Of a stretch of DNA of 64,000 bases, positions 1 to 64,000 are shown in pieces. Below the pieces are notes generated by a model, which worked only from the letters and a program-made list of their open reading frames with translations, was not told the origin of the DNA and searched no databases. The DNA is from Candidatus Saccharicenans sp. (GTDB taxonomy: Bacteria; Acidobacteriota; Aminicenantia; Aminicenantales; Saccharicenantaceae): positions 26,452 through 90,451 of the forward strand of contig JASEFX010000007.1 in the NCBI GenBank assembly GCA_030018265.1. Direction: 5' to 3'. A program made the translations under genes and the position numbers. Each line of letters opens with the position of its first letter. Position 1 is the first letter of the stretch.

Positions 1-2
1 CC

Positions 3-509
<507 letters not shown>

Positions 510-628
510 AACATTAATACGGATTCAGCCAGAAATTTAAGAGAAATTTTTTCAACCTGGAATTAGCGGCAACAATATTTCTGTCTGCCGGTTGCACTGG
601 CCGGGCTGAATAAAAGTCTTCGCCTCTG

Positions 629-655
629 AGCTTCTCGCCAGAAGGCTTTTTCAGT
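629..655 (+). terminator. Putative Rho-independent terminator downstream of eno
   Basis: AGCTTCT-CGCC-AGAAGGCT hairpin followed by TTTTT. Confidence 0.4.
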
Positions 656-726
656 CGGTTCAATAAAAATTATTTTTGCTTTTTGCGGTTCTGTTATGTA
701 TTCTTAAACTAATCGAGGATTCAGGG

Positions 727-1884
727 ATGAAGAGATTTCTCTGTCTTTTTATAGTCTGGGTTATTCTGCTGGGGGTTGTAAATCTGGAAGCCAGAGCTCA
801 GGCGGCGAAAATCCGGCTGCGGGTAGTCGCGGAGCAGGCGAACATCAGAGTCAAGCCGGATATCGGAAGTGAAATGCTCTGGCAGGTGGCCGGCGGGACG
901 GACCTGCTGGCGGAGAAAAAGGAAGGCGAATGGTATCTGGTGACGCTGGAAAAACCCGATGGCTCGCGAATTCGCGGCTATGTTCATGAAAGCCTGGTGG
1001 AAGAAATCTCAACCGAAAAGAAATCTACGGTGATGCGGCTGCCGGCAGAAAAAGTTACGGAAAAAGTTTCTGCTCCTGAAAAAACTGTTGCGGTGGTTGA
1101 AATGTCCAGGGTAAAGACAGAAAAGGAATTTTCCCTTTTCCTTTTTGGTGGCGGAAGTTATCTCTCGCCGGCGGAGTTAAACCAGGCAGCCCAGGGAGTC
1201 ACTGATTATTATTTGATTGCGCTGAACTCGGGGAAAAAAGTTAGCCTTGGCGGCCTGCATCCCGCCTGGTCCTACGGGCTCGATTTCTTCTATCATTTTT
1301 ACCCGCAACTGTCCCTCGGGCTCGGTTTCGATTATCAGCAGGGTTCGAAATATTCGTCGGTTGATTTTACCGTTAACAACCTAGCCTGCAGGGTCATGAC
1401 CGAACCTGAACTGAGAAACTTAGCCTTCAGGTTTTCGCTGCTTTTTCAGCCGGCTAATGTTTTTTATTTCAGAGCAGGAATAGAGGTGAGCCTGGCCAGA
1501 CTCGGTTATTTATATCGGGTGGAACAGGGCGATTCCTGGATGGAATGGCGTGGCCGGGCCAGTGGATTTAATGCGGGCTGGATGGAGGCAGCCGGGATAT
1601 TGATACCCGTTACCACCTGGCTGGAATTTTATGTAGAAGGCGCTTACCGCTATGTCAGAATAAAGAATTTTGAGGGAACGAATTATTATTCTGATTCCGA
1701 CGGTTTGCAGAAGACAGAGAAAGGAAAACTCTATTACTGGACAGTAAATTACAACTCGAGATATTATTCTGCTTTATTCGTTCGCGACCGGCTGCCGACC
1801 GACCCGGGCGTGCTGGACCCGAGAGAAGCCAGCGTCAACCTTTCGGGCTTCACTTTGAGAGCCGGTGTTCGCCTTTCTTTCTGA
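727..1884 (+). CDS. Secreted SH3b-domain protein with C-terminal outer-membrane beta-barrel-like region
   Basis: Signal peptide MKRFLCLFIVWVILLGVVNLEARAQA; SH3b-like RLRVVAEQANIRVKPDIGSEMLWQVAGGT...GYVHESLV; aromatic/glycine-rich barrel-like C-terminus ending LRAGVRLSF. Confidence 0.65.
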   Translation: MKRFLCLFIVWVILLGVVNLEARAQAAKIRLRVVAEQANIRVKPDIGSEMLWQVAGGTDLLAEKKEGEWYLVTLEKPDGSRIRGYVHESLVEEISTEKKSTVMRLPAEKVTEKVSAPEKTVAVVEMSRVKTEKEFSLFLFGGGSYLSPAELNQAAQGVTDYYLIALNSGKKVSLGGLHPAWSYGLDFFYHFYPQLSLGLGFDYQQGSKYSSVDFTVNNLACRVMTEPELRNLAFRFSLLFQPANVFYFRAGIEVSLARLGYLYRVEQGDSWMEWRGRASGFNAGWMEAAGILIPVTTWLEFYVEGAYRYVRIKNFEGTNYYSDSDGLQKTEKGKLYYWTVNYNSRYYSALFVRDRLPTDPGVLDPREASVNLSGFTLRAGVRLSF

Positions 1885-2092
1885 ATCTCTCCTGACCTTT
1901 TTGTTTGAGTCGCCACGGCTTGCTAAGACCGGTAATGCTGGAAAGCAAGTGGAAAGATTATCAGAAGAAAAAATCCGCAATAACTTTTTTCCCTTCCAGG
2001 TTATTTTACCGGCGCAAGCGCAGAAGATGCGAAAGGGGATGGTCAGAATCTGGTGATAACGAAGTCTGAACGGGAGAAATTGTCAAATCTGT

Positions 2093-2122
2093 TTGTTTGC
2101 TGATAGAGATTTTTCTTATAAT
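2093..2122 (+). promoter_or_regulatory. Candidate sigma70-like promoter for NSS transporter
   Basis: TTGTTT - 18 nt - TATAAT upstream of the 2164 ORF. Confidence 0.35.
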
Positions 2123-2163
2123 GCTATCTTCGCTTAATTACAGACGAAGGCGCGGAGGTCAGT

Positions 2164-3624
2164 TTGACGCAGCGAGAACATTTTGTTTCGCGACTGGGAT
2201 TTGTGGCCGCGGCCATCGGCATGGCTGTGGGCACCGGAAATATCTGGCGCTTTCCCCGAATGGCAGCTCAGTACGGTGGCGGAGTGTTCGTGCTGGTGTA
2301 CCTCCTGGCGCTTCTTTTGTGGTCAGCTCCGCTTCTTATGGTTGAGATGGCCATCGGGAGAAAAACCAGGCTGGGTCCGGTCGGCGGGTTTCGTGATTTT
2401 ATCGGCGAGAGTTACACCTGGATGGGCGGCTGGATGGTGGCTGTCTGTATGCTCATTACCTTTTACTATGCGGTAATTACCGGATGGTGCGCCAAATATT
2501 TTGTTCTTTCGCTCCAGGGAGCTTTCAGAGAGGGGGTGGATACAGCCACTATCTGGCATAATTTCCAGCACAACAGAATGGAGAATATCTTCTTTCAGGC
2601 TCTGGCCATCGGTCTCTGTGGTTTGATCATCTACAGGGGAATCCAGAAAGGCGTCGAACGGATTAATAAGATTCTGGTGCCCTCGCTTTTCGTTTTTCTG
2701 GCGATTGCCGCCGCCAGGGCCATTACTCTGCCAGGAGCCGGCCTGGGCCTGAGCTATCTGTTTGTGCCCGACTGGAGCAAACTGGCAGACCCGGCCACCT
2801 GGCTGCAGGCTTTCACCCAATCGGCCTGGTCAACCGGCGCCGGCTGGGGGCTGATGCTAACCTATGCGGTCTATACGAGCAAAAAAGACGATATTCCCCA
2901 GAATTGCCTGACCGTCGGGTTTGGTGATAACTGTGCGGCTTTACTGGCCGGCATGGCTGTCATCCCCACGATCTTTGCTCTTGCTCCCGACCCGGCTGCG
3001 GCCCGGGCTTCACTCGGAGATAATATGGGACTGACTTTTATTTCGCTGGCGGGCCTTTTCCCGAAGATGAAAGGCGGGTTGATCGTGGCCCCGGTGTTTT
3101 TCCTGGCTATGCTTTTTGCCGCTCTCTCTTCGCTCATTGCCCAGGTGGAACTTGGAGCCAGAGCCCTGATGGATTTTGGCTGGAGCCGGAAGAAAAGCAC
3201 GGTTATGATAATACTCCTGTGCTTTCTGTTTGGTCTGCCTTCGGCTGCTTTTCCGTCTTTCCTTCTAAATCAGGATTGGGTGTGGGGCATGGCGCTTCTG
3301 GTCAGCGGCTTCTGGACGATTTTAGCTGCAAGAAAATATGGCCCGGAAAAGCTGCGGCGGGAGATTAATGCCGGAGCTGAGCTGAGACTCGGCCGCTGGT
3401 GGACTGTAATCTTGAGATATATTTCTCCTTTGATCTTTCTGACGGTGACCGGATGGTGGTTCTACCAGGCCATAACCTGGGATAAAACCTCCTGGTGGCA
3501 TCCGTTTAAGACCTCCACCGTGGGAACAATTCTTTTGCAGTGGTTGATATTGCTGGCGCTGGTATTGCTGTTAAACAAGCATCTTGTCCGCCGGACCGGA
3601 AAACCTCTCGATTATGGGGATTGA
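2164..3624 (+). CDS. Sodium-dependent transporter, neurotransmitter:sodium symporter (NSS/SNF) family
   Basis: N-terminus REHFVSRLGFVAAAIGMAVGTGNIWRFPRMAAQYGGG is the NSS TM1 signature; about 12 hydrophobic segments; TTG start with GGAGG upstream. Confidence 0.93.
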   Translation: MTQREHFVSRLGFVAAAIGMAVGTGNIWRFPRMAAQYGGGVFVLVYLLALLLWSAPLLMVEMAIGRKTRLGPVGGFRDFIGESYTWMGGWMVAVCMLITFYYAVITGWCAKYFVLSLQGAFREGVDTATIWHNFQHNRMENIFFQALAIGLCGLIIYRGIQKGVERINKILVPSLFVFLAIAAARAITLPGAGLGLSYLFVPDWSKLADPATWLQAFTQSAWSTGAGWGLMLTYAVYTSKKDDIPQNCLTVGFGDNCAALLAGMAVIPTIFALAPDPAAARASLGDNMGLTFISLAGLFPKMKGGLIVAPVFFLAMLFAALSSLIAQVELGARALMDFGWSRKKSTVMIILLCFLFGLPSAAFPSFLLNQDWVWGMALLVSGFWTILAARKYGPEKLRREINAGAELRLGRWWTVILRYISPLIFLTVTGWWFYQAITWDKTSWWHPFKTSTVGTILLQWLILLALVLLLNKHLVRRTGKPLDYGD

Positions 3625-3625
3625 A

Positions 3626-3721
3626 ATGGAAGTAATTGTCTGGATGGTGGTAATTCTCGGGTTGAATTTCGGGGCGCTCGGTTATTTTCTCTGGAGGCTT
3701 CTCCGGAAAAAAGGGTCCTGA
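3626..3721 (+). CDS. 31-aa single-TM microprotein, MetS-like NSS transporter small subunit
   Basis: ATG 2 nt after the NSS stop codon; translation MEVIVWMVVILGLNFGALGYFLWRLLRKKGS (one TM helix plus basic tail); absent from the supplied ORF track because of its size. Confidence 0.65.
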   Translation: MEVIVWMVVILGLNFGALGYFLWRLLRKKGS

Positions 3722-3790
3722 CAATTCTGAACTGATTAACCGGCTTCAGCGGAAGCACAAAAGAAATAATTTCCGGGTGCAGAATGCTCT

Positions 3791-4489
3791 TTAAGCCTTT
3801 ACTTCCTCGTATTTATAACCAACTCCCCTGACGCTGTGGATGAAAGCTGCCAGAGGACCGAGTTTTTCTCTGAGGTGTCTGATGTGGACGTCAACCGTGC
3901 GGTGAATTACCACCTTTTCCTGACCCCACAGGCGGTCCAGGATCTCGTCTCTGGTAAATACTCTTCCGGGCCGGGAGGTGAGAAGTTCAAGAATCCTGAA
4001 TTCGCTAAGGGTGAGTTCGACCGGCTTTCCCATGACCAGAACTTCAAATTTTTCCGGTCTGATGATGAGCTTGCCTCCGGCCAGATTTTTTTCGGAAGTT
4101 TCCGGGGTGAGCGATTTGTCCCGGCGGCGGAGAACAGCTTTGATCCGGGCTTCAAGTTCGCGCAGGGAAAAAGGTTTGGTCACATAATCGTCGGCGCCCA
4201 TTTCCAGTCCGGTTACCCGGTCGGCTTCCTGTGATCTGGCGGTAAGCATGATGATGGGAATGTCTGCCCGTTCCGGCTGGCTTTTTAACCAGCGGCAGAT
4301 TTCCAGGCCGTCGCTTCCAGGCAACATCAGGTCGAGAAGAATAAGGTCGGGCCGGTGACGCTCGAGATACCTGAAGAAAGATCCTGGATTACTGAAAGCC
4401 TCGACTCTGTAGCCGGCCCTGGATAAATTCGTCTGGACCAGTTTCAGTATGTCCTCTTCGTCATCCAGGATGGCAATGGTTCTGGACAT
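3791..4489 (-). CDS. PhoB/OmpR-family response regulator (receiver + winged helix)
   Basis: IAILDDEEDILKLV...DLILLDLMLPGSDGLEICRWLK...IIMLTARSQEADRVTGLEMGADDYVTKPFSLREL...C-terminal wHTH RTVDVHIRHLREKLG...VRGVGYKYEE; last gene of pst cluster. Confidence 0.93.
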   Translation of the reverse strand: MSRTIAILDDEEDILKLVQTNLSRAGYRVEAFSNPGSFFRYLERHRPDLILLDLMLPGSDGLEICRWLKSQPERADIPIIMLTARSQEADRVTGLEMGADDYVTKPFSLRELEARIKAVLRRRDKSLTPETSEKNLAGGKLIIRPEKFEVLVMGKPVELTLSEFRILELLTSRPGRVFTRDEILDRLWGQEKVVIHRTVDVHIRHLREKLGPLAAFIHSVRGVGYKYEEVKA

Positions 4490-4580
4490 TTCTTGGTTCC
4501 TTTATATTCTAATATTTTTTTCTCCGGGTGTTCAAACTAAAATTCCGCGCAATCCGAATAATAACCGTAACAGTTCCGGC

Positions 4581-5368
<788 letters not shown>

Positions 5369-5381
<13 letters not shown>

Positions 5382-6253
5382 TTCTTTCTCAATCTGGATC
5401 GAATCAGGATAGCTCCGAGGTTGAACAGAATGATAAAGGCAATCAACACCAGGGCTGTGCCGTAAGCCAGCTCTCTGGCCCTGTCGATGGCGTGATGCTG
5501 GGTGGCCATTATGTAGAGATGGTAGGGAAGCGCCATAAACTGGTCTTTAAGCGACTGCGGGATGTAAGGAAGGTAGAAAGCTGCTCCGGTGAACATAATA
5601 GGCGCGGTCTCTCCGGCCGCCCTGGCCAGGCCCAGCACCGCTCCGGTGAGCATTCCAGGAATGGCATACGGTAGTACGTTTGTCCGGATCATCTGCCATC
5701 TGGTAGCGCCGAGGGCCAGCGCCCCTTCCCGGTAGGCGTCCGGAACGGATTTCAGAGCTTCCTCGCTGGCGGTAATGGTCCACGGAAGTGTCAGCAGTCC
5801 GAGGGTCAGCCCGGCTGAGAGCACGGAAGTTCCAAATTTCATGATGTTAACAAAAAGTATCACCCCGAAAAGACCATATACTATTGAAGGGACGCCGGCT
5901 AAATTGCGGATGGATAACCTTATAAGACGGGTCAAACGTCCGGCTCTGGCATACTCGTTCAGGTAGATGGCCGCGGCCATCCCCAGGGGAACAGCAAAAA
6001 TGGCTGTGATCAGCGTTACCAGAAATGTTCCCACAATCGCCGGGAAGATTCCGCCCTCGGTCATTCCGCGGCGCGGTGCCTGGCTCAGAAACTCCCAGGA
6101 GATAACCTTATATCCCTGGCTGCTGATGTCGTAGAAAAAATAGAGCAGGATGAAAAGAACGGAATAAACAGCGATTCTCAGCATAAAGAAGCCGATGAAT
6201 TCTGCCAGCTGGCTCCCGCGCCATTCGGAAACTTTCTTAACCGATCTGGTCAT
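5369..6253 (-). CDS. pstA: Phosphate ABC transporter permease
   Basis: ABC permease motif [59 protein letters not shown]; adjacent to pstB. Confidence 0.95.
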
Positions 6254-7155
6254 TGGAGTTTTGTCCTCTGTTTTTCCAGGATGATGTCTGCCGTCAGGTT
6301 CACGCTGAAAGCCAGAATGAACAGCACCAGCCCCAGGGCAAAAAGCGCATAGTAGTGGGTGGTGTAATAAGGAACCTCGCCCAGCTCGATGGCAATGGTG
6401 GCGGTGAGAGTTCTTACGGATTGAAGAAAGCCACGAGGGAAAGCTCTGGCGTTTCCGGTGGCCATGAGCACGGTCATGGTCTCACCGACAGCCCTTCCGA
6501 GACCGAGCATCAGAGAAGCGACAATTCCCGAGATAGCAGCCGGGATTTTTACCCTTATTAAAGTCTGCCAGCGATTGGCTCCGAGAGCCAGGGAAGCTTC
6601 GGTGTAACTCAGAGGTACGGCTCTCAGCGAATCTTCAGAAATGCTGATGATGGTCGGAAGCGCCATTATAGCCAGGAGGATACTCCCGTTGAGGGCAGTC
6701 AGACCATGGTTGAGCTTGAATATTGTGGAGATCAACGGACCGGTTATGGTTATGCCGATGAACCCGACGACCACCGAAGGTATTGCAGCCAGCAGTTCTA
6801 TCACCGGTTTTAAGATTTCCCTCACCCGCGGGCTGGCCAAATCGGAAAGGTAGGCGGCCACGGCCACTCCCAGCGGAAAGGCAATTAAAAGCGCTCCAGT
6901 GGTTACCATGATCGAACTGGCGATCATCGCCAGAATCCCGTATTCGGGCTTTTCCGGCGAAGTCGGGTCCCAGCGGGTTGAGGTCAGAAATTCCTTAAGA
7001 CGGATTTCTTTGAAAGCCGGAACGGAAGTGTAAAGAAGAAGGGCAAATATGCCCATTAGAGCTATGATGGCCAGCATCCCGCTCGTCTGAAACAGAGTTT
7101 TTATCAGGCTTTCCTTGATGTCTCCCAGGATGCCCTTCTTCTTTACCGAGGTCAT
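6250..7155 (-). CDS. pstC: Phosphate ABC transporter permease
   Basis: EDSLRAVPLSYTEASLALGANRWQTLIRVKIPAAISGIVASLMLGLGRAVGETMTVLMATGNA; adjacent to pstA. Confidence 0.95.
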   Translation of the reverse strand: MTSVKKKGILGDIKESLIKTLFQTSGMLAIIALMGIFALLLYTSVPAFKEIRLKEFLTSTRWDPTSPEKPEYGILAMIASSIMVTTGALLIAFPLGVAVAAYLSDLASPRVREILKPVIELLAAIPSVVVGFIGITITGPLISTIFKLNHGLTALNGSILLAIMALPTIISISEDSLRAVPLSYTEASLALGANRWQTLIRVKIPAAISGIVASLMLGLGRAVGETMTVLMATGNARAFPRGFLQSVRTLTATIAIELGEVPYYTTHYYALFALGLVLFILAFSVNLTADIILEKQRTKLQ

Positions 7156-7178
7156 TGTTTATCTTCCTTAAATGTCGA

Positions 7179-8129
7179 TTATCTTAAATTCTTTTCGTTC
7201 TGCTCCATCAGGTCTTTTCCCACCTTGAAGAAGCCTTCCTTCTCGACGATCGACTGGCCTTCGGGGCTGAGCACGAAGCGGATAAAGTCAGCCACAGCCG
7301 GTGACGGTTTTCCGTTGGTTGACTGATAAAGCGGTCTGGAAATAGCGTATCTGGCTGAATAGACGGCTTCCTTATCCAGGGGGGAATAGGCCGGGGCATT
7401 TTCATCTTTTTTGATTTTCAGCACTTTGATGCCTTTGCGGACCTCACCCTTTTTGTCATACAGGTAGCCCACTCCCACGTAGCCAATTCCGGCCGCGTCC
7501 TGAGTGACAGCTTCAATAATCTGAGCGTTTCCGTTCATTTCTTTGACATCCGGGGAATAATTTTTGTTGTTAAGGACATGTTCCTGCAGAAAAGCATAGG
7601 TGCCTGAATTTGACTGGCGCCCGTAAAGAGAGATTTTCATCTCGGGACCGCCGACCGCCTTCCAGTTTTTAATTTCGCCGCGGAAAATCGCCCCCACCTG
7701 TTCCATGGTCAGAGTCTCCACCGCGTTCTTATCGTTGACTATTATGCTGAGAGCGTCCACGGCTATGGCAAAAATTCTCGGTCTGACACCTTTTTCATAG
7801 GCCAGGTCGAGCTCTCTGTCTTTCCATTCTCTGGAATGGTTGGCTACGTCACAGGTGCCGTTGATGAGCGCGGTAATGCCCGTTCCGGAACCGCCGCCGA
7901 GAACGGCGATGGCTGTGCCCGGCTTTTTACTCATGTATTCTTCGGCCAGGATCTGGACGAGGTTGACCATCGTATCGGAGCCTTTGATTTGAATCATTTT
8001 CTTCTGGGCCGAAACCGTGGTCGGTAGAAGCAGGCCAAGGGTTGTAAGCAGGATCGCTCCGAAAAGCATTCCCCCCGCTAATTTCTTGATTCGAGTGAAA
8101 ATTTTTGTGTTCATTTTTTCCTCCTTCAT
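7179..8129 (-). CDS. pstS: Phosphate ABC transporter substrate-binding protein (PstS-like)
   Basis: Signal peptide; IQIKGSDTMVNLVQILAEEYMSKKPGTAIAVLGGGSGTGITALINGTCDVANHSREWKDRE; upstream of pstC. Confidence 0.93.
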   Translation of the reverse strand: MKEEKMNTKIFTRIKKLAGGMLFGAILLTTLGLLLPTTVSAQKKMIQIKGSDTMVNLVQILAEEYMSKKPGTAIAVLGGGSGTGITALINGTCDVANHSREWKDRELDLAYEKGVRPRIFAIAVDALSIIVNDKNAVETLTMEQVGAIFRGEIKNWKAVGGPEMKISLYGRQSNSGTYAFLQEHVLNNKNYSPDVKEMNGNAQIIEAVTQDAAGIGYVGVGYLYDKKGEVRKGIKVLKIKKDENAPAYSPLDKEAVYSARYAISRPLYQSTNGKPSPAVADFIRFVLSPEGQSIVEKEGFFKVGKDLMEQNEKNLR

Positions 8130-8135
8130 GTTAAT

Positions 8136-9230
8136 TTAAAAGCTCATCAGAAAGGTCAGGTTAAAAATCACATCATTTTTCTTGAGAGGGGCTTTATAAT
8201 CGTAAACCCAGACGTTCGGCTGTAATCTGAAACTGCTGTGAAGCGGAGACCAGTCGAGACCGGCTATGATGAGTGATATCTCGTCGCCTGACAGAAGATT
8301 GTTAGGTTCGTACCGGTCAAACCGGGCGAAGAGATTCAATTTTTCCTTTATAAGTTGATAGCGCCCGAAGACCGAAAGACCGGAGCGGTCGTAACGCTGG
8401 CCATCTGTCAGGTTTTTATCGTTGCGATAGATGAAGTATTCGGTTCCTATGGTCAAACCGGGGATGAATTCAAGGTAAAGGTCTCCCTTATAGGTAAAAG
8501 CGCTGGCTCCGACGTCCTGCTTTTCATAGTCGACATAACCAACGACAGACACACCGGCCACCGGAATCAACTGCAGAAAAGAGCTGAGTTTTTTATGTTT
8601 GTCTTTTTCTGGCCTGGTATAACCTTCTCCGCTGGAAAGCATGATTCCATAGCGCAGCTGACGCACAATTTTCCCGCTGAGGCTTATTCCCAGGTCGGCG
8701 CTGGTGGCGTCAATATCTTTGCCTGTTATATCTTTATAGCCGTCAAGCAGAGTCTTGGCCACGCTGCGGTAACCCCAGCGGTCCTCGGCCAGCTTGAAGG
8801 TTATGGTGTCCGCCATCCCGATTTTGATGTCGGCATCGGGGATCAGTTTGTTGATCTGAAGATACATATGCTTCAGATAAGGGCGAAACTTGTCGTCAGG
8901 TTTGCCGGAAGCATCGGTCGCTTTCAAATTATCTCCGTCGAGAGTCAGGCGAAAGCTGATCATGTCGTTTATTTTGTTGTCGTAGCGAAAGTATACCCGG
9001 CGGAACTGCATGAAGTTATTCTTGAAGTTCGGGTTGTCGGGCGGGGACGTGGTGATCGGACCATTTTTAGAAAGATAAAAGGTGTAATCAAAAAACACCG
9101 TGCCTGAAATTTTTTGCTGGGCAGAAGCTGACCTCAGCAGCATGGTGGTGGCCAGCAGGACGGTCAGACACAGAAAGAAAAGTCGGCGAGAACGGTAACC
9201 CGGTTTCTCTGATTTTCTCTTTGCTAACAT
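8136..9230 (-). CDS. Phosphate-selective porin O/P-like outer-membrane protein
   Basis: Signal peptide; MQFRRVYFRYDNKINDMISFRLTLDGDNL and aromatic-terminated barrel; first gene of pst cluster. Confidence 0.75.
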   Translation of the reverse strand: MLAKRKSEKPGYRSRRLFFLCLTVLLATTMLLRSASAQQKISGTVFFDYTFYLSKNGPITTSPPDNPNFKNNFMQFRRVYFRYDNKINDMISFRLTLDGDNLKATDASGKPDDKFRPYLKHMYLQINKLIPDADIKIGMADTITFKLAEDRWGYRSVAKTLLDGYKDITGKDIDATSADLGISLSGKIVRQLRYGIMLSSGEGYTRPEKDKHKKLSSFLQLIPVAGVSVVGYVDYEKQDVGASAFTYKGDLYLEFIPGLTIGTEYFIYRNDKNLTDGQRYDRSGLSVFGRYQLIKEKLNLFARFDRYEPNNLLSGDEISLIIAGLDWSPLHSSFRLQPNVWVYDYKAPLKKNDVIFNLTFLMSF

Positions 9231-9329
9231 TTTTCCTCCTTTTTAAGTTTTGAATTTCCCGGCGCCAGGAAAATTCGTTAATTCGAGAAGAGAGCATAAG
9301 ACATTAAAATGAACATACGGCAAAGGAAT

Positions 9330-9378
9330 TGTTAATTTCTGGTTAAGAAAAAAGCGCTCTGGCCTTAACATGAGTTAA
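9330..9378 (-). promoter_or_regulatory. Candidate Pho-box-like array upstream of the porin-pst operon
   Basis: On the minus strand TTAACT(9378-9373), TTAAGG(9368-9363), TTAACC(9346-9341), TTAACA(9335-9330): half-sites spaced 10, 22 and 11 bp. Confidence 0.45.
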
Positions 9379-9420
9379 ATTTATTCCAGCTCTGACCCGG
9401 CTGACCTGGAGTTTTTCTGA

Positions 9421-9449
9421 TTAACACTATAAGGGCTATCTGATATAAT
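9421..9449 (+). promoter_or_regulatory. Candidate sigma70-like promoter for purF
   Basis: TTAACA (9421-9426) - 17 nt - TATAAT (9444-9449), 28 nt before the purF ATG. Confidence 0.45.
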
Positions 9450-9477
9450 AGAGTGTAATTTTCAAGGGATACAGAAT

Positions 9478-10959
9478 ATGTGTGGAGTAATCGGCATCTG
9501 GTCTAACGGGGAAGTGTTTCATGACCTTTATCAGGGCCTTCTGTCCATCCAGCATCGAGGTCAGGATGCGGCCGGCATCATTACTTACGATGGCAAATTT
9601 CACGAGAAAAAAGGCAACGGTCTGGTTCTCGATATCTTCGGACCCCAGGAAGCGGCTCAGCTGAGGGGAAATGTGGGTATCGGTCACACCCGTTATCCGA
9701 CCATCGGCGGGGGCGGACATGAAGATGCTCAGCCCTTTATGGTCAACACTCCATTTGGCATCATTCTGGCTCACAACGGAAACGTGATCAACTACCGGCA
9801 GTTGAAAAAAGAGCTGTTTGAAAAGAACCAGAGATTGTTGAATTCTGACTGCGACGCTGAGGTTATCCTGAATGTTTTTGCTCAGGAGCTGGAAGAGCAG
9901 AGGGTCAGACAGCTCAGCCCCGACCACATCTTCAAAGCGGTAGCCGGGGTTTACCGCCGGGTTAGAGGCAGCTACTCGGTGGTGGCCTACATAGCCGAAC
10001 AGGGAATGGTGGCTTTCCGCGACCCGCAGGGGATTAAACCGCTGAGTTTCGGCCGGCGCCGTGACGGTCTGATTCCCTCCTATGCCTTTGCCTCGGAAAC
10101 GGTCAGCCTTAACCTGATGAATTTCGGAGAAATAGAACACATCCAGGCGGGAGAAGCGGTTTTTCTTGACCGCAACCGGCAGTTGCACCGGCGGAAGATC
10201 GTCAACAAAAAGCATACCCCCTGTCTTTTTGAGTGGGTTTATTTTGCCCGGCCGGATTCGGTTATAGATGGCGTCAACGTCTATAAAAGCAGGGTTAATC
10301 TCGGCCGGCTGCTGGCCGGAGAAATCAAAAAAAGGAATCTGGAAATAGACGTGGTGGTGCCGGTCCCTGATTCTGCCCGCGATGCAGCCATAGAAATTGC
10401 CCGCGCGCTGAAATTGAAATACCGTGAAGCGCTGGTGAAAAACCGTTACATCGGCAGAACTTTCATCATGCCGGCTGAGACCAAACGACAGAGTTCCGTG
10501 CGGCAGAAACTGAACCCTATCTGTTCAGAGATTGCCGGAAAGAAAGTCCTGCTGGTCGACGACAGCATCGTCCGCGGTAACACTTCGCGGGCTATTGTGG
10601 AGATGGTGAGAGAATGCGGCGCGGTGAAGGTTTATTTTGCTTCTTACTCGCCGCCGCTTCGCTACCCCTGCGTCTATGGCATCGACATGCAGACTAAAAC
10701 TGAATTTGTCGCTCGTGACGCCGACGAGGAGCTGGTCGCCCGCAGGATCGGGGCAGACCAGGTAATATACCAGACGCTGGCCAACCTGAAAAAAGCCATC
10801 CGGATGGAGAATCCGGCATTGAAGCACTTCTGCGCGGCCTGCTTCGACGGCAGGTATCCAACCGGCGACGTCACCCCCGACATCCTGAAAGCGATCGAAG
10901 AGGAACGTAAACTGGTGCAGGAAAGTCAGCTTGAACTGAATATCAAAACAGGTTGTTAG
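9478..10959 (+). CDS. purF: Amidophosphoribosyltransferase
   Basis: Ntn-hydrolase N-terminus MCGVIGIWSNGEVFHDLYQGLLSIQHRGQDAAGI; PRTase motif VLLVDDSIVRGNTSRAIVEMVRECGA. Confidence 0.96.
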   Translation: MCGVIGIWSNGEVFHDLYQGLLSIQHRGQDAAGIITYDGKFHEKKGNGLVLDIFGPQEAAQLRGNVGIGHTRYPTIGGGGHEDAQPFMVNTPFGIILAHNGNVINYRQLKKELFEKNQRLLNSDCDAEVILNVFAQELEEQRVRQLSPDHIFKAVAGVYRRVRGSYSVVAYIAEQGMVAFRDPQGIKPLSFGRRRDGLIPSYAFASETVSLNLMNFGEIEHIQAGEAVFLDRNRQLHRRKIVNKKHTPCLFEWVYFARPDSVIDGVNVYKSRVNLGRLLAGEIKKRNLEIDVVVPVPDSARDAAIEIARALKLKYREALVKNRYIGRTFIMPAETKRQSSVRQKLNPICSEIAGKKVLLVDDSIVRGNTSRAIVEMVRECGAVKVYFASYSPPLRYPCVYGIDMQTKTEFVARDADEELVARRIGADQVIYQTLANLKKAIRMENPALKHFCAACFDGRYPTGDVTPDILKAIEEERKLVQESQLELNIKTGC

Positions 10960-10977
10960 AGAAAGTTACCTGCGCCC

Positions 10978-11937
10978 TCAGGCTGTCTCTCTCCAGTAGT
11001 TGAGAAGATCAAGGATAGACTGTTTCAGGTTCAGCTGCGGCTTCCAGCCGGCGAGCTTGACCAGTCGGGTAATATCAGCCAGCAAAATCGGGGGTTCGGG
11101 AAAGCGACTTTTCGGGTCTTCGGTTTCAATTACCATTTTCGCCCTGGTCATACCCTGCATTAATTTAAGGACTTCATGGCCTGACCAGGCCTGCCCCGAA
11201 CCAACGTTGTAAACTTCACCGGGCTCGCTCTTTTCCAGGATTAACCAGAGGGCTCTGACCAGGTCTCTGACATCCAGGTAATCCCTTTTGTTTTCCAGAT
11301 TGGCCACTTTTATCAGCGGCTCTCTTTTCTTTTTTTCTATTTCGGCTATCTGCCAGGCAAGGCTTGATATCTGATAATGAGGCGGCTGACCCGGGCCGAC
11401 CGGGCTGAAAATCCTGGCCCTTACGATCGGCAGGCCATAGAGCATTTGAAATACTGAAAGCCTAGAAGATCCTGAGCGGCTTTGCTAACGCCAAACGGAC
11501 TGAGCGGCCGGAAGACGGCTGTTTCTTTTACAGGCAGCTCGTCGGAGTAAACCAGACCGTAAGCTTCGGCTGAAGTGGCCACCAGCACCCGGGGTCGCAG
11601 CTTGAGCTCCCGGAGGGCTTCGAGCAGGTTAACTGTGCCCATCAGGTTGGTGTCCATAAAAGCACAGGCCATATTATGTGAGGAATCCGTTGACGACAGG
11701 CTTGCCAGGTGAAAAATCCGGTCGGGTCGTAAATCTGCCAGTACCTGGAGAAGCGACCGCAGGTCCCGCACGTCTCCTTCGACCACCCTGATACGCTCGG
11801 TCAGTTTTTTTCGTTTGAGAGTAGCAGGAACCCGGCCTGACCAGGCCGGAGATCTCCACAGGCGATACCACCTGGGAGATGTATTCAATGAGATGGCTGG
11901 CCACAAAGCCGCTGGCTCCGGTAATCAGTATTCTCAT
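10978..11937 (-). pseudogene. NAD-dependent epimerase/dehydratase (GDP-mannose 4,6-dehydratase/RMD-like) split by two compensating frameshifts
   Basis: Three overlapping minus ORFs supply consecutive parts of one SDR protein: MRILITGASGFVASHLIEYI | LTERIRVVEGDVRDLRSLLQVLADLRPDRIFHLAS...SAEAYG...SPFGVSKAAQDLLGFQYFK | MLYGLPIVRARIFSPVGPGQPPHY...YLDVRDLVRALWLIL; frames run 1 to 2 to 1. Confidence 0.8.
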
Positions 11938-12194
11938 CTTTTATTTCCCGTTTTTACTTAAATACCATATAGGTTTTTTTCTCTGAGTGTCAATACTAAA
12001 ATTATTAAAAAAGCGGACATAACTCTGGCAAGTCTTTGCCTCTGCTGCCCCGAAATGAACAAATCAATTCGCTTTCAGGAAAAAATCGCACAGGCTTTTT
12101 TCAGGCATACTTCAGACGAAGCCCCGGAAGCTCCGGTTTGATTTTATCAATCGATCAATATCAATCTGATCACATTCCACCGGACAGCTTTAGC

Positions 12195-14381
12195 TCAGAA
12201 CCCGAGGGTTCCCGGCAGGTCTGAAGTGTGGCTGATATTACCCAGTCCAACAGAGAATCTGAACTGAGCTTCCGGCTTCGAACGATAATAAAAAATCCTG
12301 AGGTCAAAGCTGAAGTCCAGACACTGATAATGATAGGTGCCCGCCAGGGCGGAATAAAGAATTTTCCTGTTCTGGACGTCCACTTCAACCTGGGTCTTCA
12401 GGTCGATTTTTTCAGGCCAGCGAACACCGGCCTGAATTCCGGCCTGATGGCTGCGGAAAAAGCTGTCCGGCGTAATTACCTGGTAATACTTTGACCAGTT
12501 AAGGTTGAAGAAAAAACGGTCTTCAGGCTTTCCCCAGCCGGCGCTCAGCCTGGAGCTGAGAAGGTTTTTTTCATAGGGGTTAAAATCGGCTGAAACATCC
12601 AGGCTCAGCGGTCCGAACGGATAATATCTCAGGTAGACGTTGACCGGAGAAAAGTGCCTTTCCTGGTGGCAGGGGTAATAGTAGCGAATCGGACTGTGTT
12701 CAGGGTCGAAGAAAACCGTTGTCGTCAATCCGAGCGTCAGGATTTCTCTGGGGGAGCTGTCGGTTTTCGTCAGAAAATGCTGGGTCAGGCCGAATTTCAG
12801 GTTGTTGTTTCTAAAAATTCCGAAGGGAGAAATAATTCTTTCGAGCGTTTCCCGGGGTATCGGGCTATCGAAGGAATAAGAGATAAAAGGCACCACCAGG
12901 TGTTTAAGATAGGCCTGGCCTTTCCTGAAGAAAAGGCGATAGACGACCGGACCTTCAAGGTTAAGGCCAAAACTGCCCTGGGCCGTCAGCAGGGAATTTT
13001 CTGTGCGGATGTTTGTTCCCGGCTGATAGCTCTGGAAATACCAGACAAAATTGCCGCCGGCGCGGAAAGTCAGGTTTAACCACGCGGCAGGCAGCAGGGG
13101 GAAAGAAAGAGAAGGTCGGAAATAGGCCTGGCCGAGGTCATAACCGGTTTCAGTCAGCTCAGTTTTCCAGCTGTACTGCCAGTTGCTGAGGCCGGATTCA
13201 AAAGAGAGGTCGACCCGGGGAAATAATCTGTATTTCAACATGTTGAAGCTGAGCTGGGGTCGGTAGGTGGTACTCACTTTCTGGCCGGTGAGGGGGAAGT
13301 AGCTTTCGAATTTAGAGGCCCGGAGGTTAAAATTGAAACGCGACCAGTTTCTGGTAAGTCCGAGCTGATAGGATCGATTGTTTACCGTGGCCAGGTTGAA
13401 ATTGTTCTCAAACTCTCTCAGAAAATCGAAAGAACTGGAATAGTCAGCCCGGGCTGAAAGATGAAATCCGTAAGGCAATTTCTGGGAATGGTCCAGGCGC
13501 AGAATGAAGGGTGTTTTTTGAGGCGAAATGTTTTCATCTTTCCATGGAAGGAAAAAGTAACCGTTAGCTTCGCCTCTTGTTCCCCCCGGCAGAAGATAAC
13601 GGAATTCGAGACCGGCTCCGGCGCCTTTTCTTGAATACCAGTCGACGGTGACGGTGGAATCGATGTTCCGGGTTATTGCCCAGTAAAAACTCTGGCTGAG
13701 AGTAATTCCTTTCACCCGGTTGAAACCCAGGCGAGGGAAGAGAAAACCGGTAGCTCTGGGTTTCAGTGGATATCTCAAATAAGGAACATAAAGGACTGGA
13801 ATTTCTTTAACCCGGAAAACGGCCTGCTTCATGGTGATATGGTCTTCAGGCTGAAATCGGGCTTCAGAAAAGGCAAAGCGCCAGCGGGGCACCGGTTGGG
13901 TGCAGCTGGTGAACCAGGCTCTTTCCAGGCGGTATACACCGGTGACTGATTTATGGATTTTCTCCGCTCCAAAAAGAGCGCCCGGACGACTTATAGCCCG
14001 GACTTCTTCCAGGGAGCACTCTCCGGTTTTCAGGTTGTAGGAGAGACGATCACAGGAAATCACCTCATCCGGAAGTTGAAGAGTGATATGTCCCAGCGCG
14101 ACCAGTTCATAGGTTTCGAGATTCACCTGAAGGCGATCAGCCAGAAGCACCAGCGAGCCGTATCTGAGTTCTACCTCTCCCTCGGCCAGCCAGACCGGAC
14201 CGTTTTTTTCCTGGTATTTAGCTTCAAGCTGAATGACCTCGTCCACAAGGATAGAGTTTCTTTCCTGGCTTATATACGTTGCAGGCAAAGACAGAGCGGG
14301 ACACAGAATAAGGAGGCTGATAAAGCAGATGCTCTGCCAGGAAACAGGTTTCCAGCCGTTCATTCCGATCACTGTGTTCAT
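12195..14381 (-). CDS. lptD: LPS-assembly protein LptD (OstA/Imp)
   Basis: Signal peptide; OstA-like domain (WLAEGEVELRYGSLVLLADRLQVNLETYELVALGHITL...), conserved PYLRYPLKPRATGFLFPRLG, long C-terminal beta-barrel. Confidence 0.88.
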   Translation of the reverse strand: MNTVIGMNGWKPVSWQSICFISLLILCPALSLPATYISQERNSILVDEVIQLEAKYQEKNGPVWLAEGEVELRYGSLVLLADRLQVNLETYELVALGHITLQLPDEVISCDRLSYNLKTGECSLEEVRAISRPGALFGAEKIHKSVTGVYRLERAWFTSCTQPVPRWRFAFSEARFQPEDHITMKQAVFRVKEIPVLYVPYLRYPLKPRATGFLFPRLGFNRVKGITLSQSFYWAITRNIDSTVTVDWYSRKGAGAGLEFRYLLPGGTRGEANGYFFLPWKDENISPQKTPFILRLDHSQKLPYGFHLSARADYSSSFDFLREFENNFNLATVNNRSYQLGLTRNWSRFNFNLRASKFESYFPLTGQKVSTTYRPQLSFNMLKYRLFPRVDLSFESGLSNWQYSWKTELTETGYDLGQAYFRPSLSFPLLPAAWLNLTFRAGGNFVWYFQSYQPGTNIRTENSLLTAQGSFGLNLEGPVVYRLFFRKGQAYLKHLVVPFISYSFDSPIPRETLERIISPFGIFRNNNLKFGLTQHFLTKTDSSPREILTLGLTTTVFFDPEHSPIRYYYPCHQERHFSPVNVYLRYYPFGPLSLDVSADFNPYEKNLLSSRLSAGWGKPEDRFFFNLNWSKYYQVITPDSFFRSHQAGIQAGVRWPEKIDLKTQVEVDVQNRKILYSALAGTYHYQCLDFSFDLRIFYYRSKPEAQFRFSVGLGNISHTSDLPGTLGF

Positions 14382-14479
14382 AATATATAATTGCCGCCTT
14401 TTCGGGGGCAAGGAGAAAGTGCTGCCTGGTTCCTTGAATTTGATTAGCTAAATGTGGTAAAAATAAAGGCATCTGAGAA

Positions 14480-15733
14480 ATGAAAGCTCTGGCCGGTTTG
14501 AGAAAATTTGCTGTTCCAGTGTTAAGAACAACAATATTCTGTCTGTTTTTTTCTTTCCTGACCATCGACCTTATGGCTGAGACCTGGAAAGCTAAGGAAC
14601 TTCGCCGGGCCTGGGAGGAGGCGGCCTGGAGGTTTGGACCGCTCAGGGTTCAGCCTCTTATTATTATCAGGGATGCTGGTTACGATTCGAACATCTATTA
14701 CCATCCTCAGGCGGTGTCGGATTTCTGGCTGACAGCGGGACCAGGGGCTTATGCTTATTTGATGTTCAAAAAGAGAGTGATAGTTCGAGTTTTTGAATCG
14801 CGACAGTATGTTTATTTTTTTAAGACGGAAAGGGAAAGAACCTGGAATAATTACTTCAACGGAGACGTTTCGCTAAGCTTTAACCGGATTCTTCTGACCG
14901 TCGGCGGAGCCTGGAACAATGCCCGCGAAAGATGGAACACCGAAATCGATATAAGACCGCGAAGAATAGAAAAAAGAGGTAACCTTTCTTTGCTTTATCA
15001 GAGATCTTACCGGGTTTCCTTTGAAGTTACCGCTTCCCTGGCGGATTATCTTTATGAGAGCCTGGAATATAATTCCGTAAACATAGGGGAAAGACTGAGC
15101 CATCTGGAGAATCTGTTTTCAGGAAAACTTTATTACCGGTTGAACCCGAGGATTCAGTTTTTTCTTGAAGGGGAGTTCGCGCGGTATGATTTCAGGAGCG
15201 AGCTGAGCCCCGGAGATTCCCGGAGCCAGGCTGTTTATTCCGGTTTTGAATTTTCTCCGGCCGGCAGGATCAGAGGGCGGCTGAGACTGGGCTATAAAAA
15301 TTTCGACTCCCTGGAAGAGGGGCGGCCGGATTACCGCGGGCTCGTCGGGGACACCTCGATCAGCTGGGCGCTGATGCGTCCGCTGGTTCTGAGAGCTTCC
15401 TATCAGAGGGATGTTAACTTTTCGGTCTGGTCGCAGAATCCTTTTTATGTAGGAAACGGCTGGTCAACTGGAGCCTCCGTTTATATGTTCCGGAGAAGGA
15501 TCCGCCTTGATTATAATTACAGCCGGCTGCGAAATGATTACCCTCTGGATGCGGTGCCCGGTTCCGAACCCAGAAAGGATTTTTATACTTTGAATTCGGT
15601 GGCTTTATATATTAGAATTAAAAAGACGGTAGGATTTGGAATTTCAGGAGGTTTGTGGAGCAGAAAGATAAATGTTTTTGACTGGGATGTAAGAAAAAAA
15701 TTTCTCGGAGCAAACCTGACCTATGAATTTTAA
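14480..15733 (+). CDS. Outer-membrane beta-barrel protein of the exopolysaccharide cluster
   Basis: Signal peptide, alternating aromatic/charged strands, C-terminal ...FLGANLTYEF; directly upstream of a Wza-like gene. Confidence 0.6.
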   Translation: MKALAGLRKFAVPVLRTTIFCLFFSFLTIDLMAETWKAKELRRAWEEAAWRFGPLRVQPLIIIRDAGYDSNIYYHPQAVSDFWLTAGPGAYAYLMFKKRVIVRVFESRQYVYFFKTERERTWNNYFNGDVSLSFNRILLTVGGAWNNARERWNTEIDIRPRRIEKRGNLSLLYQRSYRVSFEVTASLADYLYESLEYNSVNIGERLSHLENLFSGKLYYRLNPRIQFFLEGEFARYDFRSELSPGDSRSQAVYSGFEFSPAGRIRGRLRLGYKNFDSLEEGRPDYRGLVGDTSISWALMRPLVLRASYQRDVNFSVWSQNPFYVGNGWSTGASVYMFRRRIRLDYNYSRLRNDYPLDAVPGSEPRKDFYTLNSVALYIRIKKTVGFGISGGLWSRKINVFDWDVRKKFLGANLTYEF

Positions 15734-15785
15734 TCCCGGGCTGGCATTAGCACGGGTTAGACAGTCGATAAAAGGTAAATAAAAA

Positions 15786-16688
15786 ATGGATAAAGTTGAA
15801 TTTAAGCGGTTCAATATCTTTTTCGTGTTTCTCCTGGTATGCGTTCTTTTCGGGTACGGGTTAAGTCAGGATAGAGGAGTTCCGGCTGAAGCTCAAGAGA
15901 TGCAAAAAGCTGCCCGCGATTATTTCATCAGAGAATACGTTATCGGTCCTAGGGACCTTCTGGAAATAAAAGTTTTTGAGCTCCCGGAGTTTGACAACAC
16001 GGTCAGGGTGTCTGAAGACGGTTCTATTACTCTGCCGCTTCTCGGGAATGTCCAGGTCCGCGGGTTGACGAAGGAAAAACTCGAGCGGAGACTGGCTGAA
16101 CTTCTGGAAAAATACGTTAAGAATGCTCAGGTGTCGGTTTTTATAAAAGAATATCAGAGTTCCCGTGTGGCCATCATCGGTGCGGTGGAAAGACCCGGCA
16201 TGTACGAACTGGTTGGCCGGCAAACGCTGCTGCAGATGATTTCTCAGGCGGGCGGTTTCAAGGAAAACGCAGCCAATGAAATTTACATCCTGAGAGAAGG
16301 CGAAGGAGGAGTTACCGCTTCTATCAGAATTGACCTGGAAGATCTGCTGCTCAACGGCAATCAGCGGCTGAACATTCCTCTCCAGCCTAACGATGTGATC
16401 AACGTTCCGGTCGACAGGTTGATTACCATTTATGTTTTCGGTCAGGTCCGCAACCCCGGAGCGATTCAGGTAAAGATGTCTAAAAAGATTACTCTTCTTC
16501 AGGCTATCGCCCAGGCCGGGGGCCTGAGCGAAAACGCTTCGAAACGAGGGGTGATTGTGAAAAGAAAAGATAAGAGCGGTAAAGAAATAAATTTTAAGAT
16601 TAATCTGAACGATATCATAAAAGGCAAACGCAAGGATCTCCCGCTCCAGGAAGGAGATGTGGTGATCGTTCAGGAAAGCATATTTTAG
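15786..16688 (+). CDS. Polysaccharide export protein (Wza-like, Poly_export + SLBB domains)
   Basis: YVIGPRDLLEIKVFELPEFDNTVRVSEDGSITLPLLGNVQVRGLTKEKLERRLAELL...SLBB repeats VFGQVRNPGAIQV. Confidence 0.93.
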   Translation: MDKVEFKRFNIFFVFLLVCVLFGYGLSQDRGVPAEAQEMQKAARDYFIREYVIGPRDLLEIKVFELPEFDNTVRVSEDGSITLPLLGNVQVRGLTKEKLERRLAELLEKYVKNAQVSVFIKEYQSSRVAIIGAVERPGMYELVGRQTLLQMISQAGGFKENAANEIYILREGEGGVTASIRIDLEDLLLNGNQRLNIPLQPNDVINVPVDRLITIYVFGQVRNPGAIQVKMSKKITLLQAIAQAGGLSENASKRGVIVKRKDKSGKEINFKINLNDIIKGKRKDLPLQEGDVVIVQESIF

Positions 16689-16712
16689 GGCACGTAAGGT
16701 AAGAGGTTAAAG

Positions 16713-18920
16713 ATGAACAACGAAAACTATGTGGAATCTCAGGCCACGGCCGCGGATGAAATAGACCTGAGAAAATACATCGATATCATCGTACGCAGAC
16801 GCTGGACGGTGATTTCGGTCACCCTGATCGCGGCGGCCATTTCTCTGATCATTTCCTTTGTCACCAGGCCCGTTTATAAAGCCAGCGGGACGGTGATGAT
16901 TGAAAAAGAACCGAACATTTTAAGCTTTGAGGACATTTTTCAGATAGAAACTTTCCGGGATGATTATTTTCAGACACAGTACAAGCTGCTTCAAAGCCGG
17001 AGCCTGGCGGAAAGAACCATCGAACAGCTGAAACTCTGGGAGAAAAAAGAATTTTCCGCCGGGAAAGAGGTCACGCCGGATGACCTGAAGAATCCAGTTT
17101 TCAGAAGAAAATTGATTGACAGGTTCTTAAGCCGGCTCGAGGTCAAGCCGATCAGAATGACCAGGCTGGTGGAAGTCTCCTTCAAGGCTGGCGACCCGGT
17201 CCTGGCCAGCGATTGCGTGAACGCCCTGTTCGATTCTTTCATAGACATGAATATTGAGTCAAAATACGAGACCACCGAACAGGCAACCGAATTTCTTACC
17301 CAGCAGATCAACGACCTGAAGCGAGAAATAAGCGAGAAAGAACAGGAGCTGCAAAGGTACGGTCAGGAAAAGGATATCGTTCTGCTGAGCGAGAAAGAAA
17401 CAACGGTGCTGGATAAGCTAAATGAAGTTAACAAGGCACTGACCGAGGCCCAGATTGACCGGGTAAGGAAAGAAGCTTATTACAACAGCATCAAAAACGC
17501 TTCACCCGATTTTATTCCCGAAGCCCTCAACAACCAGCTGATTCAACGCCTGCGCGAGGATTATGTGAGACTCAGCCGGGAATACGCCAAGATGCAGGAG
17601 AAATTCCAGCCCGATTACCCGGAAATGCAACGTCTGAAAGCCGAGCTGGATTCAGCCAGAGAACTACTGAAGAACGAAACCCAGAGGCTGGTGCAGGCCG
17701 CTTATTCCGATTATCATGCATCACTTAAGAAAGAGCTGTCATTGCGGGAACTTTTTGAAACACATAAGGAGGAAGCCTTCCGGCTGAATTCCAGCGCCAT
17801 TCTTTACAACAGCCTGAAGATTGAAATAGAAAACAAAAAAAATCTTCTCGAATCTCTTCTGAAGAGGCAGAGCGAAACGGGTCTTTCAGCCCGGCTTAAG
17901 GGCCTGAGAACTTCCAACGTCCGCATTGTCGACCGGGCTGACATTCCGATCCATCCTTACAGCCCCAAAAAATTGCGCAATCTGCTGCTGGCTCTTTTTC
18001 TCGGGTTGTTTGGAGGAGTCGGGCTGGCTCTGGTCATGGAGTATCTGGATAATACGATTAAATCAGCCGAGGATGTTGAGCGTTACTCCAGGTTGCCCAC
18101 GCTCGGAGTTGTTCCGGCATTTAATGGAGACACTATTCTTGACGGCCATTATTATGCCTACCGCTCGAGAGAGGATGAGTCAGAAGACAGGAAGAAAAAG
18201 AGAAATGAAAAGGAAGAGACAGCCGCGGGGACTGAACCCAGAAGCATCGAGCTGATCAGTTACTTTGCTCCGGAATCCACCTTTGCCGAAAGCTACCGCT
18301 CGCTGAGAACCGCTCTGTTGTTATCCGGACCCCTTTCGAGTCTTAAAAGCTTGATCATCACCAGTCCTCTGCCGAATGAAGGCAAATCCGTAACCATTTC
18401 CAATTTGGCGGTGAGTCTGGCCCAGATGGAAAAGAAGGTTTTGCTGGTGGATGCCGACCTGCGCCGGCCAAAACAATACCGCATTTTTAACATAAAAAAC
18501 CACGACGGGCTGAGCAACTTTCTGACCATAGGGGTGGATATTGAAAAACTGATTAAGCCCACGATTGTGCCTTTTCTGTACTTGATAAACTCCGGGCCGA
18601 TCCCGCCGAACCCGGCCGAGCTGCTCGGTTCCGAAAGGATGAAGGAACTTCTGGAAAGGGCGAAAGAAGATTTTGACTTTGTTTTGATAGACACTCCGCC
18701 GCTTCTTTCCGTGACAGATTCCCAGGTGCTGGGCAAGCTGGTTGATGGGATTATAATGGTGGTGCATGCGGAAAAAACACCCCGCGAAGCCCTGCGGCAG
18801 GCAAGAGAGATTATCGACCTGCTTCAACTGAAGACGTTCGGGGTGGTGATCAACGCCCTCAACCTTGACAACCGTGGATATTATTATCGCCGCTATTATC
18901 GGCATTATTATAAAAAATAG
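16713..18920 (+). CDS. Polysaccharide co-polymerase / BY-kinase (Wzc-like, Wzz + tyrosine autokinase)
   Basis: Wzz N-terminus, GNVR-like region, Walker A SPLPNEGKSVTISNLA, VLLVDADLRRPKQ, C-terminal Tyr cluster NRGYYYRRYYRHYYKK. Confidence 0.94.
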   Translation: MNNENYVESQATAADEIDLRKYIDIIVRRRWTVISVTLIAAAISLIISFVTRPVYKASGTVMIEKEPNILSFEDIFQIETFRDDYFQTQYKLLQSRSLAERTIEQLKLWEKKEFSAGKEVTPDDLKNPVFRRKLIDRFLSRLEVKPIRMTRLVEVSFKAGDPVLASDCVNALFDSFIDMNIESKYETTEQATEFLTQQINDLKREISEKEQELQRYGQEKDIVLLSEKETTVLDKLNEVNKALTEAQIDRVRKEAYYNSIKNASPDFIPEALNNQLIQRLREDYVRLSREYAKMQEKFQPDYPEMQRLKAELDSARELLKNETQRLVQAAYSDYHASLKKELSLRELFETHKEEAFRLNSSAILYNSLKIEIENKKNLLESLLKRQSETGLSARLKGLRTSNVRIVDRADIPIHPYSPKKLRNLLLALFLGLFGGVGLALVMEYLDNTIKSAEDVERYSRLPTLGVVPAFNGDTILDGHYYAYRSREDESEDRKKKRNEKEETAAGTEPRSIELISYFAPESTFAESYRSLRTALLLSGPLSSLKSLIITSPLPNEGKSVTISNLAVSLAQMEKKVLLVDADLRRPKQYRIFNIKNHDGLSNFLTIGVDIEKLIKPTIVPFLYLINSGPIPPNPAELLGSERMKELLERAKEDFDFVLIDTPPLLSVTDSQVLGKLVDGIIMVVHAEKTPREALRQAREIIDLLQLKTFGVVINALNLDNRGYYYRRYYRHYYKK

Positions 18921-19751
18921 ATGGACACCAAGCTTAAAATATACTATTCCCGCAAGCCCGGTTCTGAAGGCATGATCGACCTGCATACTCACCTTCTGCC
19001 AGACTGGGATGATGGGCCTGAGAGCTGGGATGAAGTGAGCCGGATGGTGGAGGTAGCGGCGGCGGACGGGGAGACCGCAGTCTGTTTGACGCCTCATATA
19101 TTTCGATTTTCCCGCTATCAGGACAATCAGCAGATTCTGGAAGAGCGCTTCCAGCAGTTTTATGAGAGATTTGGCGCCGATAACCGGATCAGTTTTTTCA
19201 GGGGGGCTGAAGTTTTCATCCACCCGGATATGGTCCAGGAAATTGAATCAAGGCATTTGAGTGTGAACCAGAGCGAATACGTGTTTGTTGAATTTCCTTC
19301 TGACCAGGTTCCAGCCGGGGCCAGGGAGCTCTTCTATCGCCTGATGTTAGCCGGCTATACTCCGATTATCAGTCATCCGGAAAGGAACGAATTTTTCGGC
19401 CGGCAGCCTGAGATTCTCTATGATTTTATAAATCGTGGATGTCTCGCCCAGCTGACCGCCGGAAGTCTGGTCGGAAGTTTTGGCCGGGAAGTCCAGAGAA
19501 GAGCCGAATTGTTTCTGAAACATCATCTGGTTCAAATTATGGCCTCCGATGCGCATGATTACCGGAAGAGACCTCCGGTTCTCAGCCGGGGAGTGGAAGC
19601 CGCTGCCCGCCTTGTTGGCAGTGAATTAGCCGAGGCGATGGTCAGGCAGGTTCCTGAAGCGATTCTCAATAATCAGATTATTCCAGAACTGGAAAGGCCG
19701 ACCAGTCCGCTGCGACGCGGGTTTTTCTTTCGGTGGTTTAAAAAAAAGTGA
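18921..19751 (+). CDS. PHP-family tyrosine-protein phosphatase (CpsB/YwqE-like)
   Basis: MIDLHTHLLPDWDDGPESWDEVSRMVEVAAADG...VCLTPHIF...PIISHPERN...MASDAHD metal-binding motifs; immediately follows the BY-kinase gene. Confidence 0.9.
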   Translation: MDTKLKIYYSRKPGSEGMIDLHTHLLPDWDDGPESWDEVSRMVEVAAADGETAVCLTPHIFRFSRYQDNQQILEERFQQFYERFGADNRISFFRGAEVFIHPDMVQEIESRHLSVNQSEYVFVEFPSDQVPAGARELFYRLMLAGYTPIISHPERNEFFGRQPEILYDFINRGCLAQLTAGSLVGSFGREVQRRAELFLKHHLVQIMASDAHDYRKRPPVLSRGVEAAARLVGSELAEAMVRQVPEAILNNQIIPELERPTSPLRRGFFFRWFKKK

Positions 19752-19760
19752 AAAAATTTC

Positions 19761-19789
19761 TTGAAAAATGAGTAAAGAAAAGTTATATA
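19761..19789 (+). promoter_or_regulatory. Candidate promoter
   Basis: TTGAAA - 17 nt - TATATA upstream of the 19818 CDS. Confidence 0.35.
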
Positions 19790-19817
19790 TTGATTATAAT
19801 TGTTGAGGGAGGTTAAA

Positions 19818-20351
19818 ATGCTCCGCCAAAGAATTTATCGGTCTCCCTTTTTTGCCGGAATGGTCATCGCCTCATTTTTGCTTTTATTGATTCCCGTGGA
19901 AGCTCTGGCTGCTCCAACCGGCTCGCTGGTGGGATTTATCTTCGCTGCTGACATGAAAACTCCGGTGCAGAACGCCGTGGTTAAAATCAGAAGTCTGGAT
20001 GACGGCAAAGAATATGTGAGCACCCCAACGGATGCCAGCGGCAATTACAAACTGGAAAAGGTGAAGGAAGGCAAATACATACTCGGAGTGACGGCTCCTG
20101 ACGGCGATTATAATTTCCCCTACATTATGGTCGTAAAAGGTGGCGAGATGGCCAAGCTGTCTCTCGCGCTGAAAGCTGGAAGCGCAACCGGGCTCGGTCA
20201 GGAAACTCTGGAACAAGCGGAAAAAGAAAAAGTTTCATTCTTCAAAACTCCGGTGGGTGTGGCTGTGCTGATGGTCGCCACCACTCTGGCTCTCTACGGA
20301 ACTTTCAAGTTGCTCGAGGGCAAAGAAGAAGCTTCACCGTCCAGGAAGTAG
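19818..20351 (+). CDS. Exported protein with carboxypeptidase-regulatory-like (CarboxypepD_reg) domain and C-terminal TM
   Basis: Signal peptide; GSLVGFIFAADMKTPVQNAVVKIRSLDDGKEYVSTPTDASGNYKLEKVKEGKYILGV; hydrophobic VGVAVLMVATTLALYGTF near the end. Confidence 0.7.
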   Translation: MLRQRIYRSPFFAGMVIASFLLLLIPVEALAAPTGSLVGFIFAADMKTPVQNAVVKIRSLDDGKEYVSTPTDASGNYKLEKVKEGKYILGVTAPDGDYNFPYIMVVKGGEMAKLSLALKAGSATGLGQETLEQAEKEKVSFFKTPVGVAVLMVATTLALYGTFKLLEGKEEASPSRK

Positions 20352-20443
20352 AATTCCCGGCATAATTTTTCGCACCGGGAAGCGGGCTTCTGACAGATTG
20401 ATTCCTTTTCTGTATCCCGCAATGAGATTTATTACTCTGTAGA

Positions 20444-21868
20444 TTGATGGAATGGATTATATTCGTTATTCTCTGTCTGCTTCTGTGGCTTTTGCCGCTC
20501 CCTTTTGGCGGAAATGTTGAATGGGCTGTCCTGGTTCTGGAAGTAACCGTCTGGGTTTTATTCCTGGCTTATATAGCCGTTCTATCGCGCAGTAAATCTG
20601 AAGTCGGCGCCAGAGCAAGATCACCTGTTGAGCGGGCGGTCTTGTGGCTGGCAATCCTTTTTTTTCTAACAGGGGGGCTTCAGCTCATTCCGCTGCCGGA
20701 AGGTCTCGTCGGAACGATATCTCCTGCGGCACACTCCTGGCGTCAATCCCTGGTAATTGTCGGTCTTTTTCAGCCGGGAAAGTTCGGGCTTCAGACATTG
20801 TCTTTGTCCCCGTGGGCCAGCGCTTACGAATTGATCAGATATCTAACGTACGGAGCGTTTGTGTTTCTCCTGGCCAGGACTCTTAACAGCCGTGCCAGGA
20901 TCACAGTGCTGACGGTTACTCTGATCAGTGCTGGGGTTTTTCAATCCCTGTACGGACTCTCGGAATTTTTTGGCGGCACCAACCGGATCTTCACCTGGGT
21001 TAACAAATATTATTCGGGCAGCGCTTTTGGAACGTTCGTCAACCGCGACCATTATTCTGCCTTTTTAGAAATGCTTTTCCCCTTGAGTCTGGGTTATTTC
21101 CTGGTGCGTTCAGAGTTTTTTTCACTGCGGCCCGGCCTTAACTGGAGACAGAAATTAGCCCGCTTCGGTCAGGAACACGTGCAAAAGTCCCTGCTGTTCA
21201 TCATACCGCCGCTGATAATTGGACTCGGTCTGTTTTTCTCACGCTGCCGTTCAGGAATCATTATCTTCATCGTCATCTTTTTTGTAACCCTGATCATGCT
21301 TTCTGTGTCAGCTGAATCGGAAAGACCTGGAACAGAAAAGAAACTCGTGCGGGTAGTGGTGCTGGTGGTGCTGCTGGCGGTGGTTCTGGTCGGGATAGAT
21401 CCGATTCTGGAGAGATTCACGCGGGAAGGTTTTATCGATAAAAGCAGGCTGCTTTTCTATCGCCATACTCTTGACCTGATTGCAGATTATCCTCTGGTGG
21501 GATGCGGACTCGGGACTTATGCTCAGGCCATTAATTATTATTTACCCGGAGACCCGGGAGTCATTGTCAGTCATGCCCACAACGATTATCTGGAAATGCT
21601 GGCTGAGTCCGGACTGATCGGCGGTTTATCGTTAATCATAGCCGGCTTCCTGGCGTTTTCCCTGTCTTTAAGAAAATGGTTGAGATGCCGGAATCCACTC
21701 GCCAAGGGAGTTGGCCTGGGAGCGCTGATGGGGGTACTGGCGATATTTCTGCACAGCCTGACGGATTTCAGTCTCAGAATGCCCGGGAATGCCCTTGTCT
21801 GGTTGAGTCTTATGGTTCTGGCGATAAAAACTCCTGCCGTCCTGGAAAAAGAGGAGGGGCAGCCATGA
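20444..21868 (+). CDS. O-antigen ligase/polymerase (Wzy/WaaL-like) family membrane protein
   Basis: Polytopic; FGTFVNRDHYSAFLEMLFPLSLGYFL and PLVGCGLGTYAQAINYYLPGDPGVIVSHAHNDYLEMLAESGLIGG. Confidence 0.85.
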   Translation: MMEWIIFVILCLLLWLLPLPFGGNVEWAVLVLEVTVWVLFLAYIAVLSRSKSEVGARARSPVERAVLWLAILFFLTGGLQLIPLPEGLVGTISPAAHSWRQSLVIVGLFQPGKFGLQTLSLSPWASAYELIRYLTYGAFVFLLARTLNSRARITVLTVTLISAGVFQSLYGLSEFFGGTNRIFTWVNKYYSGSAFGTFVNRDHYSAFLEMLFPLSLGYFLVRSEFFSLRPGLNWRQKLARFGQEHVQKSLLFIIPPLIIGLGLFFSRCRSGIIIFIVIFFVTLIMLSVSAESERPGTEKKLVRVVVLVVLLAVVLVGIDPILERFTREGFIDKSRLLFYRHTLDLIADYPLVGCGLGTYAQAINYYLPGDPGVIVSHAHNDYLEMLAESGLIGGLSLIIAGFLAFSLSLRKWLRCRNPLAKGVGLGALMGVLAIFLHSLTDFSLRMPGNALVWLSLMVLAIKTPAVLEKEEGQP

Positions 21869-22554
21869 AAGGGCAGAATGACGCCCGCCGGATCATGCAG
21901 AAAATTGCCACAGTTCTGGCGATGGCTGGCGGTTTACTGGCTCTGACCGCTTCCGTTTTTTTATACTGCGGGTACTGGCATTATTACCGCTATCAGGAAG
22001 CCATCAGAAATGTTAGAAGTCTGGAGCGGGAATATCCAGCCCTGGAAAAAAGATTGCGGGCGGTGGTGAACTGTTATCCTCTGTCTGTTTTTTACTACGA
22101 ACTCGGCCGGTTGCATCTTCGCCGGGCGATGGCTGAAGTTGAGTTTTACCAGGCGCAAAACAGCGATATTTATTTAGATAAAGCCCGGGAAGCCCTGCTG
22201 CGGGCGGTGGAGGGGAATCCCCTTGACCACAGCTTTTTATGGGAATTGAGCAAGGTTTATTTTCTCTACAATTATCCGATTATGACCTATGCTGAGAAGG
22301 GACGTCTGATCTGCCGGGAGGCGCTGAGGCGCTATCCTTACAATGAATTTCTCTTCCTCAACATCGCGCTGATCTTTTTTGAGCAGTGGCCGCTTCTCGA
22401 ACAATCGGAGAAGGAATGGCTTGCCGAAAGCCTGAAACGGATGATCGGCGCCGATCCACGTTTCATCGACCGCCTGAGAAATCGCTGGCGTCAGAGTTAC
22501 CGGGAAACGCGGACACTGGACGCCAGGCTGGCCGAGCTCAAACTCAGCCCTTGA
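21865..22554 (+). CDS. Hypothetical membrane-anchored TPR-like protein
   Basis: ATG overlaps the preceding stop by 4 nt; N-terminal TM followed by helical repeat-like sequence. Confidence 0.6.
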   Translation: MKGQNDARRIMQKIATVLAMAGGLLALTASVFLYCGYWHYYRYQEAIRNVRSLEREYPALEKRLRAVVNCYPLSVFYYELGRLHLRRAMAEVEFYQAQNSDIYLDKAREALLRAVEGNPLDHSFLWELSKVYFLYNYPIMTYAEKGRLICREALRRYPYNEFLFLNIALIFFEQWPLLEQSEKEWLAESLKRMIGADPRFIDRLRNRWRQSYRETRTLDARLAELKLSP

Positions 22555-22596
22555 GCGGTCGGCCTGTTATTTTAACTTTATGTGAACGGAGGGGAG

Positions 22597-23775
22597 ATGA
22601 AAGAAAGTAAGAATTCAGGATATCTCAGGAAAATATCAGCTGTTATTTTTTTGTCTTTAATCATTTTCCCGGTTCTGGCTGGTGGCATTCTGATGCCTCA
22701 ATCATCCGCCGCTGATGAAACGCGTTACCTGAGGTTTGCACGCGGAATTAACCTGCCATTCTGGTTCTGGCTGAACAGCGGAGAGCTTCAGCCTCTGGAG
22801 AAACGTTTTTCTGAAGACGACCTGGCGCTCATCCGCCAGCTTGGCTTTACTTACGTCCGGGTGCCAGTGGATATGGCTAACATATATGACCCAGAACGGA
22901 ACGATCTGCTGCATCCAGCGGCCATGGAGCTCCTGCTTTCAGGGCTCAAAAAAATAATTTCCACCGGTCTCGCCGTAAATTTTGACCTGCACAGCATTTC
23001 TCAGAAAACCGGGGGATCTGATTATTCGGGCCCGCTTGGGAAGGACCCGGAATTTACCGAAAAGTTTTTTGTTTTCTGGGAAAACCTGGCCGTGAAGCTG
23101 TCTGTTTTTGACCCGGAGTGGCTGATCGTGGAACCGATGAATGAACCCGTATTTCTTGGAGAGGAACACCGCTGGCCGCCGATCCAGAAAGAACTTATCG
23201 CCCGGATAAGGGCTAAGTTGCCGCGGCATACCATCCTGGCCACAGGAGCTTTCTGGTCCAACCTTTCAACCCTGCTGGCGCTCGAGCCGCTGGATGACCC
23301 CAAAATCTGGTATTGTTTTCATTTTTATGAACCTCACATTTTCACCCATCAGGGCGCCCACTGGAGTTCGGAGCTGGTGAAGAAAGTGAGAAAAGTGCCG
23401 TATCCTTCTTCGCCGGAAGCAGTGAAGGAAGCGATGGCCCTGGTGCAGGAGGAAAACCTTAAAAAGGCTCTTAAAACCTATGGAGAGGAGAGATGGGATG
23501 CTGCCAGAATAGAGGAAAGAATCCGCCAGGCTGCCGATTGGGCCTCAAGACATCGCGTACGGCTGATCTGCAATGAGTTCGGGGCTTACCGCATCTACTG
23601 CCCTCCGGCGGCGCGCGTTGCCTGGGTTCGCGATGTCAGGTCGGCTCTGGAAAAGTACGGGATCAGCTGGGCGATGTGGGAGTTTGACGGAAGCTTCGGG
23701 CTGGTATACCGGAGGGGGAATAAAGTGATTCCCGACAGAAAACTGGCGCAAGCTCTGGGGTTGAACATTAAGTAG
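22597..23775 (+). CDS. Secreted glycoside hydrolase family 5-like (cellulase superfamily) protein
   Basis: Signal peptide; RGINLPFWFW, GFTYVRVPVDM, NFDLHS, VEPMNEP (acid/base Glu), CNEFGAYR (nucleophile Glu). Confidence 0.85.
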   Translation: MKESKNSGYLRKISAVIFLSLIIFPVLAGGILMPQSSAADETRYLRFARGINLPFWFWLNSGELQPLEKRFSEDDLALIRQLGFTYVRVPVDMANIYDPERNDLLHPAAMELLLSGLKKIISTGLAVNFDLHSISQKTGGSDYSGPLGKDPEFTEKFFVFWENLAVKLSVFDPEWLIVEPMNEPVFLGEEHRWPPIQKELIARIRAKLPRHTILATGAFWSNLSTLLALEPLDDPKIWYCFHFYEPHIFTHQGAHWSSELVKKVRKVPYPSSPEAVKEAMALVQEENLKKALKTYGEERWDAARIEERIRQAADWASRHRVRLICNEFGAYRIYCPPAARVAWVRDVRSALEKYGISWAMWEFDGSFGLVYRRGNKVIPDRKLAQALGLNIK

Positions 23776-23779
23776 GATT

Positions 23780-24223
23780 TCAGCCAGGAAAATTATTTTT
23801 ATACTTTGACTGGATTCGGGCAAACTGTTCTTTTATTTCACGCGGCAAGCTCGATCCTGAAATTCGTGGGCCAAGCCTGAAACGGTAAATTTCTTTAAGA
23901 TAATGTTCAACCTGTTCGGTTTTCTTAAGGTTGTAAGCCGAGAGAGTTAGATAAACAAAGGCGGCACCGAGGAGGTCCGGTTCGTCCAGCAGGCCGAAGG
24001 CAGCGATTTTTAAACATTCAAAAGCTTCTTCAAAATTACCCCGGTTAAAAGCTTCGATTCCTTCTTCGTAAAGGTTAAGGTAAAAGGGGTCAATCTTTTT
24101 TGATCCGTCTGGCAGTTGCTGAGCTTTGAGGGGGATATTAAACAATAAGAGGCAAATGAACAGGGTTGACAGAAGAGGAGAGGCCGGAATCAGATACTCT
24201 TTCACCTTCGCCAGGCCGGACAT
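23780..24223 (-). CDS. Hypothetical exported TPR-like protein
   Basis: Signal-like N-terminus; EEGIEAFNRGNFEEAFECLKIAAFGL...FVYLTLSAYNLKKTEQVEHYLKE. Confidence 0.55.
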   Translation of the reverse strand: MSGLAKVKEYLIPASPLLSTLFICLLLFNIPLKAQQLPDGSKKIDPFYLNLYEEGIEAFNRGNFEEAFECLKIAAFGLLDEPDLLGAAFVYLTLSAYNLKKTEQVEHYLKEIYRFRLGPRISGSSLPREIKEQFARIQSKYKNNFPG

Positions 24224-24475
24224 TTCCTTTTCTCCCGATTAAAATTAAACAAATTTTAATCCATTTTTGGCTTTCAGGCAAGTCCCGGAGCAAGGCCAAT
24301 TCATGCGCCTTACAAACCCTGGTTGAAAGCCTTTCTCAGGTTTGCATCTGAACGCGGCTTTCTGTGCCAGAAAAGCCCTTTTATTGTGAAAGATATCCAG
24401 AGCAAGGTAAATGCAGCTCCCTGTGCTTACCTCCAGGCCGGGGATTAATTAATGCAGCGATGCGAGTATAATTTT

Positions 24476-24505
24476 TTGTCGTATGGCGTAATGCCAGCAT
24501 ATAAT
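24476..24505 (+). promoter_or_regulatory. Candidate promoter of the F0 ATP synthase genes
   Basis: TTGTCG - 18 nt - TATAAT, 20 nt upstream of the TTG start at 24526. Confidence 0.4.
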
Positions 24506-24525
24506 AAATCTAAGAGGAAACAAAG

Positions 24526-24780
24526 TTGAGAAGACCGTTGCTTAACGATTTCCGGAAGTTAGCCGAGATCTCCTCGCTGGTTTTGATCCTGCCCTCTTCT
24601 ATAGCCGTTGGCCTGGCCATCGGTTACCTGCTCGATCGCTGGCTTAAAACCGAGCCCTGGATGCTGCTGATCTGGCTTATATTCGGAGTAGCCTCCGGGC
24701 TGCTCAACCTATTCAGGGGTATAAAGCGGTATCTGCGGGAAATTGAGGAGAAGGGAGATCGCTCCCGGCGGTCGGATTGA
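24526..24780 (+). CDS. AtpZ/AtpI family protein
   Basis: Two-TM protein ISSLVLILPSSIAVGLAIGYLLDRWLKTEPWMLLIWLIFGVASGLLNLFRGIKRY typical of AtpZ; TTG start. Confidence 0.8.
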   Translation: MRRPLLNDFRKLAEISSLVLILPSSIAVGLAIGYLLDRWLKTEPWMLLIWLIFGVASGLLNLFRGIKRYLREIEEKGDRSRRSD

Positions 24781-24820
24781 ATATCCTTAAAGATGTCTGT
24801 AAAATCTTTTGAGGCAGAAA

Positions 24821-25210
24821 ATGAATAATCACGGGCTGGAAAAATCCATAAGACGGGTGCCGCTGGAAACGCTGATACTTGGAGTGATTTCTGGAGCAGC
24901 TGCTTTCTTTTTGTTTGAACCAGCTTCAGGAGTACTCGTCCTGGCCGGGGCGATTCTGTCCAGTCTGGGTTTTATATCTGTTAAATCTTTTGTTGACAGG
25001 TATTTATATTCGAAATCACACCGCCTCCGCCGCCGGGCGCTGATTTTTTACGCGGTGAGGCTATTGTTGATTTGCCTTATTTTTTTAATTATAATCATAT
25101 TCTTCAAGACCAGGATATTAGCTCTGGCTGCAGGTTTTTCTCTTATAGTAATCTCAATTATTCTGGAGGTGGTCAGGAATCTGGCCAGCTTGAAGCTATG
25201 GAAGGCTTAG
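24821..25210 (+). CDS. ATP synthase subunit I-like membrane protein
   Basis: Four hydrophobic segments, located between atpZ-like and subunit a genes. Confidence 0.6.
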   Translation: MNNHGLEKSIRRVPLETLILGVISGAAAFFLFEPASGVLVLAGAILSSLGFISVKSFVDRYLYSKSHRLRRRALIFYAVRLLLICLIFLIIIIFFKTRILALAAGFSLIVISIILEVVRNLASLKLWKA

Positions 25211-25944
25211 AACACAGTCTGCCGATAGTGGATTTTTTTAATTTCGTCCTTGGACGTCCGCTGGCCGCGCTGCTGGGGCTTCTGGGCTTTCAGGTTAAGG
25301 ATCCGAAGCATCTTCTACCCGATTATCTGGTGATGGCCCTGCTTGTGGTCATAATCCTGTCAGTGCTGCTTTCTCTGGCCGGGCGCCGGGTCAAACTTGT
25401 TCCCGATAAAATGCAGGCGATGCTGGAAAGCCTGCTTGACTTTTTTGAAGGACTGATACTTGATACCATAGGAGAGCCCGGAAAAAAATATCTGCCGCTG
25501 GTGGCCACGGTCGGCCTTTTTATAATGACTTCCAACCTGCTGGGCCTGATTCCGGGCTTCATGTCTCCGACCAGCAAGTTGAACGTTACTCTGGCCTGCG
25601 CCCTGGTGGTCTGGCTTTACTATCACTGGCAGGGCATCAAAAGCCAGGGGCTTCTCGGTTATCTTAAACATTTCACCGGACCGAATCCGTTTCTGGCTCC
25701 GCTTCTGCTGCCGATTGAAATTATCAGCCATTTTTCCCGGCCGGTTTCCCTGTCAATGCGTCTTTTTGGAAATATTTTCTCAGAAGAGCTACTGATTCTG
25801 ATTATCGCTTCGATCATTCCTTTTTTCCTTCCGCTGCCTTTCATGGCCATAGCCATTTTCACTTCTGTAATTCAGGCCTACGTTTTTGTCCTGCTTACTT
25901 GCATTTATATAGCGGGGGCGATAGCCCACGAGGAAGAACATTAA
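25198..25944 (+). CDS. atpB: F0F1 ATP synthase subunit a
   Basis: LLPIEIISHFSRPVSLSMRLFGNIFSEELLI contains the essential Arg region; C-terminal IQAYVFVLLTCIYIAGAIAHEEEH. Confidence 0.94.
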   Translation: MEGLEHSLPIVDFFNFVLGRPLAALLGLLGFQVKDPKHLLPDYLVMALLVVIILSVLLSLAGRRVKLVPDKMQAMLESLLDFFEGLILDTIGEPGKKYLPLVATVGLFIMTSNLLGLIPGFMSPTSKLNVTLACALVVWLYYHWQGIKSQGLLGYLKHFTGPNPFLAPLLLPIEIISHFSRPVSLSMRLFGNIFSEELLILIIASIIPFFLPLPFMAIAIFTSVIQAYVFVLLTCIYIAGAIAHEEEH

Positions 25945-25962
25945 TGAAAAGGAGTGTTTGAG

Positions 25963-26298
25963 ATGTCCAAGAATAGTAAGGTTATCGGTCTTCTGGTTTT
26001 TATTCTGGCTCTTACTCTTGTTCCGTTGAACGCTCAGACGGTGGATCCCACCAGAGCCAGCCTGTTTAAACTTTCGATTATTGTTGGTGCTGGTGTGATT
26101 ACCTTAGCGGTCATCGCCGGCGCCTTCGGACAGGCCAAGGCTATTTCTTCAGCCTGCGAGAGCATCTCCCGCAACCCTGCAGCCGGCCAGTACATCAGAG
26201 GAATATTGATTTTTGGACTGGTGTTGATTGAAACTCTGGTTATATACGCTCTGCTGATCACCATCATAATTCTCATGGTCAAGTGGGGTGCTTATTGA
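25963..26298 (+). CDS. atpE: F0F1 ATP synthase subunit c (with N-terminal signal-like extension)
   Basis: AGAFGQAKAISSACESISRNPAAGQYIRGILIFGLVLIETLVIYALLI is the c-subunit hairpin. Confidence 0.93.
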   Translation: MSKNSKVIGLLVFILALTLVPLNAQTVDPTRASLFKLSIIVGAGVITLAVIAGAFGQAKAISSACESISRNPAAGQYIRGILIFGLVLIETLVIYALLITIIILMVKWGAY

Positions 26299-26324
26299 AA
26301 ACCTCGGAGCCTTCAAAAAAATAG

Positions 26325-27239
26325 ATGGCTCGCCACTGGCTTAAAATACTGGCTGCTTCCTTCAGGCGGTTCAACGAAGATCGCTGCTGGACAGCCTCGA
26401 TCGTTATATCCTATTTTTCTTTGCTCTGCCTGGTGCCTCTGGTTGCCCTTTTCTATTATCTTGGCGTCAGGATTCTGGGAAACTCAGAGGTTATCGTCCG
26501 CAGTCTGAACATTTTTACCGAAGAGTTTTTCGCCAGGATGGATCCACTGTTTTTCAAGAGGCTGCAGGCGCTCGGCAGCAACATCTCCAACCTCGGCTGG
26601 TTCGGCCTGCTCGGGTCGCTGGTGGCTGCTTCCTTTCTTTTTTCCAACCTGATTTCCGCCATCAATCAGATATTCAGGGTGAAGCACAAGAGGTCATTCT
26701 TCTACAACCGGCTGATTGAGTACATGGTTATGATAGTTATCGGAGTGATCCTGCTGATTTCTATTTCCATTACCGGACTCTGGATTGGGCTTCAGAAATT
26801 TCTGAGTGAAAAGCACATACTTTCAGAATACATCAATCCCCGCTGGATAACTGTGGTGAATAATTTTTTCTTTCAATATCTCCTTCCTTACGGACTGACT
26901 TTTCTTTTTCTATTTATCCTTTACAAGTGTATCCCGGAAACCAGAGTGCATACCCGAAGCGCTCTCCTGGGGGCGGCCGTAGCCGCTTTTTTCTGGGAAC
27001 TATTTAAGAGGGGATTTGCCTTTTATGTGGTCCATATTTCAGCTGTCGGCATCGTGCTGTCGAAAATAATGGCCGGCACGCTGACCTCGGTGATCTTTTT
27101 CCTGCTGTGGATCTCTTCTTCCCTGATTATCCTTCTCTGGGGAGCCGAGCTGGCAGCCGTGGTTAACGACCATCTTGAAGCCCGGCTGGCTGCAGCCGGG
27201 AAAGAAAAAGAGGTTTCCACCGGCGAGGTTCAGGCCTGA
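26325..27239 (+). CDS. YihY/BrkB family inner-membrane protein
   Basis: [24 protein letters not shown]...[33 protein letters not shown]...[15 protein letters not shown]. Confidence 0.88.
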
Positions 27240-27565
27240 GCCAGATGGCGGGAAATAAATTGTATCAGCTGGTTTTTCGGCAGCGCTCCGATGACTGAAT
27301 CCACCGGCTGCCCGTTTTTGAAAATAATCAGGGTCGGGATGCTCATAATCTGATAGCGCGAGGAGACAGCCGGGTTTTCGTCAACGTTGACCTTGACCAC
27401 TTTCAGTTGATGACGGTAAGTTTCTGCTATTTCCTCTATTGCCGGTGCCACCATCAGACAGGGTCCGCACCAGGGAGCCCAGAAATCAACCAGAACAGGA
27501 AGGTTAGAATTTAGAACTTCCTCCTGAAATGTGGCGTCAGTGGCTTCCACCACGTTTTTGCTCAT
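27230..27565 (-). CDS. trxA: Thioredoxin
   Basis: [25 protein letters not shown] with WCGPC active site. Confidence 0.96.
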
Positions 27566-29031
27566 TATGTTCCTCCAGTATGTAAGCTTATGGCCTTCTG
27601 GTAAAGAAGCCTGTATTTTCCTACCAGTCTGGACCAGGAATTATCAACCTGCAAACAGTTTCTTTGAAGTTTCTGCCAGATTTCCGGCTGCGAAAAAATT
27701 TCCAGAGCCTGGCCAGCACTCCGCTGCAGAGCTTCCTCAGAATAATCTTCAAAAACAAAGCCGGTGCCGGTGCCGTTTTCAGGGTCGAAAGGCTGTACCG
27801 ATTCTCTGAGACCACCCGTGGCTCGCACCACCGGCACGGTGGCATAACGCAAGCCGTGCATTACGGTGAGACCGCAGGGCTCTTCCAGAGAAGGCATCAG
27901 CAGAAAATCAGCTCCGGCAATCACCTGATGATAGAGGCTGGCGGTATATTCGGGACGGAAGCCGAACCGTCCGGGGTAGCGTTTCTGCATTTCGGCCAGC
28001 GCCTGTTCATATTTTTCTTCTCCCTGACCGGCAATTATCAGCTGAAATCCCCGGTCCAGCAAAGATTCTGTGGAATTTATGACCAGCTCTATGCCTTTCA
28101 GTCTGGTAAGATAACCTACCATGGCCAGCACGGGCAGGCGGCTATCCACTTCGAGTCGGAAGATTTTCTGAAGATGTCTCTTGCAGACCGCTTTGCCTGA
28201 AAGATCTTCCGGACTGAAATTCGCCGGCAGATAGGAATCGCGAGCCGGATTCCATTCCTCGTCGTCGATCCCGTTTCTCAGACTGTAAAGTGGCTTACTC
28301 CTTCTGGAAAAGAAAGAGCAGATTTCGCGGTGGTTGCTGAGCACTTCGTCGCGGTAGCTCCGGCTGACCGTGTTGACCACGTCAGCAAAAAGTATGCCGG
28401 CTTTGAGAAAGCTGAATTTCCCTTTGAAGGCCAGCTGGTGTGAGTTAAGATAGTTCCAGTCGAGCCCTGTCAGACTGAGCGATTCTGCCGGGAATTCTCC
28501 CTGATAACTGAAGTTATGGATAGTAAGAACGCAGGCCGTGCTGTTAAGAGATTTTTTCTTATGGAACACTGACTTCAGCAGCATCGGCACGAGGCTTGAG
28601 GCCCAGTTGTGGCAGTGGAGCACATCGAACTTCATCCGTCTGGAGGCGAGAAACTCGCACACTGCCCGGTTGAAAAAGATAAAACGCTCATCGTTGTCAG
28701 GATAATCTCCCTGGGGAGAGCCGTAGATGTAATCGCGGTGGAAATACTTCGGCTGGTCTATCAGGTAAATAGTGTATCCGGATGAATCCGAACGCCAGAT
28801 GGCCGCGGGAAGTTTTTTGTCGCCGATTGGCACCTGAAGGTCTTCCACCAGCAGTTCTCGTTTCAACGAATCTATCTCCGGGCGGCGGTAGCTCGGCAGG
28901 AATACGCTGACCTGGTTACCAGACCTGGCCAGAAACCGGGCGAGGCCGGCGACAGCCTCGGCCAGTTCTCCGGACCTGGCCAGCGGGGAGAGTTCCGGAG
29001 TGATCAAAGCGATTTTCAGCCTGCCCTTCAT
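27565..29031 (-). CDS. glgA: Glycogen/starch synthase (GT5)
   Basis: [93 protein letters not shown]. Confidence 0.92.
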
Positions 29032-29172
29032 AAGAAAAAATGATAGCTGGCCGGAAGAAAAAAATCAATCTGCTGTAGTCCCTGAAGCTGTAGCCGGAAG
29101 TGACATTTCCCCAGGCATAAGAAAAGCGATTTTTTCTGGCGGCGAATACCGGAAGTGGTTTTTTGTGTCCGC

Positions 29173-30030
29173 TCACTCGGCCCAGCCGAGTTTTTCCTTC
29201 ACCAGCTGGTAATAACTGCGCCAGGGGGATGTTACCAGTTTGAGGGTCAGGCTGGATTTTCTAACGGAGATGATGGCGTTTTTAGGTATGACTTCTCCCC
29301 GCTGTCCGTCTATGGTAAGGTAGACCTTTTCTTCCTGAGTCAGCAGTTTTATGCTTATCTTGGAAGAGGCGGGCACCAGCAGCGGCCGGAACGACAGGGT
29401 GTGGGGACAGATCGGCGTCAGGATGATCGAGTCGATAGCTGGATGAACGATCGGTCCACCGGCTGAAAGAGAATAGGCAGTCGAGCCGGTGGGGCTCGAT
29501 ATGATGAGGCCATCCCCTTTCAACCTGGTCACTTCTTTGCCATCTATATAAATCATCAGCTCTATCATTCGTGCCAGCGCTGCTTTGTTCAGAACCACAT
29601 CGTTGAGACATATGTCCTGAATATTCTGGTAGCTGATTTCGAGTAGAGTGCGCGCGCTGATAAATCCATTTCTGTCATTGAGGAAAGCATCCATGACCGG
29701 AAGAGCTTCGGCCACAGGGATTTCGGTTAAAAACCCCAGTCTTCCCAGGTTAATGCCGATGACGGGAATTCCCGCCCGGGCCGCCTGCGGGGCGATGCTC
29801 AGCAGAGTCCCGTCTCCGCCAAGAACTACCAGCGCCTGGCAGTTTTCCGGAACCTGATGACGTTCGGGACCGCCCTCCAGACCGAGTTTTTCCGCTGCGA
29901 TTTTTTCCAGAACTGGTTCTATCTCCCGCGCCTTCAGGAAGGCAATTATTTCCTTCAGTATACTTTCAATTCCATGAGCGTGAGGTTTAATGATAATGCC
30001 CACCCTTTTAATTTTTTTCTCTGCGCTCAT
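29173..30030 (-). CDS. nadK: NAD kinase
   Basis: VVLGGDGTLLSIAPQAARAGIPVIGINLGRLGFLTE; GDGLIISSPTGSTAYSLSAGGPIVHP. Confidence 0.96.
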   Translation of the reverse strand: MSAEKKIKRVGIIIKPHAHGIESILKEIIAFLKAREIEPVLEKIAAEKLGLEGGPERHQVPENCQALVVLGGDGTLLSIAPQAARAGIPVIGINLGRLGFLTEIPVAEALPVMDAFLNDRNGFISARTLLEISYQNIQDICLNDVVLNKAALARMIELMIYIDGKEVTRLKGDGLIISSPTGSTAYSLSAGGPIVHPAIDSIILTPICPHTLSFRPLLVPASSKISIKLLTQEEKVYLTIDGQRGEVIPKNAIISVRKSSLTLKLVTSPWRSYYQLVKEKLGWAE

Positions 30031-30808
30031 CTTCGACTGTCTCCTGAATCTTTCTTTTTAATTCTTCCTGGCTCCAGCTCTCCGAGTTAATTCCCAGCCA
30101 GGCTAAAAATTCCTGGTTTCCTTTCTGTCCGACTGTCTCGCAGGCCAGAAGTCCCTTCACCGCAAAACCTGTCTGCAGACAGCCGGTCAGCACTTTTTCC
30201 AGAACTTCCCGGTGAATCCGGCTGTCCCTGATTATACCTTTTTTCCCTACCTGATGGCGACCGGCTTCAAACTGGGGCTTGATCAGCACAAGCAGGTCCC
30301 CCGAATCCATAACTCTGCGCACAGCGGGAAGTATCTTAAGGACAGAAATGAAAGAAACATCAACGGTGACTATATCCGGTTTTTCCGGCAGGTCCTCAGG
30401 TTGCAGATACCGGGCATTTTTCTCTATCGTTATGACCCTCTGGTCCTGAAGCAGCTTCCAGTCGAGCTGTTTAATGTTAACATCCAGAGCATACACGCGG
30501 CGAGCTCCGGCCTGAAGCAGGCAGTCGGTAAAACCTCCGGTCGAGCAGCCAATATCCAGAGCTATTTTATCTCTGACTTCAATACCGAAGTGCTTGAGAC
30601 CCTGTTCGAGTTTGGTTCCTGCCCGGCTGACATAGGGCAGGGGGCTGAGGATGGAAATTTCTGCTTCAGGAGAAACCAGCTGGCCGGGTTTGCAGGCGGG
30701 GCAGCTGTCGACCAGGACCTGACCGGCCAGGATTAGCGCCTGAGCCTTTTCCCGGCTGGGAGCCAGGCTCCGCTGAAGAAGCAGCTGGTCCAGACGAATC
30801 TTTTTCAT
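30008..30808 (-). CDS. tlyA: TlyA-family rRNA methyltransferase (S4 + RrmJ-like)
   Basis: S4 N-terminus RLDQLLLQRSLAPSREKAQALILAGQVLVD; ALDIGCSTGGFTDCLLQAGARRVYALDV. Confidence 0.93.
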   Translation of the reverse strand: MKKIRLDQLLLQRSLAPSREKAQALILAGQVLVDSCPACKPGQLVSPEAEISILSPLPYVSRAGTKLEQGLKHFGIEVRDKIALDIGCSTGGFTDCLLQAGARRVYALDVNIKQLDWKLLQDQRVITIEKNARYLQPEDLPEKPDIVTVDVSFISVLKILPAVRRVMDSGDLLVLIKPQFEAGRHQVGKKGIIRDSRIHREVLEKVLTGCLQTGFAVKGLLACETVGQKGNQEFLAWLGINSESWSQEELKRKIQETVEDERREKN

Positions 30809-30820
30809 CCCGGTCGAAAA

Positions 30821-32710
30821 TTATAGAAGGTTATACTTTCGATAAAATTCTTTGATCGAGGAGGTCAGGCTTCCGGCATCCAGCCCGAGCAGCCTTCGTA
30901 TTTCCTCAGGCTGTCCGGCAGGATAAATTTCCGGCGGAATACCGAAGCGCTTAAACAACGGGTGGAAAATCTCATGACGGTCGAGCATCTCCCTGACGGC
31001 GCTGCCAAAGCCGCCATCGAGCACGCCTTCTTCCAGGGTGAATATAGCTCTGGCTTTCCGGGCAAGTTGAGTCAGAAGGGTTTCATCCAGCGGTCTGGCA
31101 AACCGGGCGTTAACCACCGCCAGGGAAATACCTTCTTCCTCCAGCCGGCTGGCTACCTCGATGGCTATCGAAACCATATGGCCGTAAGCAATCAGCAGGT
31201 CCGTTCCGGATTTCAGGAGTTCTGCCTGCCCTGGCGGGATAAAGCGAAATTCTTTATCCAGCGGCACGCCGTATCCGTAACCCTTGGGGAAGCGTATGGC
31301 TACCGGGTGTCCGTATTGAAAAGCGGAATAAAGCATGTGCCGGAGCTCGTTTTCATCCCGGGGGGCCATCAGGATGATGTTAGGCAGGTGCCTGAGATAA
31401 GCGATGTCGTTTGTCCCCTGATGAGTTGGTCCATCCTCGCCGACTATGCCTGCCCGGTCCAGCGCGAAGACCACCGGCAGGTCCATCAAACAAACTTCGT
31501 GAAAGATCTGGTCGTATGCTCTCTGCAGGAAGGTTGAATAGATGGCCACCACCGGTTTAAGCCCGGAAATGGCCAGCCCTGCGGCGAAATTTACCGCGTG
31601 CTGTTCGGCGATGCCCACATCGAAGAAGCGGTCAGGGTTTTCGGCCGCAAATCTGTTGAGGCCGGTGCCGTCGGTCATCGCTGCGGTGACAGCAATTATT
31701 TTTTTATCCTGGCGGCCGAGCTCGGCTATGGTTTCCCCGAAGACCTGGCTGTAAGTCGGCCGTTCATCCCGATGTTTTGGTTGGCCGGTAGTGATATCAA
31801 AAGGAGGAGCGCTGTGAAATTTTTCCGGGTTCATCTGGGCCGGGCGGTAACCTTTGCCCTTCCTGGTAACGCAATGAACCAGGATCGGGCCCTGATGATT
31901 CCTGACGCTTTCAAAGGCTTCAATCAGACTGTAAAGGTTGTGTCCGTGAATCGGGCCGAGATATCGTATACCCAGCTGTTCAAAAAACAGGCCGGGGAAG
32001 AAGGTCTTCAGGATAATGCCCTCGGCAGCCCGGGCGAGCTTTATCAGTGGCCAGCCAATTTTCGGGATCGACCTCAGGACTGATTTCGCCTGTTCCTTTA
32101 TTCTCAAATATGGCTGTCCGGAAACCAGAAAGGAAAGGTATCGCGAAAGCGCCCCGACGTTGGGAGAGATGCTCATTTCGTTGTAATTCAGAACGATGAT
32201 CAATCTCTCTCTGAGATGTCCGATCTGGTTAAGCGCTTCGTAAGCCACGCCTCCGGTGAGGCTGCCGTCTCCCACCACCGCCACCACGTTGTAGTTCTCG
32301 TTATTGCGATCGCGGGCCACGGCCAGACCGAGAGCCGCAGAGAGAGCGGTGGAAGCGTGGCCGGTGTTGTAAACATCATGTTCGCTTTCTTCCCGGCTCG
32401 GGTAACCCAGAATACCCTGAAACTGGCGGAGCCGGGAAAAATCCTTCTGGCGGCCGGTTATGAGCTTATGAGTGTAACATTGATGGCCAACATCCCATAT
32501 GATCTTGTCCCGTGGCGAATCGAACACATAATGGAGGGCCAGAGTGAGTTCCACGACTCCCAGGTTGGAGGCCAGATGCCCGCCCGTGCGGGAAACCGTT
32601 TCTATTATCCTGGCCCTGATTTCTGCTGCCAGCTGCTGCAGCTCGTTGAGCGACAGTTTTTTTAAGTCCTGCGGACTGTTAATTCCGGGAAGTATTTTTT
32701 CGGGGCTCAT
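30821..32710 (-). CDS. dxs: 1-deoxy-D-xylulose-5-phosphate synthase
   Basis: GGHLASNLGVVELTLALHYVFDSPRDKIIWDVGHQCYTHKLITGR...VVGDGSLTGGVAYEALN...FDVGIAEQHAVNFAAGLA; start reassigned to MSPEKILPG (4-nt overlap with ispA). Confidence 0.96.
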   Translation of the reverse strand: MSPEKILPGINSPQDLKKLSLNELQQLAAEIRARIIETVSRTGGHLASNLGVVELTLALHYVFDSPRDKIIWDVGHQCYTHKLITGRQKDFSRLRQFQGILGYPSREESEHDVYNTGHASTALSAALGLAVARDRNNENYNVVAVVGDGSLTGGVAYEALNQIGHLRERLIIVLNYNEMSISPNVGALSRYLSFLVSGQPYLRIKEQAKSVLRSIPKIGWPLIKLARAAEGIILKTFFPGLFFEQLGIRYLGPIHGHNLYSLIEAFESVRNHQGPILVHCVTRKGKGYRPAQMNPEKFHSAPPFDITTGQPKHRDERPTYSQVFGETIAELGRQDKKIIAVTAAMTDGTGLNRFAAENPDRFFDVGIAEQHAVNFAAGLAISGLKPVVAIYSTFLQRAYDQIFHEVCLMDLPVVFALDRAGIVGEDGPTHQGTNDIAYLRHLPNIILMAPRDENELRHMLYSAFQYGHPVAIRFPKGYGYGVPLDKEFRFIPPGQAELLKSGTDLLIAYGHMVSIAIEVASRLEEEGISLAVVNARFARPLDETLLTQLARKARAIFTLEEGVLDGGFGSAVREMLDRHEIFHPLFKRFGIPPEIYPAGQPEEIRRLLGLDAGSLTSSIKEFYRKYNLL

Positions 32711-33576
32711 CGGGAAGTTTCTCCGTGCTGGCTGATCATGTCTACAAAATAAAATAACACTCCGGATTCGATGCCTGAGTTCTTCAAAGACTGCCTGGCT
32801 TCCTCCAGCCATTGCGAAAGAAGTTGCAGTGAGTTTTTTTCTCCGGTGGCTCGAGCCAGGTTCGGCCGGAAAGGCTTTCCTTCAATTTGATCCTGCTTGA
32901 GATCTTCCAGGTCATCCCGGAGCTGGAAGGCCAGCCCCAGGAAGATGCCGAATCTGTTAAGCTGGTTGATGACTTCCTCCGGAGCTCCGGCCAGCGCGGC
33001 GCCGCTTACCGCAGAAACTCTGATCAAACCGGCGGTCTTTTTCAGAAACATTTCCTGGAATGAGTGAAGCTCTTTATTTTCCGGGTTGAAGCTGATGTCG
33101 AGCCACTGACCGGCAATCATTCCGGAAGGACCGGCGGCTCTGGCTATTTCTGCCACCACCCAATTTTTTGCCGGATGATTGTTGTTCGGGGCCGGCGCTC
33201 CGGCCAGGATTTCGAAAGCGAGCGTGAGCAGCGCGTCGCCAGCCAGAAGAGCTAGGGCTTCGCCGAACTTCCTGTGGCAGGTGGGCTGTCCGCGGCGGAA
33301 GTCGTCGTTGTCCATCAAAGGAAGGTCGTCGTGGACGAGCGAATAATTATGGATTAATTCCACAGCGCAGGCATAAGGCAGAAGGAGTTCTTCCGGCGCT
33401 CCGAACTGTTCTCCGCTGGCCAGAAGGAGCAACGGGCGGAATCTCTTTCCACCGGAGAGTACCGAATAGCGCATGGCTTCGAACACGGGTGAATTCTCAG
33501 CTGAGAGGTAGGCAGCGAGTTCTTTCTCCAGCCGGTTTTTTTTCTGCTCTAAATAAAGTTCAGGATGAATACTCAT
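32707..33576 (-). CDS. ispA: Polyprenyl synthetase (farnesyl/geranylgeranyl diphosphate synthase)
   Basis: LVHDDLPLMDNDDFRRGQPTCHRKFGEALALLAGDALL (DDxxxxD FARM). Confidence 0.92.
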   Translation of the reverse strand: MSIHPELYLEQKKNRLEKELAAYLSAENSPVFEAMRYSVLSGGKRFRPLLLLASGEQFGAPEELLLPYACAVELIHNYSLVHDDLPLMDNDDFRRGQPTCHRKFGEALALLAGDALLTLAFEILAGAPAPNNNHPAKNWVVAEIARAAGPSGMIAGQWLDISFNPENKELHSFQEMFLKKTAGLIRVSAVSGAALAGAPEEVINQLNRFGIFLGLAFQLRDDLEDLKQDQIEGKPFRPNLARATGEKNSLQLLSQWLEEARQSLKNSGIESGVLFYFVDMISQHGETSR

Positions 33577-33604
33577 TTTAAGAAATCAGGTTAGTTTCTG
33601 GCTT

Positions 33605-33913
33605 TTATTCTTCCTCTTCTTCGTCCTCTTCTTCCTCTTCCATCTCTTCCTCCGCTTCCAGCGCGGAAGCGGTGTATTCCTCAGGGTTGAAATCGCGCGC
33701 TTCCATTTCTCCCTTTTCGTTTTTGAGGAGAATTTCTACCTTTTTTTCTGCCCGGTCAAGTTCGGCTCTTAAAAATCTGGTCAATTTAATCCCTTTTTCA
33801 AAAAGCGCCAGCGATTCGTTCAGAGTCAGGTTTCCCCGATCAAGTTGATTGACAATCTGTTCGAGTTCAGCCAGCGCCTTTTCAAAATTCAACTCTTTGC
33901 TTTTCGTGCTCAT
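33605..33913 (-). CDS. xseB: Exodeoxyribonuclease VII small subunit, with poly-Glu tail
   Basis: NFEKALAELEQIVNQLDRGNLTLNESLALFEKGIKLTRF; adjacent to xseA; C-terminus EEEMEEEEEDEEEEE. Confidence 0.9.
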   Translation of the reverse strand: MSTKSKELNFEKALAELEQIVNQLDRGNLTLNESLALFEKGIKLTRFLRAELDRAEKKVEILLKNEKGEMEARDFNPEEYTASALEAEEEMEEEEEDEEEEE

Positions 33914-35283
33914 TCTGTCTCCTTGATGAATTTTGATTCAATTTTAGCTGTCGGGTCAACATTGAGAACCCGGCAGTTGAGTTCTCCGCGGTAAAAAGAA
34001 ACCAGAATATCTTCCCCCGGTTGAACTTCAGAAGCCTTTTGCAGCGGAAGCAGACCACCAGATTTCCAGCAAATGGTGTATCCTTTCTTCATCACGCTGA
34101 GGGGCGACAGGGTGTTGAGAGCCGAGGAAAGTTGCTTCCAGGTGGACTCGAGTGAGTTCAAGCGCAGACGTATGCAGTGTTCCATCTGCTGCGATAACTG
34201 CTGGTTCCGGTTTTTCAGGTCCGAAAGCCGTTTTCTCATCCGATGGATCGCCGTCCAGGCGCGGTAGTTAAGTCCGTCAACAGTCTGGTGCAGGGTGTTC
34301 AAGTTGTAACGGAAATGTTTGACAATGTTTTTTTCGGAAAGGCTTTCTATGCGGTTTTTCAGAGTTTCCACCAGGTGTTTTTGATTCTGATGGAGGCGGA
34401 TGAAAAGATTTTTAATTTTTTCCCGGAATTCTTCTTCCCGGGCGACCACCATTTCCGCCGCCGCTGAGGGAGTCGAGGCTCTGATGTCAGCCACAAAGTC
34501 GGCGATGGTAAAGTCGATTTCGTGGCCGACAGCTGAGATTACCGGTTTGGTCTTCATGCAGTTGAAAATGGCCCGGGCCACCAGTTCTTCGTTGAAAGCC
34601 CAGAGGTCTTCCAGCGAACCGCCGCCGCGGGCGACGATGACCACGTCTATGTCATCCCTACGGCTGAAATATTCCAGACCTTCAGCTATATTTCTGGCGG
34701 CTCCATCTCCCTGAACCAGAGATGGATAGATCACGATGTGCAGCCGGTTGAAACGGCGCTCTATCACCCGGAGTATGTCGCGAATGGCCGCTCCCGTAGG
34801 AGAAGTGACGATGCCTATTTTCTTCGGAAGCAGAGGAAGTTTTTTCTTGTGTTTCGGGTCGAACAGCCCCTCGGCCTGGAGTCTGGCTTTTAACTGCTCA
34901 AAAGCGATCTGCAGCGCGCCCTTGCCAACTGGCTCCAGCTTTTCCACCACCAGCTGGTATTCGCCGCCCTTTTCATAGACGGTAAGGCGACCCCCGCAGA
35001 TCACCTTAATCCCGTTCTTGAGCTCAAAGGAAGCGGTCAGGTGGTTCTTTCTGAGCTCGAACTGGATACGGCTGGCGTTGCCACGGAACATCACGGCTCT
35101 GAGCTGGGCGTATTCATCTTTCAGAGTGAAATAAAAATGTCCGGAAGAAGGGGAGCGCAGGTTAGAAATCTCGCCTTCAACCCAGACGAAAGGAAAAGAT
35201 GATTCCAGCTCCAGCCGGACCAGCCGGGTGAGTTCGCTGACGGTATAAATTTTATCCTGAATGATCAGGTCTTCATTCTTCAC
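33910..35283 (-). CDS. xseA: Exodeoxyribonuclease VII large subunit
   Basis: YTVSELTRLVRLELESSFPFVWVEGEISNLRSPSSGHFYFTLKDEYAQLRAVMFR; IGIVTSPTGAAIRDIL; VVIVARGGGSLEDLWAFNEE. Confidence 0.96.
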   Translation of the reverse strand: MKNEDLIIQDKIYTVSELTRLVRLELESSFPFVWVEGEISNLRSPSSGHFYFTLKDEYAQLRAVMFRGNASRIQFELRKNHLTASFELKNGIKVICGGRLTVYEKGGEYQLVVEKLEPVGKGALQIAFEQLKARLQAEGLFDPKHKKKLPLLPKKIGIVTSPTGAAIRDILRVIERRFNRLHIVIYPSLVQGDGAARNIAEGLEYFSRRDDIDVVIVARGGGSLEDLWAFNEELVARAIFNCMKTKPVISAVGHEIDFTIADFVADIRASTPSAAAEMVVAREEEFREKIKNLFIRLHQNQKHLVETLKNRIESLSEKNIVKHFRYNLNTLHQTVDGLNYRAWTAIHRMRKRLSDLKNRNQQLSQQMEHCIRLRLNSLESTWKQLSSALNTLSPLSVMKKGYTICWKSGGLLPLQKASEVQPGEDILVSFYRGELNCRVLNVDPTAKIESKFIKETE

Positions 35284-36079
35284 GGCTGTGTTCCTCGACC
35301 AGAAGCTCCCGTTTTATTGATAATGCTTTTCCGGTGGTAGGGTCAATAGAGATGTACACAGCGCTCAGCATCAGGCCGTCAGCCGAGGGCTCAAAACGCT
35401 GCGGCCTTGAAGTCAGGAAGCGCTGCAGCGCCTGTTCCGGTTTCATTCCGATGATCGAATTAAACCCGCCGCACATCCCGGCATCGGTCAGATAGGCAGT
35501 TCCTCCTGGCAGTATTCTTTCGTCGGCTGTGGGCACGTGGGTGTGCGTTCCGATCACTGCTGATACCCGACCGTTCAGGTACCAGCCCAGAGCCTGTTTT
35601 TCCGAGGTGGCTTCAGCGTGAAAATCTATTATAACGATCGGAGTGATCGGAATAATTTCCTCGAGCAGGCGGTCGGCCGTAAGGAAAGGGCAGTCGATCG
35701 GTTCCATGAATACCCGCCCCTGAAGATTGATGACGGCCGCTTTAAGCCCGTGTTCGTTCTGGTAGATATAATAACCGCGTCCGGGATTGCTGGCCGGGTA
35801 GTTGGCCGGTCGCAGCAGGCGGGATTCCTTTTCCAGGTAATTGAGAACTTCTTTTTTGTCCCAGATATGGTTGCCGGAGGTCAGAACATCAACCTGAAAG
35901 AACAGTTCCTTGCCGATTTCTTCGGTCAGTCCATTCCCGCCAGCGGCATTTTCTCCGTTGGCCACCACCAGGTCTGGCTGATATTTTTTGCGAAGCTCGG
36001 GCAAAAACCTGGCCAGCGCCCGGCGGCCGGGTCGACCGATGAGGTCACCGATAAAAAGCACTCCGAATTTATCTGGCAT
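35273..36079 (-). CDS. TIGR00282/YmdB-family metallophosphoesterase
   Basis: [75 protein letters not shown]; downstream of rny. Confidence 0.93.
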
Positions 36080-37631
36080 ATTCCACTGCTCTCATTTCCC
36101 TGATTACCACCACTTTGATCTGTCCGGGGTAATCAAGTTCGTCTTTAATCTTTTGTGCTATGTCACGGGCGATGACCATTGCCCGGTCGTCAGAAACCTT
36201 CTGGGCGTCGACAATGATCCTGATTTCCCTTCCAGCCTGGAGGGCAAAAGCTTTCGACACGCCTTCAAAGGAAGTGGCGATCTGTTCGAGTTTTTCCAGT
36301 CTCTGGATGTAAGTCTCCAGAAGTTCTCGTCTGGCTCCGGGTCTGGCGGCTGAGAGGGTGTCGGCGGCCTGAACCAGAACAGCTTCAACCGACGGGAAGT
36401 CTATGTCGCGATGGTGGGAGGCTATTGCCTGGACCACCGACTCGGATTCTCCGTATTTTCTGGCAAGCTCAACCGAAAGTTCGGTATGTGTGCCCTCATA
36501 ATCTTTGTCCACCGCTTTTCCGATGTCGTGGAGAAGCCCGGCCCGGAGGGCAACGTTGACATCGGCTCCAAGTTCACGAGCCATCAAGGCGGCCAGCATG
36601 GCTACTTCCTTCGAATGCTGCAGCACATTCTGGCCATAACTCGTGCGGTATTTAAGCTTGCCCAGATATTTCACCAGCTCGGGATGCATATTGTGAATTC
36701 CGAGCTCGTAAAGGGTGTTTTCACCTTCCTGTTTTATTTTTTCTTCGAGCTCGCCTTTCACCTGTTCGACGATATCTTCTATCCTGGCAGGATGGATCCG
36801 GCCATCAGCCACCAGCTTTTCGATGGCCATCCTGGCCAGCTCTCTCCTTAATGGATCAAAGCTCGAAAGAATAACCGCCTCCGGTGTGTCGTCAACAATG
36901 ATATCCACGCCGGTGGCCATTTCCAGAGCTCTAATGTTTCGACCTTCCCTTCCGATGATTCTGCCCTTCATGTCGTCGGACGGCAGGTCGACCACGGAAA
37001 CCGTGGTTTCGACCACATGCTCTGCAGCTGACCGCTGTATCGCATTCGAAATTATTTCCCGGGCGAGCGCTTTGCTCTTTTCCCTGGTTTCTTCTTCAAT
37101 TCTTCTGATCGTCTGAATAGCCTGAAGTTTCGCTTCGTCTTCAATTTTTTTGATCAGCATGTTCCGGGCTTCTTCCTGGGTCAGGCCGGCAATACGTTCG
37201 AGTTCGGCTGTCTGCTGCTGCAGTATCTCGGAGATTCTCTTTTCCTCGGCTTCCAGCTCTTTTTCTTTCTGGAATAGCCGTTTCTCCCTGGCTGAAAGAT
37301 CCCGTTCCTTCCTTTCCAGGTTCTGATATCGTCTTTCAAGACTTTCTTCCCGGTGGAGGAGCCTTCTTTCCAGCTCGGCCAGTTTGCGCTTCTTTTCACG
37401 CGTCTGAGCTTCAAATTCAGCCTGGCGGGCAACATCCCTTTCCCGCGCCTCGAGCTCGGCTTTTTTCCTTATTCTTTCGGCTTCCTCTTCAGCTCTGGCC
37501 AGAATTTCTCTGGCCTGAGCTTCAGCCTGCATCAGGGTCTTAAGTCCGCGGCTTTTTTTGAGCTGGAGAAAAATTATAATCAACAAAAATAAAGATATAA
37601 GTGGAATACCCACCATCAGCATAGTGTTCAT
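36069..37631 (-). CDS. rny: Ribonuclease Y
   Basis: N-terminal TM + coiled coil; [57 protein letters not shown]; start at MNTML with GAGGAGG SD. Confidence 0.96.
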
Positions 37632-37639
37632 CGTCAAAC

Positions 37640-37795
37640 CTCCTCAGCGGACCGGCAGGTCAAAGGAGGACGGGTGAGGTCAGGCTTTTACTCTGGAAGG
37701 TTTCCGGAATGGTTCCCCTTAAAGCGTCGACAGAGTAAAAGGTTTCTTTCTTCTGCAAACGCCCCGCAATTAGACCAGGGGTCTAATCTATAAAA
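37640..37795 (-). ncRNA. Structured intergenic RNA between zapA and rny; candidate 6S RNA (ssrS)
   Basis: Perfect 11-bp inverted repeat CTTTTACTCTG(37685-37695)/CAGAGTAAAAG(37731-37741) around a 35-nt loop containing nested AAGG/CCTT and GGAA/TTCC pairs; a separate 8-bp hairpin ATTAGACC-agg-GGTCTAAT (37769-37787); sits between zapA and rny, a location associated with 6S RNA. Boundaries approximate. Confidence 0.45.
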
Positions 37796-37821
37796 AGAAA
37801 CAAACAGAATTGCTTCTGTTT
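37794..37821 (-). terminator. Rho-independent terminator directly at the zapA stop codon
   Basis: Minus strand AAACAGAA-GCAA-TTCTGTTT followed by GTTTCTTTTT; stem begins in the TGA stop. Confidence 0.65.
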
Positions 37822-38150
37822 CAAGGGGTAAGTTTTCCCAGAGTATCGTATTCATTTTCATCCTGATTAACCTGATCCTCAATTCGCGCCAGTTGCCTCT
37901 CCAGACGCTCGAGAGCTTCATGCAGCTGGTCAATCTGCCTTTCAGCGGCAAAAAGCTCGTCGGCAATGTTCAGGGCGGTCAGCACCGCTATTTTGCCGGT
38001 GTCTGACGACCTGGACTGCGCCGCTACTTCCTGCATCTTCTGCTCGACATAAGAAGCCAACTGGCTGATATAGAACTCGTCATCTTCTCCTTTGACGCAG
38101 ATCCTGTATTTATTTCCAAAAATTTCAATCTCAATTATTTTCTCTTTCAT
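37821..38150 (-). CDS. zapA: Cell division protein ZapA
   Basis: KIIEIEIFGNKYRICVKGEDDEFYISQLASYVEQKMQEVAAQS...AVLTALNIADELFAAERQIDQL. Confidence 0.87.
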   Translation of the reverse strand: MKEKIIEIEIFGNKYRICVKGEDDEFYISQLASYVEQKMQEVAAQSRSSDTGKIAVLTALNIADELFAAERQIDQLHEALERLERQLARIEDQVNQDENEYDTLGKLTP

Positions 38151-38407
38151 ACACCCAGCTTTTCCATCTGAGTGATCAGGGCTTCAATCCGGTTCTTAAC
38201 CTCTTCCCTTTCCGTCTGCAGCTTCCGGACCTCTTCTTCCAGACTGGCCAGCGCCTTGAGCTTTTCCTGGAGCTCTTTGTTTTCGCCCTTCAAATGTTTA
38301 ACTTCTTCCTTGAGGCGGCTGTTCTCCTGAGAAAGCCTGGAAAAGCTCTCCACCAGCTGGATTATCTTGCCCTCAAGTATTTTAATGCGATCGAGATCCG
38401 ATGTCAA
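38147..38407 (-). CDS. Small coiled-coil protein (ZapB-like)
   Basis: 86-aa near-continuous heptad-like coiled coil; overlaps zapA start by 4 nt. Confidence 0.6.
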   Translation of the reverse strand: MTSDLDRIKILEGKIIQLVESFSRLSQENSRLKEEVKHLKGENKELQEKLKALASLEEEVRKLQTEREEVKNRIEALITQMEKLGV

Positions 38408-38417
38408 TTTAGCCTCC

Positions 38418-40460
38418 TTACCGCAGCTGAATGTTAAGAGAAGACTTCAGCTGGGAGATGATCTCCTGCATGATCCGGTCGACCTCTTCTGCCTGGATGG
38501 TCCGGGCTTCATGCCGGAAATAAAAACGAACGGAAAAGCTGACTTTCCCCGGAGGAAGCGACTTTCCTTTGAACCGGTCATATATCAGAAATCTTTCCAG
38601 CAGAGGCAGGTTAAGCTTTTCCAGCTGCTGGTGAATTTGCTGGTAGGTGATGTGTTCGTCCACCAGGAAGGACAGATCCCGGCTGGTTCCAGGAAACCTG
38701 GGAATCGGTTCAAATTTGAAGCTCCTTGGTTGATTCTTGAAAAGTTCCTCCAGATTGATCTCGGCGGCGTAGGCCGGATGCTCAAGGTCGTGCTGCCGGA
38801 CGAGATTCCTGTTGAGCAGGCCAAGATGTCCGACCGGTTCGTTTTTGACCCTGACCTGAAGCGCCTGGCCCGGCTCGAAAAACGGATGCTCGACCTGTTC
38901 AAAGGAGAATGGTAGGTATCCAAGATAATGGAGGATGTCTTCAACCGCTCCTTTCAGCACGAAGAAATCCGTTTCTTTTTCCGGTTCGTTCCAGCTCCGT
39001 CCAGAACGAAGGCCGGTGCTCAGAATCCCGAGATAAAGAGATTCCCGGTGAAGGTCTTCATCTTCCCAGTAATAAATGTTGCCAACTTCAAATATATGAA
39101 CTCCTTCGGCTTCCCGGTTAAAATTCCAGACGGCGTTTTCCACCAGACCCGGCAGCAGGGAGGTTCTGAGTATAGATAGCCTGGAGGAAATCGGGTTCTG
39201 CAGCTTTATCGGCTGGAAGCCTGTCTGCCAGAGTGTTTCTTTTTCCGGGTCAGCGAAACTGAAGTTTATAACCTCGTCAAATCCATGATGGAAAAGTATT
39301 TCCTTTAAACGCCAGATGCGGTCTCTTGTCCGGTTTACAGGAAGTTCGAAGGAAAAGGCCGGGGTGACCACGCTGGGAATAAGGTCGTATCCGTAAAATC
39401 TGGCCACTTCTTCGATCAGGTCGGCTTCTCGCTCGAGGTCGACACGGAAGCTGGGGATTTCAGCCACCCAGACACCCGGGCTCTGTTCTTTCAATTTTAG
39501 CCCGAGACTGGACAGGGTTCTGGTGACAAACTCCGGGTCTATTTCGACTCCGAGCAGTTCGTTTATTCTTTTTAGCCGCAGAGTCACCGAGCGCGGTTTT
39601 CTGGGAGCTGGATAAACGTCGAGCAAGCCTTTAGAAACCCGACCTCCGAATTCGCACAGAAGGGAAGCCGCCATGACGGCCGCGACCGGGGCGGCTTCGG
39701 GGTCCGCACCTCTTTCAAAGCGGTAGGAAGCATCGGTGCTCAGGCCGAGCCTTTTTGCGGTTAGACGAATCGAAACCGGGTCGAAGTTGGCGCTTTCTAT
39801 GAAAACATCCCGGGTGGATTCGGTGATTCCTGATTCTTCCCCTCCAATAATTCCAGCCAGGGCCACCGGTGTGCTCTCGTCGGCTATCACCAGCATCTCC
39901 GGTGAGAGTTCCACTGTCGAACCCTCGAGTGTGCGAAGGGTTTCTCCTTTTCTGGCTCTGCGGATTTTTATTTTATTCCCTTTCAGGCGGGACAGGTCGA
40001 AGGTGTGAATCGGCTGGCCCAGTGAGAAACAGACATAGTTGCTGACGTCCACCACGTTGTTGATCGAACGGAGCCCGACCGCTTCAATTCTTTTTCTCAG
40101 CCATTCGGGAGAGGGGCCTACTTTAACTCCTCTGACCACCAGACCACAGTAACGGGGACAGAGCTGCGGGTCGAGAATGCTAATATCAACGATTTCAGCG
40201 GTGGTCTGAGGCGATTCTTTCAGCGGCCATTTTTTTATCTTCAGGTTAAGTCCGAGAAGGGTGGCTAACTCTCTGGCTACACCAAGATGCCCCAGCGTAT
40301 CAGGACGGTTGGCATAGGTTTCTATTTCAAATACGGTGTCGTCTTCAAAGCTCGAGATGTTTTCCACCATCAGTCCAATCCGGTTCAGGCATTCTGCCAC
40401 TTCCTGTGGACTGAGGCTGAGATTGACGTATTCTTTAAGCCATTCGTAGGATATTTTCAT
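38418..40460 (-). CDS. pheT: Phenylalanyl-tRNA synthetase beta subunit (short form)
   Basis: MKISYEWLKEYVNLSLSPQEVAECLNRIGLMVE; NNVVDVSNYVCFSLGQPIHTFDLSRL; C-terminal FDX-ACB domain. Confidence 0.96.
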   Translation of the reverse strand: MKISYEWLKEYVNLSLSPQEVAECLNRIGLMVENISSFEDDTVFEIETYANRPDTLGHLGVARELATLLGLNLKIKKWPLKESPQTTAEIVDISILDPQLCPRYCGLVVRGVKVGPSPEWLRKRIEAVGLRSINNVVDVSNYVCFSLGQPIHTFDLSRLKGNKIKIRRARKGETLRTLEGSTVELSPEMLVIADESTPVALAGIIGGEESGITESTRDVFIESANFDPVSIRLTAKRLGLSTDASYRFERGADPEAAPVAAVMAASLLCEFGGRVSKGLLDVYPAPRKPRSVTLRLKRINELLGVEIDPEFVTRTLSSLGLKLKEQSPGVWVAEIPSFRVDLEREADLIEEVARFYGYDLIPSVVTPAFSFELPVNRTRDRIWRLKEILFHHGFDEVINFSFADPEKETLWQTGFQPIKLQNPISSRLSILRTSLLPGLVENAVWNFNREAEGVHIFEVGNIYYWEDEDLHRESLYLGILSTGLRSGRSWNEPEKETDFFVLKGAVEDILHYLGYLPFSFEQVEHPFFEPGQALQVRVKNEPVGHLGLLNRNLVRQHDLEHPAYAAEINLEELFKNQPRSFKFEPIPRFPGTSRDLSFLVDEHITYQQIHQQLEKLNLPLLERFLIYDRFKGKSLPPGKVSFSVRFYFRHEARTIQAEEVDRIMQEIISQLKSSLNIQLR

Positions 40461-41491
40461 CTTCGGTTAAACTGCCTTAAAAATCTCAGGTCGTTTTCGT
40501 AAAACTGTCTGATTTCAGGTATCTGAAAGGCAAACATGGCTGTCCGGTCTATTCCGAGTCCGAAGGCCCAGCCGGAGTAAATTTCCGGGTCTATGCTGAC
40601 ATTTTTGAACACCTGAGGGTCAACCATGCCTGCCCCGAGGATTTCTTTCCAGCCGCTCCCGCCGCAGACCCGGCAGGCGGGGTCCTGGCCGCCACAGACG
40701 ATGCATTCGATGTCAACTTCGGCCGAAGGTTCGGTAAACGGGAAAAAGCTCGGCCGGAACCGCAGACGGATTTTCTCGCCGAACAACGCTTTGATGAAAT
40801 ACTCCAGGGTTCCCTTAAGATGAGCGAAGGTGATTCCGCGATCCACCACCAGCCCCTCCACCTGGTAGAACATCGGCAGATGTGTCGGGTCGGGCGTTTC
40901 CCTGCGGAAAACTTTGCCTGGAATGATGATTCTGATCGGGGGCTTCTTTTTCTCCATGACGCGTATCTGGACGGGGGAGGTGTGGGTTCTCAACAGGAGT
41001 TTGTCGTTTATGTACAGGGTATCCCAGCTGTCGCGGGCCGGATGATGTGGCGGGAAGTTGAGGGCTTCAAAATTGTAATAATCGGTCTCGATCTCCGGAC
41101 CTTCTTCCACCGAAAAACCCATCGAGATGAAAATTCGCTCTATCTCCCGCTGAAAAAGGGTGATGGGATGCGCGGCGCCCCAGTAAAGCTTTCTTCCAGG
41201 CAGAGTCAGGTCGTCAATCAACCTTTCGCTGGCCTTTTCCTGGAATTTCTGTTCGAGCTCAGTCAGCCTGTTCTGGATTTCAGCCTTCAGCTCGTTAAGC
41301 TCGCGGCCGTAAGCCTTTTTCTCTTCAGGGCTGAGGGTCTTGAATTCTTCAAAAAGCAGCGTCAGGTGACCTTTTTTCCGGCTGAAAAACTGCTGGCGCA
41401 GCTCTTCCACTCCCTGCGCATCTTTTACCTGCGGGGCGAGTTCAGAAAAGAACTGACGGCAGCGCTCGATTTTTTCCTTCAGGCTGTTCAT
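40457..41491 (-). CDS. pheS: Phenylalanyl-tRNA synthetase alpha subunit
   Basis: HPITLFQREIERIFISMGFSVEEGPEIETDYYNFEALNFPPHHPARD; RFRPSFFPFTEPSAEVDIECIVCGG; GLGIDRTAMF. Confidence 0.96.
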   Translation of the reverse strand: MNSLKEKIERCRQFFSELAPQVKDAQGVEELRQQFFSRKKGHLTLLFEEFKTLSPEEKKAYGRELNELKAEIQNRLTELEQKFQEKASERLIDDLTLPGRKLYWGAAHPITLFQREIERIFISMGFSVEEGPEIETDYYNFEALNFPPHHPARDSWDTLYINDKLLLRTHTSPVQIRVMEKKKPPIRIIIPGKVFRRETPDPTHLPMFYQVEGLVVDRGITFAHLKGTLEYFIKALFGEKIRLRFRPSFFPFTEPSAEVDIECIVCGGQDPACRVCGGSGWKEILGAGMVDPQVFKNVSIDPEIYSGWAFGLGIDRTAMFAFQIPEIRQFYENDLRFLRQFNRR

Positions 41492-41501
41492 TTTTTTCTG
41501 A

Positions 41502-41858
41502 TCAGCCGAGAGCCTGTTTAGCTTTTTCAACCAGAAAAGCGAAGGTCTGAGGAGCGTTAACAGCCAGTTCTGCCAGAATCTTCCGGTCGAGCTCGACGTT
41601 CAGGGTTTTCAACCCTTTGATGAACCTGCTGTAAGAAAGCCCGTTGGCTTCAGCCGCGGCCTTGATTCTGATGATCCACAGCCGCCGGAAGTCTCTTTTC
41701 TTGGCCCGACGATCGCGGTAGGCGTACTGAAGAGCTTTCTCCACGGTTTCCTTGGCCGTGCGATAATTGCTCTTTTTTGTTCCCCAGTAACCTTTGGCCA
41801 ATTTTAATATCTTTTTTCTTCGTTCCCTTTTCTTCGAACCTCTTTTAACTCTTGGCAT
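41502..41858 (-). CDS. rplT: 50S ribosomal protein L20
   Basis: [62 protein letters not shown]. Confidence 0.97.
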
Positions 41859-41913
41859 TGGCGGACTCCTTTCGATAAAAGTGGAATTTCAGCGCTCGAA
41901 CTGGAGCGTCTGC

Positions 41914-42114
41914 CTAAAAATCGTAAGGCAGCATTTTCTTCACGACCTTGCGGTCGGCCGGACTCAATTCAGCCGGCTTTCCCAGCTGCCTGATTCTTTT
42001 GGCAGATTTTTTAGTCAGAATGTGGCTCTTGTTGGCTTTCTTGTGCAGCACCTTTTTGTTGGCTGTTATTTTGAACCTCTTTCTGGCTGCTTTGTTGGTT
42101 TTTAGCTTTGGCAT
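41914..42114 (-). CDS. rpmI: 50S ribosomal protein L35
   Basis: MPKLKTNKAARKRFKITANKKVLHKKANKSHILTKKSAKRIRQL; SD AGGAGGT upstream. Confidence 0.96.
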   Translation of the reverse strand: MPKLKTNKAARKRFKITANKKVLHKKANKSHILTKKSAKRIRQLGKPAELSPADRKVVKKMLPYDF

Positions 42115-42670
42115 CTTTACCTCCTGTTTTTATCGGCACTATCAACACCGTGCTGGCCCAGTCATGATGTTTAACCTCTCCATCCTGACGCGCGATGTCA
42201 GAAACGTCAGCCAGGATTCTTTTCATAATCTCCTGGGCCATTTCCGGGTGAGCTTTTTCTCTGCCTCTTATCAGTATGGTTATTTTAACCTTGTGACCAT
42301 CTTCGATGAAGCGCCGGACATGTTTAATCTTGAAGTTGTAATCGTGGATGCTGATTTTCGGGCGGAACTTTATTTCCTTTATCTGCGCCTGCTTCTGCTG
42401 TTTCTGAACGGCATGCTCCTTTTTCCTCAGTTCGTAAAGGAACTTTCCGTAATCCATGATCCGGCAAACCGGCGGAGTGGCCTGAGGGGCGATCTCCACC
42501 AGGTCCAGCCCTTTTTCTCTGGCTATGGCCAGAGCCTGGGGCACGCTCATGATACCCAGCTGGGTCTTGTTTTCATCAATTACCCTGACCTCCGGAGCTC
42601 TGATCATCTCATTTATCCGGTGCGGTCTTTCCTTGGTTCTGGCTGGACGGTAAGGTTCTCGATGATTAAT
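42011..42670 (-). CDS. infC: Translation initiation factor IF-3, AUU start; C-terminal tail overlaps rpmI
   Basis: AAGGAGGTAACCT-ATT-AATCATCGAGAACC... encodes (M)NHREPYRPARTKERPHRINEMIRAPEVRVIDENKTQLGIM, in frame with the ATG-called ORF at 42607. Confidence 0.93.
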   Translation of the reverse strand: MNHREPYRPARTKERPHRINEMIRAPEVRVIDENKTQLGIMSVPQALAIAREKGLDLVEIAPQATPPVCRIMDYGKFLYELRKKEHAVQKQQKQAQIKEIKFRPKISIHDYNFKIKHVRRFIEDGHKVKITILIRGREKAHPEMAQEIMKRILADVSDIARQDGEVKHHDWASTVLIVPIKTGGKDAKAKNQQSSQKEVQNNSQQKGAAQESQQEPHSD

Positions 42671-42684
42671 AGGTTACCTCCTTT

Positions 42685-44607
42685 TTATAAGATAATTTCC
42701 AGTGATTTATTGTTAACAATTTCTTTCATCCGGGCGATCAGTTCGACCACTTCGAACTGCCCGCGGTCTCCCTGACCGTGAACCCGGAGAGACAGCTTGC
42801 CGCTGCTTACTTCTTTATCGCCGATGATGGCCATCAGCGGGATCTTCAGGGTTTCGGCTTCCCGTATTTTTTTGTTGACTTTTTCCCTGGAATCGTCCAC
42901 CTGAACGCGGAAACCTTCAGCCCGGAATTTTTCTGCCAGTTCCCGGGCGCAGGCTTCATGACGGTCGGCGATCGGCAGGAAGATCATCTGAACCGGCGCC
43001 AGCCAGAGCGGGAAGTTGCCTTTGTAATGCTCTATCAGGACGCCGAAGAATCTTTCCATCGACCCGAGCAGCGCTCGATGAATCAGGAATGGACGATGGA
43101 AATTGCCGTCCTCTCCGACGTAAGTCAGGTCGAAACGTTCAGCCAGGTTGAAATCCAGCTGAACCGTGGTGCACTGCCAGAGCCGGCCGATGGCATCCTT
43201 GATCTTGATGTCAATTTTCGGACCGTAAAAAACGCCTTCTCCTTCGTCAATCTGATAGGGCAGTCCCGAATGTTTAAGTGCTTCTTCCAGGGCCTTCTCT
43301 GCCCGGTTCCAGTCCTCCAGGCGACCGACGTATTTTTCCGGTCTGGTGGCTAAGTAAACTCCATATTCCTTGAAGCCAAAGGCACCCAGCAATTTTATCG
43401 CCAGCCGTATTACTCTTTTAATTTCCTCTTCCAGCTGATCGCCGCGGCAGAAGATATGGGCATCATCCTGAGTGAATCCCCGCACCCGGCACAGTCCATG
43501 AAGAACTCCGCTTCTCTCATAGCGGTAAACCGTGCCCAGCTCGGCCCAGCGAAGAGGAAGTTCCCGGTAGGAGCGCTGCCTTGATTTGTAGGCGATGATG
43601 TGGAACGGACAGTTCATCGGCTTCAGCTGGTACTTGAATCCCTCAAAGTCAAGAGCAGGAAACATCGCATCGTAAAATTCAGTATGTCCGCTCCTTTTCC
43701 AGAGGTCAAGTTTGGCGATGTGCGGGGAATAGATGAAATCGTATCCGTCTTTCAGATGTTCTTCTTTCCAGAAGCTCTCTATGAGATGCCTGATGATGGC
43801 TCCCCGGGGATGCCAGATGACCAGCCCGGCCCCGAGGTCTTCGCTGGTTCCGTAGAGGTCGAGATCCTGGCCGAGGCGGCGGTGGTCGCGTTTCTTAGCT
43901 TCTTCCAGGAAGTTGAGGTAATCATCGAGGTCTTTCTGGCTGAAAAAAGCCGTCCCGTAAATCCGCTGCAGCTGAGGTCCGCGCTCGTCGCCTTTCCAGT
44001 AAGCGCCCGAGACCGAAAGAAGCTTGAAATGCTGAATGTACCCGGTAGAGGGGAGATGAGGTCCCAGGCAGAAATCTATGAAATCTCCCTGCTGATAGCA
44101 GGACACCTGGTCGCCGCCCTTCTCCTCAATCAATTCAATTTTCAGCGTCTGCCCTCTTTCTCGGAAAATCTTTATAGCTTCTTCCTTGCTCAGCACCAGG
44201 CGTTTTATCGGCTGGTTGAGGCTGACGATTTCCCGCATCCTTTTTTCGATCGCTTCGAGGTCTTCCGGGGTAAAGGGAGTATCGCGCAGGAAGTCATAGA
44301 AGAAGCCATTCTCTATCGCGGGGCCAATTCCGACCTGTACCCCTGGAAAGAGGTCGGTTACGGCATGGGCGAGCAGGTGAGCAGCGCTGTGCCGCAGCAC
44401 TTCCAGGGCAGCCGGGTCACCAGCATAGACCGGAGAAATCTCCAGGTCGCGGTCGGCAGGGTAACTCAGGTCGAGAAGCTGCCCTTCTGAACGGAAAAGA
44501 ATCGGTTTGTCTGAAAGCTGTGCTTCAGACAGAATTTCAGACAGATGAGTCCCTTTCTTTATAAAAAAAATAGACCCGTTGAGATTAATCTTGATCTGGT
44601 CTTCCAT
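42685..44607 (-). CDS. thrS: Threonyl-tRNA synthetase
   Basis: TGS N-terminus; LRHSAAHLLAHAVTDLFPGVQVGIGPAIENGFFYDF; MNCPFHI; GLCRVRGFTQDDAHIFC. Confidence 0.97.
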   Translation of the reverse strand: MEDQIKINLNGSIFFIKKGTHLSEILSEAQLSDKPILFRSEGQLLDLSYPADRDLEISPVYAGDPAALEVLRHSAAHLLAHAVTDLFPGVQVGIGPAIENGFFYDFLRDTPFTPEDLEAIEKRMREIVSLNQPIKRLVLSKEEAIKIFRERGQTLKIELIEEKGGDQVSCYQQGDFIDFCLGPHLPSTGYIQHFKLLSVSGAYWKGDERGPQLQRIYGTAFFSQKDLDDYLNFLEEAKKRDHRRLGQDLDLYGTSEDLGAGLVIWHPRGAIIRHLIESFWKEEHLKDGYDFIYSPHIAKLDLWKRSGHTEFYDAMFPALDFEGFKYQLKPMNCPFHIIAYKSRQRSYRELPLRWAELGTVYRYERSGVLHGLCRVRGFTQDDAHIFCRGDQLEEEIKRVIRLAIKLLGAFGFKEYGVYLATRPEKYVGRLEDWNRAEKALEEALKHSGLPYQIDEGEGVFYGPKIDIKIKDAIGRLWQCTTVQLDFNLAERFDLTYVGEDGNFHRPFLIHRALLGSMERFFGVLIEHYKGNFPLWLAPVQMIFLPIADRHEACARELAEKFRAEGFRVQVDDSREKVNKKIREAETLKIPLMAIIGDKEVSSGKLSLRVHGQGDRGQFEVVELIARMKEIVNNKSLEIIL

Positions 44608-44654
44608 CGGTTCAGTCTAACACTTTAATTCAACTTTATCTTATCACAAACCTA

Positions 44655-44674
44655 ATAAAAAGGCCGCTTTTTAT
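44655..44674 (-). terminator. Weak terminator/attenuator-like hairpin between tRNA-Val and thrS
   Basis: ATAAAAAG-CGGC-CTTTTTAT perfect 8-bp stem. Confidence 0.3.
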
Positions 44675-44697
44675 CAGCAGGAGTAAAAAATAAAAGA

Positions 44698-44772
44698 TGG
44701 TAGGCGCGGAGGGGATTGAACCCACGACCTCTTCCGCGTCAAGGAAGCGCTCTCCCACTGAGCTACGCGCCT
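44698..44772 (-). tRNA. tRNA-Val (anticodon GAC), CCA encoded
   Basis: AGGCGCG TA GCTC AGTGGGA GAGC G CTTCC TTGACGC GGAAG AGGTC GTGGG TTCAATC CCCTC CGCGCCT A CCA: full cloverleaf with one T-stem mismatch. Confidence 0.93.
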
Positions 44773-44886
44773 GCCCAACGCCATTTAAGCTTCTATATAT
44801 TAATTAATAATGCCCTCGACTGTCAAGCTGGCGCCTTATTTCGGGCGGGATGAGATCATCTGGGGAGCCTGTAACCTGTGAATGAC

Positions 44887-44951
44887 GCTGCGATAGCAGC
44901 AAGAAAACGAGCGGCGGTGTATTCATTGCCCTGGACGTTTGTCGCTCGTTT
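44887..44951. other. Tandem intergenic hairpins, unknown structured element
   Basis: GCTGC-GATA-GCAGC (44887-44900), then AAACGAGCG(44905-44913)/CGCTCGTTT(44943-44951) 9-bp inverted repeat with 29-nt loop. Confidence 0.35.
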
Positions 44952-45232
44952 ACAAAAATGGCGGGGCTTTGAAAGAGAGTAAAGTTTTTTCCTGGCTACA
45001 TGTTAATCAGAGGTTCGAATTTCAGGAAAGTTGGCAGGATGCTCAGGGTGACGCTTTTTTCATCTCACCGCTTCATAGAGGGACATATCCGTTTATGCCG
45101 GGAAGATAAAGAAGTTTGCTTCTGCCGACAATTGTTTTCCCGAAGGCAAAGAAGGAAACTGTGTATTCTCGATTGTCCTGAAGCTGATGAATAGAAACTG
45201 AGTGTTCCGGGCCATTATGATATAATTCAGGT

Positions 45233-45703
45233 ATGATCGGGCTTATGTCGGATTCTCACGATAATCTCACAGCGATAAGAAAGGCGGTGGAGCTTTTTAA
45301 CCGTCTTAATTGTTCCCTGGTGGTTCATGCGGGGGATGTGGTGGCTCCGTTTGCCGCCAGAGAATTGAAGAGTCTGAAGTGTCCGGTGAAGGCGGTTTTC
45401 GGAAACTGCGACGGAGAAAAAGCCGGGTTGAAAGCGGCCTTTGAAGAATTCGGGGAAATATCCGAAGCGCCTCTTATTTTCACTCACGGCAATTTGCGGT
45501 TCTATGTGTCCCATTATCCGGTTGACCGGCCTCCGGCCGGAATAGATGTGGTAGTTTTTGGCCACACCCACCGGGCGCAGTTTAACCGGGACGGTCAGGT
45601 GATTGTAGTCAATCCGGGAGAGACCTGTGGCTGGGTTAAAGGGATCAGCACGGTGGCGGTTCTCGACCCGGTCAGTCTTGTGGTTGATATAATTCCGCTG
45701 TAA
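45233..45703 (+). CDS. YfcE/MJ0936-family phosphodiesterase
   Basis: MIGLMSDSHDNLTAIRKAVELFNRLNCSLVVHAGDVVAPF...VFGNCDGE...VVFGHTHRAQF...VVNPGET. Confidence 0.93.
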   Translation: MIGLMSDSHDNLTAIRKAVELFNRLNCSLVVHAGDVVAPFAARELKSLKCPVKAVFGNCDGEKAGLKAAFEEFGEISEAPLIFTHGNLRFYVSHYPVDRPPAGIDVVVFGHTHRAQFNRDGQVIVVNPGETCGWVKGISTVAVLDPVSLVVDIIPL

Positions 45704-45717
45704 CTCAGGATATAGAG

Positions 45718-45858
45718 ATGAAAGGAATAGCCAGCAGGCAGAAACCGGCCTGGCTTTCGGTGCGGAAGAGCGGTCTGAAGGCAAAACCTGTTTTGCCCGG
45801 TCGCCAGAAAAAAACTGGCCGGAAACCTGGCCCGGTTAAAAAACCCGTACCTCTGTAA
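45718..45858 (+). CDS. Possible 46-aa highly basic small protein
   Basis: ATG 15 nt after the YfcE stop; MKGIASRQKPAWLSVRKSGLKAKPVLPGRQKKTGRKPGPVKKPVPL. Confidence 0.35.
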   Translation: MKGIASRQKPAWLSVRKSGLKAKPVLPGRQKKTGRKPGPVKKPVPL

Positions 45859-46106
45859 AAAACCTCTGGACCACCTGCCGCTCAAAAATCCAGCCTGTCG
45901 AGTTCGGGCGCCCCGGATTGAAAAGGCAGGTACTCTGGAGACGGATTTATCTGCTTTGATTGCCGGCATACTTTTCACAATCAGCCCCGGCCAGGCTCAG
46001 CCCATAGCCCGGCATAGACTTTAACCTCCTTTTTTTGCTATACTTATAATCTATTTTACCCTGTGTGGTAAGTTTTTTAAATTTAATTCGAAAAGGAGAA
46101 ATCGAT

Positions 46107-47411
46107 ATGAAAAAAGTTATCATCATGGGAGCTGCTGGAAGGGATTTCCACAATTTCAACGTGTTTTTCAGGGACAATAAAGATTACCGGGTGGTGGCTT
46201 TTACCGCCACCCAGATTCCGGACATCGAAGGCAGAAAATATCCGGCTGCCCTGGCGGGGAAACTTTATCCGAAGGGCATCCCGATCTATCCGGAATCAGA
46301 ACTCACAGAGCTCATTAAGAAATACAGGGTTGATGAAGTTCACTTCGCTTACAGCGATGTCTCCCATGAATACGTGATGAACAGAGCCTCCCAGGTTCTG
46401 GCGGCCGGAGCAAATTTTGTGCTTCTCGGTCCGAACGATACGATGATTAAAAGCCGCAAACCGGTGGTTTCGGTCTGCGCTGTAAGAACCGGCTCCGGAA
46501 AGAGCCAGACAACCAGAAAGGTCGCCCTTACCCTGAAAGCCAAGGGAAGAAGGGTGGTGGTTATCCGCCATCCCATGCCGTACGGGGATCTGGTGAAGCA
46601 GGCTGTCCAGAGGTTTGCCACCTACGAAGATCTTGACCGTCACAACTGCACTATTGAGGAAAGGGAGGAGTATGAACCACATATTGACAACGGAATCGTG
46701 GTCTACGCCGGCGTCGATTATGGAGCGATCCTGAAACAGGCAGAGAAAGAAGCCGACGTGATCATCTGGGACGGCGGCAACAACGATTTTCCTTTCTATA
46801 AATCAGACCTGGAAATCGTCGTGGTTGACCCCCATCGAGCCGGTCATGAACTGAAATACCATCCCGGAGAAACCAATTTCCGCCGGGCTGATGTCTACGT
46901 GGTCAATAAGATGGACACAGCCGACCCGGCGAAAGTTGAGCAGGTTCTCAACAACATCAAAAAGGTAAACCCCCGGGCGAAGATAATCAAAGCCAATTCC
47001 CCGATCTTTGTCGAGGATGGCTCTCAGATTAAGGGAAAAAGAGTACTGGTGATCGAAGACGGGCCGACTCTCACCCACGGTGAGATGCGCTACGGGGCCG
47101 GGATTGTGGCCGCCCAGAAATACGAAGCGGCCGAAATCATCGACCCGCGGCCTTTCGCTGTCGGCAGCATCAAAAAGACCTTTGAAAAATATACCCATCT
47201 CGACAAAGTGCTTCCGGCGATGGGTTATGGAGAAAAACAGATGCGGGAGCTGGCGGCCACCATCGACCGTGTCGATTGCGACCTGGTGGTCAGCGCCACT
47301 CCGATCGACCTCAACCGCGTGATAAAGGTCAACAAACCGATGCTTCGCGTTCGCTACGAGCTGGAGGAAATAGGCACGCCGAACCTGAAGACCGTGCTGA
47401 AGGATTTTTAA
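46107..47411 (+). CDS. Cyclic 2,3-diphosphoglycerate synthetase-like GTPase
   Basis: MKKVIIMGAAGRDFHNFNVFFRDN; P-loop-like AVRTGSGKSQTTRKVALTLK; VVNKMDTAD; SD AAAAGGAGA. Confidence 0.82.
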   Translation: MKKVIIMGAAGRDFHNFNVFFRDNKDYRVVAFTATQIPDIEGRKYPAALAGKLYPKGIPIYPESELTELIKKYRVDEVHFAYSDVSHEYVMNRASQVLAAGANFVLLGPNDTMIKSRKPVVSVCAVRTGSGKSQTTRKVALTLKAKGRRVVVIRHPMPYGDLVKQAVQRFATYEDLDRHNCTIEEREEYEPHIDNGIVVYAGVDYGAILKQAEKEADVIIWDGGNNDFPFYKSDLEIVVVDPHRAGHELKYHPGETNFRRADVYVVNKMDTADPAKVEQVLNNIKKVNPRAKIIKANSPIFVEDGSQIKGKRVLVIEDGPTLTHGEMRYGAGIVAAQKYEAAEIIDPRPFAVGSIKKTFEKYTHLDKVLPAMGYGEKQMRELAATIDRVDCDLVVSATPIDLNRVIKVNKPMLRVRYELEEIGTPNLKTVLKDF

Positions 47412-47451
47412 TGCGGGTTGAAGGTTAAGTTAAGGAGATAGAAGGAACAGC

Positions 47452-48438
47452 ATGAGAACCAGAATTGCCCTCATCGCTTTCGGCGGAAACGCGATTCTTC
47501 CTGAGAACCAGAAGGGACTGCAGGAGGAACAGATGCGCAACGCCCAGAAAGCGGCCGAGCTGATGGTCCAGATTATCAAAAAGGGCTACGAACTGATTGT
47601 CGTTCACGGGAACGGTCCACAGGTAGGCAATCTGCTCATCCAGATGGAAGAAGCCTCCAACAAAATCCCGCCGTTCAGCCTGGATGTCTGCGACGCGATG
47701 ACCGAGGGCAGCATGGGTTTCATGCTGGAGAAGGCCATCATCAACGAGCTGAGAAAAAATTCCATAGACAAAGAAGTGGCCACGATCATCACCCAGGTGG
47801 TGGTCGATAAGGATGACCCGGCTTTCCGCCATCCGACCAAACCGGTAGGTCCTTTTTATCCGAAGTTTCGGGCACAGCAGCTGGCGCGGCAGAAGAAATG
47901 GATGATGGTGGAGGATGCCGGGCGGGGCTACCGCAAGGTGGTGCCTTCTCCCCGTCCGATTGACATCGTGCCGAAATGGATCATCCGCGACCTGGTCAGG
48001 TCCGGAAGGGTGGTGATTGCGGCTGGTGGAGGTGGCATTCCGGTAATTCTGAACAGCCGCGGTCTTTACGAAGGAGTGGAAGCTGTTATAGATAAAGACT
48101 ACGCCGCCAGCCTGCTGGCCAGAGAAGTCGGCGCCGACCTGTTCATCATCCTGACCGGGATTTCCAGAGTTTATTATAATTTCGGCAAACCCGACCAGAA
48201 ACCTCTTCCGGTAATCACCGTGGAGGAGGCGAAAAAGTATTTAGCCGAAGGCCAGTTTCCTCCGGGATCGATGGGTCCGAAGATAAGAGCTGCCATCGAG
48301 TACATCGAGGCTGGCGGAAGAGAAGTTCTTATCACTTCAGCCAGCCATCTGAAAGCGGCTCTTCTGAACCGCTCGGGCACCAGGGTTGTGGCCGGAAAGG
48401 AAGACAGGCCGGGCATCGAAGCAGGAGGACGGATATGA
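47452..48438 (+). CDS. arcC: Carbamate kinase
   Basis: IALIAFGGNAILPENQKG...LIVVHGNGPQVGNLLIQ...VVIAAGGGGIPVI...VEAVIDKDYAASLLA. Confidence 0.94.
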   Translation: MRTRIALIAFGGNAILPENQKGLQEEQMRNAQKAAELMVQIIKKGYELIVVHGNGPQVGNLLIQMEEASNKIPPFSLDVCDAMTEGSMGFMLEKAIINELRKNSIDKEVATIITQVVVDKDDPAFRHPTKPVGPFYPKFRAQQLARQKKWMMVEDAGRGYRKVVPSPRPIDIVPKWIIRDLVRSGRVVIAAGGGGIPVILNSRGLYEGVEAVIDKDYAASLLAREVGADLFIILTGISRVYYNFGKPDQKPLPVITVEEAKKYLAEGQFPPGSMGPKIRAAIEYIEAGGREVLITSASHLKAALLNRSGTRVVAGKEDRPGIEAGGRI

Positions 48439-49355
48439 AAAAAGATTTCATCACCATTCACGACCTTACCACTTATGAGTTCCATGAAATCATGGAGCTC
48501 ACGGACAAAATGAAGAAACGCCCTGATAAATACCGCAAGGTGCTCCAGAATAAAATCCTGGCGATGATCTTTCAGAAACCTTCCCTGCGCACGAGGGTGA
48601 CCTTTGAGGTAGGCATGCTCCAGCTGGGCGGAGAAGCCATCTATCTGGCTCCCTCTGATATACAGATGGGCTCGAGAGAAAGCGTCAGGGACATCGGGAA
48701 AAACCTCGAGCGCTGGGTCGACGGTATCGTCATCAGGACGTTCGGCCATGAAATATTGCTGGAGCTGGCGGATAGCACCAGATTGCCGGTGATCAACGCG
48801 CTGACCGATTTGCTCCATCCCTGCCAGGCGATGGCCGACTTCTTTACGCTAAAAGAAAAGAAAGGGCATCTGGCCGGCCTCAAGCTGGCTTTTGTCGGCG
48901 ACGGCAACAATGTCTGCCACAGTTTGATGCTGGCGGCGGCCAAAGCGGGTGTCAGAATGGCCGTGGCAACCCCGCCGGGGTACGAGCCGAAGCCTGAGAT
49001 TGTCACCTGGGCAAAAGAAGACGGGAAGGATACCGGTTTTGAGCTGACCATCACCAGCGACCCGGTGGAAGCGGTGCGCGATGCTGACGCCATTTACACC
49101 GACGTCTGGGCTTCGATGGGGCAGGAAGCCGAGAAAGAGGCGAGAAAAAAGATTTTCCAGCCATACCAGGTAAACGAGGAGCTTTTTTCCAGGGCCAGAC
49201 CGGATACTTATTTCATGCACTGCCTGCCGGCTCACCGCGGAGAGGAAGTTACCGATGCGGTCATCGATTCTCCCAATTCGATAGTTTATGATCAGGCGGA
49301 GAACCGGCTGCATGTGCAGAAAGTGATAATGATGCTATTAATGGGGAAAAAATAA
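48435..49355 (+). CDS. Ornithine carbamoyltransferase
   Basis: IFQKPSLRTRVTFEVGMLQLGG; LLHPCQAMADFFTL; LAFVGDGNNVCHSL; FMHCLPAHRGEEVTDAVIDS. Confidence 0.93.
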   Translation: MKKDFITIHDLTTYEFHEIMELTDKMKKRPDKYRKVLQNKILAMIFQKPSLRTRVTFEVGMLQLGGEAIYLAPSDIQMGSRESVRDIGKNLERWVDGIVIRTFGHEILLELADSTRLPVINALTDLLHPCQAMADFFTLKEKKGHLAGLKLAFVGDGNNVCHSLMLAAAKAGVRMAVATPPGYEPKPEIVTWAKEDGKDTGFELTITSDPVEAVRDADAIYTDVWASMGQEAEKEARKKIFQPYQVNEELFSRARPDTYFMHCLPAHRGEEVTDAVIDSPNSIVYDQAENRLHVQKVIMMLLMGKK

Positions 49356-49358
49356 GCT

Positions 49359-51470
49359 ATGGACAAAGAAATTCAGAAACTCACAGCCATAACCGCGGAA
49401 GATATGGCTGTGATTGAGGAAGAACTTAGAAAGAGTAACTGTCCGCTATCGACGGCGGAGCTGGCCGAAAGATTGGCTTTTGCTAAAACAGCCAGTCAAA
49501 GAAGTCAGCCAGTCAAGGTCTATAATCCTTACGCCCGTTACGAAGTCGGGGATTTTATCTACAAAGAATATGATGAAAACCTTCAGGTTGGCAGCAAGCT
49601 GACAGAACATTTCCAGGGCGGAGTGGTCTTAAGAGTTGTCAATAAGATTAATTATCCCGATTATCAATGTGAGATGCTGGAAGTTGATTACGACGGGGGC
49701 GGAACCTTCCGGAAGTACATCGACTACATGAAGAAAACCAGAACGCAGGTGCTGCTGCCGTCGAACCTGGAAAACAGAGGGCTGGAACCCGAGTTACTCA
49801 CTCCGGAGGAGGATCCCAGACAGACTGAACTGCCGCTTACCGAGAAGGACCTGAAGACACTCGAAAGAAATCTGCGCAAGCTGCTGGCTGCCTCGGAAGC
49901 CTTTTTTGGCTGGAATGATTACTGGCAGCTGGCCGAGAAGAAGCCCGAGATTCCCGAGGAGAAGATTAGAGAAATTTCTGAGGCGCTGTCCGGCTCGATT
50001 TCTTCTGAATCCACCGAAAATCTTGTTAGGCGTTTCTTTAACCTTGAGCCGTCTTCCGACCTCTTTGAACTGTACTGCCTGACGCTCGATCACCTTCTGG
50101 AGAAGAAATACCGGAAAGAATTTATCTGCCTGTCGACCGTCGGCTGGGGGCGCTGGCATCTGAAAAGCGTCTTGAACAACATGCCGCGAGGACTGCCGAT
50201 TTCGGCTCCTCCGGCAGAAGTTCCTGACCTGGGAGAGGTCGAAAGTTTGCAGCTTACCCGGGTGGATAATTTCCCGTTCAAAATTTACCTCACCTGGAGA
50301 GAAATACTTTCTGGAGCGGTCAGAGTCCCGAGGAGCCTCATCCGGGAATTCAACTCTCGCGAATACCAGATGGTGGATGATGAAGAGGGTAAGGTTTATA
50401 CCGTCTATTTCTACCCGGAAGGAAATTACCTCCTGGGCCTGGAAGAATACTTCAGAGCGAACAACATTCCCCAGGGAGCCAGCCTGACCGTTGACCGGAA
50501 AGGACCTGATAAGTTAACCTTCTGGGTTAAAAAGTCCAAGAAAAAAGCTTCCACATATTATCTTGAGTACAACCGTGAGACAGGTGCGTTTTCCATAACT
50601 CCTCAAGAGGTCTACACCCTGGCGATTCCCAACAAAAGTATATACCTGGAAAAAGAAATAGTGGCCAGGTTACTGCAACTTCAGGAAGAATGCGCCGGGC
50701 TCGACCTCAGACAGCTGCTCACCCGGATACTCACCACGCCGGAGCTCACCGCGAATACCAGGTCCCTGCATTTTCTCCGCCTTTATCACATGGCTGACCT
50801 GCTGAGACCGACAGCTCCCGAAGATGTGGAATACGTGCTCAACGCGGCTCCCGAATTTATAGCTTCTGAAAAGAAGGAAGGATATTTCATCTACCAGGAA
50901 ATCAAAATTCCAGAGGAGGTCCCGGCAGAAGAGGTCAGACTGGAGGAATCGCTGCTGTCGACCCTGGCCGAGCAGCTGACGTCCGGAGAACAGGAGCCTG
51001 CGGAGGCAGCTGAAGAGGAAGCGCCAGCAGAGCCTGAGATGGTTGAAGAGGCGGTGGAGGCCGAAACCGAAACTCCCGAGTTCGGTGCCGAACCCGAGAT
51101 TCAGATTCATCTGGAGCCACTGAAGAAAGAGAAAGAAAAAGAGAAGGAAAAAGAGAAAGAGAAGGAAATAGAGAAACCGGCGAAGAAGAAGAAGGAAAAA
51201 GAAGTCGGCCCGAAACCCCGCAAGAGCGAACGGCGGTTGATCGAAGAAGAAATCATGGAAGAGGAATCCGAGCGGGAAGCTCTGGAAGCTCTCAAAGCTC
51301 AGAAAGAGGAAGAACTGGAAGCGGCAGAAGCTGAGGAGGAGAGCCTGCCGATAGAAATTGAAGTTTCCAGAGAAGAGCCCAAATTCGGATTTTTCGCCGA
51401 GATGCTGAAATCGGCCCTGAGCAAAAAACAGCCGGTTCCTGGCGAAGAGGAGGAAGAAGAAAAGAAGTAA
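49359..51470 (+). CDS. Uncharacterised 703-aa protein with helix-turn-helix-like N-terminus and long charged Glu/Lys C-terminal tail
   Basis: Continuous 703-aa ORF 3 nt after the OTC stop; C-terminus contains KKEKEKEKEKEKEKEIEKPAKKKKEKE and Glu-rich segments. Confidence 0.75.
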   Translation: MDKEIQKLTAITAEDMAVIEEELRKSNCPLSTAELAERLAFAKTASQRSQPVKVYNPYARYEVGDFIYKEYDENLQVGSKLTEHFQGGVVLRVVNKINYPDYQCEMLEVDYDGGGTFRKYIDYMKKTRTQVLLPSNLENRGLEPELLTPEEDPRQTELPLTEKDLKTLERNLRKLLAASEAFFGWNDYWQLAEKKPEIPEEKIREISEALSGSISSESTENLVRRFFNLEPSSDLFELYCLTLDHLLEKKYRKEFICLSTVGWGRWHLKSVLNNMPRGLPISAPPAEVPDLGEVESLQLTRVDNFPFKIYLTWREILSGAVRVPRSLIREFNSREYQMVDDEEGKVYTVYFYPEGNYLLGLEEYFRANNIPQGASLTVDRKGPDKLTFWVKKSKKKASTYYLEYNRETGAFSITPQEVYTLAIPNKSIYLEKEIVARLLQLQEECAGLDLRQLLTRILTTPELTANTRSLHFLRLYHMADLLRPTAPEDVEYVLNAAPEFIASEKKEGYFIYQEIKIPEEVPAEEVRLEESLLSTLAEQLTSGEQEPAEAAEEEAPAEPEMVEEAVEAETETPEFGAEPEIQIHLEPLKKEKEKEKEKEKEKEIEKPAKKKKEKEVGPKPRKSERRLIEEEIMEEESEREALEALKAQKEEELEAAEAEEESLPIEIEVSREEPKFGFFAEMLKSALSKKQPVPGEEEEEEKK

Positions 51471-51483
51471 GCTGTCTTTTATA

Positions 51484-51502
51484 TCCTACTAAGATAGTAG
51501 GA
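51484..51502. terminator. Hairpin between convergent genes (possible bidirectional terminator)
   Basis: TCCTACT-AAGAT-AGTAGGA perfect 7-bp stem; weak U-tract. Confidence 0.35.
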
Positions 51503-51543
51503 ATTGTGGGTTTTATCCGCCAGGCTAAGCCGTTTTTTTCAGT

Positions 51544-52635
51544 TCAGAGGATGATCCGCTTGTTGCCGGCGCGGCTGGTCAGTCCGAGTTCGTCCAGGAA
51601 TTCCAGCAGCGGAATGGCATATTTTCTGGTAAGTCCGGTGAGCTTCTTAAAATCGCCTACCGTCAATTCTTTTTGACCCTGCCTTTTCAAATCAGCCAGT
51701 TTCTGTTTCAACTCCTCCAGCCATTCGGCATGAAGAAGGAATCCTTCCTGGCTCTTGACGATTTTCTTCTGCCGGAGGAGCATATCAAGAAGAGTATTCA
51801 GCCGGCTGGGATGAATCCGGAATTTTTTTAAAAGTTCATCGAAGGAAGAGGAAGAAAATTTTTCTTCGTGCAGCAGCTGTTCAATCGCCTGCAGAATGGC
51901 TGATTCTTCGGGCATCAGACGGATCTCAAAATCACGGCTGCAGACGAGGTCATTGTTCAGGGTTAGTTTGCCATCCCTGGCCAGACGGTTGAGCGCCAGC
52001 CTGAGCACCTGTTTCGGCAGGCCGAATCTCTCCTTCAGTTTTTTCACCGGCACGCCCGGCTCGGCCGGTCTTTTCTGATGATAGCTTTCAACAAACTCAC
52101 AGATTTTATCCAGCAGAAAAGTGAAACTCCTCTGGGCCAGCAGAAAAAGAGGTGAGAATTCCAGGATGTAAAGCACCCCTTCTTTCTCCAGCTCCATGGC
52201 CAGAGCTCTCAGGCGCTCCGGGGATAGCCGACAGAAACGAAGGAGTTCTTCTTCTCTAAGCCCCCGGATTCCAGCTTCCTCGGTCAGAGTCAGCAACATT
52301 TCTTTTTCTGAACCAGCCAGCCGCGCGAGGAGGGCTACAAGCCTGGCCTCCTTCATTTTTTCCAGCCGCTGAGCTTCGGGATAGAGCACCCGCAGCTCGA
52401 CTTCTTCTTTATCGGCGGGCTTAAAAGGAAGACGGTCATTCCAGGCCAGTTTTTCCGGCAACCTCGTCTTGACCAGAAGGAAGGGCTCTCCGCCCGGCTC
52501 CGAAGGGATGGAAGTGGCACTGGCCGCAGCCTGATATTTACGGCTGGCACGGAGCAGAAAGCCGGCGGCCTTTTCGCCGGGAGCTAACACCGGCTTATCA
52601 GCTGAAGCGTAGAAAATGGTTTCTGTGGATTTCAT
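51544..52635 (-). CDS. SelB C-terminal-like protein (winged-helix repeats) lacking the EF-Tu-like GTPase domain
   Basis: Domain III-like start, then winged-helix repeats, ending ELTVGDFKKLTGLTRKYAIPLLEFLDELGLTSRAGNKRIIL, the SelB last-WH signature. No GTP-binding motifs in the 363 aa or immediately upstream (rnr). Confidence 0.75.
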   Translation of the reverse strand: MKSTETIFYASADKPVLAPGEKAAGFLLRASRKYQAAASATSIPSEPGGEPFLLVKTRLPEKLAWNDRLPFKPADKEEVELRVLYPEAQRLEKMKEARLVALLARLAGSEKEMLLTLTEEAGIRGLREEELLRFCRLSPERLRALAMELEKEGVLYILEFSPLFLLAQRSFTFLLDKICEFVESYHQKRPAEPGVPVKKLKERFGLPKQVLRLALNRLARDGKLTLNNDLVCSRDFEIRLMPEESAILQAIEQLLHEEKFSSSSFDELLKKFRIHPSRLNTLLDMLLRQKKIVKSQEGFLLHAEWLEELKQKLADLKRQGQKELTVGDFKKLTGLTRKYAIPLLEFLDELGLTSRAGNKRIIL

Positions 52636-52647
52636 CTTTCCCGTATT

Positions 52648-54711
52648 TTATTTAATATTTTCAGCCAGCATAAATTCTAATTTTTTAAGCAGAGGATTAC
52701 AGCTCACCAGAATCACCTGAATTTTCTGCCCGAGCGAAAAGGTGGTGCCGGTATGGCGGCCGCGCAGCACTCTGGCGCTCCGGCGAAGGAAAAAGTCATC
52801 TCCCAGGGCTGAGTAGGGCACGAGGCCTTCGACAAAATAGTCGTCGAGTTCCACCACCAGGCCGGCCCGGTTGATGTCTGTGATAATGCCGCTAAATTCC
52901 TGCCCGAGTTTGTTCTTCAACAATCGGAGTATCCTCCATTCGACAAGAGCCCGCTCGGCTCCGTCAGCTATACGCTCTCTCTGGGAGCAATGGAGAGCGA
53001 TGGCCTCGAGTGGAAAAGGCCTGGGCTTTTTTCCGGCCAGAGCTCTTTTCAACAGCCGGTGGATCACCAGGTCCGGATACCGGCGGATAGGCGAGGTGAA
53101 GTGAACGTAAGCCTTCTGGGCCAGTCCGAAATGGCCGCAATTTTCTTCTGAATAATAGGCCAGCCGCAGCGAGCGGAGAACCTGGATGGCGATGAATTTT
53201 TCTTCCGGTTTGCCCTTGAAGGCTTCGATTACCTTCTGCAGGTCGGTGGACCTGATCTGGCCCGGGCGCGGCAGCGTCAGGTCGAAATGCACCAGAAGAT
53301 TCCTGAGCTTTTCCAGGTCTGATCGGGCTGGTGCCGGGTGCACGCGGTAGAGGCAGGGGTAGCCAAGGTCGGTAAGATGCCTGGCCACAGCCACGTTAGC
53401 CATCAGCATGAATTCTTCAATCAGACAGTGGGCTTCGTTGCGCTCCGAGGGAACCACGGCGGTCAGCATACCTTCCTGGTACACCAGCTCCGGTTCGACC
53501 AGGTCAAAGTCGAGGCTGCCCTGTCTCAATCTTTTTTCCTTGAGTATCCGGGCGAGTTCTCGCATCTCCATCAGGTCAGCAAGGATGTGCTGATAGCGCT
53601 GCTGGGTCTCCAGGTCGCCCTGAAAGATTTTGAAAACCTCGGTGTAGGTTAACCTTTCAACCGTCTGAATCACCGAGGGATGAAAATCAGCTCTGACCAG
53701 ATTGCCCCGCCGGTCTATTTCCATAATCGCAGAGACGGTAAGCCTGGGCACTCTTGGCCGCAGACTGCAGAGTCCGCTGGACAGCTTTTCGGGCAGCATC
53801 GGGATGGTCAGGTCAGGAAAGTAGACGCTCGTTCCCCTCTCGTAGGCTTCCCGGTCGAGGGCGGAGCCAGGCCTGACATAGTGGGAGACGTCGGCAATAT
53901 GAACGCCCAGAAGAAAATTTCCGCCGGGAAGTTTTTTTATGCTGACCGCATCGTCGAAATCCTGCGCCTTTTCCCCGTCAATGGTTACCGTTGGCCAGTT
54001 GCGGTAATCAACCCGACTGGCAAAATCCTGCGGTCCCGGGTCTTCCGATAATGCTTCAGCTTCAGCCCGAGCCTCATCTGAAAATTTATGTGGCAGGTTG
54101 AACTGGTTGATGATGACTTCAAGGTCAACTCCCTGATCGTCCTGATAGCCGAGTATCCTCTGCAGCTCTAAGGTGTTGCGGTTAATTTCGATGATCTGTC
54201 CGGGACGCGGTTTTCTTTTTCCTTTGATTTTAATCGCTATCGGCTCTTCAAACAGCGTATCCATCGGCAGGATGAAAGGCTGGTAGTTGATTTCCAGGAA
54301 CACCCCGTAGAGGGAAGCCCGGGCTTTTTTGACTATGCGCACAATCCGGCCTTCAGGTTTCCCCCCCAGACCTTTTTCTTTTACCACCACCTCCACCAGA
54401 TCTCCGGTGAGAGCTCCGGCCGTCTGGTGGGGTGGAATAAAAATGTCCTGACTTCCCTGGGTGGGGTCTTCCGGCGTGACAAAGCCAAATCCCCGCGGGT
54501 TGAGCGTAAAAATACCTCTCATCGTGGCCATCGGAGTTCGAGGGGCAATTCTTTCCCCTCTGAATTCTATCAATCCTTTTTTCTCCAGATATTTGAGCGT
54601 GGCCTGGAGTTTTTTTCTTTCCTTTTTGTTCAGCCTTAAAGCCCGGCTGAGATGATTAAGGGTCACGGGCTTTTTATGCTGGTTTATGAAATCGAGTATC
54701 TTTTTTTCCAT
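52648..54711 (-). CDS. rnr: Ribonuclease R / VacB
   Basis: RNB domain TVTIDGEKAQDFDDAVSIKKLPGGNFLLGVHIADVSHYVRPGSALDREAYERGTSVYFPD...HFTSPIRRYPDLVIHRLLKR; S1 C-terminus. Confidence 0.95.
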   Translation of the reverse strand: MEKKILDFINQHKKPVTLNHLSRALRLNKKERKKLQATLKYLEKKGLIEFRGERIAPRTPMATMRGIFTLNPRGFGFVTPEDPTQGSQDIFIPPHQTAGALTGDLVEVVVKEKGLGGKPEGRIVRIVKKARASLYGVFLEINYQPFILPMDTLFEEPIAIKIKGKRKPRPGQIIEINRNTLELQRILGYQDDQGVDLEVIINQFNLPHKFSDEARAEAEALSEDPGPQDFASRVDYRNWPTVTIDGEKAQDFDDAVSIKKLPGGNFLLGVHIADVSHYVRPGSALDREAYERGTSVYFPDLTIPMLPEKLSSGLCSLRPRVPRLTVSAIMEIDRRGNLVRADFHPSVIQTVERLTYTEVFKIFQGDLETQQRYQHILADLMEMRELARILKEKRLRQGSLDFDLVEPELVYQEGMLTAVVPSERNEAHCLIEEFMLMANVAVARHLTDLGYPCLYRVHPAPARSDLEKLRNLLVHFDLTLPRPGQIRSTDLQKVIEAFKGKPEEKFIAIQVLRSLRLAYYSEENCGHFGLAQKAYVHFTSPIRRYPDLVIHRLLKRALAGKKPRPFPLEAIALHCSQRERIADGAERALVEWRILRLLKNKLGQEFSGIITDINRAGLVVELDDYFVEGLVPYSALGDDFFLRRSARVLRGRHTGTTFSLGQKIQVILVSCNPLLKKLEFMLAENIK

Positions 54712-54736
54712 AGTTTTCCTTTAATTTATTTTTACC

Positions 54737-55378
54737 TCAATAATAAAAGAGCGCCAGATGAGGTATTCTGTACTGCTGGCGTCTGTCCCGGGCCAGATTC
54801 AATCGGCTGATTTCTTCCAGCTGACTGAGAGGCCGTCCAGGATAATCCTTTCCGGCAGCCTGGAGATAAAGTTGTTTTTCTTCTTCCCGGGCTAACTCCC
54901 ACAGCCGGCGGTCGAGTTCTTCGTCCAGAGATTCCAGCCGTGCCTCATCCACCGGTTCTCGCTTAAGGATTGAAAGGCCTTCCTCGAGCAGCGGCCTGAA
55001 TTGAGACATTTCCCCAGGTAGATTTTTCAGGCAGGCGGTAATCTCCTGGATAAGTTGCCTGGCCTTTTCGTTCTTCTCCGGCGCAGGAGGAGATTCCCGG
55101 CCGACGAGCCTTTCCTGATGCTGGGCATAAGCCCTGATTATTTCCTTCTCGCACTGGCTCAGCGAGTAGATGTTCTTTTTCCGGCGGCGGCTGATTTTCC
55201 GGGAAAAGGCTTTCTCGATGCCTTCAATCACCACTTCCGCCGGAATGTTCAGCTTTTCCCATTCGGAAATCAACTCTAAATCCCTGGGCGGCAGGAAGAA
55301 AATGCCGGGCTGATGCTTCAGAAAAGCGCGGGCGATTTTCTGATAATATTCTTTACGGTCTGAAGCGTCTGCAGTCAT
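54737..55378 (-). CDS. Hypothetical protein
   Basis: 213-aa ORF coupled to coaX (4-nt overlap); EYYQKIARAFLKHQPGIFFLPPRDLELISEWEKLNIPAEVVIEGIEKAFSRK. Confidence 0.6.
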   Translation of the reverse strand: MTADASDRKEYYQKIARAFLKHQPGIFFLPPRDLELISEWEKLNIPAEVVIEGIEKAFSRKISRRRKKNIYSLSQCEKEIIRAYAQHQERLVGRESPPAPEKNEKARQLIQEITACLKNLPGEMSQFRPLLEEGLSILKREPVDEARLESLDEELDRRLWELAREEEKQLYLQAAGKDYPGRPLSQLEEISRLNLARDRRQQYRIPHLALFYY

Positions 55379-56160
55379 TTCTCCAGCCTGCCGATTTCTC
55401 TGTTCTTTTCGTAAATAAGCCGGAGTCCCTGAAGCACGAGGTCCGGCTCAAAATGTTCAATTTCCGGAAGATCGCCAACCACCAGCCCGGCCAGTCCTCC
55501 TGTGGCCACCACCACCGGCCTGCCTTTCAGCTCTTCTGAAATTCTGGCGATGATGTGCCTGACCAGCCCGACATATCCAAAATAAAGGCCGGACTGCATG
55601 CTGGTGACAGTGTTTCGTCCGATCACGGATTTTGGTTTGCGAATTTCGATCCGGGGAAGTCTGGCTGTCCTCAGATAGAGCGCTTCGGCTGAAATCATGA
55701 GACCGGGAGCGATCGCTCCTCCGAGATATTCGCCTTTTTCCGAGACCACATCGAAGGTGGTGGCGGTGCCAAAATCCACCACCACACAGGGACCTCCGTA
55801 TTTTTCAAAGGCGGCGCAGGAAACCACAATCCGGTCGGAACCCACCTCGGCCGGATTCTCATAGAGAATGGGCATGCCGGTTTTAAGACCGGGACCGACG
55901 ACAAGCGGCTTCACCCGGAAAAAATTCTCGCAGGCAGTCTGAATCACCGGAGTGAGCGGCGGCACCACCGAAGAAATGATCGCTCCTTTTATTTTTTCAG
56001 GAGCAAACCGTCGTTGTTCCAGCAAACAGTTCAGGATAATGCCATACTCATCGGCGGTCTTTTCCCGGTCGCTTTTGATTTTCCAGTCGGCCAGGAGTTT
56101 TTTGCCCTGAAACAGACCTATCCCGGTGGTGGTGTTGCCGATATCGAAAACCAGAAGCAT
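55375..56160 (-). CDS. coaX: Type III pantothenate kinase
   Basis: MLLVFDIGNTTTGIGLFQGKKLLADWKIKSDREKTADEYG; VDFGTATTFDVVSEKGEYLGGAIAPGL. Confidence 0.95.
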   Translation of the reverse strand: MLLVFDIGNTTTGIGLFQGKKLLADWKIKSDREKTADEYGIILNCLLEQRRFAPEKIKGAIISSVVPPLTPVIQTACENFFRVKPLVVGPGLKTGMPILYENPAEVGSDRIVVSCAAFEKYGGPCVVVDFGTATTFDVVSEKGEYLGGAIAPGLMISAEALYLRTARLPRIEIRKPKSVIGRNTVTSMQSGLYFGYVGLVRHIIARISEELKGRPVVVATGGLAGLVVGDLPEIEHFEPDLVLQGLRLIYEKNREIGRLEK

Positions 56161-56196
56161 TTTTTTCTCCTCGAAGTTATTTTATAAAAAGTAATC

Positions 56197-56958
56197 TTAA
56201 AAAACCTTGATTATTTCCGATGCATGAAAAATGCGCGTTTCTCCGTCGACTCTGACCTTCAGGCCGCCCCTTTCCTCCAGATCCTGAAATTCTACAGGCA
56301 GCTGGCCCTCAACGGTTTGCAGCAGAAGTTTCTGTCCTGCTTTAAAGGAAAGTCTTTTCCGGTATGAAGCTAGGACGAGGTCAAAATGCCCTTTTTCCAG
56401 ATTATTATACCAGACTTTAAGCCTTAACCCAAGGTGGCGGAAAAGGTCCAGCGGTTTCCAGGTCTTTTCTGTTAACAGAAAAAGGGAGGTAGCCAGATTT
56501 TTAATCTCCGGTGGAAAGTCGGAAAGGCGATGATTCAGGTTTATCCCGATGCCGGCAACCGCCCGGGTCTGCCGGCCTCCTGCGCTCCCTCCCTCGCACA
56601 GGATGCCACCGAGTTTTTTTCCCTGATAGACGAGGTCATTCGGCCACTTCAATTGTATGCGAACTCCGGAAAGCTCCTCTATGGCTTCGGCTGCAGTCAG
56701 CCCGCAGGCTGCCGGCAGGAGGTTAAAACTGGAGGCTGACGGTCTCAGAATGAAGGAAACATACAGCCCTTTGCCGCGAGCCGAATGCCAGGTGCGACCT
56801 TTTGTGCCCCGGCCGGCGATTTGCTCTTCGGCCACCACCGCCGTGCCTTCCGGAAAATTAAGGGCGGTCAATCGTCTGGCTATATCCATGGTGGAAAAAG
56901 CCAGAGAAAAGATGAAAAGCGGGTAACCGGGACAGGAATCGCGGTCAAAAACCGGCAT
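56197..56958 (-). CDS. birA: Biotin-[acetyl-CoA-carboxylase] ligase (no HTH domain)
   Basis: VVAEEQIAGRGTKGRTWHSARGKGLYVSFILRP; LKWPNDLVYQGKKLGGILCE; GIGINLNH. Confidence 0.93.
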   Translation of the reverse strand: MPVFDRDSCPGYPLFIFSLAFSTMDIARRLTALNFPEGTAVVAEEQIAGRGTKGRTWHSARGKGLYVSFILRPSASSFNLLPAACGLTAAEAIEELSGVRIQLKWPNDLVYQGKKLGGILCEGGSAGGRQTRAVAGIGINLNHRLSDFPPEIKNLATSLFLLTEKTWKPLDLFRHLGLRLKVWYNNLEKGHFDLVLASYRKRLSFKAGQKLLLQTVEGQLPVEFQDLEERGGLKVRVDGETRIFHASEIIKVF

Positions 56959-56971
56959 GGCAGTTTGATTT

Positions 56972-59605
56972 TTATGAACGCTCGTTGAGCTCGCCCAGAC
57001 TTTTTTCCAGCGTGGCCTGCTTCAGCTTGAGTTCAGCCAGGCGCTTCTGGTGGTCTTCAATCACGGCGGCTGGCGCTTTCGCCAGAAAATCAGGGTTGTT
57101 CAGCCTGACTTCGAGTTTCGCTATATCTTCCCTGACTTTCCTTAGTTCCTTTTCCAGACGCTCTTTTTCCTGTTCGAGGTTAACCGGAGCGGCTACCAGC
57201 AGTCCGATTTTTGTCGTGCCGGCCACTCCCTTGAGCAACTTTTTGTCTGCGGGCAGTTCTTCCACGTACTCAATCCGGTCCACTCCGGCCAGCTGGCGAA
57301 TGGCTGCCTCATAGGGTCCAGCCACCTTCCGGCTGGTCTCCCCGCCTTCAACCCAGAGGTTCACCTGCTCCCTGACCGGGATTTTATTCTCGGCCCGGAT
57401 GCTCCGGACCTCAGAGATGATCTCCTGGAGGAACTTCATGGTGTTCTCGGCTTCTTCGTCCAGCCAGCTATCGGGAAATTCCGGCCAGCTGGCTTCCAGC
57501 AGAGAACGCCCGGTTCCGGGCAGGTGGTGCCAGATCTCTTCGGTGATGTAGGGCATGAACGGATGCAGCAGCCGTAAAATCTTTTCCAGGGTGTCTTCCA
57601 TCACGGCCATCGTGTGTTTGTTGCCCGCGCGCAGTTCGGGCTTGATGAACTCTATGTACCAGTCGCAGAATTCATGCCAGATGAAGTGGTAAATTATCTC
57701 GGAAGCTTCGTAAAACTTGTACTGTTCGAGCGCGGAGTTGAGCTGCCGGGTTATCCGGAGCAACCGGCTCCTTATCCAGCGGTTGGGAAGAGTCAGCTGA
57801 GCCGGGTCCGGTTCAAAAGGTTCTTCGCTCAGGTTCATCAACACAAAGCGCGAGGCATTCCAGATTTTATTGGCAAAGGCCCGGTAGCCGGCCATTCTTT
57901 CTTCGGAAAGCGCGATATCCATTCCGGGGACAGCCAGAGAAGACAGGGTGAAGCGGAGGGCATCTGTGCCGTATTTTTTGATCATTTCCAGCGGGTCGAT
58001 GATGTTGCCCTCGGATTTGCTCATCTTTCTTTTTTTCATATCGCGGACGAGACCGTTGATGAAGACCTGGCGGAAAGGAACGTCCTTCATGAATTTCATG
58101 CCCATCATGATCATTCTGGCTACCCAGAAGAAGATGATGTCAAAACCAGTAGCCAGCAGGTCTGTGGGATAGAAAACCTTGAGGTCTTCAGTCTGTTCCG
58201 GCCAGCCCATGGTGGCAAAGGGCCAGAGAGCTGAAGAGAACCAGGTGTCCAGGACGTCCTCATCCTGAACGAGCGAACCGCCACACTTTTCGCAGGCAGC
58301 CGGTTCTTCCATTACCACCATTATGTGCTGGCAGTTCTGACAATAATAGGCGGGTATGCGGTGCCCCCACCAGAGCTGCCGCGAGATGCACCAGTCATGG
58401 ATCCGGTACATCCAGTCGAAATAGGTTTTCGTCCAGTTCTCGGGAATGAAGACTATTTTCTTCTCTTCCACCACCCTGATGGCTTCGCGCGCCAGCGGCT
58501 CGATTTTTACAAACCACTGCCAGGAGAGATGAGGCTCGATGACGGTTTTGCAGCGATAGCAATGTCCGACAGCGTGGGTGTAGTTTTCCACTTTCACCAG
58601 GAGTCCAAGCTCCTGGAGTTTTTCCACCACCTTCTGCCGGCAGACAAAACGGTCAAGTCCCTGGAATTCAGGTCCGGCCGCTTCAGTCATCCGTCCGCTG
58701 CCGTCGATGACGATGACCTGTTCCAGGTTGTGTTTACGACCGAGTTCGAAATCCACCGGGTCATGCGCCGGCGTGACCTTCACCGCTCCGGTGCCAAAAT
58801 CCTTTTCCACCCGTTCGTCAGTGATAATCGGAATCAAGCGATTCTGGAGCGGAAGGAGAACTTTCTGGCCGTGGTATTTCAAATATCGCTCGTCTTCCGG
58901 ATGAACCGCCACGGCGGTATCGCCGAGCATGGTTTCCGGCCGGGTGGTGGCCACCACCACTCCGTCATCTGTTCCCGGAATCGGGTATTTGATGTACCAG
59001 AGCTTGCCCTGAACTTCTTTATGTTCGATTTCTATGTCTGAGAGGACCGTCTGGCAGCGGGGACAGCGGTTCACCAGATAATAATCGCGATAGATCAAAC
59101 CTTCCCTGTAAAGCTGCACAAAAACATACTTGACCGCCCGGGAAAAGCCTTCATCCATGGTGAACCTTTCCCGGGACCAGTCGAGGGCACAGCCGAGTCT
59201 TTTCAGCTGTTCGGTGATCAATCCGCCACATTTGTTCTTCCAGTCCCAGGCGATCCTCAGGAATTCTTCGCGTCCGACCTTCTCCCGGCTGAGTCCTTTC
59301 TCCGCCAGTTGCTGTTCGATGACGTTGTGAACGGCGATCGAAGCATGGTCAGTTCCCGGAAGCCACATCGTGTTGTAACCCTGCATCTTTTTCCAGCGGA
59401 CGATGATATCCGGCAGGGTAAAGCAGAGGGCATGCCCCATATGGAGCACTCCGGTCACGTTCGGAGGTGGCAGCACCATGGAAAATTTCGGTCCGGGCGA
59501 GTGGACATCGGCCACAAACAATTTTTCGTCCAGCCAGAACTTTGACCATCTGGCTTCTACCGGTTTCGGGTCATAAGCTTTGTCCAGGAGTTTTTTCTCT
59601 CTCAT
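56972..59605 (-). CDS. valS: Valyl-tRNA synthetase
   Basis: PPPNVTGVLHMGHAL; NTMWLPGTDHASIAV; KMSKSEGNIIDPLEMIKKYGTDALRF; C-terminal coiled coil. Confidence 0.97.
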   Translation of the reverse strand: MREKKLLDKAYDPKPVEARWSKFWLDEKLFVADVHSPGPKFSMVLPPPNVTGVLHMGHALCFTLPDIIVRWKKMQGYNTMWLPGTDHASIAVHNVIEQQLAEKGLSREKVGREEFLRIAWDWKNKCGGLITEQLKRLGCALDWSRERFTMDEGFSRAVKYVFVQLYREGLIYRDYYLVNRCPRCQTVLSDIEIEHKEVQGKLWYIKYPIPGTDDGVVVATTRPETMLGDTAVAVHPEDERYLKYHGQKVLLPLQNRLIPIITDERVEKDFGTGAVKVTPAHDPVDFELGRKHNLEQVIVIDGSGRMTEAAGPEFQGLDRFVCRQKVVEKLQELGLLVKVENYTHAVGHCYRCKTVIEPHLSWQWFVKIEPLAREAIRVVEEKKIVFIPENWTKTYFDWMYRIHDWCISRQLWWGHRIPAYYCQNCQHIMVVMEEPAACEKCGGSLVQDEDVLDTWFSSALWPFATMGWPEQTEDLKVFYPTDLLATGFDIIFFWVARMIMMGMKFMKDVPFRQVFINGLVRDMKKRKMSKSEGNIIDPLEMIKKYGTDALRFTLSSLAVPGMDIALSEERMAGYRAFANKIWNASRFVLMNLSEEPFEPDPAQLTLPNRWIRSRLLRITRQLNSALEQYKFYEASEIIYHFIWHEFCDWYIEFIKPELRAGNKHTMAVMEDTLEKILRLLHPFMPYITEEIWHHLPGTGRSLLEASWPEFPDSWLDEEAENTMKFLQEIISEVRSIRAENKIPVREQVNLWVEGGETSRKVAGPYEAAIRQLAGVDRIEYVEELPADKKLLKGVAGTTKIGLLVAAPVNLEQEKERLEKELRKVREDIAKLEVRLNNPDFLAKAPAAVIEDHQKRLAELKLKQATLEKSLGELNERS

Positions 59606-59623
59606 GTTAGTAAACCTTTGTCA

Positions 59624-60220
59624 TCAGGGTGTTTTTTCTGTTTTGTTCCGGTTTTCATCAGGCTGGCTGGAAGATCTCTCAGCCTGCAGACTGGCTCTGA
59701 GCCTTTTTTCCAGCTCTCGTTCGGCTTCGAGTACTTCCTGCTGAATGAAATAGCGCAGCTCTTTCAGCAAAGCCGTGCTGGCTAATTGCTCCCGTGCGGG
59801 TGTCGGGGCAGCCGGGCTTTCTGGAAGCTCTTCCGGCAGGGTGTCGGGAATTCTCTGCTTTTCCACCGCTTTTCTGACAGCTTCCAGCAGGTTTTCCGAA
59901 TAGAAAGGCTTCTGGAATACTTTTTCCGGGTTCAACCACTGCCAGTATTCCCGGGGAACAGTTTCGAAGGTGCCTGTTATTAGAAACACAGGAACTTTGT
60001 TTTCGGAAGAGAGGCGTGTTTGAAGGTGGGACAAGCCTTCCGAAGCTTCCAGAAGGGAGCTGCCGATGATGATCGCTTCCGGGTTTATCGTTTCCAGAAG
60101 CTGACTGAGTTCCTCAATGCTTCCGGCCAGATGAATCCTGAAACTCTCTTCAGGAAAAACAGACTGACAGATTCGCCTGGTGGTCGGGCTGCTGTCGGCC
60201 ACAATCAAATTATAAGCCAA
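59624..60220 (-). CDS. Degenerate receiver-domain (pseudo-receiver) protein
   Basis: LIVADSSPTTRRICQSVF...PEAIIIGSSLLEAS...VPVFLITGTFE...VFQKPFYSENLLEAVRKAV: CheY-like fold with a Gly-Ser at the phospho-Asp position. Confidence 0.7.
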   Translation of the reverse strand: MAYNLIVADSSPTTRRICQSVFPEESFRIHLAGSIEELSQLLETINPEAIIIGSSLLEASEGLSHLQTRLSSENKVPVFLITGTFETVPREYWQWLNPEKVFQKPFYSENLLEAVRKAVEKQRIPDTLPEELPESPAAPTPAREQLASTALLKELRYFIQQEVLEAERELEKRLRASLQAERSSSQPDENRNKTEKTP

Positions 60221-60304
60221 CTCCTTCCTCTTTATAAGTTAAAAGCAGTTGAAAATAGATAATTTAATCTACCCTTTTAGCCGCGCTCTGTCAATCAGGC
60301 AGGT

Positions 60305-63300
60305 TCAGTATTCAACGACCACCGCGTTCTGACCCAGGAGTTCTTCCATTTTTTCTATGAATTCGTCTGTCGGTCTGATCCCGGAAACTTCCGCTGACTG
60401 CATCAGGCAGAAGGCAGAATGATTTTCCAGCTGCAGGTAAAGCGGACATTCGCCGGCAAACTCTTCAAGCACCGTTCTCAGCCGGTTGATGCTCTCCTCA
60501 TCGAGAGCTTCCAGCGGCACTTTCAACACCACCTTGCGGGCAAGTTTTTCCAGCGCTTCTTCCAGCGGCATAATCTGGGAGACGATTATCTTCCGGGTTT
60601 CGAAGCTGTCGGAAGACATGCGTCCTTTCAACCAGATAAGCTGTCCTTCCTTCAACCAGGGGTTGAATTTGTTGTAAGCGTCAGGAAAGATGGTCACATC
60701 CACCTGGCCGGTCAGGTCTTCCAGCACGAAAGTGGCCATCCGTTCTTCCTTTTTTGTCTTTAAGAGCTTTACCGAAATGATGATCCCGCACAGCCGGACT
60801 TCCCGGTCGAAATCTTCCTCCGGGTCGAGAGAGTCCACCGTGTGGCTGACCAGGTTTTCAATCCGTTTTCGGTATCGGGCAAGAGGATGGCTGGTGATGT
60901 AGGTCCCCAGGACCTCTTTCTCGTGGGCCAGCAACACCTCTTCGTCCCATTCGTTCATTTGCAGGACTTCCTGTGGAATTTCGGGCCGGTTGATGTATTC
61001 GTCGCCGAAAAGAGAAAAGGCTCTCTCCTCTCTGGCCTTCTGCCGCTGATGGCCGTATTCGATCAGCAGGTCGACCATGTAGTATAACCGGGAACGTTTC
61101 CAGCCGAAGGAATCAAGGGCTCCGGCTTTGATCAGGCTTTCCAGAGCCTTCCGGTTGAGGATCCGGGAGTCGTACTCTTCGAACAGGTCGAAGAGGTCTT
61201 TGAATCCCCCTCTTTTCTCCCTCAGGGCAATCAGGTCATTGATGGTGTTCTCGCCCACATTCTTGATGGCGGCAAGTCCGATTCTGATCTTATCGCCCTC
61301 AACCGTAAAATGATGATGGCTGCGATTGATGTCCGGGGGAAGTATCTGAATTCCCAGTTCCCGGCATTCATTCAGGTATTTTACAATCTGCGAGGTGTCT
61401 CCTTTCTCCGCTTCCGAGGTCAGCAGCGCGGCCAGGTAGTGCAGCGGATAATGGGCTTTGAGGTAGGCCGTCTGAAAGGCAAGATAGGCATAGGCGGCGC
61501 TGTGTGATTTGTTGAAACCGTACTCGGCGAACTGCGCAATCTGGTCGAATATTTTTTCCGCTTTTGCGGCGGGGATGCCGTTTTTCCTGCAGCCCTGGAC
61601 GAATTTTTCCCGCTGGGCTTTCATCATTTCTTTTATTTTTTTGCCCATGGCCTTGCGCAGCATATCGGCCTCGGCCATGGTGAACCCGGCCAGGTCGGTG
61701 GCGATGCGCATCACCTGTTCCTGATAAACAATGATCCCTCGAGTTTCTTTCAGAATCGGCTCCAGTTGCGGAAGCCCGTACTGGATCCTTTCCGGATGAT
61801 GTTTTCTCTGGACAAACTCATCGGTCATTCCGCTATTGAGCGGCCCCGGCCGGAACAGAGCGTTCATGGCGATCAGGTCGCGAAATTCTTCCGGCTTGAA
61901 ATTACGGAGAAGGTTTTTCATCCCGTAACTTTCAAACTGGAACACCCCGTTCGTCCGGCCCTGCTGGAACACCTCGAAGGTGGCCGGGTCATCAAGGGGG
62001 ATTCGGTCCAGGTCAACCCTTATTCCTGTGTCTTTTTCGATCAGTTGCAGGGCATCGGTTATGACCGTCAGGTTGCGCAGGCCCAGGAGGTCCATCTTCA
62101 GCAGGCCAAGAGATTCTATATCCTCCATGGCGAACTGGGTGGTTATTTCACCCCTGTTTGAAACAAAGAGAGGCAGAAACTCAACCAGGGGTTTAGGAGC
62201 GATGACGATGCCGGCCGCGTGGATCGACGGATGGCGCACCTGCCCCTGGAGTTTGCGGGCGATATCGATCATGGTGGCGATTTTTTCATTTTTCTGGTAA
62301 AGCTCTTTCAGCTCGGGGACATTTTTCAGCGCGCCTTCGATGGTCGCGTCCGGTCCCTGAGAAGGGATCAGCTTGGCCACCCTGTCCACCTCGTTGTTCG
62401 GTAAATCCATCACCCGTCCGACATCCCTGATGGCCTGCCGTGCAGCCATCGTTCCGAAAGTAATGATCTGGCAGACGCTGTCCCGGCCGTATTTCTCTGT
62501 GACATAATCGATAACTTCCTGACGGCGGCGTCCGCAGAAATCGATATCAATATCGGGGAGACTGATCCTTTCCGGGTTGAGAAAACGTTCGAACAGCAGG
62601 TCGTATTCAATCGGGTCGATCTGGGTTATCCCGAGACAGTAAGCGATCAGACTGCCGGCAGCCGAGCCCCGGCCGGGTCCGACCGGAATGCCGCGCTCGC
62701 GGGCAGCTCTGATCAGGTCCCAGACAATCAGAAAGTAGCCTTCAAAGCCCATCTGTTCTATCAGCTTGATTTCCTTCTCCAGCCGGCGGTGGTAATCATC
62801 GAGCGTATGACGGATGAGCCCGCGGTTGATCTTATCCTGTATTTCCTGAAGCCGTTTCTCAAAACCCTGATGGACTACCTGTTCGAAATAATCCCGGAGG
62901 TTCTGCCCACCCGGGGGCTGAAATTTCGGCAGAAAATGATTGCCCAGCGGAAATTCGAAGTTGCAGCGAGCGGCGATATGACGGGTGTTCTCTATGGCTT
63001 CAGGATAATCCTTAAAAAGTTCCCGCATCTCGGCGGTGGATTTCAGGTAGAATTGATCTCCGGAAAATCTGATGCGGTCCGGGTCGGATAATTTCTTGTT
63101 GGTCTGAATGCACAGAAGAACATCCTGGATCTGGGCGTCCTCCTGTTTTAGAAAATGGACGTCGTTGGTGGCTACCAGAGGAATGCCCAGCCGGCGAGAA
63201 AGGTCCACAATCCCTGGAATGATCTTTTTCTGCTCGGGCAGCCCGTGATCCTGAAGCTCGAGGTAGAAATTTTCCGGACCGAAGATTTCGAGGTATTCTC

Positions 63301-63787
63301 GAACGGCCTGTTCAGCCCGGTCCTCCATTTCCTTCAGGAGATAATCGTTAACCTCGCCTTTCAGACAGCTGGAAAGAGCTATCAACCCGGCCGAGCACTC
63401 CCTGAGGATTTCTTTGTCGATGCGCGGCCGGTAATAAAACCCTTCTATGTAGGCAGCGCTCAGCAGGCGGCAGAGGTTGCGATAACCTTTTTCATCCTTA
63501 ACCAGAAGCACCAGGTGATAATTGCTGGTCTCGTCGCCGTTTCCCGGCTTTTTATCGAACCTTGACCTGGGAGCGAGATAAACCTCACAGCCGATAATCG
63601 GCTTGATGCCCTGTTTTTTTGCTGTCTTGAAGAACTCTACCGCGCCGAAGATATTTCCGTGGTCAGTCAGTGCTATCGCCGGCATGTTGAACCTGGAGGC
63701 GGTGTCCACCAGGTCAGAAATGCGGAGACAGCCGTCCAGTATGCTGTATTCGCTGTGGACGTGAAGATGAATGAAGGCATTATCCAT
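60305..63787 (-). CDS. dnaE: DNA polymerase III alpha subunit
   Basis: PHP FIHLHVHSEYSILDGCLRISDLV...ALTDHGNIFGAVEFF; PGRGSAAGSLIAYCLGITQIDPIEYDLLFERFLNPERISLPDIDIDFCGRRR. Confidence 0.97.
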   Translation of the reverse strand: MDNAFIHLHVHSEYSILDGCLRISDLVDTASRFNMPAIALTDHGNIFGAVEFFKTAKKQGIKPIIGCEVYLAPRSRFDKKPGNGDETSNYHLVLLVKDEKGYRNLCRLLSAAYIEGFYYRPRIDKEILRECSAGLIALSSCLKGEVNDYLLKEMEDRAEQAVREYLEIFGPENFYLELQDHGLPEQKKIIPGIVDLSRRLGIPLVATNDVHFLKQEDAQIQDVLLCIQTNKKLSDPDRIRFSGDQFYLKSTAEMRELFKDYPEAIENTRHIAARCNFEFPLGNHFLPKFQPPGGQNLRDYFEQVVHQGFEKRLQEIQDKINRGLIRHTLDDYHRRLEKEIKLIEQMGFEGYFLIVWDLIRAARERGIPVGPGRGSAAGSLIAYCLGITQIDPIEYDLLFERFLNPERISLPDIDIDFCGRRRQEVIDYVTEKYGRDSVCQIITFGTMAARQAIRDVGRVMDLPNNEVDRVAKLIPSQGPDATIEGALKNVPELKELYQKNEKIATMIDIARKLQGQVRHPSIHAAGIVIAPKPLVEFLPLFVSNRGEITTQFAMEDIESLGLLKMDLLGLRNLTVITDALQLIEKDTGIRVDLDRIPLDDPATFEVFQQGRTNGVFQFESYGMKNLLRNFKPEEFRDLIAMNALFRPGPLNSGMTDEFVQRKHHPERIQYGLPQLEPILKETRGIIVYQEQVMRIATDLAGFTMAEADMLRKAMGKKIKEMMKAQREKFVQGCRKNGIPAAKAEKIFDQIAQFAEYGFNKSHSAAYAYLAFQTAYLKAHYPLHYLAALLTSEAEKGDTSQIVKYLNECRELGIQILPPDINRSHHHFTVEGDKIRIGLAAIKNVGENTINDLIALREKRGGFKDLFDLFEEYDSRILNRKALESLIKAGALDSFGWKRSRLYYMVDLLIEYGHQRQKAREERAFSLFGDEYINRPEIPQEVLQMNEWDEEVLLAHEKEVLGTYITSHPLARYRKRIENLVSHTVDSLDPEEDFDREVRLCGIIISVKLLKTKKEERMATFVLEDLTGQVDVTIFPDAYNKFNPWLKEGQLIWLKGRMSSDSFETRKIIVSQIMPLEEALEKLARKVVLKVPLEALDEESINRLRTVLEEFAGECPLYLQLENHSAFCLMQSAEVSGIRPTDEFIEKMEELLGQNAVVVEY

Positions 63788-63820
63788 CGTTTCAACCCTT
63801 CAGCCGGCTGCCGGAGCGGG

Positions 63821-64000
63821 CTATTCCCATTCAATCGTGGCCGGTGGTTTTGAGGTGATATCGTAAACCACGCGGTTGACTCCGTCAACTTCATTGACGA
63901 TTCTGGTGGAAATTTTTTTCAGCAGTTCGGGAGAAGCCGGATACCAGTTGGCGGTCATGCCGTCGGTGCTCTGAACCATTCTGATGGCCACCACCTGCTG
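63821..64000 (-). CDS. guaA: GMP synthase, C-terminal part (truncated by window edge)
   Basis: Translation [59 protein letters not shown] is the GuaA C-terminus; open to the window end. Confidence 0.95.

Follow-up and report, generated by a model that had tools for sequence, protein, structure and literature searches.

The gene at the centre of this analysis encodes a stand-alone, SelB-derived protein (SA hereafter) and lies in the window, that is, the whole 64,000-nucleotide stretch of DNA that was analysed, from a genome that is 90.6% complete and close to Candidatus Saccharicenans (Aminicenantes). The preliminary description had reported a 363-aa frame here with rnr immediately upstream on the same strand, and both observations hold: the frame lies exactly at 51544-52635 on the minus strand, its C-terminus is LTVGDFKKLTGLTRKYAIPLLEFLDELGLTSRAGNKRIIL, and the gap of 12 nt that separates it from rnr is preceded by a complete RNase R (TIGR02063, 693 bits). 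The parts of SA and the surrounding genes are given in Table 1. A search of the window with Rfam returned one tRNA only.

Table 1. Genes around SA and domains within it, with positions in the window.
Feature	Position	Strand	Evidence
Conserved 703-aa gene, function unassigned, Pfam matches all below cut-off; faces SA convergently throughout the order	49359-51470	+	
SA, stand-alone SelB-derived protein, 363 aa	51544..52635	-	ORF; Pfam SelB-wing_2/3; phmmer to 1lva; AlphaFold2 pLDDT 90.8
Winged helix 4 (SelB-wing_3), SA residues ~303-363	51547..51729	-	Pfam, alignment, Foldseek
Winged helix 3, SA residues ~242-302	51730..51912	-	phmmer, AlphaFold2 model
Winged helix 2 (SelB-wing_2), SA residues ~169-236	51928..52131	-	Pfam, AlphaFold2 model
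Winged helix 1, SA residues ~108-168	52132..52314	-	phmmer, AlphaFold2 model, Foldseek
Degenerate SelB domain III beta-barrel, SA residues ~1-90	52366..52635	-	AlphaFold2 model, Foldseek, HH, PF25461 in homologue L179
rnr, RNase R, directly upstream of SA; without lysine-rich C-terminal tail	52648..54711	-	TIGR02063 693 bits, synteny
Conserved 213-aa gene, function unassigned, 5' of rnr in the same gene run; weak DnaB_2 match	54737..55378	-	ORF, Pfam, synteny
coaX-like, birA-like and valS-like genes, order conserved	55375..59605	-	Names by eye from sequence

The SelB winged-helix homology claimed for SA is borne out by Pfam, which places both SelB-wing_3 (3.5e-17) and SelB-wing_2 (1.8e-7) above their gathering scores, and by phmmer, which aligns residues 112-362 with the complete 1lva fragment of Moorella SelB, comprising its four winged helices, at 8.9e-24. 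The G-domain is missing, as had been proposed: Pfam finds neither the EF-Tu-like GTPase (GTP_EFTU) nor EF-Tu domain 2 (PF03144) in SA, and 363 aa leave no room for the latter. These missing matches are meaningful because the complete SelBs of relatives, in the same kind of Pfam search, show GTP_EFTU (at about 1e-34), domain 2 and the beta-barrel. The SelB equivalog model TIGR00475 matches SA by its C-terminal part only, at 39.4 bits against a cut-off of 242. An AlphaFold2 model built from an order-wide alignment (mean pLDDT 90.8) has an N-terminal beta-barrel of six strands followed by four winged helices, and its top Foldseek matches are 1lva (1.3e-16) and the ribosome-bound full SelB 5lzb (5lzb_z); since the alignment to 5lzb spans 366 columns, the barrel occupies the place of SelB domain III. 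Consistent with this, an HH comparison aligns SA residues 4-110 collinearly with SelB 281-393, which is domain III (P 5e-6), and PF25461 (Beta-barrel_SelB), which has no Pfam match in the SA of the window itself, scores 27.4 bits in the homologue L179 (cut-off 27). Taken together, these results firmly identify SA as a SelB without its GTPase domain and domain II, which keeps a degenerate domain III and the four C-terminal winged helices of domain IV. That the N-terminal ~90 residues are a degenerate domain III is an addition to the preliminary description.

Homologues of SA in family f11 are about 470 aa long and carry some 110 additional N-terminal residues (L180 8002-9414, L181 7197-8612 and L182 7639-9048). 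This extra region aligns collinearly with EF-Tu domain II by HH at an insignificant P of 0.01, and the model is poor there. As a statistically unsupported suggestion, the extension may be a remnant of EF-Tu domain II, in which case these homologues could represent a stage on the way to losing the GTPase part.

A search of the window's genome for selA, a GTPase-bearing selB and tRNA-Sec, as the preliminary description had proposed, found none of them. The other TIGR00475 matches are, by eye, IF2, LepA, EF-G and EF-Tu; the eight best-scoring of 13 matches to the tRNA-Sec model, which were those inspected, are ordinary tRNA-Ser, His, Leu and Trp; and for selD all matches fall below the cut-off, the two inspected looking like PurM and ThiL. 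No selA was found in any of the 19 genomes of the genus. Within the order, selA scores above its cut-off in 22 of 60 genomes and SelB in 20 of 60, none of them in the window's genus, and across the class selA is found in 38 of 143 genomes, all except one in Aminicenantales. Many of the selenocysteine-decoding relatives encode a complete SelB besides SA, and in the SelBs examined the GTPase, domain 2, barrel and wings are all present, as is usual. SA thus occurs with selenocysteine decoding, without it, and alongside complete SelB; it is independent of selenocysteine decoding. Because it persists in species without selenocysteine, it has probably taken on a different function.

These results bear directly on the proposal that SA is half of a split SelB, its GTPase half encoded elsewhere and the pair supporting UGA recoding. 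The part missing from SA is exactly the GTPase and domain II, as such a split would have it, but the searches of the genome turned up neither a SelB-type GTPase nor selA nor tRNA-Sec, the 19 genomes of the genus have no selA, and the relatives that do decode selenocysteine have complete SelBs besides SA. Barring a highly divergent selenocysteine machinery, I regard this explanation as very improbable. SelB is nevertheless the nearest known kind of protein. Domains III-IV of bacterial SelB (1lva, 1wsu, 2uwm, 5lzb) have the same fold and order as SA, a barrel and four winged helices, and the recognition-helix and wing residues of winged helix 4 are retained in SA. It differs from SelB in having no GTPase and no domain II, in its degenerate domain III, in falling short of the equivalog cut-off, in the lack of co-occurring selenocysteine genes (no selA or tRNA-Sec found in its genome) and in its usual linkage to rnr. 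The archaeal aSelBL, like SA, derives from SelB and is retained where selenocysteine is not used, but its domain make-up mirrors that of SA: it has the SelB-like GTPase and is missing the C-terminal domain that recognises SECIS (PMC3037878). SA, which is the reverse, falls outside the definition of aSelBL. NCBIfam lacks a model of the stand-alone family as such, and literature searches, whose coverage mostly left out subscription journals, returned no account of it.

SA is an old family of single origin that is nearly universal in its class (Aminicenantia, according to the source lineage). Searches of 60 genomes of the order, 59 relatives plus the genome of the window, found it in every one, with a few copies cut by contig ends. 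A profile built from the order matches 134 of 143 class genomes, and as full SelB alone may account for a few of them, SA is present in about 130 of 143. A broader profile matches all 52 class genomes listed, including three missed by the narrower one, and nearly all of its matches listed outside the class are frames of at least ~600 aa, that is, full SelBs, the short exceptions lying mostly at contig ends. One frame of 289 aa outside the class (G202, L211) is of the SelB C-terminal type and is a possible second stand-alone protein, or perhaps a SelB with a frameshift. In genus g4 there are SelB frames of ~1040 aa, which appear to be a read-through of an arginine-rich upstream frame and were not taken for real extensions. 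In the tree, all stand-alone proteins fall on one side of a branch with support of 96/86 and the in-class SelBs form a separate clade (100/100), although an AU test does not reject SA and the in-class SelBs as sisters (p 0.31).

Among congeners the dN/dS of SA is approximately 0.10-0.19, and the protein is under purifying selection. The preliminary description had also suggested a relic of lost selenocysteine decoding, and this may stand as an account of the origin of SA. As a decaying, non-functional remnant it is hardly credible: selA is indeed absent from the genus, but SA is intact, monophyletic and class-wide, evolves at a dN/dS of ~0.1-0.2, keeps a winged helix 4 core that is 71% conserved and is retained beside full SelB.

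That the C-terminal domain of SelB binds SECIS RNA is established by solved complexes (1wsu, 2uwm, 2ply and 2pjp), winged helix 4 being the SECIS-binding domain. In SA, winged helix 4 is by far the most conserved part, with a mean pairwise identity in the order of 64% (71% in its core) as compared to 35-41% for winged helices 1-3 and 23% for the barrel. Across the class R337, E345 and D348 are invariant, and T333, K338, I341, T353, R355 and R360 come close to invariance; all these residues lie in winged helix 4. Its motifs match those of winged helix 4 in ordinary Acidobacteriota SelB, and the winged helix 4 of the in-class SelBs has diverged from it. Because selection preserves the recognition helix and wing, I infer that winged helix 4 of SA would still bind an RNA hairpin as SelB binds SECIS. 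Could the hairpin be SECIS itself, with SA competing with or modulating SelB in the selenocysteine-decoding members and having an added role elsewhere? The preservation of winged helix 4 and the coexistence of SA and SelB in many genomes are what this would predict; however, most class members are without selA and the winged helix 4 of the SelB that SA would compete with has diverged from its own, so this seems quite improbable.

An RNAalifold scan that covered rnr-SA and its flanking sequence in 17 congeneric genomes found no RNA target in cis. The single strong signal is a palindrome, TCCTACTA-NNN-TAGTAGGA, located 3' of SA at 51484-51502 of the window, in the space that separates SA from the convergent 703-aa gene. 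Of 16 congeners compared, eight keep the stem with a variable loop, one has a degenerate copy and seven lack it, and four other copies in the genome (G000 C15:36440, C9:20769, C11:42267 and C72:81814) are located at the 5' ends of unrelated genes or close to them. On these grounds the palindrome was rejected as the RNA target of SA; its absence from congeners and its copies at 5' ends make it look like a DNA operator, putatively that of some regulator. Might SA be such a regulator, a winged-helix DNA-binding transcription factor descended from SelB? Winged helices are common DNA-binding folds, SA has weak Pfam matches to GntR, MarR and similar families, and an operator-like palindrome adjoins its gene. 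Nevertheless, those Pfam matches fall below their cut-offs, the palindrome is absent from seven of 16 congeners that have SA, and the surface that SA keeps is the SECIS-reading winged helix 4, as in the RNA-binding SelBs. A DNA-binding role is therefore unlikely.

In Aminicenantales the recurrent gene order is valS-birA-coaX-X-rnr-SA, facing the convergent conserved gene, and relatives share the rnr-SA layout wherever flanking sequence suffices, a check that the preliminary description had asked for. Since the layout is repeated in this way, an assembly rearrangement or a frameshift that removed an adjacent GTPase is excluded. In all 64 Aminicenantales loci measured, rnr is the next gene 5' of SA; 14 of these junctions overlap by exactly 4 nt, 20 are separated by 0-30 nt, 15 more are overlaps that hinge on the placement of the start codon and 15 have longer gaps. 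Elsewhere the linkage loosens: families f9-f11 have rnr-pgi-SA, family f8 has pgi-SA with rnr not seen, and family f12 has neither rnr nor pgi near SA. In one f8 genome (L176) a pgi-like gene is directly 5' of SA. At L177 (4989-7658, G098:C33) a single frame of 889 aa joins glucose-6-phosphate isomerase to stand-alone SelB wings; pgi was named from the Pfam PGI match in this fusion and by sequence in the other loci.

In E. coli, the lysine-rich tail of RNase R recruits the enzyme to stalled, tmRNA-rescued ribosomes (PMC3949413). The rnr genes of the window, L094-L162 and L178-L182 were compared for this C-terminal tail, and in most of the order RNase R is without it. The RNase R of family f11 keeps its K-rich tail and f11 also has SA, which weakens the idea that SA substitutes for the tail. 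Co-transcription of rnr and smpB is a precedent for the pairing of rnr with an RNA-binding partner (PMC3534368). SmpB shares with SA a gene position directly 3' of rnr, with overlap, but the two proteins are unrelated and no link to tmRNA was seen for SA.

Of the three explanations in the preliminary description, a repurposed RNA-binding protein co-expressed with RNase R is the best supported, its RNA target and its partnership with RNase R being what I infer. I give an even chance to SA being a repurposed, selenocysteine-independent RNA-hairpin-binding protein that probably works with RNase R. SelB has lost its GTPase and domain II, its domain III has degenerated and its four winged helices have stayed, and winged helix 4 would bind an RNA hairpin in the way that SelB binds SECIS. 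More weakly, in Aminicenantales SA would be co-translated with RNase R and act as its RNA-binding partner, which might hold structured RNA, present it, or bring the tail-less RNase R to a substrate or to the ribosome, in a pairing analogous to that of SmpB and RNase R elsewhere.

Gene adjacency does not prove that SA and RNase R interact, and as the linkage to rnr is missing in f12 and unseen in f8, a partnership cannot be universal. It is quite possible, if somewhat less than evenly so, that SA is a selenocysteine-independent RNA-binding regulator or ribosome-associated factor unrelated to RNase R, and that its linkage to rnr is operon packing. The gene run that holds SA also carries the unrelated housekeeping genes valS, birA and coaX, which speaks against the partnership, f12 keeps SA without rnr nearby, and in f8 SA adjoins or is fused to pgi. 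Operon packing is harder to reconcile with an rnr that is next upstream in every Aminicenantales locus measured and separated from SA by a single gene in three other families, and with the frequency of 4-nt overlapping junctions. The most specific form of the partnership, in which a SECIS-type RNA reader was cut from SelB before the class radiated and is now a dedicated, hairpin-specific, selenocysteine-free partner of RNase R, is a tentative and rather doubtful proposal; if true, it would constitute a new two-protein system of RNA decay or ribosome quality control.

Matches to SelB winged helices alone are no proof that a genome uses selenocysteine. The existence of SA raises the question of which hairpin RNAs it reads and whether it directs RNase R. 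Finally, a GTPase-less SelB in nearly all members of a bacterial class would mean that a translation factor's RNA-reading module is able to exist by itself.
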